Assembly (NCBI GenBank): GCA_023150375.1
Contig: JAKLLA010000023.1
Coordinates: forward strand, 1 to 59,736
DNA: 59,736 bases
Reading direction: 5' to 3'
From: Burkholderiaceae bacterium
GTDB lineage: Bacteria; Pseudomonadota; Gammaproteobacteria; Burkholderiales; Burkholderiaceae_C
Shown here: positions 1-59,736 of the stretch, one piece after another
How the letters are laid out: each line of letters starts with the position of its first letter
Position numbering within the stretch: position 1 is the first letter of the stretch
Program-made: the position numbers and the translations under genes
Notes under the pieces: generated by a model
Seen by the model: only the letters and a program-made list of their open reading frames with translations
Told to the model about the DNA's origin: nothing
Databases searched by the model: none

Positions 1-140
1 TACGCCTTGGCGGTACCGCCGAACTTGGCCGACAGCACGGTCGTGATCGCCGCCGTCAGCGTCGTCTTGCCGTGGTCCACGTGACCGATCGTGCCCACGT
101 TCACGTGCGGCTTGGTCCGCTCGAACTTTTCTTTTGCCAT
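1..140 (-). CDS. tuf: Elongation factor Tu, N-terminal fragment
   Basis: Only the first 46 codons lie in the window; the gene runs off the left edge. EF-Tu is the GTPase that delivers aminoacyl-tRNA to the ribosomal A site. The visible N-terminus ([17 protein letters not shown]...) is the near-invariant start of the family and contains the P-loop GHVDHGKT at residues 19-26. A GGAGAAAG Shine-Dalgarno stands just before the ATG. It is the last visible gene of rpsL-rpsG-fusA-tuf, 112 nt after fusA. Many Burkholderiales have two tuf copies; this is the str-operon copy. Confidence 0.97.
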
Positions 141-158
141 TGCTTTCTCCACGAAAGA

Positions 159-221
159 GCGTTGCCGGTGCTCGGTTTAAGGTTTCCGCCCTGGGGTGGA
201 GTCGCGCGCCGCCGGCAACGC
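159..221 (-). other. Inverted repeat between fusA and tuf
   Basis: GCGTTGCCGG (159-168) and CCGGCAACGC (212-221) are perfect 10-base complementary arms around a 43-nt loop, filling most of the fusA-tuf spacer. In the mRNA this could fold as a processing or attenuation structure that lets tuf be expressed differently from fusA. There is no T-run, so it is not a standard terminator. The function is inferred; only the repeat is seen. Confidence 0.5.
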
Positions 222-252
222 ACGCCCCCAGGACGAAGACCGGTGAAAAGGA

Positions 253-2355
253 TTACTTGCTGCGCGCCGTGATGATGGCATCGGCGACGTTGCGCGGCGC
301 CTCGCTGTAGTGCTTGAACTCCATCGTGTAGGTCGCACGGCCCTGGGTGGCCGAGCGCAGCGAGGTGGAGTAGCCGAACATTTCCGACAGCGGAACCTCG
401 GCCTTGATGACCTTGCCGCCACCGGGCATGTCGTCCATGCCCTGCACCATGCCGCGACGCGACGACAGGTCGCCCATCACGGTACCGGCGTAGTCTTCCG
501 GGGTCTCGACTTCCACGGCCATCATCGGCTCGAGGATGACCGGGCTGGCCTTGCGCATGGCCTCCTTGAAGCCGATCGAGGCGGCCATCTTGAAGGCGTT
601 TTCGGACGAATCCACTTCATGGTAGGAGCCGAAGGTCAGCGTGACCTTCACGTCCACCACCGGGAAGCCGGCCAGCACGCCGTTGGGCAGGGTGTCGATG
701 ACGCCCTTCTCGACTGCCGGGATGTACTCGCGCGGCACCACGCCGCCCTTGATGGCGTCGACGAACTCGAAGCCCTTGCCGGGCTCCTGCGGCTCCAGCG
801 TGAACACCACGTGGCCGTACTGGCCCTTGCCGCCGGACTGACGCACGAACTTGCCTTCGACGTCCTTGGCGGCGTTGCGGATGGTCTCGCGGTAGGCCAC
901 CTGCGGCTTGCCGACGTTGGCTTCCACGCCGAACTCGCGCTTCATGCGGTCGACGATGATCTCCAGGTGCAGCTCGCCCATGCCGGAGATGATGGTCTGG
1001 CCGGATTCCTCGTCGGTGCGAACGCGGAACGACGGGTCTTCGGCGGCCAGGCGGCCCAGCGCGATGCCCATCTTCTCCTGGTCGGCCTTGGTCTTCGGCT
1101 CGACGGCCTGGGAGATCACCGGCTCCGGGAACACCATCTTCTCGAGGGTGATGATGGCGTCCGGATCGCACAGGGTCTCACCGGTGGTGACTTCCTTCAG
1201 GCCCACGCAGGCGGCGATGTCGCCGGCGAGAATCTCCTTGATCTCCTCGCGCTGGTTGGCGTGCATCTGCAGGATCCGGCCGATGCGCTCCTTCTTGCCC
1301 TTGATCGGGTTGTAGACGGTCGAGCCGGAGGCCAGCACGCCCGAATACACGCGCACGAAGGTCAGCTGGCCGACGAAGGGGTCGGTCATCAGCTTGAACG
1401 CCAGGGCGGAGAACTTCTCCTTGTCGTCGGCCTTGCGGCTGGTGGGCTGATCGTCTTCGTCGGTACCCGACACCGGGGGAATGTCCACCGGGCTGGGCAG
1501 GAAGTCGATCACCGCGTCCAGCATGCGCTGCACGCCCTTGTTCTTGAAGGCGGTGCCGCACAGCATCGGCTGGATCTCGGTGGCGATGGTGCGGGTGCGG
1601 ATCGCCAGCTTGATCTCTTCCTCGGTCAGTTCACCCGACTCGAGGTACTTGTTCATCAGCTCTTCGCTGGCCTCGGCGGCGGACTCGACCATCTTCTCGC
1701 GCCATTCCTGGGCGACGGCCTGCAGGTCCTCGGGGATGTCCCGATACTCGAACTTCATGCCCTGGGAAGCCTCGTCCCAGAAGATGGCTTTCATCTTGAT
1801 GAGGTCCACCACGCCCTTGAAGTTTTCCTCGGCACCGATGGGGATGACCACCGGCACGGGGTTGGCCTTCAGGCGGGTCTTCATCTGGTCGACCACCTTG
1901 AAGAAGTTCGCGCCGGTGCGGTCCATCTTGTTGACGAACGCCAGGCGGGGCACCTTGTACTTGTTGGCCTGGCGCCAGACGGTCTCGGACTGCGGCTGCA
2001 CGCCACCCACCGCGCAGTACACCATGCAGGCACCGTCGAGCACGCGCATCGAACGTTCCACCTCGATGGTGAAGTCGACGTGTCCCGGGGTGTCGATGAT
2101 GTTGAAGCGGTGCTCCGGATAGTTCAGGTCCATGCCCTTCCAGAAGCAGGTCGTCGCGGCCGACGTGATCGTGATGCCGCGCTCCTGCTCCTGTTCCATC
2201 CAGTCCATCGTGGCGGCGCCATCGTGCACTTCACCGATCTTGTGGTTCACACCGGTGTAGAACAGGATGCGCTCGGTCGTGGTGGTCTTGCCGGCATCGA
2301 TGTGCGCCGAGATACCGATGTTGCGGTAGCGCTCGATGGGGGTTTGACGAGCCAT
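253..2355 (-). CDS. fusA: Elongation factor G
   Basis: A 700-residue EF-G, the GTPase that drives ribosomal translocation and, with RRF, ribosome recycling. The length is standard for the family. The G1 motif AHIDAGKT is at residues 17-24, followed by DTPGHVDFT (G3) and [10 protein letters not shown] (G4). Domains II to V follow; the GMGELHLEI segment is well preserved. A GGAGTGAC ribosome site precedes the ATG. It lies 76 nt after rpsG and 112 nt before tuf on the same strand, as in the conserved str operon. Confidence 0.99.
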
Positions 2356-2431
2356 GTGTCACTCCAATAGCCAGAAACGGCGAAAGCCGCCCGGGGTCAG
2401 CAGAAACCCTGAGCGGCCGTAGAAAGGTGGA

Positions 2432-2902
2432 TCAGAAGCGGAAGTGCGAGAAGGCCTTGTTGGCTTCGGCCATGCGGTGCACTTCGTCGCGCTTCTTCAT
2501 CGCGCCGCCGCGGCCTTCGCAGGCTTCCAGCAGCTCGTTGGCCAGGCGCTGGGCCATCGACTTCTCGCTGCGCTTGCGGGCCGACTCCTTCAGCCAGCGC
2601 ATGGCCAGGGCCATGCGGCGCACGGGGCGAACTTCCACGGGAACTTGGTAGTTCGCACCGCCGACGCGGCGGCTCTTGACTTCGACCATCGGCTTCACGT
2701 TGTTCAGCGCGGTCAGGAACACTTCCAGCGGATCCTTGCCGGCCTTCTTCTCGACCTGTTCGAGAGCGCCGTAGATGATCCGCTCGGCCACGGCCTTCTT
2801 GCCGGACTCCATGATCACGTTCATGAACTTCGACAGGTCCACCGACCCGAACTTCGGGTCCGGCAGGATCTCGCGCTTGGGTACTTCGCGACGACGAGGC
2901 AT
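2432..2902 (-). CDS. rpsG: 30S ribosomal protein S7
   Basis: A 156-residue S7, the primary 16S rRNA-binding protein that nucleates the 30S head. The protein starts [15 protein letters not shown] and ends KAFSHFRF, both typical of beta-proteobacterial S7. The frame stays open for 18 codons upstream, but the ATG at 2902 has a GGAAGAG ribosome site and gives the family length, so it is preferred. It is the second gene of the str operon, 170 nt after rpsL. In E. coli S7 represses translation from the rpsL-rpsG spacer. Confidence 0.98.
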
Positions 2903-3021
2903 TTCTCTTCCTTCATCTTCAGTCGGTGCAGGTTGCCCGGCACCCTGGTCGGCCACGACTCACGGGCCTTCCACTTACTCGACACGGTCCGCCGCTTCGG
3001 GCGTCGACCTGCCGCAATCCT

Positions 3022-3050
3022 TCACATGCCAGCCTGACAGCCGGATGTGA
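3022..3050 (-). promoter_or_regulatory. Hairpin in rpsL-rpsG spacer, possible S7 control site
   Basis: The 170-nt spacer holds TCACAT (3022-3027) opposite ATGTGA (3045-3050), with further CC/GG and GC/GC pairing inside, making a bulged stem-loop in the str mRNA. In E. coli the same intercistronic region binds S7 for autogenous repression. The position matches, but the S7-binding sequence itself was not matched, so the regulatory role is inference. Confidence 0.35.
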
Positions 3051-3072
3051 CCACCGTTTGTCGGAACGCCGA

Positions 3073-3450
3073 TCAGGCCTTCTTCGGACGCTTGGCGCCG
3101 TACTTCGAGCGCGACTGCTTGCGATCCTTGACGCCTTGCAGGTCGAGCGAGCCGCGCACGATGTGGTAACGCACACCCGGCAGGTCCTTGACCCGGCCGC
3201 CGCGCACCAGCACCACGCTGTGCTCCTGCAGGTTGTGGCCTTCGCCGCCGATGTACGAGATCACCTCGAAACCGTTGGTCAGGCGCACCTTGGCCACCTT
3301 CCGCAGCGCCGAGTTCGGCTTCTTCGGGGTGGTGGTGTAGACGCGGGTGCAGACACCGCGGCGCTGCGGGCAGTTCTGCATCGCAGGCGACTTGGACTTC
3401 GTGACCTCGGCCTGGCGGCCCTGGCGCACGAGTTGATTGATGGTCGGCAT
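3073..3450 (-). CDS. rpsL: 30S ribosomal protein S12
   Basis: A 125-residue S12, the decoding-centre protein of the 30S subunit. It starts [12 protein letters not shown] and carries the conserved [12 protein letters not shown] segment, where streptomycin-resistance changes usually map, then the conserved [14 protein letters not shown] loop. The C-terminus KRPKKA is normal. A longer open frame exists upstream, but the family start is unambiguous. First gene of the str operon, about 110 nt downstream of the promoter at 3565-3593. Confidence 0.98.
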
Positions 3451-3564
3451 GGGTAACTTGTTCCCGTTTGAAGTTACGTACATCTTCCGGCCCGCAAGCA
3501 GCGAAGCCCGCGGGTGTCGGTGACACACGCAGGCTTTTGCCCAGCCTGGACGGAAAAGCCCGTG

Positions 3565-3593
3565 ATTGTAGCGCTGGCGATCGGGTTGGGCAA
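3565..3593 (-). promoter_or_regulatory. sigma70-type promoter of the str operon
   Basis: Read on the minus strand there is a -35 TTGCCC (3588-3593), a 17-nt spacer and a -10 TACAAT (3565-3570). The match and spacing are good. Transcription would start near 3558, giving rpsL a leader of about 108 nt that contains a short GTGTC/GACAC hairpin (3514-3526). Confidence 0.7.
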
Positions 3594-3680
3594 GCGTCGT
3601 GCCAGCTGGCCTTCCGGCCCGTGAGGGGCTGGCATCATCGCGCCCGGCCGGAGGCTGCCGGCGCACCGAGGAGATTGCCC

Positions 3681-4874
3681 TTGACCGTCATCACGAGCAT
3701 CGAGGACCTGCGGGTCCTGGCCAGGCGTCGGGTCCCGCGCATGTTCTACGACTACGTCGACACCGGTTCCTGGACCGAGTCGACCTACTTTGCCAACGAG
3801 GCGGCCTTCCGGCCCATCCAGCTGCGCCAGCGAGTGGCCGTGAACCTCGAGCACCGCTCCACCGCGACGCAGATGGTCGGTGTGGACGTGAAGATGCCGG
3901 TGGCGCTGGCGCCCACCGGGCTGACGGGCATGCAGCATGCCGACGGCGAGATCCTGGCCGCCCGGGCCGCCGAGGCCTTCGGCGTGCCGTTCACGCTCTC
4001 GACGATGAGCATCTGCTCGATCGAGGACGTGGCCGCGCATACCCGGGCGCCGTTCTGGTTCCAGCTCTACGTGATGCGTGACCGTGGCTTCATCGAGCGA
4101 CTGATCGAGCGGGCCCGGGCGGCAGGCTGCGGCGCGCTGGTGCTGACGCTGGACCTGCAGATCATCGGCCAGCGGCATCGTGACCTGAAGAACGGCCTGT
4201 CGGTGCCGCCGCGGCCGACCCTGGCCAACCTGGTGAACATGCTGGCCAAGCCGCGCTGGTGCCTGGGCATGCTCGGCACGAAGCGCCGGCAGTTCGGCAA
4301 CGTGATCGGCCATGTCGACGGGGTCGACGACATGGCCAGTCTGGGTGCCTGGACGAACCAGCAGTTCGACCCGCGCCTGAACTGGCGCGATGTGGAGTGG
4401 ATCAAGAAGCGCTGGGGCGGCAAGCTGATCCTCAAGGGCATCCAGGATGTCGAGGATGCGCGCCTGGCGGTGGAGACCGGCGCGGATGCGCTGATCGTCA
4501 GCAACCACGGCGGCCGGCAGCTCGACGGTGCGCAGGCCAGCATCGAGGCGCTGCCGGCCATCGTGGCCGAGGTGGGCCGGCGCATCGAGGTGCACATGGA
4601 CGGCGGCATCCGCAGCGGCCAGGACGTGCTCAAGGCCTGGGCGCTGGGTGCGCGTGGCACCTACATCGGCCGGGCCTTCCTGTATGGGCTGGGCGCATTG
4701 GGCGAGGCCGGCGTGACCCGGGCGCTCGAGATCATCCACAAGGAACTCGACCTCACGATGGCCTTCACCGGCCACACCCGGCTGGTCGACGTGGATCGCT
4801 CGATTCTGGTGCCGGGCCGCTACCCGCTGCCGGCCGGTTCGGCCCCGGGCGCAGCGCCGGTCAGTCCGGGGTGA
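3681..4874 (+). CDS. lldD: FMN-dependent alpha-hydroxy-acid (L-lactate) dehydrogenase
   Basis: A 397-residue flavoenzyme of the LldD/glycolate oxidase family, which oxidises L-2-hydroxy acids such as L-lactate and passes electrons to the respiratory chain. The single TIM-barrel FMN domain shows LILKGIQ with the FMN-contacting Lys252, and [10 protein letters not shown] with catalytic His276. The TTG at 3681 is chosen because GAGGAG lies 7 nt before it and residues [20 protein letters not shown] match the usual family N-terminus. Divergent from rpsL; its 3' end overlaps the convergent glycerophosphodiesterase gene by 14 nt. Substrate cannot be fixed by motif; mandelate or another hydroxy acid remains possible. 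Confidence 0.88.
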
Positions 4875-5661
4875 ACCGGTCGACCGCATCGGTGATGATG
4901 CCGTCCACGCCCAGGCTCAGCAGCCGTGCGGCCTCGTCCGGCTCGTTCACGGTGTAGACCAGGGCCTGCAGGCCGGCGTCCCGCAGTTGCCTCAGCAGGC
5001 TCGCATCCATCCAGCGGTGGTGGGTCACCACCGCGCCGCAGGCCAGTTCTGCGGCACATTCGAGCCAGCCGCGCCGGGGCCGGTCGAGCAGCAGCGCGCG
5101 TGGCAGTTCCGGGGCGCCGTCGCGGGCCGCGTGCAGCGTCCGCAGGCTGAACGAGCTGAGCAGTGGCGGTGCCGGAGCGCCAGCCCACAGCCGGCGCACC
5201 GCCTCGGCCACGGCGCGACCCGTGGGCGCCTCGGTGCCCGGCGTGGGCTTGATCTCGAGGTTCAGGTGCAGCCCGTTGGCACGCACGAAGGCCGCCACGG
5301 CGGCCAGCGTGGGCAGCGGCTCGCCCGCGTAGGCGCGACTGTGCCAGCTGCCCGCGTCCAGGCGCGACAGGGCGTCCCAGGTCAGTGCGCCCGCGCTGCC
5401 CCGGCCGTTGCTGGTGCGACCGAGCGTGGCGTCGTGCAGCAGGAAGGGCACGCCGTCGGCGCTCAGCTTGACGTCGCACTCGTAGGCCCGCCAACCCAGG
5501 CGGGCGCCCAGCCGGAAGGCCGCCAGGGTGTTCTCCGGTGCCAGCATGCCAGCGCCGCGGTGGGCGATCCAGCGGGGGCCGGTCCAGGCCGTGGCGGGGC
5601 GGTTGGGCCGGGTGGCCGAGGCGCTGGCCAAGGCAGGCGAGGCAGACGAGGTGCGGTTCAT
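4861..5661 (-). CDS. ugpQ: Glycerophosphodiester phosphodiesterase
   Basis: A 266-residue GDPD-family TIM-barrel enzyme that hydrolyses glycerophosphodiesters to glycerol-3-phosphate and an alcohol. Signature pieces are WIAHRGAGMLAPENTLAAF (about residues 31-49), ECDVKLSADG and LHDATLGRTSNG, which carry the catalytic His pair and metal-binding Glu/Asp. No signal peptide is evident, so it is probably cytoplasmic like UgpQ. About 30 Ala/Ser/Pro-rich residues precede the barrel; no better internal start is visible. It stands alone, convergent with lldD. Confidence 0.9.
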   Translation of the reverse strand: MNRTSSASPALASASATRPNRPATAWTGPRWIAHRGAGMLAPENTLAAFRLGARLGWRAYECDVKLSADGVPFLLHDATLGRTSNGRGSAGALTWDALSRLDAGSWHSRAYAGEPLPTLAAVAAFVRANGLHLNLEIKPTPGTEAPTGRAVAEAVRRLWAGAPAPPLLSSFSLRTLHAARDGAPELPRALLLDRPRRGWLECAAELACGAVVTHHRWMDASLLRQLRDAGLQALVYTVNEPDEAARLLSLGVDGIITDAVDRFTPD

Positions 5662-5859
5662 CCGGCGACACGCTGTGCGGGGTGGGAGGTGCTGGATTGT
5701 CGGGGTCAGGCGCCGGGCGGCTGGACGGCAAGGGCCTGTCCATCAGGGTTCTTCCGCCCCTGAAGTACCATCGGCGGCCCCGCGCAAGGGCGGCGGCACG
5801 GTGCTGCCGGCAGCTGTCGCTCCTGCGCTTCTCGCCTCGCCTGTCCGGCATCTGCGGCC

Positions 5860-8800
5860 ATGAACGCTCCGCTTCCCCTGAATCGCCTGAACGACCCCGC
5901 CGCCGCGCCGGCGCAGCCGTCCGCCCCGCAGCGCCTGCGCGAGATCCCGTACAACTACACCTCGCTGTCGGACCGGGAGATCGTCCAGCGTCTGCTCGGG
6001 CGCCGCGCCTGGACGCTGCTCGACCAGCTGCGCAGCGAGCGCCGCACCGGTCGTTCCGCGCGCATGCTCTACGAGGTGCTGGGCGACATCTGGGTGGTGC
6101 AGCGCAACCCCTACCTGGAAGACGACCTGATCGACAACCCGAAGCGGCGGCAGATGCTCATCGACGCACTGCACCACCGCCTGGGCGAGATCGAGAAGCG
6201 GCGCACCCCGGGCGAGGACGGCGAACGCGACGCCGCCGTCGGCGAGCTGCTGGTGGCCGCGCGCGCGGCGGTGGAGCGTTTCGCGGCGCACTTCCGCGCC
6301 GTCCACGATCTGCGCCAGCGTGCCCGGCGTGTGCTGGGCCGCCACACCCGGCGCGACAACCTCAAGTTCGACGGTCTGAGCCGCGTGTCGCATGTGACCG
6401 ACGCCACCGACTGGCGCGTCGAGTATCCCTTCGTCGTCCTCACGCCCGACAGCGAGGCCGAGATGGCTGCGCTGGTGGCCGGCTGCATCGAGCTCGGGCT
6501 GACCATTGTTCCGCGCGGCGGCGGCACCGGCTACACCGGCGGCGCCGTGCCGCTGAGCTGGAAGAGCGCGGTGATCAACACCGAGAAGCTCGAGCAGATG
6601 AGCGAGGTCGAGTTCGTCGACCTGCCGGGCGTGGATCGCAAGGTGGCGACCATCTGGACCGGCGCGGGCGTGGTGACGCAGCGGGTGGCCGACGCGGCCG
6701 AGCGGGGCGGCCATGTCTTCGCGGTGGACCCGACCTCGGCGGAGGCCAGCTGCGTCGGCGGCAACATCGCGATGAACGCCGGTGGCAAGAAGGCGGTGCT
6801 GTGGGGTACGGCGCTGGACAACCTGGCCAGCTGGAAGATGGTGACGCCCGAGGCCAAGTGGCTGGAGGTGGTGCGCCTGAACCACAACCTGGGCAAGATC
6901 CACGACGTCGAGATGGCCAGCTTCGAGCTGAACTACTACGACGCCTCGGGCAGGACGCTCGAGCGCACCGAGCGGCTGGACATCCCGGGGCGTGTCTTCC
7001 GCAAGGAAGGCCTGGGCAAGGACGTCACCGACAAGTTCCTGGCCGGCCTGCCGGGGGTGCAGAAGGAGGGCTGCGACGGCCTGATCACCAGCGCGCGCTG
7101 GGTGGTGCACCGCATGCCGGCGCACACCCGCACCGTCTGCCTGGAGTTCTTCGGCAACCCGAAGGACTGCGTGCCCTCGATCGTCGAGATCAAGAACTTC
7201 ATGTTCGCCGAGGCGAGGCAGCCCGGGGGCGCCATCCTGGCGGGCCTGGAGCACCTCGACGACCGCTACCTCAAGGCGGTGGGCTACGCCACCAAGAGCA
7301 AGCGCGGCGGCACGCCCAAGATGGTGCTGATCGGCGACATCGTCGGCGACGACGAGGCGGCCGTGGCCCGTGCCACAAGCGAGGTGGTGCGCCTGGCCAA
7401 CGGTCGCTCGGGCGAGGGCTTCGTGGCCGTCTCGGCCGAGGCGCGCAAGAAGTTCTGGCTCGACCGCAAGCGCACCGCCGCGATCTCCAAGCACACCAAC
7501 GCGTTCAAGGTGAACGAGGATGTGGTGATCCCGCTGGAGCGCATGGGCGAGTACACGCTGGGCATCGAGCGCATCAATATCGAACTCAGCCTGCGCAACA
7601 AGATCGAGCTGGCCGACCGGCTCGAGGCCCTGTTCCAGCAGGACAGCCTGCCCCTGGGCAAGCCCAGCGAGGCCACCGAAAGCCTGAGCGCCGAGCTGCT
7701 GGCCGACCGTGTGCAGCAGGCGCTGGCGCGGGTGCGCGAGGTGCGTGCCCAATGGCAGCACTGGATGGTCCACCTCGACCGGGTGATCGAGGGACAGACG
7801 CGCTCCTTCTTCGACCAGCTGCAGGACGGCAGCCTGCGCGCCTCCTGGAAGACGCAGATCCTGCGCCCCCTGCAGACGCTGTTCGCCGGCGCGGTGTTCG
7901 CGCCGCTGGTCGAGCAGATGCGCGCCCTCCACAAGGAGGTGCTGCGCGGGCGGGTCTGGGTGGCGCTGCACATGCACGCCGGCGACGGCAACGTGCACAC
8001 CAACATCCCGGTCAACAGCGACAACTACGCCATGCTGCAGACCGCCCACGAGGCGGTGGGCCGCATCATGGCGCTGGCGCGCAGCCTGGACGGCGTGATC
8101 TCCGGCGAGCACGGCATCGGCATCACCAAGCTCGAGTTCCTGACCGACGCCGAGCTGGCCGATTTCGCGGCCTACAAGGCCCGGGTCGACCCGCAGGGCC
8201 GCTTCAACAAGGGCAAGCTGCTGCGTGCCCAGGACCGCCTGACCGACCTGGGCGCCGACACCCGTGCGGCCGACCTGAGCGAGGCCTACACGCCCAGCTT
8301 CGGGCTGATGACGCACGAGTCGCTGATCATGCAGCAGAGCGACATCGGCGACATCGCCGCCTCGGTCAAGGACTGCCTGCGCTGCGGCAAGTGCAAGCCG
8401 GTCTGCGCCACGCATGTGCCGCGCGCCAACCTGCTGTACTCGCCGCGCAACAAGATCCTGGCCACCTCGCTGCTGATCGAAGCCTTCCTCTACGAGGAGC
8501 AGACGCGTCGTGGCGTGTCGCTGCGGCACTGGGAGGAGTTCGAGGACGTGGCCGACCACTGCACGGTCTGCCACAAGTGCTACACACCCTGCCCGGTGAA
8601 GATCGACTTCGGCGACGTGTCGATGAACATGCGCAACCTGCTGCGCAAGATGGGGCAGAAGAGCTTCCGTCCCGCCGGCGCGGCCGCGATGTTCATGCTC
8701 AACGCGACCAACCCCGAAACCATCAAGCTGGCCCGCAGCGCGATGGTGGGCGTGGGCATGAAGGCCCAGCGTCTGGCCAACGACCTGCTGAAGGTGGTGG

Positions 8801-9780
8801 CTCGACGTCAGACCGCCGCGCCACCGGCCACGGTGGGCGCCGCCCCCGTCAAGGAGCAGGTGATCCACTTCGTCAACAAGAAGCTGCCGGGCGGCCTGCC
8901 CAAGCGCACCGCACGCGCGTTGCTGGACATCGAGGACCGGGACTACGTGCCCATCATCCGCGACCCGCAGGCCACCAGCGCCGAGACCGAGGCGGTGTTC
9001 TACTTCCCCGGCTGCGGCAGCGAGCGCCTGTTCAGCCAGGTGGGCCTGGCGACGCAGGCCATGCTCTGGCATGCGGGCGTGCAGACCGTGCTGCCGCCGG
9101 GCTATCTGTGCTGCGGCTATCCGCAGCGCGGCAGCGGTCAGTTCGACAAGGCCGAGAAGATCATCACCGACAACCGGGTGCTGTTTCACCGCGTGGCCAA
9201 CACGCTGAACTACCTGGACATCAAGACGGTCGTGGTCAGCTGCGGCACCTGCTACGACCAGCTGCAGGGCTACGAATTCGACAAGATCTTCCCCGGCTGT
9301 CGCATCGTCGACATCCACGAGTTCCTGCTGGAAAAGGGCATCACCCTGCCCGGCGGACAGGGGGGCTACCTCTATCACGACCCCTGCCACACGCCGATGA
9401 AGCAGCAGGATCCGATGAAGACGGTGCGTGCGCTGGTCGGGCCGGGCGTGGTCAAGTCCGACCGCTGCTGCGGCGAGTCCGGCACCCTGGCGCTGAATCG
9501 CCCGGACATCTCCACCCAGGTGCGCTTCCGCAAGGAAGAGGAGATCCGCAAGGGCGAGGCCCAGCTGCGCGCGGCGGGTCACCAGGGCAACGTGAAGATC
9601 CTCACCTCCTGCCCGGCCTGTCTGCAGGGATTGTCGCGCTACGGCGAGGATCTCGACAACGGCCTGCTGGAGGCCGACTACATCGTCGTCGAGATGGCGC
9701 GCCACATCCTCGGCGAGAACTGGCTGCCCGAGTACGTGCACCGCGCCAACGCCGGCGGCATCGAGCGCGTGCTCGTCTGA
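5860..9780 (+). CDS. FAD-binding and Fe-S oxidoreductase (GlcD/GlcF-like fusion)
   Basis: A 1306-residue fusion of a GlcD-type flavin domain with a GlcF-type iron-sulfur and CCG domain. The first ~170 residues match the DUF3683-type N-terminus seen in Burkholderiales. The FAD_binding_4 domain has [11 protein letters not shown] near residue 218; the FAD-oxidase C domain has [12 protein letters not shown] near 705 and [13 protein letters not shown] near 746. Two ferredoxin-like clusters follow ([11 protein letters not shown] near 839, [12 protein letters not shown] near 901), then two CCG domains with PGCGSE, LCCGYP, HDPCH and RCCGESG. Probably a respiratory 2-hydroxyacid (D-lactate or glycolate type) dehydrogenase; substrate unknown. 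Single-gene unit; no convincing promoter seen in the 198-nt upstream gap. Confidence 0.85.
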
Positions 9781-9877
9781 TCCGCTCCGCCTGCGGCGAC
9801 GCCGCCAGGGTGTCGCCGTGGCGGACAATCGGTCCCCGCGTGGCGCATGCCATGCCCTCGAACGTCAGGAGTCCATG

Positions 9878-10291
9878 ATGTCTGCCCCCGTGCGTGTTCC
9901 CCAGCCCACCGAGCTGACGCTGCACCAGCAGTCCCGCCAGCTCGAGATCGCCTTCGACGACGGCAGTCGCTTCCGGCTGCCCTTCGAGTACCTGCGCGTG
10001 TACTCGCCGTCGGCCGAGGTGCGTGGCCACGGTCCGGGCCAGGAGGTGCTGCAGACCGGCAAGCGCGACGTCGAGATCGTCGCGCTCGAGCCGGTGGGCC
10101 ACTACGCGGTCCAGCCGCGCTTCAGCGACGGGCACGACAGCGGCATCTTCAGCTGGGACTACCTGTATGCCCTCGGCCGCGACCACGACCGGCTCTGGGC
10201 CGATTACGAGGCCCGCCTGGCCGCCGCCGGCGTCGGCCGCGACACCCCGATGCCCGCGCCGGCCGCGAGCGCCTGCGCCACCCGTCACTGA
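9878..10291 (+). CDS. DUF971 (GBBH-like N-terminal) protein
   Basis: A 137-residue protein that is essentially one DUF971/GBBH-like domain: it opens with PTELTLHQQSRQLEIAFDDG, continues with RLPFEYLRVYSPSAEV, and ends with GIFSWDYLYALG. Two adjacent ATGs occur at 9875 and 9878; AGGAG at 9867-9871 is 6 nt from the second, which is chosen. The domain also occurs in Fe-S cluster carrier contexts and in gamma-butyrobetaine hydroxylase, but no enzyme function can be stated. It ends 12 nt before ubiE, so the two are very likely co-transcribed, as in related genomes. Confidence 0.85.
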   Translation: MSAPVRVPQPTELTLHQQSRQLEIAFDDGSRFRLPFEYLRVYSPSAEVRGHGPGQEVLQTGKRDVEIVALEPVGHYAVQPRFSDGHDSGIFSWDYLYALGRDHDRLWADYEARLAAAGVGRDTPMPAPAASACATRH

Positions 10292-10303
10292 ACTGCCCCT
10301 GCC

Positions 10304-11035
10304 ATGAGCCAGACTCACTTCGGATTCAAATCGGTCGACGAGGAACAGAAGGCCGGCATGGTGCGCGGCGTGTTCGACTCGGTCGCCTCGCGGTACGACA
10401 TCATGAACGACGTGATGTCTGCGGGCCTGCACCGGGTCTGGAAGGCCTACACCGTGGCCGTGTCGGGTGCGCGCGAAGGCCAGCGTGTGCTCGACATCGC
10501 CGCGGGCACCGGCGACCTGACGCGCGCCTTCGCCCGGCGGGTCGGCCCGCAGGGCTGCGTGGTCCACACCGACATCAACGAGGCGATGCTGCGCACCGGC
10601 CGGGACCGCCTGCTCGACGAAGGGCTGGTGCTGCCCAGCGTGCTCTGCGATGCCGAGCAGCTGCCCTTCCCGGACGCCCACTTCGACCTCGTCAGCGTGG
10701 CCTTCGGCCTGCGCAACATGACCCACAAGGAGCGCGCGCTGCGCGAGATGTGCCGTGTCCTGAAGCCGGGTGGAAAACTGCTCGTGCTCGAATTTTCGCG
10801 CGTGGCCAAGCCACTCGAAAAAGCCTACAACTGGTATTCGTTCTCCGTGCTTCCTCGGATGGGCAAATGGATCACCGGGGATTCCGAGAGTTATCGGTAT
10901 CTCGCCGAATCGATTCGTATGCATCCCGGTCAGGCGGAACTGAAGGCCCTGATGAAATCCTGCGGGTTCGGGCATGTCGATGTGCACAATCTGTCTGCCG
11001 GCATCGTCGCGCTGCACGTCGGATTGAAGTGCTGA
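10304..11035 (+). CDS. ubiE: Ubiquinone/menaquinone C-methyltransferase UbiE
   Basis: A 243-residue class I SAM methyltransferase that methylates the quinone ring carbon (C-2 of 2-polyprenyl-6-methoxybenzoquinol). The N-terminus [13 protein letters not shown] and the SAM motif [11 protein letters not shown] (residues 62-72) are diagnostic, as are [17 protein letters not shown] and [13 protein letters not shown]. Length matches UbiE/COQ5. Codon use looks less GC-extreme over the last third, from about 10780 on. Second gene of the DUF971-ubiE pair. Confidence 0.97.
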
Positions 11036-11365
11036 GCGCCCTTGCGGGGCGCCTGCAGCGCACTTCCGGCCGGGCGTGCCGGTCCTGCGATGCGGGCTTC
11101 CGTGAATTTTTCACATCAGGTTCCGTATGGTGCGAAAGGCGTCGCGTACAGGCGTCGAACCGGAAAAAAACGTGGCAAGGAGGGTTCACTTCGACGTGAC
11201 TCCGTCACAGAATCCGACGCGGCCGATGGGGAGACCGACTCCGGCCCTTGGTTGAAGGGTTGAAGCGCACCGCGTGACGTACAGAATCCGGAGCTCGGAA
11301 ACGAGGGGCAGCGGGGGACCTGTGAGGTCATGACTGCCCGAACCGGTCGCAGTGAGGGCTCACGG
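11036..11365 (+). other. 330-nt upstream region of the exopolysaccharide genes
   Basis: No gene is seen here. It contains a palindrome GTGAC-TCC-GTCAC (11196-11208) and the sequence ACAGAATCCG twice (11207-11216 and 11281-11290), each time shortly after GTGAC. It is less GC-rich than its flanks around 11100-11180, as promoter regions often are. No convincing sigma70 or sigma54 promoter could be assigned. It probably holds the control region of the polysaccharide cluster. Confidence 0.4.
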
Positions 11366-12775
11366 ATGTTCAGAGTATTTCAGCATCGCACTTCAGGGAC
11401 GCACTTCGTCGAGTTGTTCGCCGACGGGCTGCTGTGCTTCTTCGCGGCCCTGCTGTCCGCTGCCACGTTGGCGCAGGCCGGCTCGGCCTATTCGACCTTC
11501 GTCCAGCTCGCGGCGCCCAGCATTCTGCTGTCGGCGCTGACGTTCGCGCTGGTGATGGCGCTGCTGTATTCCTTCGTCGGGCTGTACCGGCATCGCAACC
11601 TCGGCCTGCTGCCGATGCTCGGTCGCATCGCCTTCACCTTCGCGGTCGGGGGCTACATCACCTATCTGACGATCAAGTACATCGAGTACGACGGCTATGC
11701 CAGCCGTCTGGTCGGGCTGGCGCTGGTCTACCTGCTGGCGGGGCTGACGGTGTATCGGGGGGTGGCCTGGGCGGTGCGCCAGGCCATCGGCACGCGGCGT
11801 GTGCTGATCGTCGGCACCGGGCCGGACGCCCAGCAGGTCTGGAGCGACCTGCGTGCCGGTGAGCAGTGGTCGAGCTACGAGGTGGTCGGCTTCGTGCCGA
11901 CGGCCGAGCAGGCCTCGTCGGTGGTGTCGCGCGAAGGCGCGGCGGTGTTCGATGCGTCGAGGCGTCTGACCGAGCTGGTGCGCGAGCACCGGGTCAACGA
12001 GATCATCGTGGCGGTGCGCGAGCAGCGTGGCGGTGGCGTGCCGATGGAGCAGCTGCTCGAGTGCCGCATCGGCGGGGTGCCCATCATGGATCTGGCGGGC
12101 TTCTACGAGCGTGCCAAGGCCGAGGTGCCGGTGGACAGCCTGAAGGCCAGCTGGCTGGTCTACGGCGAGGGCTTTGTCCAGGGGGGGCTGCGGCAGGCTT
12201 CCAAGCGGGTTTTCGATGTGGTGAGTTCCTCGGTGCTGCTGATCCTGGGGGCGCCGGTGATGCTGCTGACCGCGCTGGCGATCCGCCTGGACAGCCCCGG
12301 TCCCATCCTCTATCGCCAGGAGCGGGTCGGCCTGGGCGGGCGCAGCTTCCAGTGCATCAAGTTCCGCAGCATGCGTACCGATGCCGAGAAGGATGGCGTG
12401 GCGCGCTGGGCCACCAAGAACGACAGCCGCATCACCCGGGTGGGGGCCTTCATCCGCAAGACCCGCATCGACGAGCTGCCGCAGCTCTTCAGCGTCCTGC
12501 GCGGCGAGATGAGCATGGTCGGCCCCCGGCCGGAGCGCCCCTCCTTCGTGGCCCAGTTGCGCGAGCAGATCCCCTTCTACGATCTGCGCCACACCGTCAA
12601 GCCGGGCCTGACGGGCTGGGCCCAGGTCCGCTACGCCTACGGGGCGTCGCTCGAGGATGCGCGCAAGAAGCACCAGTTCGACCTGTACTACGTCAAGAAC
12701 AACTCGGTGCTGCTGGACCTGCAGGTGCTGATCGAGACGGTCAGCGTGGTGCTCTTCCGGGAGGGGGCGCACTGA
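11366..12775 (+). CDS. Undecaprenyl-phosphate sugar phosphotransferase, PEP-CTERM/EPS type
   Basis: A 469-residue polyprenyl-phosphate sugar-1-phosphate transferase that starts exopolysaccharide repeat-unit assembly on the inner membrane. The N-terminal third has four to five hydrophobic helices, followed by a CoA/nucleotide-binding-like segment ([16 protein letters not shown]) and, from about residue 280, a bacterial sugar-transferase domain with [40 protein letters not shown] and [11 protein letters not shown]. The architecture matches the EpsB/WcaJ relatives of exosortase-linked loci. ATG 11366 (GAGG 8 nt upstream, MFRVFQHR start) is chosen; an in-frame ATG at 11330 is the alternative. First gene of the polysaccharide cluster, with a terminator right after it. 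Confidence 0.88.
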
Positions 12776-12798
12776 GTCACCCCTCGGGGCGGGCAACG

Positions 12799-12829
12799 AC
12801 GCACGGCAAGGGCCGTGCGTTTGTCTTTG
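12799..12829 (+). terminator. Rho-independent terminator after the sugar transferase
   Basis: ACGCACGGC (12799-12807) and GCCGTGCGT (12812-12820) form a perfect 9-bp stem with an AAGG loop, followed by TTGTCTTT. This is the clearest terminator on the plus strand and separates the priming transferase from the downstream export genes. Confidence 0.75.
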
Positions 12830-12991
12830 GTGCCCGTGAATCGGGGGGAGTCCCGCAGATGCGTGTGTTCGCCACGGGCAAACCGCACGCCTGGGGGAGG
12901 GGGCGAGTCGGCGCAAAGGCGCGTTAAGGCTCGCAAGGTAGGATTGCATCCGTTTGTTGTCGGCAGTAGCCGTTTGTAGAGAGGAATGGGC

Positions 12992-13627
12992 ATGAGGATC
13001 GAGACGGGAACCTTCCTGCGCATCGGCGCCTGGCTGATGGCGGCTGCCATGTTCACGCTCCAGTTGGCGGGCTGTGCCAGCGGCAGCGGCCATCCGCCGG
13101 CTCCGCGCAAGGCGCAGACGCCGGACCATCGCTACAAGATCGGTCCGTTGGACACGCTCAACGTCGTGGTCTGGCGCAATCCGGAGTTGTCCGGCACCGT
13201 GACCGTGCGTCCGGACGGCCGGATCTCCACGCCGCTGGTGAGCGATGTGCTGGCCGCGGGCAAGAGCCCCTCGGACCTGGCTCAGGAGATCCAGCAGGAG
13301 CTGTCGCGCGTGATCCGGGATCCGGTGGTCACGGTGGTCGTGTCCGGCTTCCAGGGCAACCTGAACGAGCTGATCCGCATCGTCGGCGAGGCGACCCGTC
13401 CGCAGGCGGTGTCCTTCCGCCAGGACATGACGCTGCTGGACGTGATGATCCAGGCCGGCGGTCTGACCGACTTCGCCGACGGCAACGGGGCGGTGCTGGT
13501 GCGCGGCTCGGAGGGCGGCAAGCAGTACAGCGTGCGCCTGAAGGACCTGCTCAAGCGGGGCGACATCTCGGCCAACGTCGACGTCAAGCCCGGCGACATC
13601 ATCATCGTGCCGCAGAGCTGGTTCTGA
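12992..13627 (+). CDS. Polysaccharide export lipoprotein (Wza/EpsE-like)
   Basis: A 211-residue outer-membrane polysaccharide export protein of the short, exosortase-associated type. A lipoprotein signal with lipobox LAGC places the acylated cysteine at residue 28. The Poly_export domain (YKIGPLDTLNVVVWRNPELS...) and a SLBB-like stretch (IRIVGEATRPQAVSFR...) follow, ending in GDIIIVPQSWF. ATG 12992 is chosen over 12986 because AGAGGA is 6 nt upstream of it and abuts the earlier ATG. The 216-nt gap upstream holds a terminator, so a separate promoter is expected. Likely partner of the chain-length protein downstream. Confidence 0.9.
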   Translation: MRIETGTFLRIGAWLMAAAMFTLQLAGCASGSGHPPAPRKAQTPDHRYKIGPLDTLNVVVWRNPELSGTVTVRPDGRISTPLVSDVLAAGKSPSDLAQEIQQELSRVIRDPVVTVVVSGFQGNLNELIRIVGEATRPQAVSFRQDMTLLDVMIQAGGLTDFADGNGAVLVRGSEGGKQYSVRLKDLLKRGDISANVDVKPGDIIIVPQSWF

Positions 13628-13723
13628 TCCGGCCTGCCGGATCGAAGCGATGGCGAGGCCGGCCCGCGCCAGCGGGCGGCTCGCGTTCTGCAGCGTCGCC
13701 GGGCGCCCTGACGCCCGGACGAC
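13626..13723 (+). other. Two hairpins between export and chain-length genes
   Basis: The 117-nt gap holds GATCCGGC/GCCGGATC (13626-13643, overlapping the stop codon) and CCGGGCG/CGCCCGG (13699-13718) extended by GTCG/CGAC with one bulged A. Neither has a T-run. They may stabilise or attenuate the polycistronic mRNA; no function is shown. Confidence 0.35.
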
Positions 13724-13744
13724 CGTGAGATAGGTATTGCGGGC

Positions 13745-15301
13745 ATGATGCATTTCCCTGAACAGGCCATGACGGTGTTGCGCTCCGTCTGGCGACAGCG
13801 CTGGCTGGCCGTGATCACGGCCTGGACCGTGGCGGTGCTGGGCGGCGTGCTGGTGGCGGTCACGCCGGAGCGCTACGAGGCGCAGGCGCGCATCCATGTG
13901 GACACGCAGACGGTGCTCAAGCCGCTGATGTCCGGTCTGGCCTTCCAGCCCGACATCGACCAGCAGGTACGCATGCTGGCGCGCACGCTGATCTCGCGGC
14001 CGCACGTCGAGCGACTGTCCAACGATGCCGCCATCGGCTGGCCGCAGGGCACGCCGGAGCAGGCCGCCAAGCGGGTCGAGATGCTGCTCAAGGCGATCAA
14101 GGTCGAGCAGGCCGGCGGCAGCAACCTGTACGCCATCAGCTACCGCGACAGCGATGCGCAGCGCGCCAACCGGCTCGTGACTGCGCTGGTGGGTCTGTTC
14201 ATGAACGCCAGCACCGACACCAAGCGCCGTGACTCGGAAGAGGCCAGCCGCTTCATCGACGAGCAGATCCGGGCCTACGAGGCCAAGCTCATCGAGTCGG
14301 AGAACCGCCTCAAGGAGTTCAAGCTGCGCAACATGAATGTGGGCGTGACGAACAACCAGGACTTCTTCAGCCGCATCTCGGCGCTCAACGACGACGTGGC
14401 GCGCATCCGGCTGGCCCTGGGAGCGGCCGAGCAGTCGCGCGACGCGCTGAAGCGGGAGCTGGCCGCGACCGAGCCGCAGATCGCCAGCGACACGCCCACC
14501 CCGGGCGTGTCCTCGCTGACGCCCGACCTGGATGCGCGCATCGACACCCAGCGTCGCCAGCTCGACGAGATGCTGCGTCGCTACACCGACGAGCATCCGG
14601 ACGTGCAGTCCACCCGGCGCACCATCGCCCAGCTCGAGGCACAGCGGCGCAGCGAGCTCGACCTGCTGCGCTCGCAGGCCGGCGGCAAGGCGCGTGCGGC
14701 AGCGACGGCCGGCAATCCGGTGTTCCAGAAGCTGCGCATCTCGCTGGCCGAGGCCGAGGCGAATGTCGCCTCGCTGCGCAGCCAGCTCGGCACGCAGCAG
14801 GCCCGCCTGGAGGAGATCAAGGCGCAGGCCGGAAGGGTGCCGCAGGCGGAGGCCGAGCTGGCCCAGCTCAACCGCGACTACGACATCATGCGCAAGAACT
14901 ACGAGCAGCTGGTGTCGCGACGCGAGGCGGCCTCGCTGGGCGTGAAGATCGACCAGCAGGCCTCGCTGGCCGATTTCCGGCTGGTCGAGCCGCCCCGCGT
15001 GCTGCCGACCCCGGTCTTCCCCAGCCGGACCCAGCTGGCGCTGGTGGTGATGCTGCTGGCCCTGGTCGCCGGTGCGGCCGCGGCCTTCGGGGTCAGCCGG
15101 CTCAAGCCGACCTTCTCGAGCGAGCGCGACCTGCGGGCCTTCACGAAGCGGCCGGTGCTCGGTGGCCTGACGCGTCTGGCCGATGCGCGCCAGACACTTC
15201 TGGACCGGCAGGACCGTCTGCGCGTCATGGGTGCGATGGGCCTGTTCCTGGTGGTGCATGTGGCCTGGCTGATCTGGCTTTCCGTGCGTCCGGGCACGTG
15301 A
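13745..15301 (+). CDS. Polysaccharide chain-length determinant (Wzz/GumC type)
   Basis: A 518-residue inner-membrane polysaccharide co-polymerase that sets chain length and couples the kinase to export. A transmembrane helix lies at about residues 20-40. The periplasmic Wzz domain (YEAQARIHVDTQTVLKPL...) is followed by long alpha-helical coiled coils (about 175-260 and 340-420), a second helix near 425-447 and a hydrophobic C-terminal segment near 492-512. The layout matches the PEP-CTERM-locus chain-length subfamily; it lacks a fused kinase domain, which is encoded by the next gene. The start is uncertain by eight codons (ATG at 13745 or 13769). Confidence 0.9.
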   Translation: MMHFPEQAMTVLRSVWRQRWLAVITAWTVAVLGGVLVAVTPERYEAQARIHVDTQTVLKPLMSGLAFQPDIDQQVRMLARTLISRPHVERLSNDAAIGWPQGTPEQAAKRVEMLLKAIKVEQAGGSNLYAISYRDSDAQRANRLVTALVGLFMNASTDTKRRDSEEASRFIDEQIRAYEAKLIESENRLKEFKLRNMNVGVTNNQDFFSRISALNDDVARIRLALGAAEQSRDALKRELAATEPQIASDTPTPGVSSLTPDLDARIDTQRRQLDEMLRRYTDEHPDVQSTRRTIAQLEAQRRSELDLLRSQAGGKARAAATAGNPVFQKLRISLAEAEANVASLRSQLGTQQARLEEIKAQAGRVPQAEAELAQLNRDYDIMRKNYEQLVSRREAASLGVKIDQQASLADFRLVEPPRVLPTPVFPSRTQLALVVMLLALVAGAAAAFGVSRLKPTFSSERDLRAFTKRPVLGGLTRLADARQTLLDRQDRLRVMGAMGLFLVVHVAWLIWLSVRPGT

Positions 15302-15317
15302 TCCGAGGGGATATCCG

Positions 15318-16220
15318 ATGAATCTCATCGAACAGGCCGCCAAGCGTCGCCTGGAGGAACTCAAGCGTGCCGGCATCGAGGTGTCGGTTCCGTCGGCGCC
15401 GGAAGTCCCTGTCGGTGCGGCGGTCGCTGCACCGGCGGTCGTCGCGGCCGCACGGGCACCGGTTGCCCCACCGGCCGAGCCCGCGCGTCGCTCGCGTGAG
15501 GTGGTGCTGGATCTGGCCCGGCTCGAGCGTGAAGGCTACCTGGTGCCCTCGCAGGCGCGCTCGGAGCTGGCCGAGCAGCTGCGCATCATCAAGCGGCCGC
15601 TGCTGGCCAACACCCGCGATGCCGAGGCCCGTGCGATACCGCGCGCGAATCTGATCCAGGTGGTCAGCGCGATGCCGGGTGAGGGCAAGACCTTCTTCGC
15701 CGTGAACCTGGCGATGAGCATCGCCATGGAGGTCGATCACTCGGTGCTGCTGGTCGACGCCGACGTGCTGCGGCCTTCCGTGCTGGCGCGCCTCGGCGTG
15801 GAGCCCGCACCCGGTCTGATGGACGTGCTCGACCCTAAGCAGAACCTCACGCTGGCGGATGTGATGCTGCGCACCGATGTGCCCAAGCTCAGCCTGCTGC
15901 CGGCCGGCACGGCCCATGCCAAGTCCACCGAAATGCTGGCCAGCGCCGCGATGGCCGAGCTGCTCGACGAACTGGCGGCCAAGTACTCGGACCGCATCGT
16001 CGTGTTCGATTCGCCGCCGCTGATCCCGACCACCGAGTCGCGGGTCCTGGCCTCGCGGGTCGGCCAGGTCGTCATGGTGGTCGAGGCCGAGCACACCACG
16101 CATGCCCAGGTGACCCAGGCCTTTGCCGCTGTCGAGCAGTGCCCGGTGGTGCTGTCGGTCCTGAACAAGTGCGCGGACCGCGGAGCCAGGGGGGGCTATG
16201 GCTACTACTACTCGAGCTGA
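15318..16220 (+). CDS. Exopolysaccharide tyrosine autokinase (BY-kinase)
   Basis: A 300-residue cytoplasmic bacterial tyrosine kinase of the exosortase/EPS-locus type, controlling polymer assembly through autophosphorylation. After an Ala/Pro-rich N-terminal stretch (about 25-57) it shows Walker A AMPGEGKT (118-125), the A' motif LLVDADVLRPS (about 144-154) and Walker B VVFDSPPLI. The tail YGYYYSS (294-300) is a tyrosine cluster as expected for phosphorylation. It starts 16 nt after the chain-length gene and overlaps the next gene by 23 nt, so translation is probably coupled. Confidence 0.9.
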   Translation: MNLIEQAAKRRLEELKRAGIEVSVPSAPEVPVGAAVAAPAVVAAARAPVAPPAEPARRSREVVLDLARLEREGYLVPSQARSELAEQLRIIKRPLLANTRDAEARAIPRANLIQVVSAMPGEGKTFFAVNLAMSIAMEVDHSVLLVDADVLRPSVLARLGVEPAPGLMDVLDPKQNLTLADVMLRTDVPKLSLLPAGTAHAKSTEMLASAAMAELLDELAAKYSDRIVVFDSPPLIPTTESRVLASRVGQVVMVVEAEHTTHAQVTQAFAAVEQCPVVLSVLNKCADRGARGGYGYYYSS

Positions 16221-17787
16221 GCGGCCCGCTCGGGCGGGCCGCCGCGGCGCCGTCGCGGCGGGCACCACCCTGCTTGTGCTGCTGACGGCGTCTCCGGCGC
16301 TGCAGGCCCAGGCCTGGCGCTTCGAGCCGGCCGTGAAGGTCACCGCCGTGGCCACCGACAACGTCGGTCTTTCCTCGACCCAGGAACAGTCCGATGTGGT
16401 GGTGGTCACCACGCCGAGCGTGCGCGTGCAGGGGCGCGGGCCGCGCTACGAGGTCACCGGCGCGCTGGCCGCCGATGCCGTGCAGTACCTCGGTCGCTCG
16501 CGCGGAGACCGGCTGTTTCCGCAGACCACGCTCGACCTGCGCAGCCAGCCGGTGGAGCGGCTGTTCTTCCTCGATGCGCAGGCCTCGGCACGCACCACCA
16601 CCTCGGACCCCTTCGGCGACCTGGGTGATGGTCCGACCGTGCTCAACCGCAGCCGCGTGCTGCGAGGCAGTCTGAGTCCGCGCCTGGAGCGTGAGCTGTC
16701 GCCCACGACGCGCTTCAGCCTGCGTTCCGACCACGCCTGGTCGCGTGGTTTCGGCAGTCAGACCGCGCCTTCCTCCAACGATGCCTATGTCGAGGGGCAG
16801 GCCGGCCTGTACGAGCTGAAGCCCCTGCCGATGGGGCTGCGCCTGTCGTACGACCGGCAGATGACGCGCTACAAGTCCCAGCCCGACAACGAGCTGGAGT
16901 TCCGTACCGCGCGTGCCGCGCTGCTCTACAGCCCCGATCCGGAGCTGACGCTCGGTCTGACCGTGGGTCGCGACGAAGGCCGCTACACCACCAACACGCT
17001 GCGCGATACGCTGCGCGGCGTCAGCCTGCGCTGGGTGCCCAGCGAGCGCACGCGGCTGGAGATGCAGGCCGAGCGGCGCTTCTTCGGCAACGGCTGGGAT
17101 GCGACGCTCAGCCATCGCTCCCCGTTCGTGGCGATCAATGCGAGAGTGCAGCGCAGCGTCTCGACCTACGCGTCGCGGCTGGGCGTGCTTTCTGCCGGCA
17201 CCGACGTGGCCGGACTGCTCGACGCGATGCTGACCACGCGCGTGCCCGATCCGAACCAGCGCTCGCAACTGGTGCAGGACATCATCGCCCAGCGCGGCCT
17301 GCCCGACAGTCTGTCGTCGGCGATCGATCTGTACTCCGGCGGGGCCCAGGTCACGCAGGGCGGCACGCTCGGCCTGGCCTGGATGGGGCCGCGCAACGTG
17401 CTGACGAGCCAGGTCTATGCGCTGCGCACCCGCGACCTGCGTGGGCCGGACGATGTCCTGCTGGTGTCGGCCGATTCGCGCCAGCGTGGCGCGAGCGTCG
17501 GCCTGTCGCACCGGCTGACCCCGCAGCTCAGCGCGGAGGCTGCCGTCACCTTCGCGCGGGTGCGCGGGGAGGGCAGCAACCTCGGACGCAACACCCGCAA
17601 CCTGGGCTGGCGCATCGGGGCCACCCAGGCACTGTCGCTGCGCACCTCGGCCACCGCCGGGCTGCGCTTCCAGACTGTGCACAGCGACACTCCGGGCGGC
17701 CTGACCAGCGATGGCACGCGCTTTGCCGCCAATTCGTCGAAGGCCGAGGCGACCTCGCTGTCGGTCGGCGTGCTGCACCGTTTCTAG
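16198..17787 (+). CDS. Outer-membrane beta-barrel protein, PEP-CTERM/EPS locus
   Basis: A 529-residue protein with an N-terminal signal (hydrophobic core about 20-34, ending ALQAQA) and then many short amphipathic strands, ending in the aromatic LHRF typical of outer-membrane barrels. The order after the kinase gene and before the ATPase gene, and the RFEPAVKVTAVATDNVGLSS start of the mature protein, match the uncharacterised TIGR03016-type family of exosortase loci. It may be the outer-membrane channel for polysaccharide or a secretion partner. Overlaps the kinase gene by 23 nt. Confidence 0.8.
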   Translation: MATTTRAERPARAGRRGAVAAGTTLLVLLTASPALQAQAWRFEPAVKVTAVATDNVGLSSTQEQSDVVVVTTPSVRVQGRGPRYEVTGALAADAVQYLGRSRGDRLFPQTTLDLRSQPVERLFFLDAQASARTTTSDPFGDLGDGPTVLNRSRVLRGSLSPRLERELSPTTRFSLRSDHAWSRGFGSQTAPSSNDAYVEGQAGLYELKPLPMGLRLSYDRQMTRYKSQPDNELEFRTARAALLYSPDPELTLGLTVGRDEGRYTTNTLRDTLRGVSLRWVPSERTRLEMQAERRFFGNGWDATLSHRSPFVAINARVQRSVSTYASRLGVLSAGTDVAGLLDAMLTTRVPDPNQRSQLVQDIIAQRGLPDSLSSAIDLYSGGAQVTQGGTLGLAWMGPRNVLTSQVYALRTRDLRGPDDVLLVSADSRQRGASVGLSHRLTPQLSAEAAVTFARVRGEGSNLGRNTRNLGWRIGATQALSLRTSATAGLRFQTVHSDTPGGLTSDGTRFAANSSKAEATSLSVGVLHRF

Positions 17788-17794
17788 AGCCTCG

Positions 17795-20344
17795 ATGTAC
17801 GAAACCCACTTCGGCTTCAGCGGGCCCCCGTTCCAGCTCAACCCCGACCCGGCCTTCTACTTCAACAGCAAGGGGCACAGCCGTGCCATGGGCTACCTGC
17901 AGTACGGCGTCATGCAGGGGGAGGGCTTCATCGTCATCACCGGCGAGATCGGTGCGGGCAAGACCACGCTGCTGCGCACCCTGCTGGAGGGGCTGGATCG
18001 CCAGAAGGTGCTGGCCGCCCAGATCGTCAGCACACAGCTCGAATCGGGCGAACTGCTGCAGGCCATCATCACCGCCTTCGGCATCCCCGCACAGGGCAGT
18101 TCCAAGGCGCACCTGATCGCCACCCTCGAGGCCTTCCTGACGGCGCTGGCCGCACAGGGGCGCCATGCTCTGCTCATCGTCGACGAGGCACAGAACCTCG
18201 ACGAGCGGGCGGTCGAGGAGCTGCGCATGCTGTCGAACTTCCAGCTCGGCAACCATGCGCTGCTGCAGAGCTTCCTGGTCGGCCAGCCCGAACTGCGCCG
18301 TCTGCTCGAGTCGCCGCAGATGGAGCAGCTGCGCCAGCGCGTGATCGCCTCGCAGCACCTCGGTCCCCTGGGGCCGGACGAGACCCAGGCGTACATCGAG
18401 CACCGCCTGCGACGGGTCGGCTGGCAGGACCGGCCCGCCTTCGCACCAGGCGCCTTCGACCACATCTATGCCTGGACCGGCGGGGTGCCGCGCCGCATCA
18501 ACCGCCTGTCCAACCGGCTGCTGCTGGCGTCCTATCTGGAGAACACCGACCAGATCACGCCGGAGCTGGTCGAGCAGACCGCGCTGGAGCTGCGCAACGA
18601 GATCGGCGAGGCCCATTACCAGCCGCTGCCGTTGCCCGTGCGGGAGCGCAGCGGCGGCGCGCCGGCGGCCGCACCGGCACCCGGGGTGGAACCCGGGCCG
18701 GCACCGGCAGCGGCCACCCAGCCCGCTCCGGGGGCCATGCCCCCCGCGGCACCGCTGCAGGCCGCCGAACCCGCCCCGGAGCCTGCCGCGACGCGGCAGG
18801 CCGGTGAGCCGTTGTCGCCACCTGCGAGCCCGGCCGAGGCGCCCGCCGACAGGGTGGTGCCGTCTGCGCCGCCGCCGGCGCAGGCATCGGCCGCAACGCC
18901 GCCCTGGCCGGCAGCCCGTTCCGAGGAACCGCTCTCTGTGCAGGCGACGGCTGCAGCGCAGGGTGTAGCGGGCGTGGATCCCGGCGAGCCCAGCGCCTCG
19001 GAACGCGGTGAAGGCGACACCCCGGCCGGGGCGCCGCTCGACGTCGCCGCGGTGGGCGGCGCGGTCGCGGCGGCTGCGGCGCACTACGTGCCCGAAGCCG
19101 TCGAGCCCCTGCACCAGCGTCGGGCCGCCACGGCCCGGTATCGCGGTGTCGTGCTCTGCCTGGCCGACACGGCCCAGGCCGCCTTGAACGTCGCCGCGAT
19201 TGCCCGGGCCATGCCGCGTGACGGGCAGGGCCTGCGTCTGCTGCTGGTCAACCCGGGCCGCTCCGCCCAGGTCTGGCCCTGGCAGGCGATGGACCGCCTG
19301 CTGCCCGCGCCCGAGGAGGGTGTGCATCTCGAACTTCACGCCGCGCCCTTTGCCACGCAGGCGCCCCGGATCATCGCCGCGATGGACCGCTTGCTGGCCG
19401 AGTTCCAGCCGCTGGCCGTGGCCGTCGCGGGCGACAGCGACGCCTTGCTGGCCGGCGCACTGACTGCGCACAAGGCCGGACTGCCTCTGTGGCAACTGAT
19501 GCTGGGGACGCCGCGGGACGAGGGCAACGCCGTCCTGATCGCACGCATGGCGCAGCAGGTGCTGGCACCGGACCGGCCCGAGTCGGCGTCGCTGCTGCAG
19601 CAGCAGGGCCTGGAAGCCGGGCGCTGCCGACTGGTGCCCGACGGACTCGCCGTGCAGGCGCTGGCCGCGCTGTGGCCGGAGGTGACCACGCCATACGGTG
19701 CCTTCCTGCGCCACGCGATGCCGATCTACCTGGGCCCGACCTGGTCCGAGCATGCCGGTGCCGGGACTCCCTATGTCCTGTGCACGCTGACATTGCCCGA
19801 TGCGCCCGATCTGGCCCGGCAGCGGCTGCAAGGGCTGCTGGACGTGCAGGCGCTGCCGAAGATCCTGTGGCTGCTCGACCGCGACAGCGAGGCCACGCTG
19901 ACGGCGCTGCTCGCCGCCGAGCCCGCGCTGGCGCAGGCGACCTGCCTGCTGCACGGCGAAGGGCCGCGGTCTGCGGCCGAGCGTGACCGCATGGACCGGG
20001 CCCGGCTGCTGGGCATCGGCGTGCCCTCGCTATGCGATCAACTGAGCATGCTGCGCGGGGCGCGCTGCGCGATCGTCGAGCCCGGTCAGGTCCTCGCCGA
20101 GGCGGCCCGCTGGCTCAGCCTGCCCAGCATCGAGGTGGACGGTGCGCAACTGCGTTGCACGGTCTGCGCAGACGTGGCGGGCACGGCCGTGCCGCTCGTC
20201 GAGCTGGGCCAGTGCGTGCACGACCTGGTTTCGAGCGCCGACGACCGGGAGATCCGCCAGGCGCCCGAGGTGCCCGGCACCGACGTGGCGGCCACGATCG
20301 CGCACAGCCTGCTCGAAGCGCTGGCGGCCGCGTCGTCGCGCTGA
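17795..20344 (+). CDS. EPS-locus AAA ATPase fused to a UDP-GlcNAc 2-epimerase-like domain
   Basis: An 849-residue protein. Residues 1-275 are an ExeA/GspA-type AAA ATPase as found in exosortase loci (family proteins are usually only a few hundred residues): Walker A GEIGAGKTT at 50-58, Walker B ALLIVDE at 125-131, then GVPRRINRL. A Pro/Ala-rich linker covers about 280-440. Residues ~445-849 read like a WecB-type GT-B fold: VAVAGDSDALLAGALTAHKAG around Asp547, RDEGN at 574-578, LLQQQGL...CRLVPDG, and near the end EPGQVLAEAARWLSLPSI and AGTAVPLVELG. The expected catalytic Glu is Met569 and the His of the HRxEN motif is absent, so the domain is probably not an active epimerase. The domain call is by eye. 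Starts 7 nt after the barrel gene. Confidence 0.8.
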   Translation: MYETHFGFSGPPFQLNPDPAFYFNSKGHSRAMGYLQYGVMQGEGFIVITGEIGAGKTTLLRTLLEGLDRQKVLAAQIVSTQLESGELLQAIITAFGIPAQGSSKAHLIATLEAFLTALAAQGRHALLIVDEAQNLDERAVEELRMLSNFQLGNHALLQSFLVGQPELRRLLESPQMEQLRQRVIASQHLGPLGPDETQAYIEHRLRRVGWQDRPAFAPGAFDHIYAWTGGVPRRINRLSNRLLLASYLENTDQITPELVEQTALELRNEIGEAHYQPLPLPVRERSGGAPAAAPAPGVEPGPAPAAATQPAPGAMPPAAPLQAAEPAPEPAATRQAGEPLSPPASPAEAPADRVVPSAPPPAQASAATPPWPAARSEEPLSVQATAAAQGVAGVDPGEPSASERGEGDTPAGAPLDVAAVGGAVAAAAAHYVPEAVEPLHQRRAATARYRGVVLCLADTAQAALNVAAIARAMPRDGQGLRLLLVNPGRSAQVWPWQAMDRLLPAPEEGVHLELHAAPFATQAPRIIAAMDRLLAEFQPLAVAVAGDSDALLAGALTAHKAGLPLWQLMLGTPRDEGNAVLIARMAQQVLAPDRPESASLLQQQGLEAGRCRLVPDGLAVQALAALWPEVTTPYGAFLRHAMPIYLGPTWSEHAGAGTPYVLCTLTLPDAPDLARQRLQGLLDVQALPKILWLLDRDSEATLTALLAAEPALAQATCLLHGEGPRSAAERDRMDRARLLGIGVPSLCDQLSMLRGARCAIVEPGQVLAEAARWLSLPSIEVDGAQLRCTVCADVAGTAVPLVELGQCVHDLVSSADDREIRQAPEVPGTDVAATIAHSLLEALAAASSR

Positions 20345-20365
20345 ACCGGGGCGCGGCACCCCGGT
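20345..20365. terminator. Hairpin between convergent ATPase and ftsY genes
   Basis: ACCGGGG (20345-20351) and CCCCGGT (20359-20365) form a perfect 7-bp stem in the 35-nt space between two convergent genes. No T-run is present on either side, so termination is only plausible from position. Confidence 0.4.
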
Positions 20366-20379
20366 GCCGTGCCCAGCGC

Positions 20380-21498
20380 TCAGGCCAGCAGGGCCTGAGC
20401 GAACTCGCGGGCGTCGAAGGTCTGCAGGTCCTCGAGCTTCTCGCCCACGCCGATGAAGTACACCGGCACGGCCGGCCGCCCGCAGGCCATGCGTTCGCGC
20501 ACCCAGAGGGCGATCGCGGCGAGCACGCCGCCCTTGGCCGTGCCGTCCAGCTTGGTCACCACCAGACCGGTGAGTCCCAGCGTGGCATCGAAGGCCTTGA
20601 CCTGGGTGAGGGCGTTCTGGCCGGTGTTGCCGTCCACGACCAGCAGCACCTCGTGCGGTGCGCCTTCCATCGCCCGGCCCAGCGAGCGCTGGATCTTGCG
20701 CAGTTCCTCCATCAGGTGCAGTTGCGTGGCCAGCCGTCCGGCGGTGTCGGCGATCACCACGTCGCAGCCGCGCGCCCGCCCGGCGCTCACGGCGTCGAAG
20801 CAAACCGCGGCCGGATCGCCGCCCTGCTGGCTGACGATCTCGACGCGGTTGCGGTCGGCCCAGACCGAAAGCTGCTCGCGCGCTGCCGCGCGGAAGGTGT
20901 CGGCGGCGGCCAGCAGGACCTTGCAGTCCTGCGCGGCCAGGTGCCGGGTGAGCTTGCCGATGCTGGTGGTCTTGCCCGCACCGTTCACCCCGGCGACCAT
21001 GATCACCGTCGGCTGCTGCTCGCCCAGCGTGAGGCTGCCCTGCAGCGGCTGAAGCAGTTCGGCCAGCACGTCGGCGAGCAGGGCCTTGACCGCCTGCGGA
21101 TCGCTGCAGCGCGCCTCCTTCACCCGGCGCTTCAGCGTGTCCAGCAGGTACTGCGTCGCGCCGACGCCTGCGTCGGCCATCAGCAGGGCGGTCTCGAGTT
21201 CCTCGTAGAGGGCCTCGTCGATCTGGGTGCCCGTGAAGACCTGCGCGATGCTGGCGCCGGTGCGCTGCAGCCCCTGGCGCAGGCGGCTCAGCCAGGAGCC
21301 CCGGCTCGGCGCCGGTGCCGGCACCTCGGCGGGCGCTGGCGCCGCGGCGCTCGGCGGCAGCGCGATCGGGGCCGGCGCTGGCTCGTGACGCGGGGGAGGC
21401 GGGGCTGCCGGTGCCTGGACGACGACGGCGGGCGGCGCGGCGTTCTCGGCGGGCGGCGGGGCAACGGGCGCGGACTTGCGCCGGAAGAAGCTGAACAT
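20380..21498 (-). CDS. ftsY: Signal recognition particle receptor FtsY
   Basis: A 372-residue SRP receptor GTPase that docks ribosome-SRP complexes at the inner membrane. After MFSFFRRK comes a Pro/Ala-rich, weakly charged linker (about 9-65) in place of the acidic A domain of E. coli, then the N domain and the G domain with GVNGAGKTT, DTFRAAAREQL, DTAGRLATQ and TKLDGTAKGG. The ATG at 21498 is chosen because it gives the typical MFSFFRRK start; the frame stays open further upstream into rsmD. A TACAAT (21535-21540) on the minus strand is a likely -10. Divergent from rsmD. Confidence 0.96.
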   Translation of the reverse strand: MFSFFRRKSAPVAPPPAENAAPPAVVVQAPAAPPPPRHEPAPAPIALPPSAAAPAPAEVPAPAPSRGSWLSRLRQGLQRTGASIAQVFTGTQIDEALYEELETALLMADAGVGATQYLLDTLKRRVKEARCSDPQAVKALLADVLAELLQPLQGSLTLGEQQPTVIMVAGVNGAGKTTSIGKLTRHLAAQDCKVLLAAADTFRAAAREQLSVWADRNRVEIVSQQGGDPAAVCFDAVSAGRARGCDVVIADTAGRLATQLHLMEELRKIQRSLGRAMEGAPHEVLLVVDGNTGQNALTQVKAFDATLGLTGLVVTKLDGTAKGGVLAAIALWVRERMACGRPAVPVYFIGVGEKLEDLQTFDAREFAQALLA

Positions 21499-21571
21499 GG
21501 GCGGTCCGCACGAAGCGGCATTGGAGACGCCTGGATTGTAGGCAGCCGGGCCGCACGGTCCGGCTCCTAGA

Positions 21572-23094
<1,523 letters not shown>

Positions 23095-23121
23095 TCCAGC
23101 GCCGCGCCGGAGCCGGCGAGG

Positions 23122-23793
23122 TCAGGGGGCCGGTGCGGCGTCTGCGGGCGGCGCTGCTGCGGGTCGGGCCGCAGGCGTGCCTGGGGCCGCCAGGTGGGCG
23201 GGGCGGGGTGGCTTGGGGCGTTCCGGACGGGCATGCACCAGCGACACTGCGCGGCCCATGTCTCCGCTCAGTAAGCTCTCCACGGCGGCGAGGCTGCGCT
23301 GGATGCTCTCCTCGAGCGCACGGCGCTCGGCCTCGGGCGCGCGCCGCAGCACATAGGCCGCCACCTCGGCGCGGTCGCCCGGGTGGCCGATCCCCAGGCG
23401 CAGTCGCCAGAAGTCCGCACTGCCCAGCTGGGCCTGGATGTCCTTCAGGCCGTTGTGCCCCGCGGCGCTGCCGCCCTGCTTGAGCTTGGCCTGGCCGGGG
23501 GGCAGGTCCAGTTCGTCGTGCACGATCAGGATCTCGGCCGGCGCGATCTTGAAGAAGCGCGCCAGCGCCCCGACCGACTTGCCCGACAGATTCATGTAGG
23601 TCTGCGGCTCGAGCAGCCAGACGGTGTGGCCATGCCGCGTCGGGCGGGCAGCCAGCCCATGATAGGCCCGCTCCGGGTGCAGCGTGACGCCCCACTGCCG
23701 CGCCAGCGCATCGATCCACCAGAAACCGGCGTTGTGGCGGGTGGCTTCGTACTCGGGACCGGGATTGCCCAGGCCCACCAGCAGGCGAATCAT
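23122..23793 (-). CDS. pth: Peptidyl-tRNA hydrolase
   Basis: A 223-residue Pth, which frees tRNA from stalled peptidyl-tRNA. [24 protein letters not shown] holds the conserved Asn and catalytic His; [21 protein letters not shown] and [13 protein letters not shown] follow. The frame is open further upstream, but the ATG at 23793 is the family start. The last ~30 residues ([17 protein letters not shown]...) are a Pro/Ala-rich extension absent from E. coli Pth. It follows rplY by 213 nt with a terminator between them. Confidence 0.96.
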
Positions 23794-23914
23794 GGTGTGT
23801 TCTCCATCACGACGAGGCGGCGCCCGAAGTCCCCGCGACTGCGCCCGCCCAGGCGGCGCAGGCCGCTTCGAAGCGAAGCGCTCCGCGCCCGCCACTGTGC
23901 ATCAAGCCCGCTCC

Positions 23915-23945
23915 GAAAAGACGAAACCCCGCGCGGGGCGGGGTT
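23915..23945 (-). terminator. Rho-independent terminator after rplY
   Basis: On the minus strand AACCCCGC (23938-23945) pairs with GCGGGGTT (23925-23932) around a 5-nt loop, followed by TTTCGTCTTTT. The perfect 8-bp stem and T-rich tail end transcripts coming from rplY before pth. Confidence 0.75.
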
Positions 23946-24006
23946 GCGGCCGGGCCGGATCGACCCGGACGGGGAGGCGCCGCCGCACGCTGCGGCGGCC
24001 GGGCCA

Positions 24007-24630
24007 TCACTTCTTGCCCTTGCCCTTGCCCTTGGCGGGGGCGGCCGGCGCAGCGGCCACGACGATCTCTTCCTCGACGATCGGCACCACCACGGCGACC
24101 AGGGGGTTCTTGCGACCGTGGGTGACCACCTTGATGCTCGGATCGAGCTTGAGGTCGTCCACGTGCAGCGACTGGCCCTTGGTCATGCCGCCGAGGTCGA
24201 CGGTCAGGAACTCGGGCAGCTTCTCGGCCAGGCACTCGATCTCGAGCTCGGCCACCACGTGGTTGATCAGGCACTTCTCGAGCTTGACCGCGGGCGACTC
24301 CGCCTCGTTGACGAAGTGCAGCGGCACGCGCTTGTGGATGCGGGTGGTGGCGTCCACGCGCTGGAAGTCCACGTGCAGCACCTGCGGCTTGTAGGCGTGC
24401 ATCTGCACGTCGCGCAGCACGACCTTGGAGGTCGCGCCGGCCAGTTCCATCTCCAGCACGGAGGAATGGAAGGCTTCCTTCTTCAGGGCGTGGAAGAGCG
24501 CGTTGTGGTCGAGCTCGATCATGGCGGGCTCACCGGCACCGTAGACGATGCCCGGCACCTTGCCGGTGAGGCGCAGGCGGCGGCTCGCTCCGGTCCCCTG
24601 CAGCTCACGCGGGAATGCGACGAATTTCAT
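24007..24630 (-). CDS. rplY: 50S ribosomal protein L25 (CTC form)
   Basis: A 207-residue long-form L25/CTC protein, which binds 5S rRNA. The N-terminal L25 domain ([20 protein letters not shown]...VPGIVYG) is followed by the TL5/CTC C-terminal beta domain (HVDFQRVDA...VPLHFVNE...) and a tail KGKGKGKK. E. coli L25 has only the first domain; the two-domain form is normal in beta-proteobacteria. It lies 95 nt after prs on the same strand. Confidence 0.97.
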
Positions 24631-24681
24631 GGATCACTCCAGACGGATGACGAAATGAGGCGCCCGCGACCAGGCGCCGGG

Positions 24682-24709
24682 GAAATCCGGGACCCGGACG
24701 GGGTCCCGG
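24682..24709 (-). terminator. Hairpin between prs and rplY
   Basis: CCGGGACCC (24701-24709 read on the minus strand) pairs perfectly with GGGTCCCGG (24687-24695) around a 5-nt loop, and is followed by ATTTCC. The T-run is short, so this is better read as a partial terminator or attenuator between prs and rplY. Confidence 0.5.
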
Positions 24710-24725
24710 CATACAGGCCCGCGGA

Positions 24726-25688
24726 TCAGAAGTTGTTGTTCTGCTCCGCGAACAGGGAGGTGACCGACTCGCCGTCGGAGATGCGACGGATCGTCTCGGC
24801 AAACAGGAAGGCCACCGACAGCTGGCGGATCTTCGGGCAATCCGCGGCGTCGCCGCGCAGCGGAATGGTGTTGGTGATCACCACCTCGTCGAGCTGCGAG
24901 TTGCGGATGCGCTCGACCGCCGGGCCCGACAGGATCGGATGGGTGCAGTAGGCGAACACACTCTTCGCGCCGCGCTCCTTGAGCACTTCGGCGGCCTTCA
25001 CCAGGGTGCCGGCGGTGTCGATCATGTCGTCCATCACCACGCAGGTGCGGCGGTCGATGTCGCCGATGATGTGCATCACTTCGGAGACGTTGGCACGCGG
25101 GCGACGCTTGTCGATGATCGCCAGGTCGCAGCCCAGCTGCTTGGCCAGCGCGCGGGCGCGTACCACACCGCCGACATCGGGCGACACCACCACCAGGTCG
25201 TCGTAGCGCTTGCCCTGCAGGTCCGACAGCAGCACCGGCGAGGCGTAGATGTTGTCCACCGGGATGTCGAAGAAGCCCTGGATCTGGTCGGCGTGCAGGT
25301 CCATGGTCAGCACGCGGTTGACGCCGGCGGCCTCCAGCATGTTGGCCACCACCTTCGCACTGATCGGCACGCGGGTCGAGCGCGGCCGGCGGTCCTGGCG
25401 GGCATAGCCGAAGTAGGGAATCACCGCGGTGATGCGCCGCGCCGACGCGCGTTTGAGGGCGTCGACGATCAGCAGCAGCTCCATCAGGTGCTCGTTGGTC
25501 GGCGCGCAGGTGGGCTGCACGACGAACACGTCGCGGGCGCGCACGTTCTGCTGGATCTCGACCGTCACCTCGCCGTCGGAGAAGCGGCCGACCGAAGCGC
25601 GACCGAGCTCGATGCGCAGGTCGTTGGCGATCTCCTGGGCCAGGGCGGGGTTGGCGTTGCCGGTGAAGAGAACGGTGTCGGCGAGCAT
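24726..25688 (-). CDS. prs: Ribose-phosphate pyrophosphokinase (PRPP synthase)
   Basis: A 320-residue class I PRPP synthase making PRPP from ribose 5-phosphate and ATP for nucleotide, His and Trp synthesis. It shows [44 protein letters not shown] and the PRPP-binding [13 protein letters not shown]. The start is MLADT at 25688, 8 nt after AGGA; an ATG three codons upstream (25697) would overlap that ribosome site. The tRNA-Gln gene lies 113 nt upstream on the same strand, so the two may share a transcript. Confidence 0.97.
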
Positions 25689-25801
25689 GGCAGGCATCCT
25701 GCGAGGGTCACCGCGCGAGCACGCCGCGCAGCACGCTGAAAAGGGCGACTCTGGAACGAAACAGGCGCCTCGCCGGAGACCGACGGGCGCCTGGAATGAT
25801 T

Positions 25802-25878
25802 TGGCAGGGGAGGAAGGACTCGAACCCTCGCATGTCGGAATCAAAATCCGATGCCTTAACCAACTTGGCGACTCCCCT
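25802..25878 (-). tRNA. tRNA-Gln (TTG anticodon)
   Basis: The minus strand folds as a tRNA: acceptor AGGGGAG/CTCCCCT with discriminator G and encoded CCA, anticodon stem TCGGA/TCCGA with loop TTTTGAT giving anticodon TTG, and T arm with GGTTCGAGTCC. It reads CAA and, by wobble, CAG glutamine codons. Placed between ispE and prs, an arrangement common in Burkholderiales. Confidence 0.95.
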
Positions 25879-25919
25879 ACACAGGCCGCACCTTTCGGTA
25901 CCGCCTCGAAACGGTTGCT

Positions 25920-26798
25920 TCAGTCTTTTGCCCACCCATGCAGCGGGTGAACTTCCAGACTTCGGCACATCCGACCGATCCACCCCTGCGGCAAGGTCGC
26001 CAACACTTGCCCGGGATCCGACGATCCGTCGTCTGCACCGGGGTTGCCCCCAGCACATGCAAACACTGCGCTCCCGGACCCGGTCATGCGGGCGGGCCCG
26101 ACATGCCGCTCCAGCAGCTCGATCGCTTCGTCGACTTGCGCGCTGAAGGCTGCCGCTGCAGCCTGCAGGTTGTTGACTCCGAAGTGGTCTTGGTCTGCAA
26201 GAAAGACTGCCATTGTAGTGGGCGCGGTGTCTCGCCGCAAGAGGGGGCTCGAAAAAATTGCCTGTGTCGGAATCGCCACAGGCGGCTTGACCAGCAGGTA
26301 GCGCCGCGGCTCGATCGGCACAGGCGTGAGCTGCTCGCCGATGCCTTCGACCCAGGCGTTGCGCCCGCCGATGAAGAAGGGCACGTCCGCCCCCAGCGTC
26401 AGACCGATCTCGAGCAGGCGCTGCCGCGGCCAGTGCAGGCCCCACAGGCGGTTCAGGCCGAGCAGTACGGTGGCTGCATCGGAACTGCCACCGCCCAGAC
26501 CGGCACCCCAGGGCACCCGTTTGTCGAGGGTGATCTGCACGCCGCTGTGACAACCGCTGGCCTGCTGCAGGGCCCGGGCGGCGCGCAGGCAGAGATCGTC
26601 CTCGGGCAGTGCGGCGCCGAGGTCGACGCGGCCGATGCCGCCATCGCGGCGCAGTTCCAGATGCAGGCTGTCCATCCAGTCGATCAGCACGAAGGCCGAC
26701 TGCAGCAGGTGGTAGCCGTCGGCGCGCCGCCCCACCACATGCAGAAAGAGATTGATCTTGGCCGGTGCGGGCAGGTCGTAGAGGGCGGTCAGGGCCAT
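25920..26798 (-). CDS. ispE: 4-diphosphocytidyl-2-C-methyl-D-erythritol kinase
   Basis: A 292-residue GHMP kinase that phosphorylates CDP-ME in the MEP isoprenoid pathway. PAPAKINLFLHVVGRRADGYH carries the catalytic Lys; PWGAGLGGGSSDAATVL is the glycine-rich ATP loop; ADVPFFIGG holds the catalytic Asp; MTGSGSAVFA is motif 3. It starts 25 nt after lolB and is followed by tRNA-Gln and prs on the same strand. Confidence 0.97.
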   Translation of the reverse strand: MALTALYDLPAPAKINLFLHVVGRRADGYHLLQSAFVLIDWMDSLHLELRRDGGIGRVDLGAALPEDDLCLRAARALQQASGCHSGVQITLDKRVPWGAGLGGGSSDAATVLLGLNRLWGLHWPRQRLLEIGLTLGADVPFFIGGRNAWVEGIGEQLTPVPIEPRRYLLVKPPVAIPTQAIFSSPLLRRDTAPTTMAVFLADQDHFGVNNLQAAAAAFSAQVDEAIELLERHVGPARMTGSGSAVFACAGGNPGADDGSSDPGQVLATLPQGWIGRMCRSLEVHPLHGWAKD

Positions 26799-26823
26799 GG
26801 GGCAGGGGGCCGGAGGGCAGGAA

Positions 26824-27351
26824 TCAGGGGGCGTCGAGCTTCAGGCGCAGGGTCACGGCCGGACTGCGCCACAAGTGCTGCAGGCGCAGCAGGCCATCGC
26901 TGCGGCGGGACTGGTCGACCAGCCAGTCCAGTTGCACGAAGCCCGCCGCCGGCGCGTCCGGGCGCGGGAGGACCTCGGCGCCGGGCCAGGAGCGCCCTGC
27001 CAGCCAGTCGAACAGGGCCTCGATCGGCAGGTCTTCTCCCAGCAGATCCTGGCCGAGCGCCGCCAGCGAGTCGTAGTCGCGCTGCTCGTCGCCCGAGTGC
27101 AGGCGGGCCCGACCGGCCGACCATTCGGCGCGGCCCTGCAGCGTGCCCAGGGGACCGAGCAGATCGAGCCGGCCCTGCGCAGGCGAGCCGTACAGCTCGA
27201 AGGCGGCGGTGAAGGATCGGCTGGCGTCGCCCTCCACCTGCAGGGCCAGGCGGCCGCTGTGACGCAGCACAGGCGTCTGCCGGGGCAGGGCCTGGCAGCC
27301 CAGCAACAGCGGCAGGCCGAGCGCGATCAGCCAGCGGCGGCGCTCGGGCAT
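26824..27351 (-). CDS. lolB: Outer-membrane lipoprotein insertase LolB
   Basis: A 175-residue LolB, which receives lipoproteins from LolA and inserts them in the outer membrane. A lipoprotein signal with lipobox LLLGC puts the acylated Cys at residue 19. The mature part has the LolB-like GRLALQVEGD...FELYGSPAQGRLDLLGPLG pattern and RSDGLLRLQHLWRSPAVTLRLKL at the end. Sequence conservation is modest, but the place before ispE is the conserved LolB location. Its ATG overlaps the stop of the TPR gene by one base (TGATG), implying coupled translation. Confidence 0.88.
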   Translation of the reverse strand: MPERRRWLIALGLPLLLGCQALPRQTPVLRHSGRLALQVEGDASRSFTAAFELYGSPAQGRLDLLGPLGTLQGRAEWSAGRARLHSGDEQRDYDSLAALGQDLLGEDLPIEALFDWLAGRSWPGAEVLPRPDAPAAGFVQLDWLVDQSRRSDGLLRLQHLWRSPAVTLRLKLDAP

Positions 27352-29246
27352 CAGAGTCGGACCTTCAGCCGCTGCAGGGTCTCGCGCAGCACCTCGTTGT
27401 CCGCATCGCGCTCGCGTCCCTGGCGCCAGATGTCCCGCGCTGCGTCGTGCTGGCCGTCGACCCAGAGCACCTCGCCGAGGTGGGCGGCGATCTCGACATC
27501 CGGTCGGCGCCCCCAGGCCTCGCGCAGCAGCCGCAGGGCCTCGCTGCGGTTGCCGCTGCGGAACTCCAGCCAGCCCAGGCTGTCGGTGATGAAAGGGTCG
27601 CCCGGGGCCAGCGTCAGCGCCCTGGCGATCAGTTCGCGCGCCTCGGTCAGCCGCTGGCCCCGATCCGCCAGGCTGTAGCCCAGCGCGTTGTAGGCATGCT
27701 GGCGCTGTGGCTCCAGGGCGATGACGCGGCGCAGCAGCCGCTCCATCTCGTCGAAGCGGCGCAGCTTCTCGGCCAGAAGGGCCTGTTCGTAGAGCAGATC
27801 TGCATCGTCGGGCTGACGGGCATTGGCCTGCACCAGCAGGTCGTAGGCGGCCTGCCAGTGGCGGGCGTCGCGCAGCACCTGGGTTTCGGCCATCACCTTG
27901 CTGCGCAGCTCCTCGGGGCTGCCCTCGGGCAGGCGCTGCAGCAGCGCGCGGGCTTCGTCGACCCGGCCCTGGCGGGCCAGCAGCGAGGCGCGGCGCAGCA
28001 GTGCGCTGCGGCCGCCCCGGGCTTCGCCGAGCTTCTCGAGCCAGGCCTGCGCGGCGGCATAGTCCTTCGACTGCTCGGCGGCCTGGGCGAGCATCAGGTA
28101 GGCCTGGGCCTCGTTGCGCGCCGCCTCGGCCTGGGGGCCGTGGCCGTCGTCGGCCTCTTCCTCGGTGGCGGCCTCGTCCGGGTCGGCATCCGGCTCTGCC
28201 GGGGTGCCGGGCGTGACCGGCGGCGGGGGGGGCGCGTTCGGCGCCTCGGCCTGCAGGGCCAGGTAGCGCTCCAGTGCCGCGGTCGCCTCGCGGGGCTGGC
28301 CGAGCTCCAGTTGCAGCGCGCCCTGCATCAGCCAGGCCTCGGCCAGGCGCGGTTCTGCCGCGACGGCATCGCGCACGACGTCCAGGGCCTCGCGATAACG
28401 CTGCAGCGCGGTCAGCCGGCGCGACAGTGCCAGACGCAGCCGGCTGTCCGGCCGGGCCGTCTGCAGGTAGTTGCGCACCAGCGCCTCGGCGCGGCCATCC
28501 TGGCCCATCATTTCCAGCCCGAGCATTGCTGCGCCCTCCGAGGCCGGATCGGCCTGCTGCAGCGCACGGGCCGCGGCCAGGCCGCGTTCGAGATCGCCGG
28601 CGGCCCACCAGATGCGCGCGGTCGCCAGCCGGGCGGCGTCACGCGTCGCCGCGGCCTCCCGCCAGGGCAGCAGCACCTCGTCGAGCACCTGTGCCGCGGC
28701 GGGCGCCTGGGCACCGCGCAGGACCAGGCGCGGCAGGCTGGCGATCACCATGGGCTGCTGCGGCAGCGGCGTCAACTCCAGCCAGCGGCGCAGGGGTTCG
28801 CGGGCCTCGGACGGACGCCCCAGGGCCATCAGGATCTGGCCCTGCGTCTGGGCGGCATCGGCCGAGCGCGGCAGGATGCGGCGCCATTCCTGCAGTGTCG
28901 ACAGTGCCAGCTCGGCCGCACGGGCCTCGATGGCCATGTCGGTGGCGCGCCGGAACAGCCGCTCGTCGCGCTGGCGCCGGGCGGCGTCGGTCAGGGTCTC
29001 GATGGCCGCCTGCGCTTCGCCGCGTCGCAGCGCCAGCTCGCTCACGAGCACCTGGTAGAACAGCTGGCCGTCCATGGCCGAGACGGCCGGCGCGGAGGCA
29101 GCACCGGCCGGGGCGGTGGCGCCGGCCTGCTGCGCGACTGCGGGCATCGACGCGCCGACGACCAGTGCCAGCAGGCCGGCACCGAGTCGGGATCGCGTCC
29201 GGCCAGGGGCGGCGGCGCGATGCGGAAGACGGGAGCGCAGGGGCAT
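27351..29246 (-). CDS. Tetratricopeptide-repeat protein, exported
   Basis: A 631-residue protein with a signal peptide (hydrophobic core about 22-38, cleavage after AVAQQ) and many helical TPR units, e.g. [20 protein letters not shown] near 66 and [19 protein letters not shown] near 525. An acidic/Pro-rich insert (about 335-370) splits the repeats. It is probably periplasmic or held at the outer membrane as a protein-binding scaffold. The link with lolB (one-base overlap) and ispE is conserved in this group and suggests a role near lipoprotein traffic, but no activity can be named. Divergent from mutM. Confidence 0.85.
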
Positions 29247-29323
29247 GGCGGCAGTATCCGAGAGCGGGTCGACTCATTCTAGGACGGCGCCCCGTTCCGC
29301 CCGGGCTGCCGATAATGTCCCCC

Positions 29324-30199
29324 ATGCCGGAACTGCCGGAAGTCGAAGTCACCCGCCTGGGCCTGGTGGAGCCCCTGGAGGGCGCGCACCTGCTGGCGCT
29401 GCACATGGGCAAGCCGCTGCGCTGGCCGCTGGGGATCGCGCCGCAGGCGCTGGCCGGCGCCTGCATCGGGCGGCTGCAGCGCCGCGGCAAGTACCTCTGG
29501 ATGCCGCTGCTGCCGCGCCGTGCCGCCGTGGACGGCGCCCGCCCAGGGTCCGAGGCCGCCGCCGGGCAGGAGACGCCCGGGCTGCTGATCCACCTGGGCA
29601 TGTCGGGCTCGCTGCGTCTGGAGGCCCAGCCCACCCCGGCGGGTGTGCACGATCATGTCCAGTGGCAGACCGATCGGGGCTGGCTGCGCCTGCATGACCC
29701 GCGGCGCTTCGGCGCGGTGGTCTGGTCGCCAGGGCGTGATGTCGGGCCGGCTGCGCGCCTGCTGGCCGGACTGGGGGTCGAGCCGCTCGGCCCCGACTTC
29801 GATGCCGCCGTGCTGCGCCGGGGGCTGCAGGGGCGGCGCGTCTCGATCAAGCAGGCCCTCCTGGCGGGCGACGTGGTGGTGGGCGTGGGCAACATCTACT
29901 GCTCGGAGGCGCTCTTCGAGGCCGGCATCGATCCGCGCACGCCGGCCGGGCGGCTCGGCCCGCAGCGCTGCGCGCGTCTGGCCGAGGCCGTGCGCGACGT
30001 GCTGCAGCGTGCCGTGCAGGCCGGCGGCTCCACCCTGCGCGACTTCCGCGATGCCCAGGGCCACGACGGCAGCTTCCAGTTGCAGGCCCGGGTCTACGGC
30101 CGTGACGGCCAGCCCTGCCGGCGCTGCGGCGCCACGCTGCGTCGCATCGTGCAGGGCCAGCGGGCCAGCTATTTCTGCCCGGGCTGCCAGCACCGCTGA
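29324..30199 (+). CDS. mutM: Formamidopyrimidine-DNA glycosylase
   Basis: A 291-residue MutM/Fpg, which removes 8-oxoguanine and formamidopyrimidines from DNA. It starts [14 protein letters not shown] with the nucleophile Pro2 and catalytic Glu3; [12 protein letters not shown] and [15 protein letters not shown] (helix-two-turn-helix) follow. The C-terminal zinc finger is CRRC...CPGC. A Pro/Ala-rich insert (about 66-86) is longer than in E. coli. A GATAAT (29311-29316) stands 7 nt before the ATG, so the mRNA may be leaderless. Next come a GTPase gene and mutY. Confidence 0.97.
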
Positions 30200-30237
30200 G
30201 CCGCCCTGCGGCGGCGGACCGCCGGGCGGCTCAGCGG
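30193..30237 (+). terminator. Strong hairpin at the mutM stop codon
   Basis: CCGCTGAGCCGCCC (30193-30206) and GGGCGGCTCAGCGG (30224-30237) form a perfect 14-bp stem with a 17-nt GC-rich loop; the mutM TGA is inside the left arm. No T-run follows (CCGTTCTGC), so it may act as an mRNA 3' end stabiliser or a weak terminator. Confidence 0.5.
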
Positions 30238-30285
30238 CCGTTCTGCACGCCCCGGAGTTCCCGCCGCCCCGGGGGCTGAGCTACC

Positions 30286-32565
30286 ATGAATCCCGCGCCG
30301 GCCCTTCGCCGGCCCTGCGCCACGATGACCGAGACTTCCCTGCCTACGCACAGCGCCGCCGCGCCCCACCCGGAGCCGGATCCCGCGGTGGTGCACGAGC
30401 CCTTCGTGCGCAGCCTCGACGCCCTGGGCGTCTGGCGCGCCGCGCTGGAGGAACGGGTGCGCGATCTGGTGCGCTACCTGCGTGAGCAGAGCCTGCTCGA
30501 CGAGGCGGCCAGCGACCTGCTCGACTCCCTGCGCCAGCGCCTGGCCGGCGAGAAGCTGGTGGTGGCCTTCGTGGCCGAGTTCTCGCGCGGCAAGTCCGAA
30601 CTGATCAACGCGATCTTCTTCGCCGACAACAAGCGCCGCATCATGCCGGCCACCCCGGGGCGCACCACCATGTGCCCGGTGGAGCTGGGCTGGGACGCCG
30701 AGGACCCGCCGGGCCTGGCGCTGCTGCCCATCGAGACCCGCCTCGAGGGCGCCTCGCTGGCCGAACTGCGCCACCGGCCCGCGGCCTGGATCCGCCAGCC
30801 GGTGGACATCCATGACCCGCAGGCCTTCGCCCAGGCCCTGACCGCGGTGATGGACACCCAGCGGGTCAGCCTCGACGAGGCGCGCCAGCTCGGCTTCTGG
30901 AACGACGATCAGCCCGCCGACAACCCGCCGCAGGACGAGGACGGGCGGGTCGAGGTGCCGCGCTGGCGCCATGCCCGCATCAACGTGCCGCATCCGCTGC
31001 TCAAGCGCGGCCTGGTGGTGCTGGACACCCCGGGGCTGAACGCAATCGGCGCCGAGCCGGAACTCACCGTCGGCCTGCTGCCCAGCGCCCATGTGGTGGT
31101 CTTCGTGCTCGGGGCCGACACCGGCGTGACCCGCTCCGACCTGGAGATCTGGCGCGACCACCTGGCCTCCCAGGTGCTCACCCGCTACGTGGTGCTCAAC
31201 AAGATCGACGCCCTGTACGACCCGCTGTCCAGCGTGGCGCAGAGCGAGGCGCAGATCGCCGGGCAATGCGCCCAGGTGGCCAGGACCCTGCAGATGCCGC
31301 TCGAGCGGGTCTTTCCGCTCTCGGCGCGCCAGGCGCTGGAGGCCCGGGTCGAGGGCAACGCACGCCTGCTGGTGGACAGCCGCCTGCTCGCCCTCGAGCA
31401 GGCCCTGGCCCAGCAGCTGCTGCCGCAGCGTCGTGCGGTGTTCGAGCAGCTCACCCTCGAGGCCCTGGCGGTGGTGCAGCAGCAGACCGGCCGCAACCTC
31501 ACCGACCTGCGTCGCCACCTGGCCGAGCAGTTGCTCGAGCTGCGCGAGCTGCGCGGCAAGAACGTCGGCAAGGTCAAGCTGATGCTGCAGCGCGTCAAGG
31601 CCGAGACCCAGGAGTTCGAGGCCTGCACGACGCAGCTCTCGGCGCTGCGCTCGGTGCACGGTCGCATGCTCAAGGACCTGCTGGCGCAGCTTTCCGGCGA
31701 GCGCCTGCGCGGCGAAGTGGACACGATGGTGCGTGCCATCCGCGACTCGCTGCTCAAGCTCGGCGCGAAGCGCTCGTACACGCAGCTGTTCGCCGCGCTG
31801 CGGCAGATGCTCGACGCGGCCCAGAAGGGCAGCCACGATGCCCGCGAGATGCTGGGGGCCTACTTCACCCGGCTGAACACCGACTTCGGCTTCAGCCTGG
31901 TGGTCAGCTCCGCGCCCGAGCTGACGCGCTTTCGCGACGACCTGGCGCTGATCGAGCGCAGCTACGTGCAGTACCTCGGCCTCAGCCAGGCGATGCGGCT
32001 GGCGCAGCCGCGCTTCCTGGACCAGTTCCGGCGCATGCTGATCTCGCGCCTGCGCGTGGTCTTCGAGGGGGCGGCCGGCGAGATCGAGCTGTGGAACCGC
32101 ACCGCCTCGGCCCAGGTCGATGCCCAGCTGCGCGAGCGCCGCAAGGCCTTCAAGCGTCGGCGCGACTCGCTCGAGCGCATCCAGAGCGCGGCCTCGGAGC
32201 TGGATGTGCGTCTGGCCGAGCTGGAGGCCCAGGACGCCCGCCTGGCCACCCTCGAGGTGCACCTGCTGCAGCTCTTCGACGACGTGCGGCGCGCGGCGCA
32301 GCGGCAGGAGTTCGAGATCGGCAGCCCCGACAGCGGTGTCGACGGTTCGCCTGCCTCGGCCTTCATGCCGCTGACCACGCTGCCGCCGCCGCGCAGTGCC
32401 GAAGCCCCGCCCCGTGCACCGATGCTGCACCCGCTGCCGGTGCTCGAGCCGCTGCCGGTGCTGCCGCCCGAAGATGCGCTGCCCGGTACCGGCCCGCAGG
32501 GCCGCTTCGAGGCCACGACGCCGATGGGCGTCGGCGGCCCGCAGTCTCTGACCGTGCGTGCCTGA
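30286..32565 (+). CDS. Dynamin-like GTPase
   Basis: A 759-residue protein of the dynamin superfamily. The GTPase domain has G1 AEFSRGKS at 97-104, where the usual first Gly is Ala; G2 Thr in ATPGRTTMCP; G3 DTPGLN near 247; and G4 LNKID near 304. Long helical segments follow (about 370-690), suited to a stalk or middle domain, and then a Pro-rich tail (700-759). No clear transmembrane helix is seen. The substrate is unknown; bacterial relatives act in membrane remodelling. The start could also be ATG 30325; neither start has a good ribosome site. It lies between mutM and mutY and overlaps mutY by 8 nt. Confidence 0.82.
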   Translation: MNPAPALRRPCATMTETSLPTHSAAAPHPEPDPAVVHEPFVRSLDALGVWRAALEERVRDLVRYLREQSLLDEAASDLLDSLRQRLAGEKLVVAFVAEFSRGKSELINAIFFADNKRRIMPATPGRTTMCPVELGWDAEDPPGLALLPIETRLEGASLAELRHRPAAWIRQPVDIHDPQAFAQALTAVMDTQRVSLDEARQLGFWNDDQPADNPPQDEDGRVEVPRWRHARINVPHPLLKRGLVVLDTPGLNAIGAEPELTVGLLPSAHVVVFVLGADTGVTRSDLEIWRDHLASQVLTRYVVLNKIDALYDPLSSVAQSEAQIAGQCAQVARTLQMPLERVFPLSARQALEARVEGNARLLVDSRLLALEQALAQQLLPQRRAVFEQLTLEALAVVQQQTGRNLTDLRRHLAEQLLELRELRGKNVGKVKLMLQRVKAETQEFEACTTQLSALRSVHGRMLKDLLAQLSGERLRGEVDTMVRAIRDSLLKLGAKRSYTQLFAALRQMLDAAQKGSHDAREMLGAYFTRLNTDFGFSLVVSSAPELTRFRDDLALIERSYVQYLGLSQAMRLAQPRFLDQFRRMLISRLRVVFEGAAGEIELWNRTASAQVDAQLRERRKAFKRRRDSLERIQSAASELDVRLAELEAQDARLATLEVHLLQLFDDVRRAAQRQEFEIGSPDSGVDGSPASAFMPLTTLPPPRSAEAPPRAPMLHPLPVLEPLPVLPPEDALPGTGPQGRFEATTPMGVGGPQSLTVRA

Positions 32566-33691
32566 GCGCTCTCTGTCGCAGGAGTTCGAGGGGCCGTCGG
32601 GCGTGGCGGAACCGGCGTCCGGCCTGGCCGAAGCCCTGGTGGCCTGGCAGCGCATGCACGGCCGGCAGGGCATGCCCTGGCAGGGGCTGCGCGATCCCTA
32701 CCGCGTCTGGCTGTCGGAGATCATGCTGCAGCAGACCCAGGTGGCCACGGTGCGTGACTACTACACCCGGTTCCTGGCGCGCTTCGGGGACGTGGCCGCG
32801 CTCGCGGCGGCCGACGAGGCCGAGGTGATGGGGCTTTGGGCCGGCCTGGGCTACTACAGCCGGGCGCGCCACCTGCACCGCTGCGCACAGCAGGTGGTGA
32901 CCGAACACGGTGGTGCGTTTCCCCGCAGTGCCGCGCAGCTGGCCACGCTGCCGGGCATCGGCCCCTCCACGGCGGCGGCGATCGCTGCCTTCTGCTTCGA
33001 CGAGCGGGTGTCGATCCTGGACGGCAACGTCAAGCGGGTGATGACCCGCCTGCTCGGCTTCGGCGAGGACCTGGCCGTGCCGCGCCACGAGCGCGCGCTG
33101 CTGGCGCAGGCCCAGGCGCTGCTGCCCAGGGCTGCGGCCGACATGCCGACCTACACCCAGGCGCTGATGGACCTGGGGGCGACGGTCTGCCTGCCGCGCG
33201 AGCCCCGCTGCGGGGCCTGCCCCTGGCGCGCCGCCTGCCGGGCCCATGCCCAGGGGCGCCCGCAGGACTACCCGCAGCGCAGCCGGCGGCTGCGCCGGCA
33301 GGCCCGTGCCAGCTGGTGCCTCTGGCTGACCGATGCGCAGGGTTCGGTCTGGCTGCAGCAGCGGCCGGCGCCGGGCATCTGGGCCGGTCTGTGGGCCTGG
33401 CCGATGTTCGACGACGAGTCCGCCTGCCTGTCCCTGGCCGAGGCCCTGTGCCGGGACGCCGCCGCGGCATCTCCCGAGGCGGCACCCACCGAGGTCCAGC
33501 CGCTGGCGGGCTTCCTGCACGTGCTGACCCACCTGGACTGGACCCTGCATCCGCGCCGCCTGCGGCTGCCGACGGGCCTGCCGGCCGAGGCCCTGGAGGC
33601 CCGGCTCGGCCCCGGGCGCTGGTGGCGCCAGGAACAACTCGCCGCCCTGGGCCTGCCCGCGCCGTTGCGCAAGCGCCTGCCGCTGGGCTGA
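32558..33691 (+). CDS. mutY: A/G-specific adenine DNA glycosylase
   Basis: A 377-residue MutY, which removes adenine mispaired with 8-oxoguanine. WLSEIMLQQTQVATV carries the catalytic Glu54; LPGIGPSTAAAIAAF is the helix-hairpin-helix; ILDGNVKRV carries the catalytic Asp; and a C-x6-C-x2-C-x5-C motif (CLPREPRCGACPWRAAC) binds the [4Fe-4S] cluster. The C-terminal Nudix-like 8-oxoG reader domain is present (WLQQRPAPGIWAGLWAWP). It begins with GTG inside the GTPase gene, consistent with translational coupling. Convergent with the LON-domain gene. Confidence 0.97.
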   Translation: MPERSLSQEFEGPSGVAEPASGLAEALVAWQRMHGRQGMPWQGLRDPYRVWLSEIMLQQTQVATVRDYYTRFLARFGDVAALAAADEAEVMGLWAGLGYYSRARHLHRCAQQVVTEHGGAFPRSAAQLATLPGIGPSTAAAIAAFCFDERVSILDGNVKRVMTRLLGFGEDLAVPRHERALLAQAQALLPRAAADMPTYTQALMDLGATVCLPREPRCGACPWRAACRAHAQGRPQDYPQRSRRLRRQARASWCLWLTDAQGSVWLQQRPAPGIWAGLWAWPMFDDESACLSLAEALCRDAAAASPEAAPTEVQPLAGFLHVLTHLDWTLHPRRLRLPTGLPAEALEARLGPGRWWRQEQLAALGLPAPLRKRLPLG

Positions 33692-33779
33692 AGGAAGATC
33701 CGAGCGTCCGAGCACCCGGGGCGCCCCACGGATCCGGGATCGCGGGCCCGCGACCGCAGTGGCGGCGATCCCCGCTGCG

Positions 33780-34442
33780 TCAGTCCTTCACGATGCCGTG
33801 GCGGCGCAGGAAGCCGTCCACCAGGGCCAGCCGCGCGGCCGCGTCCGGCAGGGCCATCAGCTTCTGCCGCGTCGCCAGCGGGATGGGCAGCAGTTCGCAC
33901 CAGCGGTTGGCGACCCAGCCGGCATCGTCCAGGCGATAGGGCTCCAGGAAAGGCGATGGGCCCTGGGCGCCGAGCGCCGCGATGGCCCGGCCCAGCGCGG
34001 CCACGCTGCCCATCATTTCCGGGGCGGGGTGATGCACCTCGTCGGCGGACAGCAGCCGGGTCTCGGCCAGCCAGAGACCATCGGCGCGCTGGCGGGGGGC
34101 GCGCAGTTCGAAGCGTCGCCCGCCCCGGCAGCGCACATGCAGGATGCCGGCCTGCTCGCTGTCGCAGCCCAGCAGTTCGGCCAGGCAGCCCACCTCGGCG
34201 AAGGCCACCGCTTCGTCGTCCTGGCGCACCTCGCCGCCGCGGCTGAGCGTGACCACGCCGAAGGCGCTGCCCTCGCGCAGGCAGCGGCCGATCAGGTCCA
34301 GGTAGCGCGCCTCGAAGACCTTCAGCGCCAGCAGGCCGTCGGGGAACAGCACGGTGCCCAGCGGGAAGAGGGCCCGCTCGCACCACTCGCCCCGAGGCGC
34401 CTGCACCAGGATGTCGTCGTCGGGCTGGGGCGCGTCGGGCAT
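33780..34442 (-). CDS. LON substrate-binding domain protein
   Basis: A 220-residue protein equivalent to the N-terminal LON domain alone (ALFPLGTVLFPDGLLALKVFEARYLDLIGRCL...FGVVTL), with no ATPase or protease part. In Lon this domain binds substrates; the role of stand-alone forms is unknown. AAGGAA precedes the ATG. It is last in a minus-strand set with nadK, recN and rapZ, 17 nt after rapZ. Confidence 0.88.
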   Translation of the reverse strand: MPDAPQPDDDILVQAPRGEWCERALFPLGTVLFPDGLLALKVFEARYLDLIGRCLREGSAFGVVTLSRGGEVRQDDEAVAFAEVGCLAELLGCDSEQAGILHVRCRGGRRFELRAPRQRADGLWLAETRLLSADEVHHPAPEMMGSVAALGRAIAALGAQGPSPFLEPYRLDDAGWVANRWCELLPIPLATRQKLMALPDAAARLALVDGFLRRHGIVKD

Positions 34443-34459
34443 GATGGTCGTTCCTTGCG

Positions 34460-35407
34460 TCAGCGTTCTTCGCGGGCTTCGAGCTCGCGGTGGCGGATCA
34501 GCGTGGGCATGCGGGCCCGGTAGCGGGCTGCCAGCTGCTCGACGCTGTAGACCGAGCGGTGCTGCCCGCCGGTGCAGCCCAGCGCCACGGTGAGGTAGGC
34601 ACGCTGGTCCTGCTCGTAGGCGGGCAGCCAGCGGTCCAGGAAGGCCTCGATCTGTGCGAGCATCTCCGCCACCTCGGGCTGCGCGCGCAGGAAGTCGATC
34701 ACCCCGGGGTCCCGCCCGGTCAGCGCCCGCAGTTCGCGCACGTAGTGCGGGTTGGGCAGTACGCGCAGATCGAATACCAGGTCGGCGTCGCGCGGCACGC
34801 CGTGCTTGAACGCGAAGGACTCGAACACCAGCGCCAGCTGGCTCTGCGCCGCGTCGCCGAGCTGGCGCACCCAGGCGCGCAGCTGGGCGGGGCGCAGGTC
34901 GCTGGTGTCGATCACGGTGCTGACCTCGCGCAGCGTCACCAGCAGCTCACGCTCGCGCTCGATCGACTCGATCAGCGCGCTGCGCGAGCTGGCGCCGCTG
35001 CCGTCCTGCAGGAGCGACAGGGGGTGGCGCCGCCGTGTTTCGGAGAAGCGCCGCACCAGCGTCTCGGTGCGCGAGTCCAGGAACAGCGACAGCACCCCCT
35101 GACCCTCGCGGCGCAGTTCGTCCAGCAGCGGCAGCAGGCGCGGCAGCGAGGTGGCGCTGCGTACGTCGGCGGCCACCGCGACGCGGCGCGCTCCCTGCTC
35201 GCGCTGCAGGCGAATGAAATCGCGCAGCAGCTCGGTGGGCAGGTTGTCGACGCAGAAGTAGCCAGCGTCCTCGAGGGCGTTCAGCGCCACCGACTTGCCC
35301 GAGCCCGAGATGCCGGAGATCAGCACCACCGGCGGCGGATTCGTTCCCGGCGGCACCGGCAGGGCGGGCACGGGAGCAGGGAGGGCGGCAGGAGCGGGCT
35401 CGGTCAT
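34460..35407 (-). CDS. rapZ: RNase adapter protein RapZ
   Basis: A 315-residue RapZ/YvcJ-family P-loop protein. In enterobacteria RapZ directs RNase E to the GlmZ small RNA and controls glucosamine-6-phosphate synthase. Walker A GISGSGKS is at 32-39 after a Pro/Ala-rich N-terminal extension of about 25 residues; Walker B-like VDNLPTELL and the C-terminal IGCTGG-type segment ([13 protein letters not shown]) are intact. The ATG overlaps the recN stop by four bases (ATGA). Whether a GlmZ system exists here cannot be judged from the window. Confidence 0.95.
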
Positions 35408-37191
35408 GAGGACGGTCGGCGGGGGCGCGGGGCCGGCGCGCCGGAGGGCGCGGCGGGTGGGGGGGAGCAAGCGTGCGTCGCCCGGTCGGGCGCAGATGGG
35501 ACCGGGGCTGCCGCACCGACCTGATTCTCCACCGAGGCGAGCATTTCCCGGGCGTGCGCGAGGCCACTGGGCGAGTGTGCGCCGCCCCCCAGCATGCGGG
35601 CCAGTTCGGCCACGCGGGCCTCACCTTCCACCGGCTGCAGCTGGCTGGTGGTGCGCCCCTGCGCACCGGCTTCCTTGCTGACCACCAGGTGCTGGTCCGC
35701 GCAGGCGGCGACCTGGGCCAGGTGGGTCACGGCCAGCACCTGCCGCTCCTGGCCGAGCCGGCGCATCAGCCGGCCCACCGTGTCGGCCACCGTGCCGCCG
35801 ACACCGGCATCCACCTCGTCGAAGATCAGCGTCGCGGCGCTGCCGCCCTGGGCGTGGCGGCGCTCGCAGGCCGTCACGGCCACCGCCAGGGCGATGCGCG
35901 AGAGCTCCCCGCCCGAGGCCACCTTGGCCAGCGGGCGCGGCGTGCTGCCCGCGTGGCCGGCCACCAGGAACTCCACCGACTCGAGGCCGTGGGCCTGCGG
36001 GGTTTCCAGCGCGGGCAGGGCGATCTCGAAGCGCCCGCCGGCCATGCCGAGGGCCTGCATCGCCTGGGTGATCGCCGCACTCCAGGCCGGTGCGGCAGCG
36101 CGGCGGGCCGCGCTCACCTGGGCTGCCTCGGCCAGAAAGCGCTGGCGGGCCGCGTCGGCCTGGCGCTGCAGGCCCTCCAGGTCGGCAGCCGCCTCCAGCG
36201 CCTGCAGCTCGGCGCGCCAGGCCTGCCGGGTCGCGGGCAGCTCCTCGGGGCTGCGGCGAAAGCGCCGTGCCAGCCCCAGCCAGGCCGACAGGCGGGCGTC
36301 CAGCTCGGCCAGCCGCTCGGGCTCGAGCTCGGTGTGGCGCAGCGCGGCCTGCAGGCTGTGGGCCGCGTCGTCGAGCTGCGCCTGGGCATCGCGCAGCACT
36401 TCCAGGGCGCTGGCCAGTGTGCTGTCGTAGGCCGCCACCTCGGCCAGTGCGTCGACCGCCCGGGCGGTCAGGGCGCTGGCGCTGTCCTCGGCCTCGCGGG
36501 TCAGTTCCAGCGCGGCCTGCACCGCATCCAGGATGGCCTGGCCGTGCGCCAGGCGCTGGTGCTCGGCGTTCAGGGTGGCCCATTCGTCGGTGCCGGGGGC
36601 CAGCCGGTCCAGCTCGCCGATCTGCCAGGTCAGCCGCTCGCGTTCGCGTTCGACTTCTTCGCCCCGGCTGCGCGCGGCTTCCAGGGCCGCCAGCGCGTGA
36701 CGCCAGGCGCTCCAGGCCGTGGCCAGCGGGGCCGGGTCGATGCCGGCGTAGCCGTCCAGCAGGGCGCGCACTGCCGCCGGGCGGGTCAGGCTCTGCCAGG
36801 CATGCTGGCCGTGGATGTCCACCAGCCGCTCGCCCAGCTCGCGCAGCTGGGCCACCGTGGCCGCGCTGCCGTTGATCCAGGCGCGGCTCTTGCCCTGCGC
36901 GTCCACCGTGCGGCGCAGCAGCAGCGGCTCCTCGATGCCGAAGCCCGCCTCGTCCAGCCAGGCCAGCAGGGCCGGCCCGAGCGGCTCGAACTCGGCGCTG
37001 ATCTCGGCGCGCGCTGCCCCTTCGCGCACCGCCGAGGCGTCACCGCGACCGCCCAGCGCCAGCTGCAGGGCATCGATCAGGATGGACTTGCCGGCCCCGG
37101 TCTCGCCGGTCAGCACCGCGAAGCCGCCCGTGAATTCCACCTCCAGCGAGGTGACGATGACAAAGTCGCGCAGCGCCAGGCGCTTGAGCAT
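35404..37191 (-). CDS. recN: DNA repair protein RecN
   Basis: A 595-residue SMC-like ATPase for double-strand-break repair. Walker [10 protein letters not shown] lies at 28-36, followed by a long coiled-coil middle (about 150-370), the ABC signature [13 protein letters not shown] and Walker [14 protein letters not shown]. It is longer than the usual ~555 residues because of a Pro/Ala/Ser-rich C-terminal tail (about 560-595). Its ATG shares one base with the nadK stop (TGATG) and its stop overlaps rapZ, so nadK-recN-rapZ are translationally linked. Confidence 0.96.
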
Positions 37192-38081
37192 CAGTTTCCT
37201 CCGTCGCCGGGTGGTGCGCCCTCGTTCCAGTGCAGCTTGCGGCGCAGCGTGGCGTAGTAGTTCCAGCCACGCGGATGCAGGAAGCGCACCCGGTGGGCCG
37301 AGCGGCGCACGCAGATGCGGTCGCCGTGCATCAGGCTGGCGAGCGACTGCATGTCGAAATTGGCGCTGACTTCCCGGCCCGCGACGATCTCGATGGTCAC
37401 CTCGCCCGAATCGGGCAGCACGATCGGCCGGTTCGACAGCATGTGCGGGGCGATCGGCACCAGCAGCCAGCCGGCCACGCCCGGGTGCAGGATCGGCCCC
37501 CCGGCCGACAGGGCGTAGGCGGTGGAGCCGGTCGGCGAGGCCAGGATCAGCCCGTCGGCGCGGAAGTTGGCGACGAACTGGCCGTCCACCTCCACGCGCA
37601 GCTCCACCATGGCGGTGGCGGCACTGCGCAGCACCACGTCGTTCATCGCCACGGCGCTGTAGATCGACTCGCCGCTGCGCACCACGTGGCCGTCGAGCAT
37701 CGCGCGGTGCTCCTCCTCGTAGTCGCCGGCGAACATGGCCTTGAGCGCCTGCGCCACCCGCGCCACCGGGATGTCGGTGATGAAGCCCAGGCGGCCCTGG
37801 TTCACGCCCACCATCGGCACGCCGTAGCGCGCCAGGTCGCGGGCGATGCCGAGCATCGTGCCGTCGCCGCCCACCACCACCGCGACGTCGCACTGCCGCC
37901 CCAGTTCCTCGGTGCTCAGCGCCGGGTAGCCGGTCAGCCCGGTGTTCTCGGCCGTGGCCGCCTCCACCGACACGTCCAGCCCGAAGCGTGTCAGCAGATG
38001 CGCGATGTCCTCCAGCAGCGGCCGCATGCCCCGGGCCTGGTACTTGCCCACGAGCGCGACATGGCGGAAGCGGTTGGTCAT
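37191..38081 (-). CDS. nadK: NAD kinase
   Basis: A 296-residue NAD kinase producing NADP+. The GGDGT motif ([15 protein letters not shown]) and [11 protein letters not shown], plus [16 protein letters not shown], are diagnostic. The frame is open upstream, but [16 protein letters not shown] from 38081 is the family start. First gene of nadK-recN-rapZ-LON, divergent from hrcA across 100 nt. Confidence 0.97.
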
Positions 38082-38181
38082 GCAGGAAATTACACCACAG
38101 GGTCGTGACGTGCCCACCCTGCCGCGGGGCCGGCCCATTCCCCGGGATGCAGCGGACGCGCCCCCCGCCTAAAATCCAGGC

Positions 38182-39213
38182 ATGCTGGACGACCGCGCCA
38201 AGCTTCTGCTGACCACCCTGGTCGAGCGCTACATCGCCGACGGCCAGCCCGTGGGCTCGCGCACCCTGTCGAAGGCTCCCGGGCTGGAGCTGTCGCCTGC
38301 CACCATCCGCAACGTCATGGCCGACCTCGAGGAGCTCGGCCTGATCGCCAGCCCGCACACCTCGGCCGGGCGGGTGCCCACCGCACGCGGCTACCGGCTG
38401 TTCGTCGACAGCATGCTCACCGCGCGCGCGCCGACGTCCTTCAAGCCCTCCGAGATGGGCATGCCGGCGGACTTCGAGCCGCTGCAGCCCGACCAGCCCC
38501 GCCGCGTCATCGCCAATGCGGCGCACCTGCTGTCGAGCCTGTCGCACTTCGTCGGCGTGGTCACCGTGCCGCGCAAGCCGGGCGTCTTCCGCCACATGGA
38601 GTTCCTGCGTCTGGGCGAGCGGCGCGTGCTGCTCATCCTCGTCTCGGCCGACGGCGATGTGCAGAACCGGGTGCTCTTCACCGCGCAGGACTACAGCCAG
38701 GCGCAGCTGCAGGAGGCGACCCAGTACCTCAACGCCCACTGCGCCGGGCTGAGCATCGAGGCCATCCGCGAGCGCCTGAAGGGCGAGGTCGACGCGCTGC
38801 GCGCCGAGATCGCCGTGCTGATGCAGGCCGCGGTGCAGGCCGGCAGCGAGGCGATCGGCCAGGAGTCCGAGCAGGTGGTCATCGCCGGCGAGCGCAATCT
38901 GCTGGGCGTGCAGGACTTCGGCAGCGACCTGGGCTCGCTGCGCAAGATGTTCGACCTGTTCGAGCAGAAGGCGCAGATCCTGCGCCTGCTCGACGGCTCC
39001 AGCCGCGCCGACGGCGTGCGCATCTACATCGGCGGCGAAAGCGGTGTGGTGCCGATGGAGGAGCTCTCGGTGGTCTCCGCCCCCTACGAGGTCGACGGCC
39101 AGCTGGTCGGCACCCTGGGCGTGATCGGCCCCACCCGCATGCCCTACGACCGCATGATCCAGATCGTGGACATTACCGCACGTCTGGTGGGCAACGCGCT
39201 GAGCCAGAAGTGA
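38182..39213 (+). CDS. hrcA: Heat-inducible transcription repressor HrcA
   Basis: A 343-residue HrcA, the repressor of groESL/dnaK-type operons that binds CIRCE operators. The winged-helix N-terminus is present ([19 protein letters not shown]...[17 protein letters not shown]...[15 protein letters not shown]), as is the C-terminal GAF-like IYIGGESGV...[23 protein letters not shown]. The hexamer TAAAAT (38170-38175) ends 6 nt before the ATG, so the mRNA may be leaderless. No CIRCE sequence was seen upstream of this gene. Divergent from nadK. Confidence 0.97.
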
Positions 39214-39252
39214 AGCGGGTGCGGGCGCGCCGGATGCGGCTTCGGCACTGCC

Positions 39253-39258
39253 TACAAT
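39253..39258 (+). promoter_or_regulatory. -10 element of the CAT tRNA
   Basis: TACAAT 13 nt before the mature tRNA 5' end is an excellent -10 at the right distance for a tRNA promoter. The -35 at 17 nt spacing (39230-39235) is poor. Confidence 0.45.
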
Positions 39259-39271
39259 CCGCACCCGAAAG

Positions 39272-39350
<79 letters not shown>

Positions 39351-39359
39351 GCACATGCC

Positions 39360-39390
39360 GGCCCGACGCCCGTGAGGGTGTCGGGCCGTT
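39360..39390 (+). terminator. Terminator after the CAT tRNA
   Basis: GGCCCGACGCCC (39360-39371) pairs with GGGTGTCGGGCC (39376-39387) over 12 bp including one G-T pair, with a GTGA tetraloop, followed by GTTGTCGTT. The stem is strong and the tail moderately T-rich. Confidence 0.65.
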
Positions 39391-39545
39391 GTCGTTCGTG
39401 CCGGCTGCACCGGGCGCGTGTTGTCCGGTAACGGGGACATCCGGCCTGCTTTTCCGCCGACCGCCTCCCGCCTGCCTGCGCATCATTGCGGTGCATCGAT
39501 GCTGCCGGGCCGGTTGCGGCAGCGTCCCGGAAAAGGAAAACACGC

Positions 39546-41621
39546 ATGTCCACACCCCTGCCGCCGGTGGCCGGCCTGCAGGCGCTGCCTGCCGCTGCCG
39601 CGGGCCCGTCCGACCCGATCGCGCCCCCCCGCGACGAAGGCTTCTTTGCCTACCACGGCGTCTGGGCGCCGGGCGTGCGGCTGTTCCGCCGGCTCGACTT
39701 CGCGGCCAAGGCGCTGGTGATCTGCACCGCCCTGCTGCTGCCGCTGCTCCTGCTGCTGGCCTACCAGCTGCATCAGGAGGACGCGCAGGCCCGCCAGGCC
39801 CGCATGGCCGCCACCCGCGCCCAGGTGGAGACGGCGCACAGCGTGCTGGCCTGGGCGCATGCGCAGGAGCTCTCGGGCCGCTGGAGCCGCGCGCAGGCCC
39901 AGCAGGCCGCGCGCGAGGCCATCGCCCGGCTGCGCTACGGCGACGGCGAGTACTTCTGGATCAACGACATGCAGCCGCGCATGGTCATGCACCCCATCAA
40001 GCCCGAGCTGGACGGCCAGGCGGTGGGTGGCGTACGTGATCCGAACGGCGTGCCGCTGTTCGACCGCTTCGTGGCCACGGTGCGTGCCCAGGGCGAGGGC
40101 TACGTGGACTACCAGTGGCCGCGCCCGGGGGGCGGCGCAGCGGTCGACAAGATCTCCTACGTCAAGGGCTTCGCCCCCTGGGGCTGGGTGATCGGCTCCG
40201 GCGTCTACGCCGACGACCTGCGGCGGGCCGCGCAGCAGCGTCTGGGGATGGCGGCGGCCATCCTGCTGTTGTCTCTGGTGATGGCCGGCTACCTCTTCCT
40301 CAGCTTTTACCGCGTGATGGACGGCGGCCTGCGTGAAACCCGCCGCCACCTGCGCGCGATGACCGACGGCGACCTCACCACCTCACCCTCGCCCTGGGGC
40401 CGCGACGAACCTGCCCAGCTGATGCTCGAGTTGCGCCGCATGCAGGAGGCGCTGCGCCTGATGGTGCAGCACGTGCGCCAGTCCAGCGACGAGATCCTGC
40501 ACTCGAGCAGCGAGATCGCCACCGGCATGCACGACCTGTCGGCGCGCAGCGAACAGGCCGCAGCCAACCTGGAGCAGTCCGCCGCGGCGATGGAGCAGAT
40601 CGGCTCGACCGTGCGCAACACCGCCGAGCACACCCAGGAGGCCGCCGGCATGGCGCGCCACAACGCCCGCTGCGCCGACGCCGGCGGGCGCGTGATGGGC
40701 GATGTGGTGCAGACGATGGAGGGCATCCGCGCGGCCTCGGCGCGCATCGGCGAGATCATCGGCACCATCGATGGGCTGGCCTTCCAGACCAATCTGCTGG
40801 CACTCAATGCCGCGGTCGAGGCCGCCCGCGCCGGCGAGCAGGGCCGCGGTTTCGCGGTGGTGGCCGGCGAAGTGCGCAACCTGGCCGGGCGCAGCGCCCA
40901 GGCCGCGCGCGAGATCAAGCAGCTCATCGGCCAGAGCGTCGAGCAGGTGGCCAGCGGCACGGCCGTGGTGCGCCAGGCCGGCGGTGCGATCGGCGAGATC
41001 GTCGCCTCCTCGCAGCGTGTCGACCAGCTGCTCGACCACATCGCCACCGGTGCGCGCGAGCAGAGCAGCGGCATCGAGCAGATCGGCCTGGCCGTGCAGG
41101 AGCTCGACCGCGTCACCCAGCAGAATGCCGCGCTGGTGCAGGAAACCGCTGCGGCGTCCGCGGCCATGAAGGCGCAGGCCCGCCAGCTCGCCGAGGAGGT
41201 CAGCCGCTTCCGCCTGCCCGCGGGCAGCGCGAGCGCACCGGTGGCCGAGGTGCTCGCCGAGCCGGGCGAGGCCTTCGACTTCGATGCCGCCATCGAGGCG
41301 CACCGGCAGTGGAAGGTCAAGCTGCGCCGCGCCATCGCCGGGCAGGAGACCCTCGATGTCGAGACCCTCTGCCGCGACGACCGCTGCCCGCTGGGCCGCT
41401 GGCTGCACGGCCCGGGCGGTGCGCGCTGGGGCAGCCGGCCGCTGTTCGGCGCGCTGCTCGACACCCACGCGCAGTTCCACCGCACCGCCGGCGAGGCCGC
41501 GGCCGCGATCAACGCGCGCCGCTACGACGACGCGGAGCGCCAGATCGGCGCCGGCTCACGCTTCGCCCAGGTCTCCACCGAAGTGGTGACCCTGCTCACG
41601 CGGGCGCGGCGTGAGCTTTGA
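39546..41621 (+). CDS. Methyl-accepting chemotaxis protein with Cache and CZB domains
   Basis: A 691-residue chemoreceptor. Transmembrane helices are near 56-75 and 236-256; the periplasmic part between them is a single Cache-type domain ([20 protein letters not shown]..., [14 protein letters not shown]). A short HAMP region follows, then the MCP signalling hairpin with [27 protein letters not shown] near 415-440. The C-terminus (about 575-691) is a CZB zinc-binding domain with [20 protein letters not shown] and THAQFH, supplying the His/Cys ligands. ATG 39546 has AAGGA 8 nt upstream. No che genes are adjacent. The periplasmic signal is unknown; the CZB suggests additional sensing of zinc or of oxidants through the zinc-bound Cys. 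Confidence 0.93.
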
Positions 41622-41636
41622 GGCGGCTGCCGCGCC

Positions 41637-42119
41637 TCAGGTGATGCGGTAGAAGTCCAGCTTCACGCGGTCCGCCTCGCGCTGGCCCACGGCCAGGGCC
41701 ATCACGCGGTTCAGGTGCAGCCAGGCCGGCGCGCCGGTGGTGAAGCGCACCAGGGTGCGGAAGAAGTATTCGTCGCGTGCCACCGCCTCGCCGCGTGCCA
41801 GCCGCGCCATCACCTGCGCCGGGCCGTGGCGCAGGCCGTCGCTCTGCACCTCGATCAGGGCGCCGTCGTCGGTCCGGATCACGTAGTGCGCCGCGATCTC
41901 CAGCACGCCGTCGGCGCGCAGGACCTGCCAGTCCACGCCGCCTTCGAGCACGCTGCCGCTGAGTTCTGGGCCCCGCACGGTGCCGCCGCGCAGCGGCACA
42001 TAGCGGCGCTCGCCGTGCTTGGCCGGCCCGAGGCTGACCAGGGCGTCCACTTCGCAGACCACCTGGGTCATCGGCAGCAGTGGCGGGGGAGGGGGCAGCA
42101 GGGAGCTCATGGGCGACAT
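41637..42119 (-). CDS. DUF3237 family protein
   Basis: A 160-residue protein of the DUF3237 beta-barrel family: VCEVDALVSLGPAKHGERRYVPLRGGTVRGPELSGSVLEGGVDWQ, then the typical EYFFRTLVRFTTGAPAWLHLNRVMALAVG end. The function of the family is not established. Three Met codons (42119, 42110, 42071) are possible starts; the Pro-run SLLPPPPPLLP favours a shorter protein starting MTQVVCEV, but the longest is kept. Convergent with the chemoreceptor gene and divergent from a LuxR-type regulator. Confidence 0.8.
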   Translation of the reverse strand: MSPMSSLLPPPPPLLPMTQVVCEVDALVSLGPAKHGERRYVPLRGGTVRGPELSGSVLEGGVDWQVLRADGVLEIAAHYVIRTDDGALIEVQSDGLRHGPAQVMARLARGEAVARDEYFFRTLVRFTTGAPAWLHLNRVMALAVGQREADRVKLDFYRIT

Positions 42120-42275
42120 TCCGGCGACGTCCTGGCCGCCTCGGGGCGGCTTCCGGGGGCAATGTCCGCAGGCTCGCCAGAGTGCGGCTTGCGGGTCAGT
42201 GGGGATGGAAGGGCAATGCGTATGCGCCGATCATCCGCTCCGGCGCCGCAGCAGGGGTCATCCGAGAGGATGACG

Positions 42276-43124
42276 ATGCGCTGTGCGCCTCGCGCCACGT
42301 CTGCCCTGCCACCTCTTCGACTCCTCATGAACGTCTGGGCCCTGCCCCTGAATTCGGCGCCGGCCTGGGCGGCCGGCCTGGGTGCGCTGGTCGGCGCGAT
42401 CGGTGCACCGGACTTCGCCACCCAGGCGCTGGCGGCGCTCCACCAGGCCCAGCTGCGTGCGGCGTCCTGGTCGGTCTACCAGGTCTGGCGGGACCGGGCG
42501 CCGGTGCTGCACCTGTCGGGCAGCGTGGGCGTGGCCGACACCACGCGCGACTGCTTCGCGGCCTACCACCGCGGCCTGTACCGGCACGATCACAGTTTCG
42601 ACGCCGTGCGCCCCGGCCACGCCGCCGTGCTGCGCATGCACGCCGACGAGGCTCCCAGCCAGGACCACCGCGAGGCGATCTACCTGCGCCATGGCGTGGT
42701 CGAGCGCCTGTCGGTGGTGAGCCGGCAGGACGACGATGCGGTGTTCGCCGTCAACCTCTACCACCACGCGCACCAGGGGCGGTTCCAGGACGGCGAGATC
42801 GAGGCCTTCGCCGCCGCCTCGCCCCTGCTGCTGGCCTGCGTGCAGCGCCACCTGCGGCTGGCGCCGGCCGCGTCGCCGGGCGCCCCGGAGCCGGTGGCCG
42901 ATCTGCGCGCCGCCCTGCAGGCGCGCTGTGCCGCGCTGACCGAGCGCGAGCTCGACGTCTGCGAGCGCCTGCTGCGCGGCTGGAGCTACGACGGCATCGC
43001 GGCCGACCTGGGGCTGTCGCTGGCGACGGTCAAGACCTACCGGGCGCGTGCCTTCGACCGCCTGGGCATGCACTTCAAGAGCGAGCTTTTCGCCGCCTTC
43101 CTGCCGGGCCGGCGCGTCCCGTAG
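42276..43124 (+). CDS. LuxR-family transcriptional regulator
   Basis: A 282-residue regulator with a C-terminal LuxR helix-turn-helix (LTERELDVCERLLRGWSYDGIAADLGLSLATVKTYRARAFDRLGM...). The N-terminal ~200 residues form an unassigned sensory domain with several His/Asp pairs (YHRGLYRHDHSFDAV, NLYHHAHQG). The ATG at 42276 is chosen because AGAGGA is 5 nt upstream; MNVWALP at 42327 is an alternative without a ribosome site. Divergent from the DUF3237 gene and upstream of a Bug-type binding protein, its probable targets. Confidence 0.82.
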   Translation: MRCAPRATSALPPLRLLMNVWALPLNSAPAWAAGLGALVGAIGAPDFATQALAALHQAQLRAASWSVYQVWRDRAPVLHLSGSVGVADTTRDCFAAYHRGLYRHDHSFDAVRPGHAAVLRMHADEAPSQDHREAIYLRHGVVERLSVVSRQDDDAVFAVNLYHHAHQGRFQDGEIEAFAAASPLLLACVQRHLRLAPAASPGAPEPVADLRAALQARCAALTERELDVCERLLRGWSYDGIAADLGLSLATVKTYRARAFDRLGMHFKSELFAAFLPGRRVP

Positions 43125-43248
43125 CCCCGACTCCTGCGCCTGCGCCTGTCCACCTCTCGGATGACAGTTCGGCGCGGCCCGCCCCGGCACACTGCAACGC
43201 GACAGCGGGGCCCGCGGTGCGGCCCTGCAGCGAACCAGGAGACTGCCG

Positions 43249-44238
43249 ATGATCACCCGCCGCCTTGCCGTCACGGCGCTGGCCCAGGCCGTTCTGGCCT
43301 TCGGAGCCCTCGCCGCCGCCGCATCCGCTTCCGCCCAGACCTTCCCGGACCGCCCGCTCAAGCTCGTGGTCGGCTTCCCGCCCGGGTCCGGCCCCGATGT
43401 GGTGGCCCGCCACCTCGGCCAGAAGCTGGCCGAGCAGCTGCGCCAGCAGGTGGTGGTGGACAACCGTGCCGGTGCGGGCGGGCAGATCGCCGCCCAGGCC
43501 GTGGCGCGTGCGCCGGCCGACGGCTACACCCTCCTGCTGGGCGAGCTGGGCTCCATCAGCATCTCGCCGGCCACCTACAGCAAGCTGCCCTACGACCCGC
43601 CGAAGGATTTCCAGGGCGTGAGCGAAGTGGTGCGCTCCGACTTCGCGCTGGTGGTGCCCGCCACTTCGCCGACCCAGAGCGTGGCCGAGTTCGTGGCTGC
43701 CGCCCGGGCGCAGAAGGACCGGGTCAACTTCGGCACCTTCGGGGCCGGCACGCCGGGCCACTTCGGCGCGGAGGTCTTCGCCGACCTGGCCGGCTTCAAG
43801 GTGGAGTCGGTGCACTACCGCTCCACCGGCGATGCGATCACCGCGATCATCGCGGGCGACGTGAAGGGCGCCTTCGTCTCCACCGCGCTGGCCACCGCAC
43901 AGGTCAAGGGCGGCAAGATGCGTGCGCTGGCGACCACGGCGTCCCAGCGCCTGGCCGTGCTGCCGGAGGTGCCTACCTTCACCGAGGCGGGCTATCCGAA
44001 GGCCGACTTCGCCTCCTGGTTCGCGGTGCTGGTGCCCGCGGCGACGCCGGGCCCGGTGGTCGACCTGCTCAACCGCCAGATCGTGACGGCCCTGCAGAGC
44101 CCGGAGCTGCGCCAGAAGCTGCAGGAGGCCGGGTTCAACGTCATCGGCAGCTCCCGTGCCGACACCGAACGCATGCTGAAGGCCGAGGCGGCCCGCTGGG
44201 CCGGCATCGTCAAGGCGTCGGGCTTCAAGGCCGACTGA
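43249..44238 (+). CDS. Tripartite tricarboxylate-type (Bug) solute-binding protein
   Basis: A 329-residue periplasmic binding protein of the Bug/TctC family. The signal peptide ends ASASAQ; the mature start TFPDRPLKLVVGFPPGSGPDVVAR and the RAGAGGQIAAQAVARAPADGYTLLL segment are family hallmarks. AGGAG lies before the ATG. No TctA/TctB membrane genes are nearby, as is common for the many orphan Bug genes of Burkholderiales. The ligand is unknown; the setting suggests a carboxylate linked to aromatic catabolism. Convergent with the IclR gene. Confidence 0.9.
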   Translation: MITRRLAVTALAQAVLAFGALAAAASASAQTFPDRPLKLVVGFPPGSGPDVVARHLGQKLAEQLRQQVVVDNRAGAGGQIAAQAVARAPADGYTLLLGELGSISISPATYSKLPYDPPKDFQGVSEVVRSDFALVVPATSPTQSVAEFVAAARAQKDRVNFGTFGAGTPGHFGAEVFADLAGFKVESVHYRSTGDAITAIIAGDVKGAFVSTALATAQVKGGKMRALATTASQRLAVLPEVPTFTEAGYPKADFASWFAVLVPAATPGPVVDLLNRQIVTALQSPELRQKLQEAGFNVIGSSRADTERMLKAEAARWAGIVKASGFKAD

Positions 44239-44259
44239 GCCTGCACCGCCGGGCGCCTT

Positions 44260-45078
44260 TCAGTCCTGCGCCCGCAGCAGCGCCTCGATGCGCTGCGCGG
44301 TAGCCAGCAGGCGCGGCAGGAACTGCTGCGTCATCTGCGTCACCGGCGTGCGGGCGACCTGCCCGCTGATGTTGATCGCCGCCACCACCCGACCGCTGCG
44401 GTGCACGATGGGGGCGGCCATCGACACCAGGCCTTCCTCCAGCTCGCCGTCCACCAGCGCCCAGCCCTGGGCGCGTACGCGCTGCAGCTCGGCATGCAGG
44501 GCGGCCCGGTCGGTCAGGGTGCGCGCGGTGTGCGCGGCCAGCGTCATGCGGTTCAGGCGCTGCGTCAGCGTGGCCTCGTCCAGGCCGGCCAGCAGCACCC
44601 GGCCCATCGAGGTGCAGTGCGCCGGCAGCCGGCTGCCCACGCCCAGGTTGATCGCCATGATCTTGCCGGCCGGCACGCGCAGCACGTAGACGATGTCGTC
44701 GCCCTCCAGCACTGCGGCCGAGCAGGACTCGCCGATCTCGCGCACCAGCGCCTCCATGTCGGGCTGGGCCAGGTGCCACAGCGGCTGCGAGCTGAGGTAG
44801 GCGAAGCCCAGCTCGAGCACCTTGGCCGTCAGCCGGAACTGCCGCCCGTCGCTTTCCACGTAGCCCAGCTGCTGCAGCGTCAGCAGGATGCGCCGCGCCC
44901 CGGCGCGCGTCAGGCCGGCGCGCTCGGCCGCTTCGCTGAGCGTCTGCGCCGGCGCATGGGCGCCGAAGCTGCGCAGCACGGCCAGCCCGCGCGCGAAGGA
45001 CTGCACATAGCTGTCGCCCGGCCGGGGCGTGCCGTCGTCGCCGGCTGCATTGACAGGCTCGGAAGGGGTCTCTAGCAT
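44260..45078 (-). CDS. IclR-family regulator, PcaR/PcaU/PobR type
   Basis: A 272-residue IclR regulator. The winged helix (about 23-84) has SYVQSFARGLAVLRSFG and TLSEAAERAGLTRAGARRILLTLQQLGYV; the effector domain follows (PAHCTSMGRVLLAGL, INISGQVARTPVTQM). These phrases match the beta-ketoadipate regulators PcaR/PcaU. It is divergent from a pcaF-type thiolase gene across a perfect operator-like palindrome (45100-45120), so it most likely controls that gene and itself in response to a catabolic intermediate. Confidence 0.92.
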   Translation of the reverse strand: MLETPSEPVNAAGDDGTPRPGDSYVQSFARGLAVLRSFGAHAPAQTLSEAAERAGLTRAGARRILLTLQQLGYVESDGRQFRLTAKVLELGFAYLSSQPLWHLAQPDMEALVREIGESCSAAVLEGDDIVYVLRVPAGKIMAINLGVGSRLPAHCTSMGRVLLAGLDEATLTQRLNRMTLAAHTARTLTDRAALHAELQRVRAQGWALVDGELEEGLVSMAAPIVHRSGRVVAAINISGQVARTPVTQMTQQFLPRLLATAQRIEALLRAQD

Positions 45079-45099
45079 GCCGTGTTCTTTCCAAGAATG

Positions 45100-45120
45100 G
45101 ATGTTCGAATTGCGAACATC
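45100..45120. promoter_or_regulatory. IclR-type operator palindrome
   Basis: GATGTTCG (45100-45107) and CGAACATC (45113-45120) are perfect inverted arms around a 5-nt AATTG spacer. The inner GTTCG...CGAAC agrees with known PcaR/PcaU-type operators. It lies 22 nt from the regulator start and 94 nt from the thiolase start. Confidence 0.75.
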
Positions 45121-45213
45121 GCCATCCTACCCCAACGACGACCCGTCCCCAGGCCCCGGACCGCGCCTGCGGGGCGGGGCCCGGCCGGCCCCGTCGCCGG
45201 CCCTGGAGACTGC

Positions 45214-46422
<1,209 letters not shown>

Positions 46423-46487
46423 TCACAGGATGAGGCTTGGCCGGGCGCCATGCTGCGAAGCGTCGGCGCCCATGCCACACTGACCGC

Positions 46488-46913
46488 ATGAACCGCATCC
46501 ACACCTACCCGCTGCGGGTGGAGTTCGGCGACTGCGACCCGGCGCAGATCGTCTGGTTTCCGAACTACTTCCGCTGGGCCGATGCCGCCAGCCGGCACTT
46601 CTTCATCCAGTGCGGCCTGCCGAGCTGGAAGGTCAGCGAGGCCGAACGCGGCATCATCGGCACGCCGCTGGTGGACACCCACGCGCGCTTCCTGCGCCCG
46701 GCCTCCTACGGCGACCAGCTGCACATCGACAGTTTCGTGCCCGAATGGCGGCGCAAGAGCTTCGTGATGCGCCACAGCGTGCGACGCGGTGAGGAAACGC
46801 TCTGCGAGGTCACCGAGGTGCGCGTCTTCGCCCGCCGCAAGGGCGACGGCCGCGACCCGCACGCCATCGAGGCGGTGCCGGTGCCGGAGGACTGGCGCGC
46901 GCTGTGCGAGTGA
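46488..46913 (+). CDS. 4-hydroxybenzoyl-CoA thioesterase (hotdog fold)
   Basis: A 141-residue hotdog thioesterase closely resembling the Pseudomonas-type 4-hydroxybenzoyl-CoA thioesterase: VEFGDCDPAQIVWFPNYF, with the catalytic Asp at position 17 as in that enzyme, then CGLPSWKVSEAERGIIGTP and EWRRKSFVMRHSV. It would hydrolyse aromatic acyl-CoA to the free acid and CoA. It follows pcaF by 65 nt and may be co-transcribed. In this setting it could release CoA from dead-end hydroxybenzoyl-CoA esters or supply 4-hydroxybenzoate. Confidence 0.9.
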   Translation: MNRIHTYPLRVEFGDCDPAQIVWFPNYFRWADAASRHFFIQCGLPSWKVSEAERGIIGTPLVDTHARFLRPASYGDQLHIDSFVPEWRRKSFVMRHSVRRGEETLCEVTEVRVFARRKGDGRDPHAIEAVPVPEDWRALCE

Positions 46914-46986
46914 GCTGCGAGCCAGGGTCCCGCCCCTGCCCGGGTGGCTCCGGATTCACCGATCCCACGACAACGATCCCATGACA

Positions 46987-47008
46987 AACGCCCGCGGCAG
47001 CGGGCGTT
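46987..47008. terminator. Bidirectional terminator between thioesterase and CoA-ligase genes
   Basis: AACGCCCGC (46987-46995) and GCGGGCGTT (47000-47008) form a perfect 9-bp stem with a GGCA loop between two convergent genes. The minus-strand side is followed by TTGTCAT, the plus-strand side by GTCGACTTC. Confidence 0.65.
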
Positions 47009-47031
47009 GTCGACTTCGGCGGGGCGCCGCC

Positions 47032-48831
47032 TCAGGGCCGGATCACCTCCGCCCCGTCCCCATACAGCGCTGCCACCTTGTCCGCCCGGCGCGTCAGCAC
47101 CGCGCGCTGGTTGATGTAGCCCTTGTCGGTGATCTCGCCGTCGTCCACGGTGGGCGGCTCGTCGAGGATGAGGGCGCGGGTCGGGCACTGCGAGCTGCCG
47201 CCGCCCTCGGCCTTGATGGCGCGCAGGCCGGCGGCGATGGCCTCGCGCACGGTGTCGACCGGCAGCGCCCGCGCCTGCGGGGTGAGGAAGACCAGCAGGC
47301 CGATTTCCTCGCGGTCGTGGCCGGTGACCACCGCGTCGGCCACATGCGGGGCGCAGGCGCTGACGCTCTTGATGCGCACGCTGCCCACGCTGACCCAGGT
47401 ACCGCTCATCAGCTTGAAGTCCTCGGCCACGCGGCCGTCGAAGGCCACGCCGCGCTCCGGGCGGGCCTCGTCGACCAGCTTGCCAGCGTCGCCGATGCGG
47501 TAGAAGCCCTCCTCGTCGAAGGCGGCGGCGTTGGCCTCGGGGTTGTGGCGGTAGCCGGGGAAGATGGACGGGCCGCGCACCCGCATCTCCAGCTTGCCGC
47601 CGTTGGGCAGGAACTTCAGCTCGATGCCCGGCAGCGGCAGACCGATGCAGCCGGCGCGGTCGATGCGCCAGTGCACCGTGGTGGCCGCCGGCGCGGTTTC
47701 GGTGGCGCCCCAGGAGGAGGTGAACCACAGCGGGCGGTCGCGCACCTTGCGCGCCACGGCTTCGAGCCGCTCCCACAGGCTCTGCGGCAGCGCGGCGGCG
47801 GCGTAGAACACGCCCTCCAGGTTCTGGAAGAAGGCTCGGGCGAACGCCAGGTCGTTCTCGAGGTACGGCAGCAGCATGTCGTAGCCGCGCGGCACGTTGA
47901 AGAAGAAGTTGGGCTGCACCTCGCGCAGATTGGCCACGCTCTTCTCGATCAGGCCGGGCATCGGCCGGCCTTCGTCGATGGCGAGGAAGCCGCCGTGCGA
48001 CAGCACCATGTTGAAGTTGTGGTTGCCGCCGAAGGTATGGCTCCAGGGCAGCCAGTCCACCAGCCGCAGCGGGTAGCGCACCAGCATCGGCCAGGCCTGC
48101 GCCATCTGCTGCTGGTTGGCGCAGAGCATGCGGTGGGTGTTGATGACCACCTTGGGCACGCCGGTGGAGCCGGAGGTCAGCAGGTACTTGGCCGGCCACT
48201 CGGGGCGGATGGCGTGGTACAGGTCGATGACCGCTTCGGTTTCCTCGCTCTGCAGCAGGGCGTCGAACTGCAGTGCGGCCTCGAAGTCCTCGGCGCCCTG
48301 GCTGAAGACCACCGGGCAGCGTGTGCCGGCGCCCCAGCTGCGCGCGGCCGGCCCGTAGACGCGGGCGTCGGAGGCGTAGACCAGGGCCGGATCGAGGGTG
48401 TCGAGGATCGCGCAGATCTTGCTGTGGTCCTTGGTCAGCCGGCTGTAGGCGCTGGAGACGGTGCAGGCCACACGGCCGATGTGCATCGTCGCCAGCATCA
48501 GCAGGGCGTGGTCGATCGAGTTGTCCGACAGGATCACCACCGGCTTGTGCACCGGCAGGTCGAGGTTGAGCAGCGACTGCGCGATGCGGCCCACCAGCTC
48601 GCGCGCCTGGCCGTAGTCGAGCCGGCGCCAGCTGCCGTCGCCACGGCGCTCGGCCAGGAAGGGCGCCCGCGGTGTCATGCGCGCCCAGTGTTCCAGCCAG
48701 GAACCGATGCTGCGCGCGAAGGGCTGCAGGGCTTCGGGCGAGCGCAGCACGAAGCCGCCACCGGGCAGGTCTTCCCGGACCACCCGTGCGGGGGCCAGGG
48801 CGGCGGCGTCGTCGAAGGGCAGCATGTCCAT
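47032..48831 (-). CDS. Feruloyl-CoA synthetase-like acyl-CoA ligase
   Basis: A 599-residue ANL-family adenylate-forming ligase. It has LLTSGSTGVPKVVINTHRML (P-loop and motif A3), VDWLPWSHTFGGNHNFN, FFFNVPRGYDMLLP, SSWGATETAPAAT (motif A5) and FKLMSGTWVSVG near the hinge, which together match feruloyl-CoA synthetases rather than benzoate-CoA ligases. It would activate a hydroxycinnamic or related acid with ATP and CoA. It is last in the minus-strand box/liv array, 45 nt after livF. No enoyl-CoA hydratase/lyase (ech) gene is nearby, so the substrate is open. Confidence 0.85.
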   Translation of the reverse strand: MDMLPFDDAAALAPARVVREDLPGGGFVLRSPEALQPFARSIGSWLEHWARMTPRAPFLAERRGDGSWRRLDYGQARELVGRIAQSLLNLDLPVHKPVVILSDNSIDHALLMLATMHIGRVACTVSSAYSRLTKDHSKICAILDTLDPALVYASDARVYGPAARSWGAGTRCPVVFSQGAEDFEAALQFDALLQSEETEAVIDLYHAIRPEWPAKYLLTSGSTGVPKVVINTHRMLCANQQQMAQAWPMLVRYPLRLVDWLPWSHTFGGNHNFNMVLSHGGFLAIDEGRPMPGLIEKSVANLREVQPNFFFNVPRGYDMLLPYLENDLAFARAFFQNLEGVFYAAAALPQSLWERLEAVARKVRDRPLWFTSSWGATETAPAATTVHWRIDRAGCIGLPLPGIELKFLPNGGKLEMRVRGPSIFPGYRHNPEANAAAFDEEGFYRIGDAGKLVDEARPERGVAFDGRVAEDFKLMSGTWVSVGSVRIKSVSACAPHVADAVVTGHDREEIGLLVFLTPQARALPVDTVREAIAAGLRAIKAEGGGSSQCPTRALILDEPPTVDDGEITDKGYINQRAVLTRRADKVAALYGDGAEVIRP

Positions 48832-48876
48832 CGGGGGTCTCCTTCCTTGTATCGGGGTATGCGGTCTGCGGGCGGT

Positions 48877-49623
48877 TCAGACGCCCAGGTAGCCGGCCAG
48901 CTCGGCGCTGCCGCGCAGGGCCTCCGAGGCGCCGCCCAGCACGACGCTGCCCTTCTGCAGCACCAGCAGGCGGTCGGACTCCTGGCAGACCTTGCGGTAG
49001 TCGCGGTCGACGATCAGCGTGGCGATGCCGCTGGCGCGGATCTGCGCGATGACGCGCCAGATCTCTGCGACGATCAGCGGCGCCAGCCCCTCGGTGGCCT
49101 CGTCGAGGATGATCAGTTCGGGGTGGGTCATCAGCGCGCGGCCGATCGACAGCATCTGCTGCTCGCCGCCCGAGAGCTGCGCGCCCAGGTTGCCCAGGCG
49201 TTCCTGCAGGCGCGGGAAGGTCTCCAGCACACGCTCGTAGGGCCAGTCGCGCCGGCCGTCGCGCCCCGGGCGGGCGGCCATCACCAGGTTCTCGCGCACC
49301 GTCAGGTTGGGGAAGACGCCGCGGCCCTCGGGCACGTAGCCCACGCCCAGGCGGGCCACTTCGTGCGGGCGGGCGCGCGAGACGTCCTGGCCGAACAGCG
49401 TGATGCGCCCGTCGCGCTGCGCGACATGGCCCAGCAGCGTGCGGATCAGCGTGGTCTTGCCCATGCCGTTGCGGCCCAGCAGGCCGACGGTCTCGCCGCG
49501 GCGGATCTGCAGGTCCACGCCGTGCAGCACGTGGCTGCTGCCGTACCAGGCCTGCACGCCGGTGGCGTCGAGGATCGACTCGGATGCGGATCCGAGGGCG
49601 CGGGAGGATGTGGAGGTGGCCAT
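48877..49623 (-). CDS. livF: Branched-chain/aromatic acid ABC transporter ATP-binding protein LivF
   Basis: A 248-residue ABC ATPase. Walker A is GRNGMGKTT, the signature LSGGEQQ and Walker B LIILDEATEGLAP; VPEGRGVFPNLTVRENL is typical of LivF. It lies 5 nt after livG. With LivG it would energise the LivHM permease. Adjacency to benzoate-activating genes suggests uptake of aromatic acids, as in other box operons, rather than of Leu/Ile/Val. A possible oddity is IVDRDY where LivF proteins usually have a VEQN-type H-loop region. Confidence 0.93.
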   Translation of the reverse strand: MATSTSSRALGSASESILDATGVQAWYGSSHVLHGVDLQIRRGETVGLLGRNGMGKTTLIRTLLGHVAQRDGRITLFGQDVSRARPHEVARLGVGYVPEGRGVFPNLTVRENLVMAARPGRDGRRDWPYERVLETFPRLQERLGNLGAQLSGGEQQMLSIGRALMTHPELIILDEATEGLAPLIVAEIWRVIAQIRASGIATLIVDRDYRKVCQESDRLLVLQKGSVVLGGASEALRGSAELAGYLGV

Positions 49624-49628
49624 CGTCG

Positions 49629-50378
49629 TCAATGTCCGCCGAGGTAGGCCGCCTGCACGGCGGGGCTGGCGCGTACCGCCTCGGGGGTGTCGGAGGCGAT
49701 GACCGCGCCGTTGACCATCACGGTGATGCGGTCGGCGATGCGGAACACCGCGTCCATGTCGTGCTCGACCAGCAGGATCGCGTGGCCCGCCTTCAGGTCG
49801 CGCAGCAGCTCGAGCATGCGCTCGGTCTCCTCGGCGCCCATGCCGGCCAGCGGCTCGTCGAGCAGCAGCACCTGCGGCGCGGTGGCCAGGCACATCGCGA
49901 TCTCGAGCTGGCGCTTCTGGCCGTGCGAGAGCAGGCCGGCCTGGCGCTGCTGCACCTCCTGCAGGCCGACGCGCTCGATCACCGTGCGGGCTGCGCCGCT
50001 GCTGTCGGGGCAGTGCGCGGCGGATTGCCACCAGGCCCAGGGGCGCGGCCAGCGGGCCTGCGCGGCCAGCCGGCAGTTCTCGAACACGCTGAAGCCGGGG
50101 TAGATGGTGTTGCGCTGGTAGCTGCGGCCCAGCCCGGCCTGCGCGCGGCGCGGCTGCGACCAGGCAGTGACGTCCTGGCCGAGCAGCTCCACCTGGCCCG
50201 CCGAGGGCGGGATCTCGCCCGAGAGGATGTTGATCAGCGTGGACTTGCCCGCCCCGTTGGTGCCGATCACCGCATGCACCTCGCCGCGCCGCAGCTCGAT
50301 CGAGACACGGTCGACGGCCACCAGGCCGCCCCAGCGGCGCGTGAGGGCGCGCCCGCGCAGCAGCACCTCGTCAGCCAT
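49629..50378 (-). CDS. livG: ABC transporter ATP-binding protein LivG
   Basis: A 249-residue ABC ATPase of the LivG type: Walker A GTNGAGKST, Q-loop GLGRSYQRNTIYPGFSVFEN, a signature-like LLSHGQKRQLEIAM, Walker B VLLLDEPLAGM and the H-loop LVEHDMDAVF. The signature has SHGQ rather than SGGQ, a common LivG variant. Its start overlaps the livM stop by 8 nt, so translation is coupled. Confidence 0.94.
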   Translation of the reverse strand: MADEVLLRGRALTRRWGGLVAVDRVSIELRRGEVHAVIGTNGAGKSTLINILSGEIPPSAGQVELLGQDVTAWSQPRRAQAGLGRSYQRNTIYPGFSVFENCRLAAQARWPRPWAWWQSAAHCPDSSGAARTVIERVGLQEVQQRQAGLLSHGQKRQLEIAMCLATAPQVLLLDEPLAGMGAEETERMLELLRDLKAGHAILLVEHDMDAVFRIADRITVMVNGAVIASDTPEAVRASPAVQAAYLGGH

Positions 50379-51387
50379 GGCGGGCCTCCTCCTGGGCGCC
50401 GCGGCTGCCGCGGCCGGTGAGCCGGGCGCGCCACTGCGCCGGCAGGCCGACCAGGCCGTCGGGAAGCAGCGCCACGCAGGCGATGATGGTCAGGCCCAGG
50501 CCGAGGTGCCAGTGCTTGGCGAAGCTGCCCCAGAGGGCCTCGGACTTGAAGAGCTCCTGCAGCAGCACGAAGGCGAAGGCGCCGATCAGCGCCCCGCGCA
50601 GGTGCCCCAGGCCGCCGAGGATGATCATGATCAGCACCGCGCCGGAGAGGTGCCAGCTGAGCAGCTCGGGGTTCACCACGCCGTCCTTCACGGCGAACAG
50701 GAAGCCGGCCAGGCCGGCCAGCGCCCCGGAGATCACGAAGGCGGCCAGCTTGTACGGATAGGTGGCGAAGCCGGTGGCGCGCATGCGCTGCTCGTTGGCC
50801 TTGATGCCGGCCAGCGCGCGGCCGAAGCGCGAGCGCAGCAGCAGCGCCAGGAAGCCGAACACCGCCACCAGCATCGCCAGCGTGAAGGCATAGAAGGTCG
50901 GCGCGTGGTCCAGGTCCAGCAGGGTCTGCCCGGCCAGGGCCGCGACCGGCTTGGCGTTCAGGTAGATGCCGTCGGTGCCGCCGCCCAGCGGCGTGTCGTG
51001 CACCACGTAGTAGGCCATCTGGGCGAAGGCCAGTGTCACCATGATGAAGTAGACCCCCTTGGTGCGCAGCGACAGCGCGCCCATGAAGAGCGCGTAGGCG
51101 GCCGACGCGGCCACGCTGGCCGGCAGCAGCCACCACAGCGAGGCGCTCTCGTACTCGGGCGACAGCAGCACCGCGGCGTAGGCGCCGATGCCGAACAGCG
51201 CGGCCTGGCCGAAGCAGACCAGCCCGGTGCTGCCCACCAGCAGCTCGAGGCTCAGGGCGAAGATCGCGTAGATCATGATCTTGGTGACCAGGTCCACGCC
51301 GAACTGCCCGGCCACGAAGGGAAACAGGGCCAGCAGCGCGAAGGCCGCGGCGACGAAGGCGAATTTGGGTGAGCGCATCGTGTTCAT
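50371..51387 (-). CDS. livM: ABC transporter permease LivM
   Basis: A 338-residue inner-membrane permease with about eight to nine hydrophobic helices. IMIYAIFALSLELLVGSTGLVCFGQAALFGIGAYA near the N-terminus and the GRALAGIKANEQRMRATGF cytoplasmic loop are LivM hallmarks. The ATG at 51387 overlaps the livH stop (ATGA). A second in-frame ATG (51378) is three codons inside. It pairs with LivH to form the channel. Confidence 0.94.
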   Translation of the reverse strand: MNTMRSPKFAFVAAAFALLALFPFVAGQFGVDLVTKIMIYAIFALSLELLVGSTGLVCFGQAALFGIGAYAAVLLSPEYESASLWWLLPASVAASAAYALFMGALSLRTKGVYFIMVTLAFAQMAYYVVHDTPLGGGTDGIYLNAKPVAALAGQTLLDLDHAPTFYAFTLAMLVAVFGFLALLLRSRFGRALAGIKANEQRMRATGFATYPYKLAAFVISGALAGLAGFLFAVKDGVVNPELLSWHLSGAVLIMIILGGLGHLRGALIGAFAFVLLQELFKSEALWGSFAKHWHLGLGLTIIACVALLPDGLVGLPAQWRARLTGRGSRGAQEEARHG

Positions 51388-52265
51388 CCGGCCTTGAACA
51401 GGCCGTCCGGCTTCCAGAGCAGGATCAGCGCCATCAGCACATAGACCAGCACGCCGGCGGCCTGCGGGAAGACCACCTTGCCGAAGGTGTCCACCAGGCC
51501 GATCAGCAGCGCGGCCAGCAGGGCGCCGCGGATCGAGCCGATGCCGCCGATCACCACCACGACGAAGCAGATGATCAGCACCTGGTTGCCCATGCCCGGA
51601 TAGACCGAGGACACCGGCGCGGCCACCATGCCCGCCAGCACCGCGATCGCCACCCCGGCGGCAAAGACCACCCGGTAGAGGAACTTGATGTCGATGCCCA
51701 GCGACTGCACCATCTCGCGGTTGGTCGAGCCGGCCCGGATCATCATGCCCAGCCGGGTGCGGGTGAAGACGAACCACATCCCCGCCGCCAGCGCCAGGCA
51801 GACCGCCGAGATGAACAGGCGGTAGACCGGGTAGGTCATCACCTCGCCCAGCGCGATCGTGCCGGACAGCCACTCGGGCGGCGCCACGCCGTAGACGTCG
51901 TCGCCGACGATCAGGCTGCGCAGCTCCTCGAAGACCAGGATCAGCCCGTAGGTCATCAGCACCTGCTGCAGGTGTTCACGGTCGTAGAGGAAGCTGAAGA
52001 AGGCCCACTCGAGCACGTAGCCCAGCAGCACCGCCAGCACCAGCCCGACGAACAGCGTGGCGAAGAAGCCGCCGCCGAAGGTCGCCGCCACCGCCGGCGC
52101 CAGCGCGTAGGCCATGTACGCGCCGATCATGTAGAAGCTGCCGTGCGCCAGGTTGATGACGCCCATGATCCCGAAGATCAGCGTCAGCCCCGAGGCGACG
52201 AGGAACAGCAGCAGCCCGTACTGCAGCGAGTTCAGGCACTGGATGAGGAAGGTGGCTAAGTCCAC
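51384..52265 (-). CDS. livH: ABC transporter permease LivH
   Basis: A 293-residue inner-membrane permease with about eight hydrophobic helices. FLIQCLNSLQYGLLLFLVASGLTLIFGIMGVINLAHGSFYMIGAY is the classic LivH start, and RAGSTNREMVQSLGID is the conserved cytoplasmic coupling loop. It follows livK after a 160-nt gap filled by a large hairpin, and overlaps livM by four bases. Confidence 0.95.
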   Translation of the reverse strand: MDLATFLIQCLNSLQYGLLLFLVASGLTLIFGIMGVINLAHGSFYMIGAYMAYALAPAVAATFGGGFFATLFVGLVLAVLLGYVLEWAFFSFLYDREHLQQVLMTYGLILVFEELRSLIVGDDVYGVAPPEWLSGTIALGEVMTYPVYRLFISAVCLALAAGMWFVFTRTRLGMMIRAGSTNREMVQSLGIDIKFLYRVVFAAGVAIAVLAGMVAAPVSSVYPGMGNQVLIICFVVVVIGGIGSIRGALLAALLIGLVDTFGKVVFPQAAGVLVYVLMALILLWKPDGLFKAG

Positions 52266-52311
52266 GGCGAACCAGGCTGGGAGGGAGCGGGGCGAGCGAA
52301 GCAGGGCCCAA

Positions 52312-52432
52312 GATGTGAGGCAGATCCCGTCGCGCGCAGCCCGAGGTGGCGTCGAGCACCGCAGCCGTACTCACGTACGGCGAGGAGCGCAGGCGCCAGA
52401 TCGGGTTGCGCAGCAGGGAGGTGCGTCACATC
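52312..52432 (-). repeat. 121-nt imperfect inverted repeat between livK and livH
   Basis: The two halves are imperfect complements throughout: GATGTGAGGCA at 52312 answers the complement of TGCGTCACATC ending at 52432, several GC-rich blocks match between, and the centre is a perfect GCCGTAC-TCAC-GTACGGC (52364-52381). The last bases of livK, including the stop codon, lie in one arm. In mRNA it would fold into one long hairpin just after livK. It could favour the binding-protein message over the permease message, or be a copy of a dispersed repeat. Confidence 0.7.
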
Positions 52433-53610
52433 TTGCAGCCGCGGGCGGGGTCGGGCAGGACCTTCACCGCGATCCCCGTCATGACGTTCTCGCGCCCCTT
52501 GACCTGGCGGATGTAGAAGTCCTGCACCGGGTTGTGCGCCGCGCTGAGCGTGTACTTGCCGCGCGGGCTGTCCACGGTCATCTTGCGCATGGCCGCCACC
52601 ATCGCGTCGCGCTGGCTGAAGTCGCCCTTCACCGCGGCCAGGCCGCCGGCCAGGATCTGCGCGGCGTCGTAGCCCTGCACGGCGTAGACGTCGGGCTGCA
52701 GCTTGTAGGTCACCGCATACTTGCTGCGGAAGCCCTTGTCGCGCGGCGTGTTCAGCCCGTCGGCGTAGTGCAGCGAGGTCAGCAGGCCCTGCGCGGATTC
52801 GCCCTGCGCCTCGAGCGTGCCGTCGGTCAGGAAGCCCGAGCCCATCAGCGGAATGCTCTTCTTCAGGCCCGCGGCGTCGTAGTCCTTGACGAACTTGACC
52901 GCGCCGCCGCCGGCGAAGAAGGCGAACACCACATCGGGCTTCTGCGAGGCGATCTGCGTCAGCAGGGCCTGGAACTCCACGTTCGGGAAGGGCAGGTTCA
53001 GGTTCTGCAGCACCTTGCCGCCCCCCTTCTCGAAGGCCTCGGCGAAGCCCTTGACCGTCTCCGAGCCGGCCGCGTAGTTCCAGGTGATGGTCATCGCGGT
53101 CTTGTAGCCCTTCTGCGCGGCCATCACGCCGGTGGCATAGCCCGGCTGCCAGTTCGAGAAGCTCGAACGCACGATGTTGGGCGCGCACAGCGGGCCGGTG
53201 ATCGCATCGGCGCCGGCGTTGGGCACGATCAGCAGGGTCTTGCTTTCCTTCACGGCCCGGGCCATCGCCAGCGCGACGCCGGAGTGCACGGTGCCGACGA
53301 TCACATCGACGTTGTCGCGCTTGATCAGCTTGTTGACGTTGTCGGTGGCCTTGGCCGGATCGCTTTCGTCGTCGACCTTGAAGTACTGGATCTCGCGACC
53401 GGCCAGCTTGCCGCCCTGCTCGGCCACATGCAGCCTGAAGCCGTTCTCGATCGCGGTGCCCAGCGCCGCGAAGGTGCCGGTGGCCGGCAGCATCAGGCCG
53501 ACCTTCAGCGGCGGCTGGCCCTGGGCCAGGGCACTGCCGGCGGCGCTCGCCGTCAGGGCCGCGACGGCGAGCAGGTGCAGCGCGGTCTGGGGGGCAGGGA
53601 TCTTCGTCAT
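52426..53610 (-). CDS. livK: ABC transporter substrate-binding protein LivK type
   Basis: A 394-residue periplasmic leucine/aromatic-acid-binding protein. The signal peptide ends SALAQG; the mature domain starts PPLKVGLMLPATGTFAALGTAIENGFRL and holds VDDESDPAKATDNVNKLI and VDVIVGTVHSGVALAM as in Peripla_BP_6 proteins. The frame extends 40 codons upstream, but ATG 53610 has GGAGACAAG before it and starts the signal peptide. In a box operon the ligand is likely benzoate or a relative; that is inference from context. Confidence 0.93.
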   Translation of the reverse strand: MTKIPAPQTALHLLAVAALTASAAGSALAQGQPPLKVGLMLPATGTFAALGTAIENGFRLHVAEQGGKLAGREIQYFKVDDESDPAKATDNVNKLIKRDNVDVIVGTVHSGVALAMARAVKESKTLLIVPNAGADAITGPLCAPNIVRSSFSNWQPGYATGVMAAQKGYKTAMTITWNYAAGSETVKGFAEAFEKGGGKVLQNLNLPFPNVEFQALLTQIASQKPDVVFAFFAGGGAVKFVKDYDAAGLKKSIPLMGSGFLTDGTLEAQGESAQGLLTSLHYADGLNTPRDKGFRSKYAVTYKLQPDVYAVQGYDAAQILAGGLAAVKGDFSQRDAMVAAMRKMTVDSPRGKYTLSAAHNPVQDFYIRQVKGRENVMTGIAVKVLPDPARGCKM

Positions 53611-53698
53611 GCTTGTCTCCTCGGGATCCGGTGGTCCGTCGTGTGGTGGCAGAAAAGGGAGCCGGCGCGCACCGCTGCCCGGCGTCGACGCGGGCGTC

Positions 53699-54538
53699 TC
53701 AGCCGTCGGCCTCGGCACGGCGGGGGGCACGATGCACGAAATCCACCACGCGGTCGATCAGGGCTTTCGGCTGGTCGCGGTGCGGTGAATGACCGCAGTC
53801 GGCCAGCTTCAGCAGCTCCACCTGGCCGGCGGGCAGCCGCTGGGCGATGCGCTCGATCTGGGCCATCGTGCCGTACTGGTCGTCGTGGCCCTGCACCGCC
53901 AGCACCGGGCAGCGGACCGCGGCCACCTCGGCCTCGATGTTCCAGGCCAGGAAGTCGGGGTCCAGCCAGATGTCGTTCCAGCCGCGGAAGGCCGAATCCG
54001 GGTCGTCGTGGTACTTCGCCAGCTTCTGGCGCAGGTCGGTCGTGGCGTAGGCCTCGCGGGCCTCTTCGATGCTGGCCACGGTCAGCGCCTCGACGAAGAG
54101 GTGCGGGGCACAGACCACCAGCCCCGCCACCCGCTCCGGGAAGGCCGCGGCGTGCAGCAGCGCGATCGAGCCGCCGTCGCTGTGGCCGAACAGCCAGAGT
54201 GGCTGCCCGGCCAGCCCGAGCTGGTCGAGCAGCTGCGGCAGCACCTCCTGGGCCTGACGGTGCATGAAGTCCGGCCGCCAGCGGGTTTCGGGCCGCTTCG
54301 GCGTCGAGCGCCCGTAGGCGGGCCGGGAGTAGACCAGCCCCTGCCAGCCCAGCGCCAGCGCCAGCCGGTGCGGAAAGTCCTTCCACATCGCCAGCGAGCC
54401 CAGGCCCTCGTGCAGGAAGACCATCCGCGGCGCCGCCGGGTCGTCCACGCCGATCCAGGCGAACTCGACGCGCTGGCGCCGGCCGTCCCAGTCCAGTGCG
54501 ACGAAGCCTTCGCGGGCGGTGGAGGAGGGGTCCGTCAT
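53699..54538 (-). CDS. Alpha/beta hydrolase in the box operon
   Basis: A 279-residue alpha/beta-hydrolase. The nucleophile elbow is GHSDGG (Ser), with a likely acid Asp in VQGHDDQYG and the catalytic His in ADCGHSPHRDQP. HEGLGSLAMWKDFP carries the oxyanion-hole region. ATG 54538 with GGAG 7 nt upstream is chosen. It lies 13 nt after the benzoate-CoA ligase gene. Possible jobs are release of free aromatic acid from esters or hydrolysis of stalled acyl-CoA or lactone intermediates; none is proven. Confidence 0.88.
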   Translation of the reverse strand: MTDPSSTAREGFVALDWDGRRQRVEFAWIGVDDPAAPRMVFLHEGLGSLAMWKDFPHRLALALGWQGLVYSRPAYGRSTPKRPETRWRPDFMHRQAQEVLPQLLDQLGLAGQPLWLFGHSDGGSIALLHAAAFPERVAGLVVCAPHLFVEALTVASIEEAREAYATTDLRQKLAKYHDDPDSAFRGWNDIWLDPDFLAWNIEAEVAAVRCPVLAVQGHDDQYGTMAQIERIAQRLPAGQVELLKLADCGHSPHRDQPKALIDRVVDFVHRAPRRAEADG

Positions 54539-54551
54539 CACCGGGCTCCGC

Positions 54552-56171
54552 TCAGGCCTGGCCGCCGCCGGCGGCTTCGCGCTCGCGCAGCTTGAAGCGC
54601 TGGATCTTGCCGGTGGCGGTCTTGGGCAGCTCCTCGACGAACTGAATCTGCCGCGGGTACTTGTAGGGCGCGAGCTTGTCCTTCACGAAGGCCTTCAGTT
54701 CCTCGTCGGAGACTTCGGCGCCGGACTTCAGCACCACGAAGGCCTTGGTCTTGGTCAGGCCGTCGGCATCGGTGACGCCGATCACCGCGGCCTCCAGCAC
54801 CGCCGGGTGCTGCACCAGCGTGGCCTCGACCTCGAAGGGGCTGACGTAGATGCCGCTGACCTTGAGCATGTCGTCCGAGCGGCCCCCGTAGGTGTAGCTG
54901 CCGTCCTCGTTGCGCACGTACTTGTCGCCGCTCTTGGTCCAGCCGCCCTGGAAGGTGTCGCGCGTCTTCTGCCGGTTGCCCCAGTACATCATCGCGGCGC
55001 TGGGGCCGTGGATGTAGAGGTCGCCCGGCTCGCCGTCGGGCACCGGCTGGCCGTCCTCGCCGCGCAGCTCGATCTCGTAGCCCGGCACTGGCCAGCCGGT
55101 GGTGCCGTAGCGCACCTTGTCGGGCCGGTTGCTCAGGAAGATGTGCAGCATCTCGGTGGAGCCGATGCCGTCCACGATGTCCACGCCGAAGTGGCGCTTG
55201 AAGCGCTCGCCCAGCTCGCCCGGCAGCGCCTCGCCGGCCGAGGAGACCAGGCGCATCGCCACCTCGCTGCGCGCGGGCAGGCCCGGGTGCGCCAGCATGC
55301 CGGCAAAGCCGGTGGGCGCGCCGTAGAAGACGGTGGGCTTCAGGCCCTTCTGGCTGGGCAGCGCGGCGGTCCAGCGCTTGAAGGTCGCGTCCGGCGTCGG
55401 GCGCTCGCCCATCAGCACCGTGGTCGCGCCCACCGTCATCGGGAAGGTCAGCGCATTGCCCAGCCCATAGGCGAAGAACAGCTTGGCCGCGGAGAAGCAG
55501 ACGTCGTCCTCGCGCAGGCCCAGCACGCCCTTGCCGTAGAGCTCCGAGGTCCAGTAGGGATTGGCGTGCGAGTGCACCGTGCCCTTGGGCCGGCCGGTGG
55601 AGCCCGAGGAGTAGAGCCAGAAGCCGGGGTCGTCGCCGCTGGTGGCGGCCGGCTTGGCCGCGGGGGTCTGGGCGGCCAGGAAGGCCTCGAACTCCACCTC
55701 CGACGGGTGCAGCGGCGCGGCAGGGCGCGAGACGATCACCTTGCCCACCTCGTGGTCGGACTTGACCATCGCCATCGTCAGCGTGGGCAGCAGCGCGCCG
55801 GAGACCAGCACCGCCTGGGCGCGCGAGTGCTCCAGCATGTAGGCGTAGTCGTCGGCGGTCAGCAGCGTGTTCACCGCCACCGGCACCAGGCCGGCGTACA
55901 TCGCGCCCAGGAAGCTCACCGGCCAGTCGATGCTGTCGTGCATCAGCAGCAGCACCCGCTCCTCGCGCTTGATGCCCAGGCCGCGCAGCCCGGCGGCCAG
56001 GCGGCGCACCCGCTCGTCCAGGCTGCCATAAGTCAGGCTGCCCGCCTCGTCGATGAAGGCGGTCTTGCCCGGCCGGCCGGCGTTGAGCGCCAGCAGGTGC
56101 TGCGCGAAGTTGAAGGTCGGACCCGGAGCCGGGACGCCGGTGTCGAGGGCGGAATCGGTGGTGGGGCTCAT
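54552..56171 (-). CDS. bclA: Benzoate-CoA ligase
   Basis: A 539-residue ANL ligase that makes benzoyl-CoA from benzoate, ATP and CoA, the entry step of the box pathway. LYSSGSTGRPKGTVHSHAN (P-loop), FSAAKLFFAYGLGNALTFP, VFYGAPTGFAGML, DGIGSTEMLHIFLSN (motif A5) and GGRSDDMLKVSGIYVSPFEVE (hinge), with PKTATGKIQRFKLR carrying the catalytic Lys, match the benzoate-CoA ligase subfamily. AGGAGA precedes the ATG. Third gene of the array led by the DUF4863 gene. Substituted benzoates may also be used. Confidence 0.94.
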   Translation of the reverse strand: MSPTTDSALDTGVPAPGPTFNFAQHLLALNAGRPGKTAFIDEAGSLTYGSLDERVRRLAAGLRGLGIKREERVLLLMHDSIDWPVSFLGAMYAGLVPVAVNTLLTADDYAYMLEHSRAQAVLVSGALLPTLTMAMVKSDHEVGKVIVSRPAAPLHPSEVEFEAFLAAQTPAAKPAATSGDDPGFWLYSSGSTGRPKGTVHSHANPYWTSELYGKGVLGLREDDVCFSAAKLFFAYGLGNALTFPMTVGATTVLMGERPTPDATFKRWTAALPSQKGLKPTVFYGAPTGFAGMLAHPGLPARSEVAMRLVSSAGEALPGELGERFKRHFGVDIVDGIGSTEMLHIFLSNRPDKVRYGTTGWPVPGYEIELRGEDGQPVPDGEPGDLYIHGPSAAMMYWGNRQKTRDTFQGGWTKSGDKYVRNEDGSYTYGGRSDDMLKVSGIYVSPFEVEATLVQHPAVLEAAVIGVTDADGLTKTKAFVVLKSGAEVSDEELKAFVKDKLAPYKYPRQIQFVEELPKTATGKIQRFKLREREAAGGGQA

Positions 56172-56242
56172 GTCTTGTCTCCTGGTCTCTGGGGCGGTGT
56201 CGGTCCCGCTCGGCGGGACCGGCCGGCACCGATTCGGTCGCG

Positions 56243-57823
56243 TCAGGCCGCGGGCGTCAACCGGGTCAGCACCGAGGCGCTGGCCTGCACCGCGGCGCGG
56301 CGGTGGTAGAAGTTCAGCGCGCGCAGCCCGCCGAGTTCCTCGCCGCCACCGGCGCGGCCCGGCCCGCCGTGCAGCGACTGCGGCATCACGTTGCCGTGGC
56401 CGCTGTGCAGCGCGGCGACCTCGGGGGTGATGAGGTGCACGCGGCCGTGGCTGGCGGCCAGGTTCAGCGCCGTGCCGGCCAGCGCGGCGGCCGAGGCCTC
56501 GCCATCCTCCCCATACAGCGAGCAGGCCAGCGAGCCCTCGCCGCGCTCGACCAGCGCCTCGGCCTGCGGCAGGTCGCGGTAGGCCATCAGCGTGGCGACG
56601 GGGCCGAAGACTTCGGTGCGGTGCAGGACGTCGGCGCTGTCCGCGTCGCGCCGGCCCAGCAGCACGGGAGCGTGGCAGGCGGCCACCGCCGGGTCGGCGT
56701 CGAGGAAGGCGGTGCCGCGGCCGTCGAAAAGCACCTGAGCCTCGCCCTGCAGCTGTGCCAGCCCGTCCTGCACGCTGCGCAGCTGCGCACGGCTGACCAG
56801 TGCGCCCATGCGCACCGCCTCGTTGCGCGGGTTGCCGACCGTCGTCTTGGCCAGGCGTGCGCCGATGGCCTCGGCCGCCGCGTCGTAGACCGACTCGGGC
56901 ACGAAGATGCGCCGGATCGCGGTGCACTTCTGGCCGGACTTCTGCGTCATCTCGCGCACCACCTCCTTGACCAGCAGGTCGAAGGCGGGCGAGCCCGGCG
57001 TGGCGTCCGGCATCAGCAGGGCCGAGTTCACGCTGTCGGCCTCGATGTTCACGCGCACCGAGCGCTCCGCCACGGCGGGGTGGCGGCGCAGCAGCGCGGC
57101 GGTGTCGGCCGAGCCGGTGAAGCTCAGCACGTCGAAGGGCTGCAGCGCGTCCAGCAGGCCGGCGGAGCTGCCGCAGACGATGTTCAGCGCGCCTTCGGGC
57201 AGCACGCCGGCCTCGACCACGTCCTTCACCATGCGCTGCGTCAGCCAGGCGGTGGCGGTGGCCGGCTTGACCACCACCGGCACGCCGGCCAGCAGCGCGG
57301 GCGCGGCCTTTTCCCACAGGCCCCAGCTCGGGAAGTTGAAGGCGTTGACGAACAGCGCCAGCCCGCGCGTGGGCACCTGCACATGCTGGCTGGCGAAGGC
57401 GCCGCCCTTGGCCAGCGCGGTGGCGTCGCCATCCACCAGGAAGGGCGGCAAGTACGGGGTCTCCGGCAGCGTCGCGCCCAGCTTGGCGTAGACGCCCAGG
57501 GTGTAGATCGCGCCGTCGACGTCCACGCCCGAGTCGGCCTTCGTGGTGCCGGAGTTGGCGGTGGCGATCTCGTAGTAGGCGTCGCGACTCGCCTGCAGCA
57601 CCTTGGCGACGGCACCGAGCCGCTCGGCGCGCTGGCGGTAGCTCAGCGCACGCAGGCCGGCGCCACCGACGCGGCGGGCGTGGGCGAAGCCGCCCGGCAG
57701 GTCCAGCCCGGTGGCGTCGACGCGCACCAGTTCGGTCCCGAGCACCGGGTCGACGAGGGCCGTGCCGGCGCCGCTGCCGAGGGTCCAGCGGCCGCCGAGG
57801 TGGTTGGCAAGCAGTTCGGTCAT
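56243..57823 (-). CDS. boxD: 3,4-dehydroadipyl-CoA semialdehyde dehydrogenase BoxD
   Basis: A 526-residue aldehyde dehydrogenase that oxidises the ring-opened semialdehyde of the box pathway to 3,4-dehydroadipyl-CoA with NADP+. Catalytic Cys in [11 protein letters not shown] and Glu in NIEADSVN are present, with [31 protein letters not shown] for cofactor binding and the C-terminal [19 protein letters not shown] of the PaaZ/BoxD group. Length and end agree with stand-alone BoxD; no hydratase domain is fused. It follows the DUF4863 gene by 31 nt. Confidence 0.93.
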
Positions 57824-57854
57824 GGGGAAGTCAGGTGGGGCCTGGGCAGGGCGC

Positions 57855-58325
57855 TCAGGCCTTGGTGAACTCGATGGCGCCGGCCGGCAGCAGGTAGAGC
57901 ACGTAGGCGCGCCCGCCGCGCACGGTCGGGCGGTGGGCGCTGCCGGGCGGGTAGACCAGCCAGCCGGCGCCGCGGCCGTCGAAGGTGGCGCTGGCGTCCA
58001 CCGGCAGGATCAGGTCGATCTCGCCGTTCGGGTGCGCGTGGTGCGGGCCGGCGATGTCGGCCATGTCCACCACGTCCACCGAAAAGCCGCTCAGCGCCTC
58101 GCTGGGCTTGAAGATGCGGCCGTAGCGGATGCCGCCGCCTTCGCGATTGCACAGCCAGCCCTCGGCCACGCCGGTGCGGATCGATTCGGCCAGTTCCGCG
58201 TAGCTCTCGCTTTGCGCGCCGTGCTGCGCGTTCAGCCAGGCGTCCAGCGTGCCATCCAGCGGCCGGCCGGCCAGTTCGGTGGTCAGCCGGGCGATCCGGG
58301 CATGCATCAGGTCTTGTGACATCAT
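57855..58325 (-). CDS. DUF4863 protein (PnbB-like), first gene of the box operon
   Basis: A 156-residue cupin-like protein of the DUF4863 family, which includes 4-hydroxylaminobenzoate lyase PnbB. Visible parts are GWLCNREGGGIRYGRIFKPS, the metal-ligand-like GPHHAHPNGEIDLILPVD, and GWLVYPPGSAHRPTVRGGRA with another His. Double ATG at 58325/58322; AGGAG is 11-14 nt upstream. It leads the operon behind the promoter at 58461-58489. PnbB homologues recur beside box genes, but their job on the benzoate route is not settled; activity on hydroxylaminobenzoate here is only a possibility. Confidence 0.85.
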   Translation of the reverse strand: MMSQDLMHARIARLTTELAGRPLDGTLDAWLNAQHGAQSESYAELAESIRTGVAEGWLCNREGGGIRYGRIFKPSEALSGFSVDVVDMADIAGPHHAHPNGEIDLILPVDASATFDGRGAGWLVYPPGSAHRPTVRGGRAYVLYLLPAGAIEFTKA

Positions 58326-58437
58326 GGCTCGCGAGGCTCCTGGTCGGGGTGGGTGTCTCGGTGAATCTCTCGATCGCTGTACCGGCCGCTTCGCGGTCAC
58401 CCCAGGGGACTGAACCGGCTTGCGACCGCGCGTCTTA

Positions 58438-58455
58438 TGCATTATTGTGCGTGCA
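58438..58455. promoter_or_regulatory. TGCA-containing operator at the box start site
   Basis: TGCA occurs at 58438-58441 and 58452-58455 with TGCG at 58448-58451 between them. TGCA repeats joined to palindromes are the known operator style of the BzdR/BoxR regulators. The block covers the predicted start of the minus-strand box transcript. Confidence 0.5.
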
Positions 58456-58460
58456 GTAAA

Positions 58461-58489
58461 ACGATAGCCACCGTCCCATAGGGTGTCAA
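58461..58489 (-). promoter_or_regulatory. sigma70-type promoter of the box/liv operon
   Basis: On the minus strand: a perfect -35 TTGACA (58484-58489), a 17-nt spacer and -10 TATCGT (58461-58466). Predicted start near 58454, leaving a leader of about 130 nt before the DUF4863 gene. It is flanked on both sides by operator-like sequences. Confidence 0.75.
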
Positions 58490-58501
58490 GCACTATAGTG
58501 C
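58490..58501. promoter_or_regulatory. Palindromic BoxR-type operator
   Basis: GCACTATAGTGC is a perfect 12-bp palindrome, continued to TGCA at 58499-58502. It abuts the box -35 and lies where the -35 of boxR would be if TAGGAT (58519-58524) is the boxR -10. Binding by BoxR is inferred from neighbourhood and motif style. Confidence 0.6.
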
Positions 58502-58550
58502 ATGCCTGGTGTTTCCCCTAGGATCCTGCTCCCCCACCTCCCGTACAGCG

Positions 58551-59558
58551 ATGCGAGCCCAGACCCTGGCCAGCTTCGACGGCCCGACGGCCGCGCACCG
58601 GGCCGCCCCGGCCCCTTCCTCGACGACGCCCGCCGCGCCGCCGCCTTCGGACGCACCCGGGGCCGTGCCGCCCGTGCCGGCGGACGAGGCCGAGGGCAAG
58701 AATCCCTTCCTGGTCGCGCTGGGCGAGCGGGTGCGCAGCCTGCGTGCGCGGCGCGGGCTGACGCGCAAGGCGGTCGCGGTGGCCGCCGACGTGTCCGAGC
58801 GCCACCTGGCCAACCTCGAATACGGCATCGGCAATGCATCCATCCTGGTGCTGCAGCAGGTGGCCGGGGCGCTGCAGTGCTCGCTGGCCGAGCTGATCGG
58901 CGACGTCACGACCTCCTCGCCCGAGTGGCTGCTGATCCGCGAACTGCTCGAGCACCGCAACGAGGCCGAGCTGCGGCGCGCGCGCATCGAACTGGCCGAG
59001 CTGTTCGGCAACCGCACCGATGCGCGCGCGCGCAGCAACCGCATCGCCCTGATCGGCCTGCGCGGCGCGGGCAAGTCCACGCTGGGCCAGATGCTGGCCG
59101 AGGACCTGGGCTTTCCCTTCATCGAGCTCAGCCGCGAGATCGAGAAGTTCGCCGGCTGCAGCATCCGCGAGATCCACGACCTCTACGGCACCAACGCCTA
59201 TCGCCGCTACGAGCGCCGCGCCCTCGAGGAGGCGATCCAGATCTACCCCGAGGTGGTCATCGCCACACCGGGCGGCATCGTCTCGGATCCCGCCACCTTC
59301 AACCTGCTGCTGGCGCACTGCACCACCGTGTGGCTGCAGGCCACCCCCGAGGAGCACATGGGGCGCGTGGCCGCCCAGGGCGACCTGCGACCGATGGCCG
59401 CCAGCAAGGAGGCGATGGACGACCTGCGGCGCATCCTCGACGGACGTTCGGCCTTCTACTCCAAGGCCGACCTGGTCTTCGACACCAGCGCCCAGCCGCT
59501 GGAGCCCAGCCGCGAGGCACTGGGCCGGCAGGTCAAGGCGGCGCTGGGGCTGGGTTGA
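58551..59558 (+). CDS. boxR: BoxR-type regulator (XRE domain plus shikimate kinase-like domain)
   Basis: A 335-residue regulator. After a Pro/Ala-rich N-terminus it has an XRE helix-turn-helix (about 54-108: ALGERVRSLRARRGLTRKAVAVAADVSERHLANLEYG...) and then a shikimate kinase-like domain with Walker A GLRGAGKST at 169-177, SREIEKFAGCSIREIHDLYG and VIATPGGIVSDPATFNLL. This layout is that of BzdR/BoxR, where the second domain senses benzoyl-CoA and relieves repression. ATG 58551 fits the family; a GTG at 58509 would add 14 residues. Divergent from the box operon. Confidence 0.94.
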   Translation: MRAQTLASFDGPTAAHRAAPAPSSTTPAAPPPSDAPGAVPPVPADEAEGKNPFLVALGERVRSLRARRGLTRKAVAVAADVSERHLANLEYGIGNASILVLQQVAGALQCSLAELIGDVTTSSPEWLLIRELLEHRNEAELRRARIELAELFGNRTDARARSNRIALIGLRGAGKSTLGQMLAEDLGFPFIELSREIEKFAGCSIREIHDLYGTNAYRRYERRALEEAIQIYPEVVIATPGGIVSDPATFNLLLAHCTTVWLQATPEEHMGRVAAQGDLRPMAASKEAMDDLRRILDGRSAFYSKADLVFDTSAQPLEPSREALGRQVKAALGLG

Positions 59559-59601
59559 GAGGCCCGGCCGGCCGCGGCGCCGGTTCGTTCACAGGTTCTC
59601 A

Positions 59602-59670
59602 GAGGGTGTCCCCGAAATGATTGACTAACTTGTGTTGCCCGAGAGAATGGGGCGACGCAGGAGGTCGATC
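59602..59670 (+). mobile_element. Possible left end of an insertion sequence
   Basis: From 59602 (GAGGGTGTCCCCGAAATGAT...) the sequence turns distinctly less GC-rich than the flanking genes and leads at once to a short gene start with a very strong ribosome site. That is the layout of an IS end: terminal repeat, short leader, transposase. The other end is outside the window, so neither repeat nor target duplication can be confirmed. Confidence 0.4.
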
Positions 59671-59736
59671 ATGGGCGAGGGCAAGGACAAGGGCGGGCGA
59701 CGGCCGCTGCTCAACGATGAGCACGTGGAGGTGCTG
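59671..59736 (+). CDS. N-terminal fragment, possible transposase
   Basis: Only 22 codons are visible (MGEGKDKGGRRPLLNDEHVE...), running off the right edge. AGGAGG (59659-59664) sits 6 nt before the ATG. The basic, Gly-rich start followed by RPLLNDEHVEVL resembles the first helix of IS transposase DNA-binding domains, perhaps IS630-like, but the piece is too short for a firm call. Confidence 0.4.
   Translation, partial: MGEGKDKGGRRPLLNDEHVEVL

Follow-up and report, generated by a model that had tools for sequence, protein, structure and literature searches.

Gene organization of the locus

The window, which is the whole 59,736-nucleotide stretch of DNA analysed, carries on its forward strand a compact run of six polysaccharide genes. 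In order, the first five match TIGR03013, an EpsB_2 glycosylphosphotransferase (11330..12775, 489 bits), TIGR03027, an XrtA-system polysaccharide export protein (12986..13627, 227.7 bits), TIGR03007, an XrtA-system chain length determinant (13745..15301, 486.8 bits), TIGR03018, an XrtA-associated tyrosine autokinase (15318..16220, 247 bits), and TIGR03016, an XrtA-system outer-membrane protein (16198..17787, 259.6 bits). The last gene of the run (17795..20344, also on the forward strand) is one open frame coding for an 849-amino acid protein, and its translation ends at a stop codon at 20342-20344.

Three parts can be distinguished in this protein. Residues 1-269 (17795..18601) form an ExeA/GspA-like ATPase domain of the XrtA type, which matched the TIGR03015 model (pepcterm_ATPase) from end to end (positions 1-269 of 269) with 367.3 bits against a cut-off of 324.5. 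Its P-loop is intact, with the Walker A motif GEIGAGKT at residues 50-57 and DEAQ at residues 130-133 of the translation; both motifs were kept in the fused-gene ATPases that were scanned, diverged second copies included. A Pro/Ala-rich linker follows (residues 270-447; 18602..19135), whose length varies among the 12 genus members compared. The remainder (residues ~448-849; 19136..20341) is assigned, by profile, motif and fold comparisons, to a WecB-like (UDP-GlcNAc 2-epimerase-like, GT-B) domain that has lost its active site. Judged from its sequence, the product joins an ATPase of the XrtA type, its Walker A and DEAQ motifs intact, to a WecB-related domain in which the catalytic motifs are lost.

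No exosortase A scored over the cut-off in the window genome, where the best TIGR03109 score was 159 bits against 208. Hence, the ATPase is a TIGR03015 protein, yet not one that lies in a demonstrated or complete XrtA system. In a chosen set of 42 genomes, all 8 unfused ones and 1 of the 34 from the fused clade had an exosortase A over the cut-off, and 7 of these 34 had no exosortase match of any kind; since the fused genomes form one clade, this pattern is not independent evidence of a link to the fusion. The window genome also encodes a separate WecB (295 bits to TIGR00236), and its 159-bit exosortase-like gene lies 10 kb from this genuine wecB, on a contig other than that of the fusion. In that region (G000:C6:34526-46442, partly in L113) the wecB gene, with the exosortase-like gene ~10 kb before it, is followed by a gene for a WecB/TagA/CpsF-family glycosyltransferase, and it is apparently a second surface-polysaccharide locus of the genome.

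Fold and active site of the C-terminal domain

Residues 441-849 matched Epimerase_2 (PF02350) with an E value of 1.1e-5 and 25 bits, under the curated cut-off of 30.6 and over the N-terminal half only. Against TIGR00236 the domain scored 18.4 bits (cut-off 210), and as a single sequence it matched PDB epimerases at E 4.4e-7, again over the N-terminal half only. PF02350 was matched by 11 of the 12 genus members at E up to 0.01. A genus-only profile made from the 12 fused domains reached a best E of 1e-15 against the PDB (columns 11-180, the N-terminal half), and the 26 PDB sequences that it matched at E up to 1 were 25 named 2-epimerases and one CapG; 22 of the 26 had an E of 0.001 or less. The likeness thus exceeds chance. 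With hhalign, the profile-profile match covered both halves (E 8.7e-21 over 362 columns); the targets were six WecBs and the domain of L009, a member of the same fused clade that may act as a bridge.

When AlphaFold (AF2) was given an alignment of 30 rows (the window protein, L009 and 28 WecB relatives from viral contigs), the domain was modelled with a pLDDT of 79.6 and a pTM of 0.84. The domain sequence alone gave a pLDDT of 41 and no usable model, and the model therefore depends on its WecB rows. A Foldseek search with the model returned 209 matches at E up to 0.001, the best with an E of 3.3e-16, TM scores of 0.62/0.69 and an rmsd of 6.4; the best 50 of the 209 were all UDP-sugar 2-epimerases, hydrolysing NeuC included, or CapG. 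These comparisons support a predicted GT-B fold of two Rossmann domains, and membership of the WecB superfamily by fold and descent. The earlier note had proposed, by eye, an ATPase followed by a Pro/Ala linker and a decayed WecB-type GT-B domain; the profiles bear out this reading, and the GT-B similarity to WecB-type epimerases appears both in Foldseek and in hhalign.

Twenty motif positions, whose functional roles in WecB we assume, were then scored; GD, H.EAG.R, PEE.NR, HR..N, HPR, DSGG, QEE and TERP are among them. All 20 residues are present in 18 of 18 stand-alone WecBs (one being the reference itself). The window domain keeps five, namely D547, the E and N of PEE.NR, the E of QEE and the R of TERP, the last as assigned by alignment; it has lost HR..N, HPR and DSGG. 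Between 2 and 11 of the 20 residues remain in each of the clade's 40 fused domains. None of them keeps the H and R of HR..N together, and an H is aligned at this motif in three only (L099, L100 and L126). The HR..N Arg is lost in 39 of the 40, the second Gly of DSGG in 39, and the HPR His in 38. The better-kept members (L009, L074-L076) retain H.EAGLR, E..N, the Ser of DSGG and QEE, the GD position in L009-like members being alignment-dependent.

Translation and motif alignment place Asp547, Met569 and TLTLPDA (in the position of the His motif) where the earlier note had put them. Its statement that the main Glu is lost as Met569 holds for the window protein, but not for the genus: 11 of the 12 genus rows have the Glu of EAG, and in this 12-row alignment Met569 occurs in the window protein alone. 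The genus-wide losses are therefore those in HR..N, HPR and DSGG. Asp547 is common to 2 of the 12 rows, with Asp549 in 10. Overall, the motif losses support the view that the fused domain is probably non-catalytic throughout the window's clade.

Recurrence and origin of the fusion

The earlier note had asked if the fusion recurs when ATPase lengths are surveyed in other loci, and it does. An ATPase over the cut-off was found in 13 of 13 genomes of the genus, with a frame of 809-914 amino acids in 12 of them. In the family, 105 of 299 genomes had an ATPase over the cut-off; frames of at least 668 residues occurred at 26 places, the others being shorter (up to 509). The fusion was read in 20 family genomes outside the window's genus, which together with the genus represent 13 genus labels. 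Each survey (family, order and class) sampled a larger group, and second fused copies in the family may be undercounted, as the reading covered few of the lower-scoring ATPase paralogues with long frames. Two candidates were discarded: G297, whose product is 368 amino acids long from its start and unfused, and L085, where an apparent fusion to a genuine wecB is only read-through of a stand-alone gene. One fused member, L009, comes from an Aquabacterium sp. MAG (Burkholderiales by NCBI taxonomy), and its domain is much better preserved (PDB E 2.9e-42); the assignment of the fused clade to Burkholderiales is inferred from this member.

In the order survey (399 genomes), the six frames of at least 499 amino acids outside the family (L114-L119) were read; all are upstream read-through, with no fusion to WecB. 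In the class survey (369 genomes), 18 regions were read, 17 places with frames of at least 504 amino acids outside the family and one shorter. One of them, L218, is a fusion of ATPase and WecB and comes from another order; 16 of the 18 have other C-terminal tails, and in L235 wecB is a separate next gene. The tails of the class-level TIGR03015-like ATPases L219-L234 are varied, several share a G.G.F.V.V-like motif, and those of L225 and L231 contain, by eye, an OmpA-like domain. A plasmid protein search gave no record covering 80% of the query, and among the matches listed only the ATPase part was matched; a scan of viral contigs with the L009 fusion as query gave no matches.

Within the clade the gene is found in several arrangements. 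G211, G119 and G280 have a short ATPase that lacks the domain and, as a second copy, the fusion. In the second copies L120, L121, L122, L126, L212 and L213, sited in the locus of the first copy or at another place in the genome, a diverged ATPase domain is still fused to the pseudo-WecB. Under genus label g50 (L078, L080 and L082) the order of genes around the fused ATPase is rearranged, and a very large gene lies downstream; in L082, its first 800 codons match amino-acid adenylation and NRPS models. In L105 (G009) the linker contains a CACCAG hexanucleotide repeat tract with a frame break, and the domain lies in another frame; faulty assembly of the fragmented genome, or real slippage, could account for this. 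A search for the domain matched in 17 of 19 genomes, with strongly decayed domains scoring weakly (G004 at 1.3e-6). The clade genomes G057 (86% complete) and G233 had a short ATPase only, with no WecB-like domain detected, which indicates that the domain can be lost.

Gene order in unfused relatives points to the source of the domain. Among 30 unfused family loci, an intact wecB lies directly after the ATPase in 13 (E 3.8e-108 to 6.3e-118); within the 1.5 kb flank, wecB is absent in 16, and one (L052) has broken WecB pieces. In 10 of the 13 loci with an adjoining wecB, a possible wecB start overlaps the ATPase stop by 4 nt, so that a small frame change would suffice for fusion. In the fused locus L071, the XrtA deacetylase (TIGR03006) is directly after the fused gene.

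The trees, which are quick, made without bootstrap, and have some rows on very long branches (e.g., the diverged second copies), are consistent with this source. In a WecB tree of 50 rows, 20 of the 40 fused domains group as a single clade (SH-aLRT 99) whose sisters are two genuine WecBs encoded in fused-clade genomes (97); it lies within a larger clade that holds 13 XrtA-locus WecBs (100) and apart from the window genome's own WecB. In the ATPase tree, all the fused forms used, together with five short and one broken form, fall in one clade of 43 of the 85 rows (96); a smaller ATPase tree supports the fused-form clade with 90. L218, whose 20 motif residues are all intact, falls outside the window's clade in both trees. 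These results favour a derivation of the domain from the wecB of such loci, which would have occurred by one fusion in the ancestor of a Burkholderiales clade. In the anatomy and origin of the fusion protein, taken together, we have high confidence. Across the clade the domains range from plainly WecB-like to hardly recognisable, a gradation that is useful for studying the change from enzyme to pseudoenzyme.

Constraint on the domain and its proposed role

Constraint was estimated as dN/dS (Nei-Gojobori) in 17 chosen, overlapping pairs. The medians were 0.08 for the ATPase, 0.27 (0.08-0.84) for the domain and 0.36 for the linker, the linker value being for alignable residues only. In all 17 pairs the domain was below 1, and it exceeded the linker in five and equalled it in two. 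Between the window protein and its nearest relative the values were 0.06 (ATPase), 0.44 (domain) and 0.39 (linker), and against L102 the C-terminal half of the domain reached 0.97. Genuine stand-alone wecB genes gave 0.04-0.19 in seven of eight pairs, the eighth being saturated. The domain is thus near the linker and above stand-alone wecB, which means that the constraint on its sequence is weak, as slow decay would also give. Its length behaves differently from that of the linker. In 12 genus members the domain plus tail measures 397-427 residues (CV 0.02) vs 85-183 for the linker (CV 0.22), and the mean gap fraction over 66 pairs is 0.04 vs 0.30. In 23 other fused proteins the length CV is 0.03 for the domain vs 0.66 for the linker. 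Of the alignment columns, 36 are conserved in 75% or more of 35 fused domains, and these hold mainly G, P, A or a hydrophobic residue. We read the length pattern as that of a putative folded domain under structural constraint only. A predicted fold that is retained without its active site suggests that a dead epimerase may have been kept for a non-catalytic job.

To our knowledge, the XrtA-associated ATPase has no established role. By analogy with ExeA/GspA, it would presumably act in the assembly or gating of the polysaccharide export apparatus. WecB enzymes are dimers; the fused domain would hence most likely dimerise the ATPase and/or dock it, its WecB moiety giving a dimeric scaffold and/or a docking surface for a polysaccharide-export partner, perhaps through a contact already made by WecB as the product of the overlapping neighbour gene. 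Our preferred reading, that the pseudo-epimerase domain is a scaffold or docking module on the ATPase, we put a little short of an even chance. The whole explanation, a dead wecB-derived domain serving as a scaffold on an XrtA-type ATPase, we hold to be somewhat more probable than its negation, a confidence lowered by the seven of 17 pairs in which the dN/dS of the domain equals or exceeds that of the linker.

The main rival is slow decay of a passenger: a functionless attached domain that drifts and is slowly lost, and that stays in frame because its loss disturbs the ATPase or because the time has been too short. The same seven pairs, and the two clade genomes in which no domain was detected, agree with it; so does the fall in similarity to the window genome's WecB from 179 bits (L009) to 17 bits, several genus domains not being found with that WecB at E 1e-3. 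Against such drift stand the nearly invariant length of the domain beside a linker of variable length, the uninterrupted frames in 12 of 13 genus genomes, the dN/dS below 1 in every pair and the retention of the domain in separate second copies. We consider a passenger unlikely, if a serious competitor. Less probable still is a sugar-nucleotide sensor, a domain that binds UDP-GlcNAc or a related UDP-sugar without turnover and gates the ATPase by precursor supply. WecB enzymes are under allosteric control by UDP-GlcNAc, and the residues retained in L009 and L074-L076 would fit, but the DSGG second Gly, the HPR His and the HR..N Arg, which we take to belong to the diphosphate- and uridine-binding motifs, are lost in 39, 38 and 39 of the 40 domains. 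Judged by the motif residues, sensing may occur in the better-kept members but is improbable in the window protein; with five of 20 positions left and HR..N, HPR and DSGG gone, the earlier note's proposal that the domain was kept for UDP-sugar binding finds no support there.

That the domain has kept epimerase activity by means of a re-invented active site is very improbable: no support was found in the window's clade, where 0 of 40 domains keep both the H and R of HR..N, and the window genome has its separate WecB; in the independent L218 fusion all 20 motif residues are intact, so that outside this clade a fused form is probably active. An artefact of assembly or gene calling, to which the frame break in the repeat-rich linker of G009 might point, has a negligible probability, being already refuted by recurrence as a single uninterrupted frame in 12 of the 13 genomes of the genus and in 20 further genomes of the family, five of the 31 fused genomes other than the window's being single-contig (G001, G102, G140, G207 and G299).

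Returning to the scaffold or docking module, the overlapping neighbour gene, two apparently independent fusions and the long retention of a dead WecB lead us to predict a contact between ATPase and WecB, which is directly testable in unfused species. The convergent L218 fusion, with its apparently live epimerase, would suggest that the two cooperate physically in unfused systems. A broader proposal, which we offer only tentatively, is that of an export-ATPase family controlled by a fused pseudoenzyme: an epimerase from a neighbouring gene that, without catalysis, would have become a docking or sensing module, in some lineages also on a second copy with a diverged ATPase, in genomes mostly lacking exosortase A, with ATPase and WecB working together physically in unfused systems too. 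Neither an ATPase-WecB fusion nor a WecB pseudoenzyme is described in the titles and abstract openings of the literature matches listed, and the word epimerase is absent from the main text of PMC1569441 and PMC9850573.

Compared with known systems, the window protein resembles the XrtA/PEP-CTERM ATPase (TIGR03015) in its whole-model match, its Walker A and DEAQ motifs and its neighbours (TIGR03027, TIGR03007, TIGR03018 and TIGR03016). However, the 31 unfused family rows (L041-L070 and L092) end 88-111 residues past the ATPase domain, whereas the window protein carries a further domain of ~400 residues, and a complete XrtA system has exosortase A, for which the window genome has no gene over the cut-off. 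With WecB/MnaA (TIGR00236, PF02350) the domain shares the fold, both halves by profile, and a place in the tree among XrtA-locus WecBs; unlike them, it is under both curated cut-offs, keeps 5 of 20 motif residues and is fused to an ATPase. The best PDB match by sequence, by genus profile and by fold is the UDP-2,3-diacetamido-2,3-dideoxyglucuronic acid 2-epimerase (8sxv, 8sy0), but identity to the top fold match is 19% over aligned columns, and the catalytic motifs of this enzyme are missing from the window domain. The L218 fusion, from another order of the same class, has the same two domains in the same order; it differs in lying outside the window's clade and in having its epimerase motifs complete.
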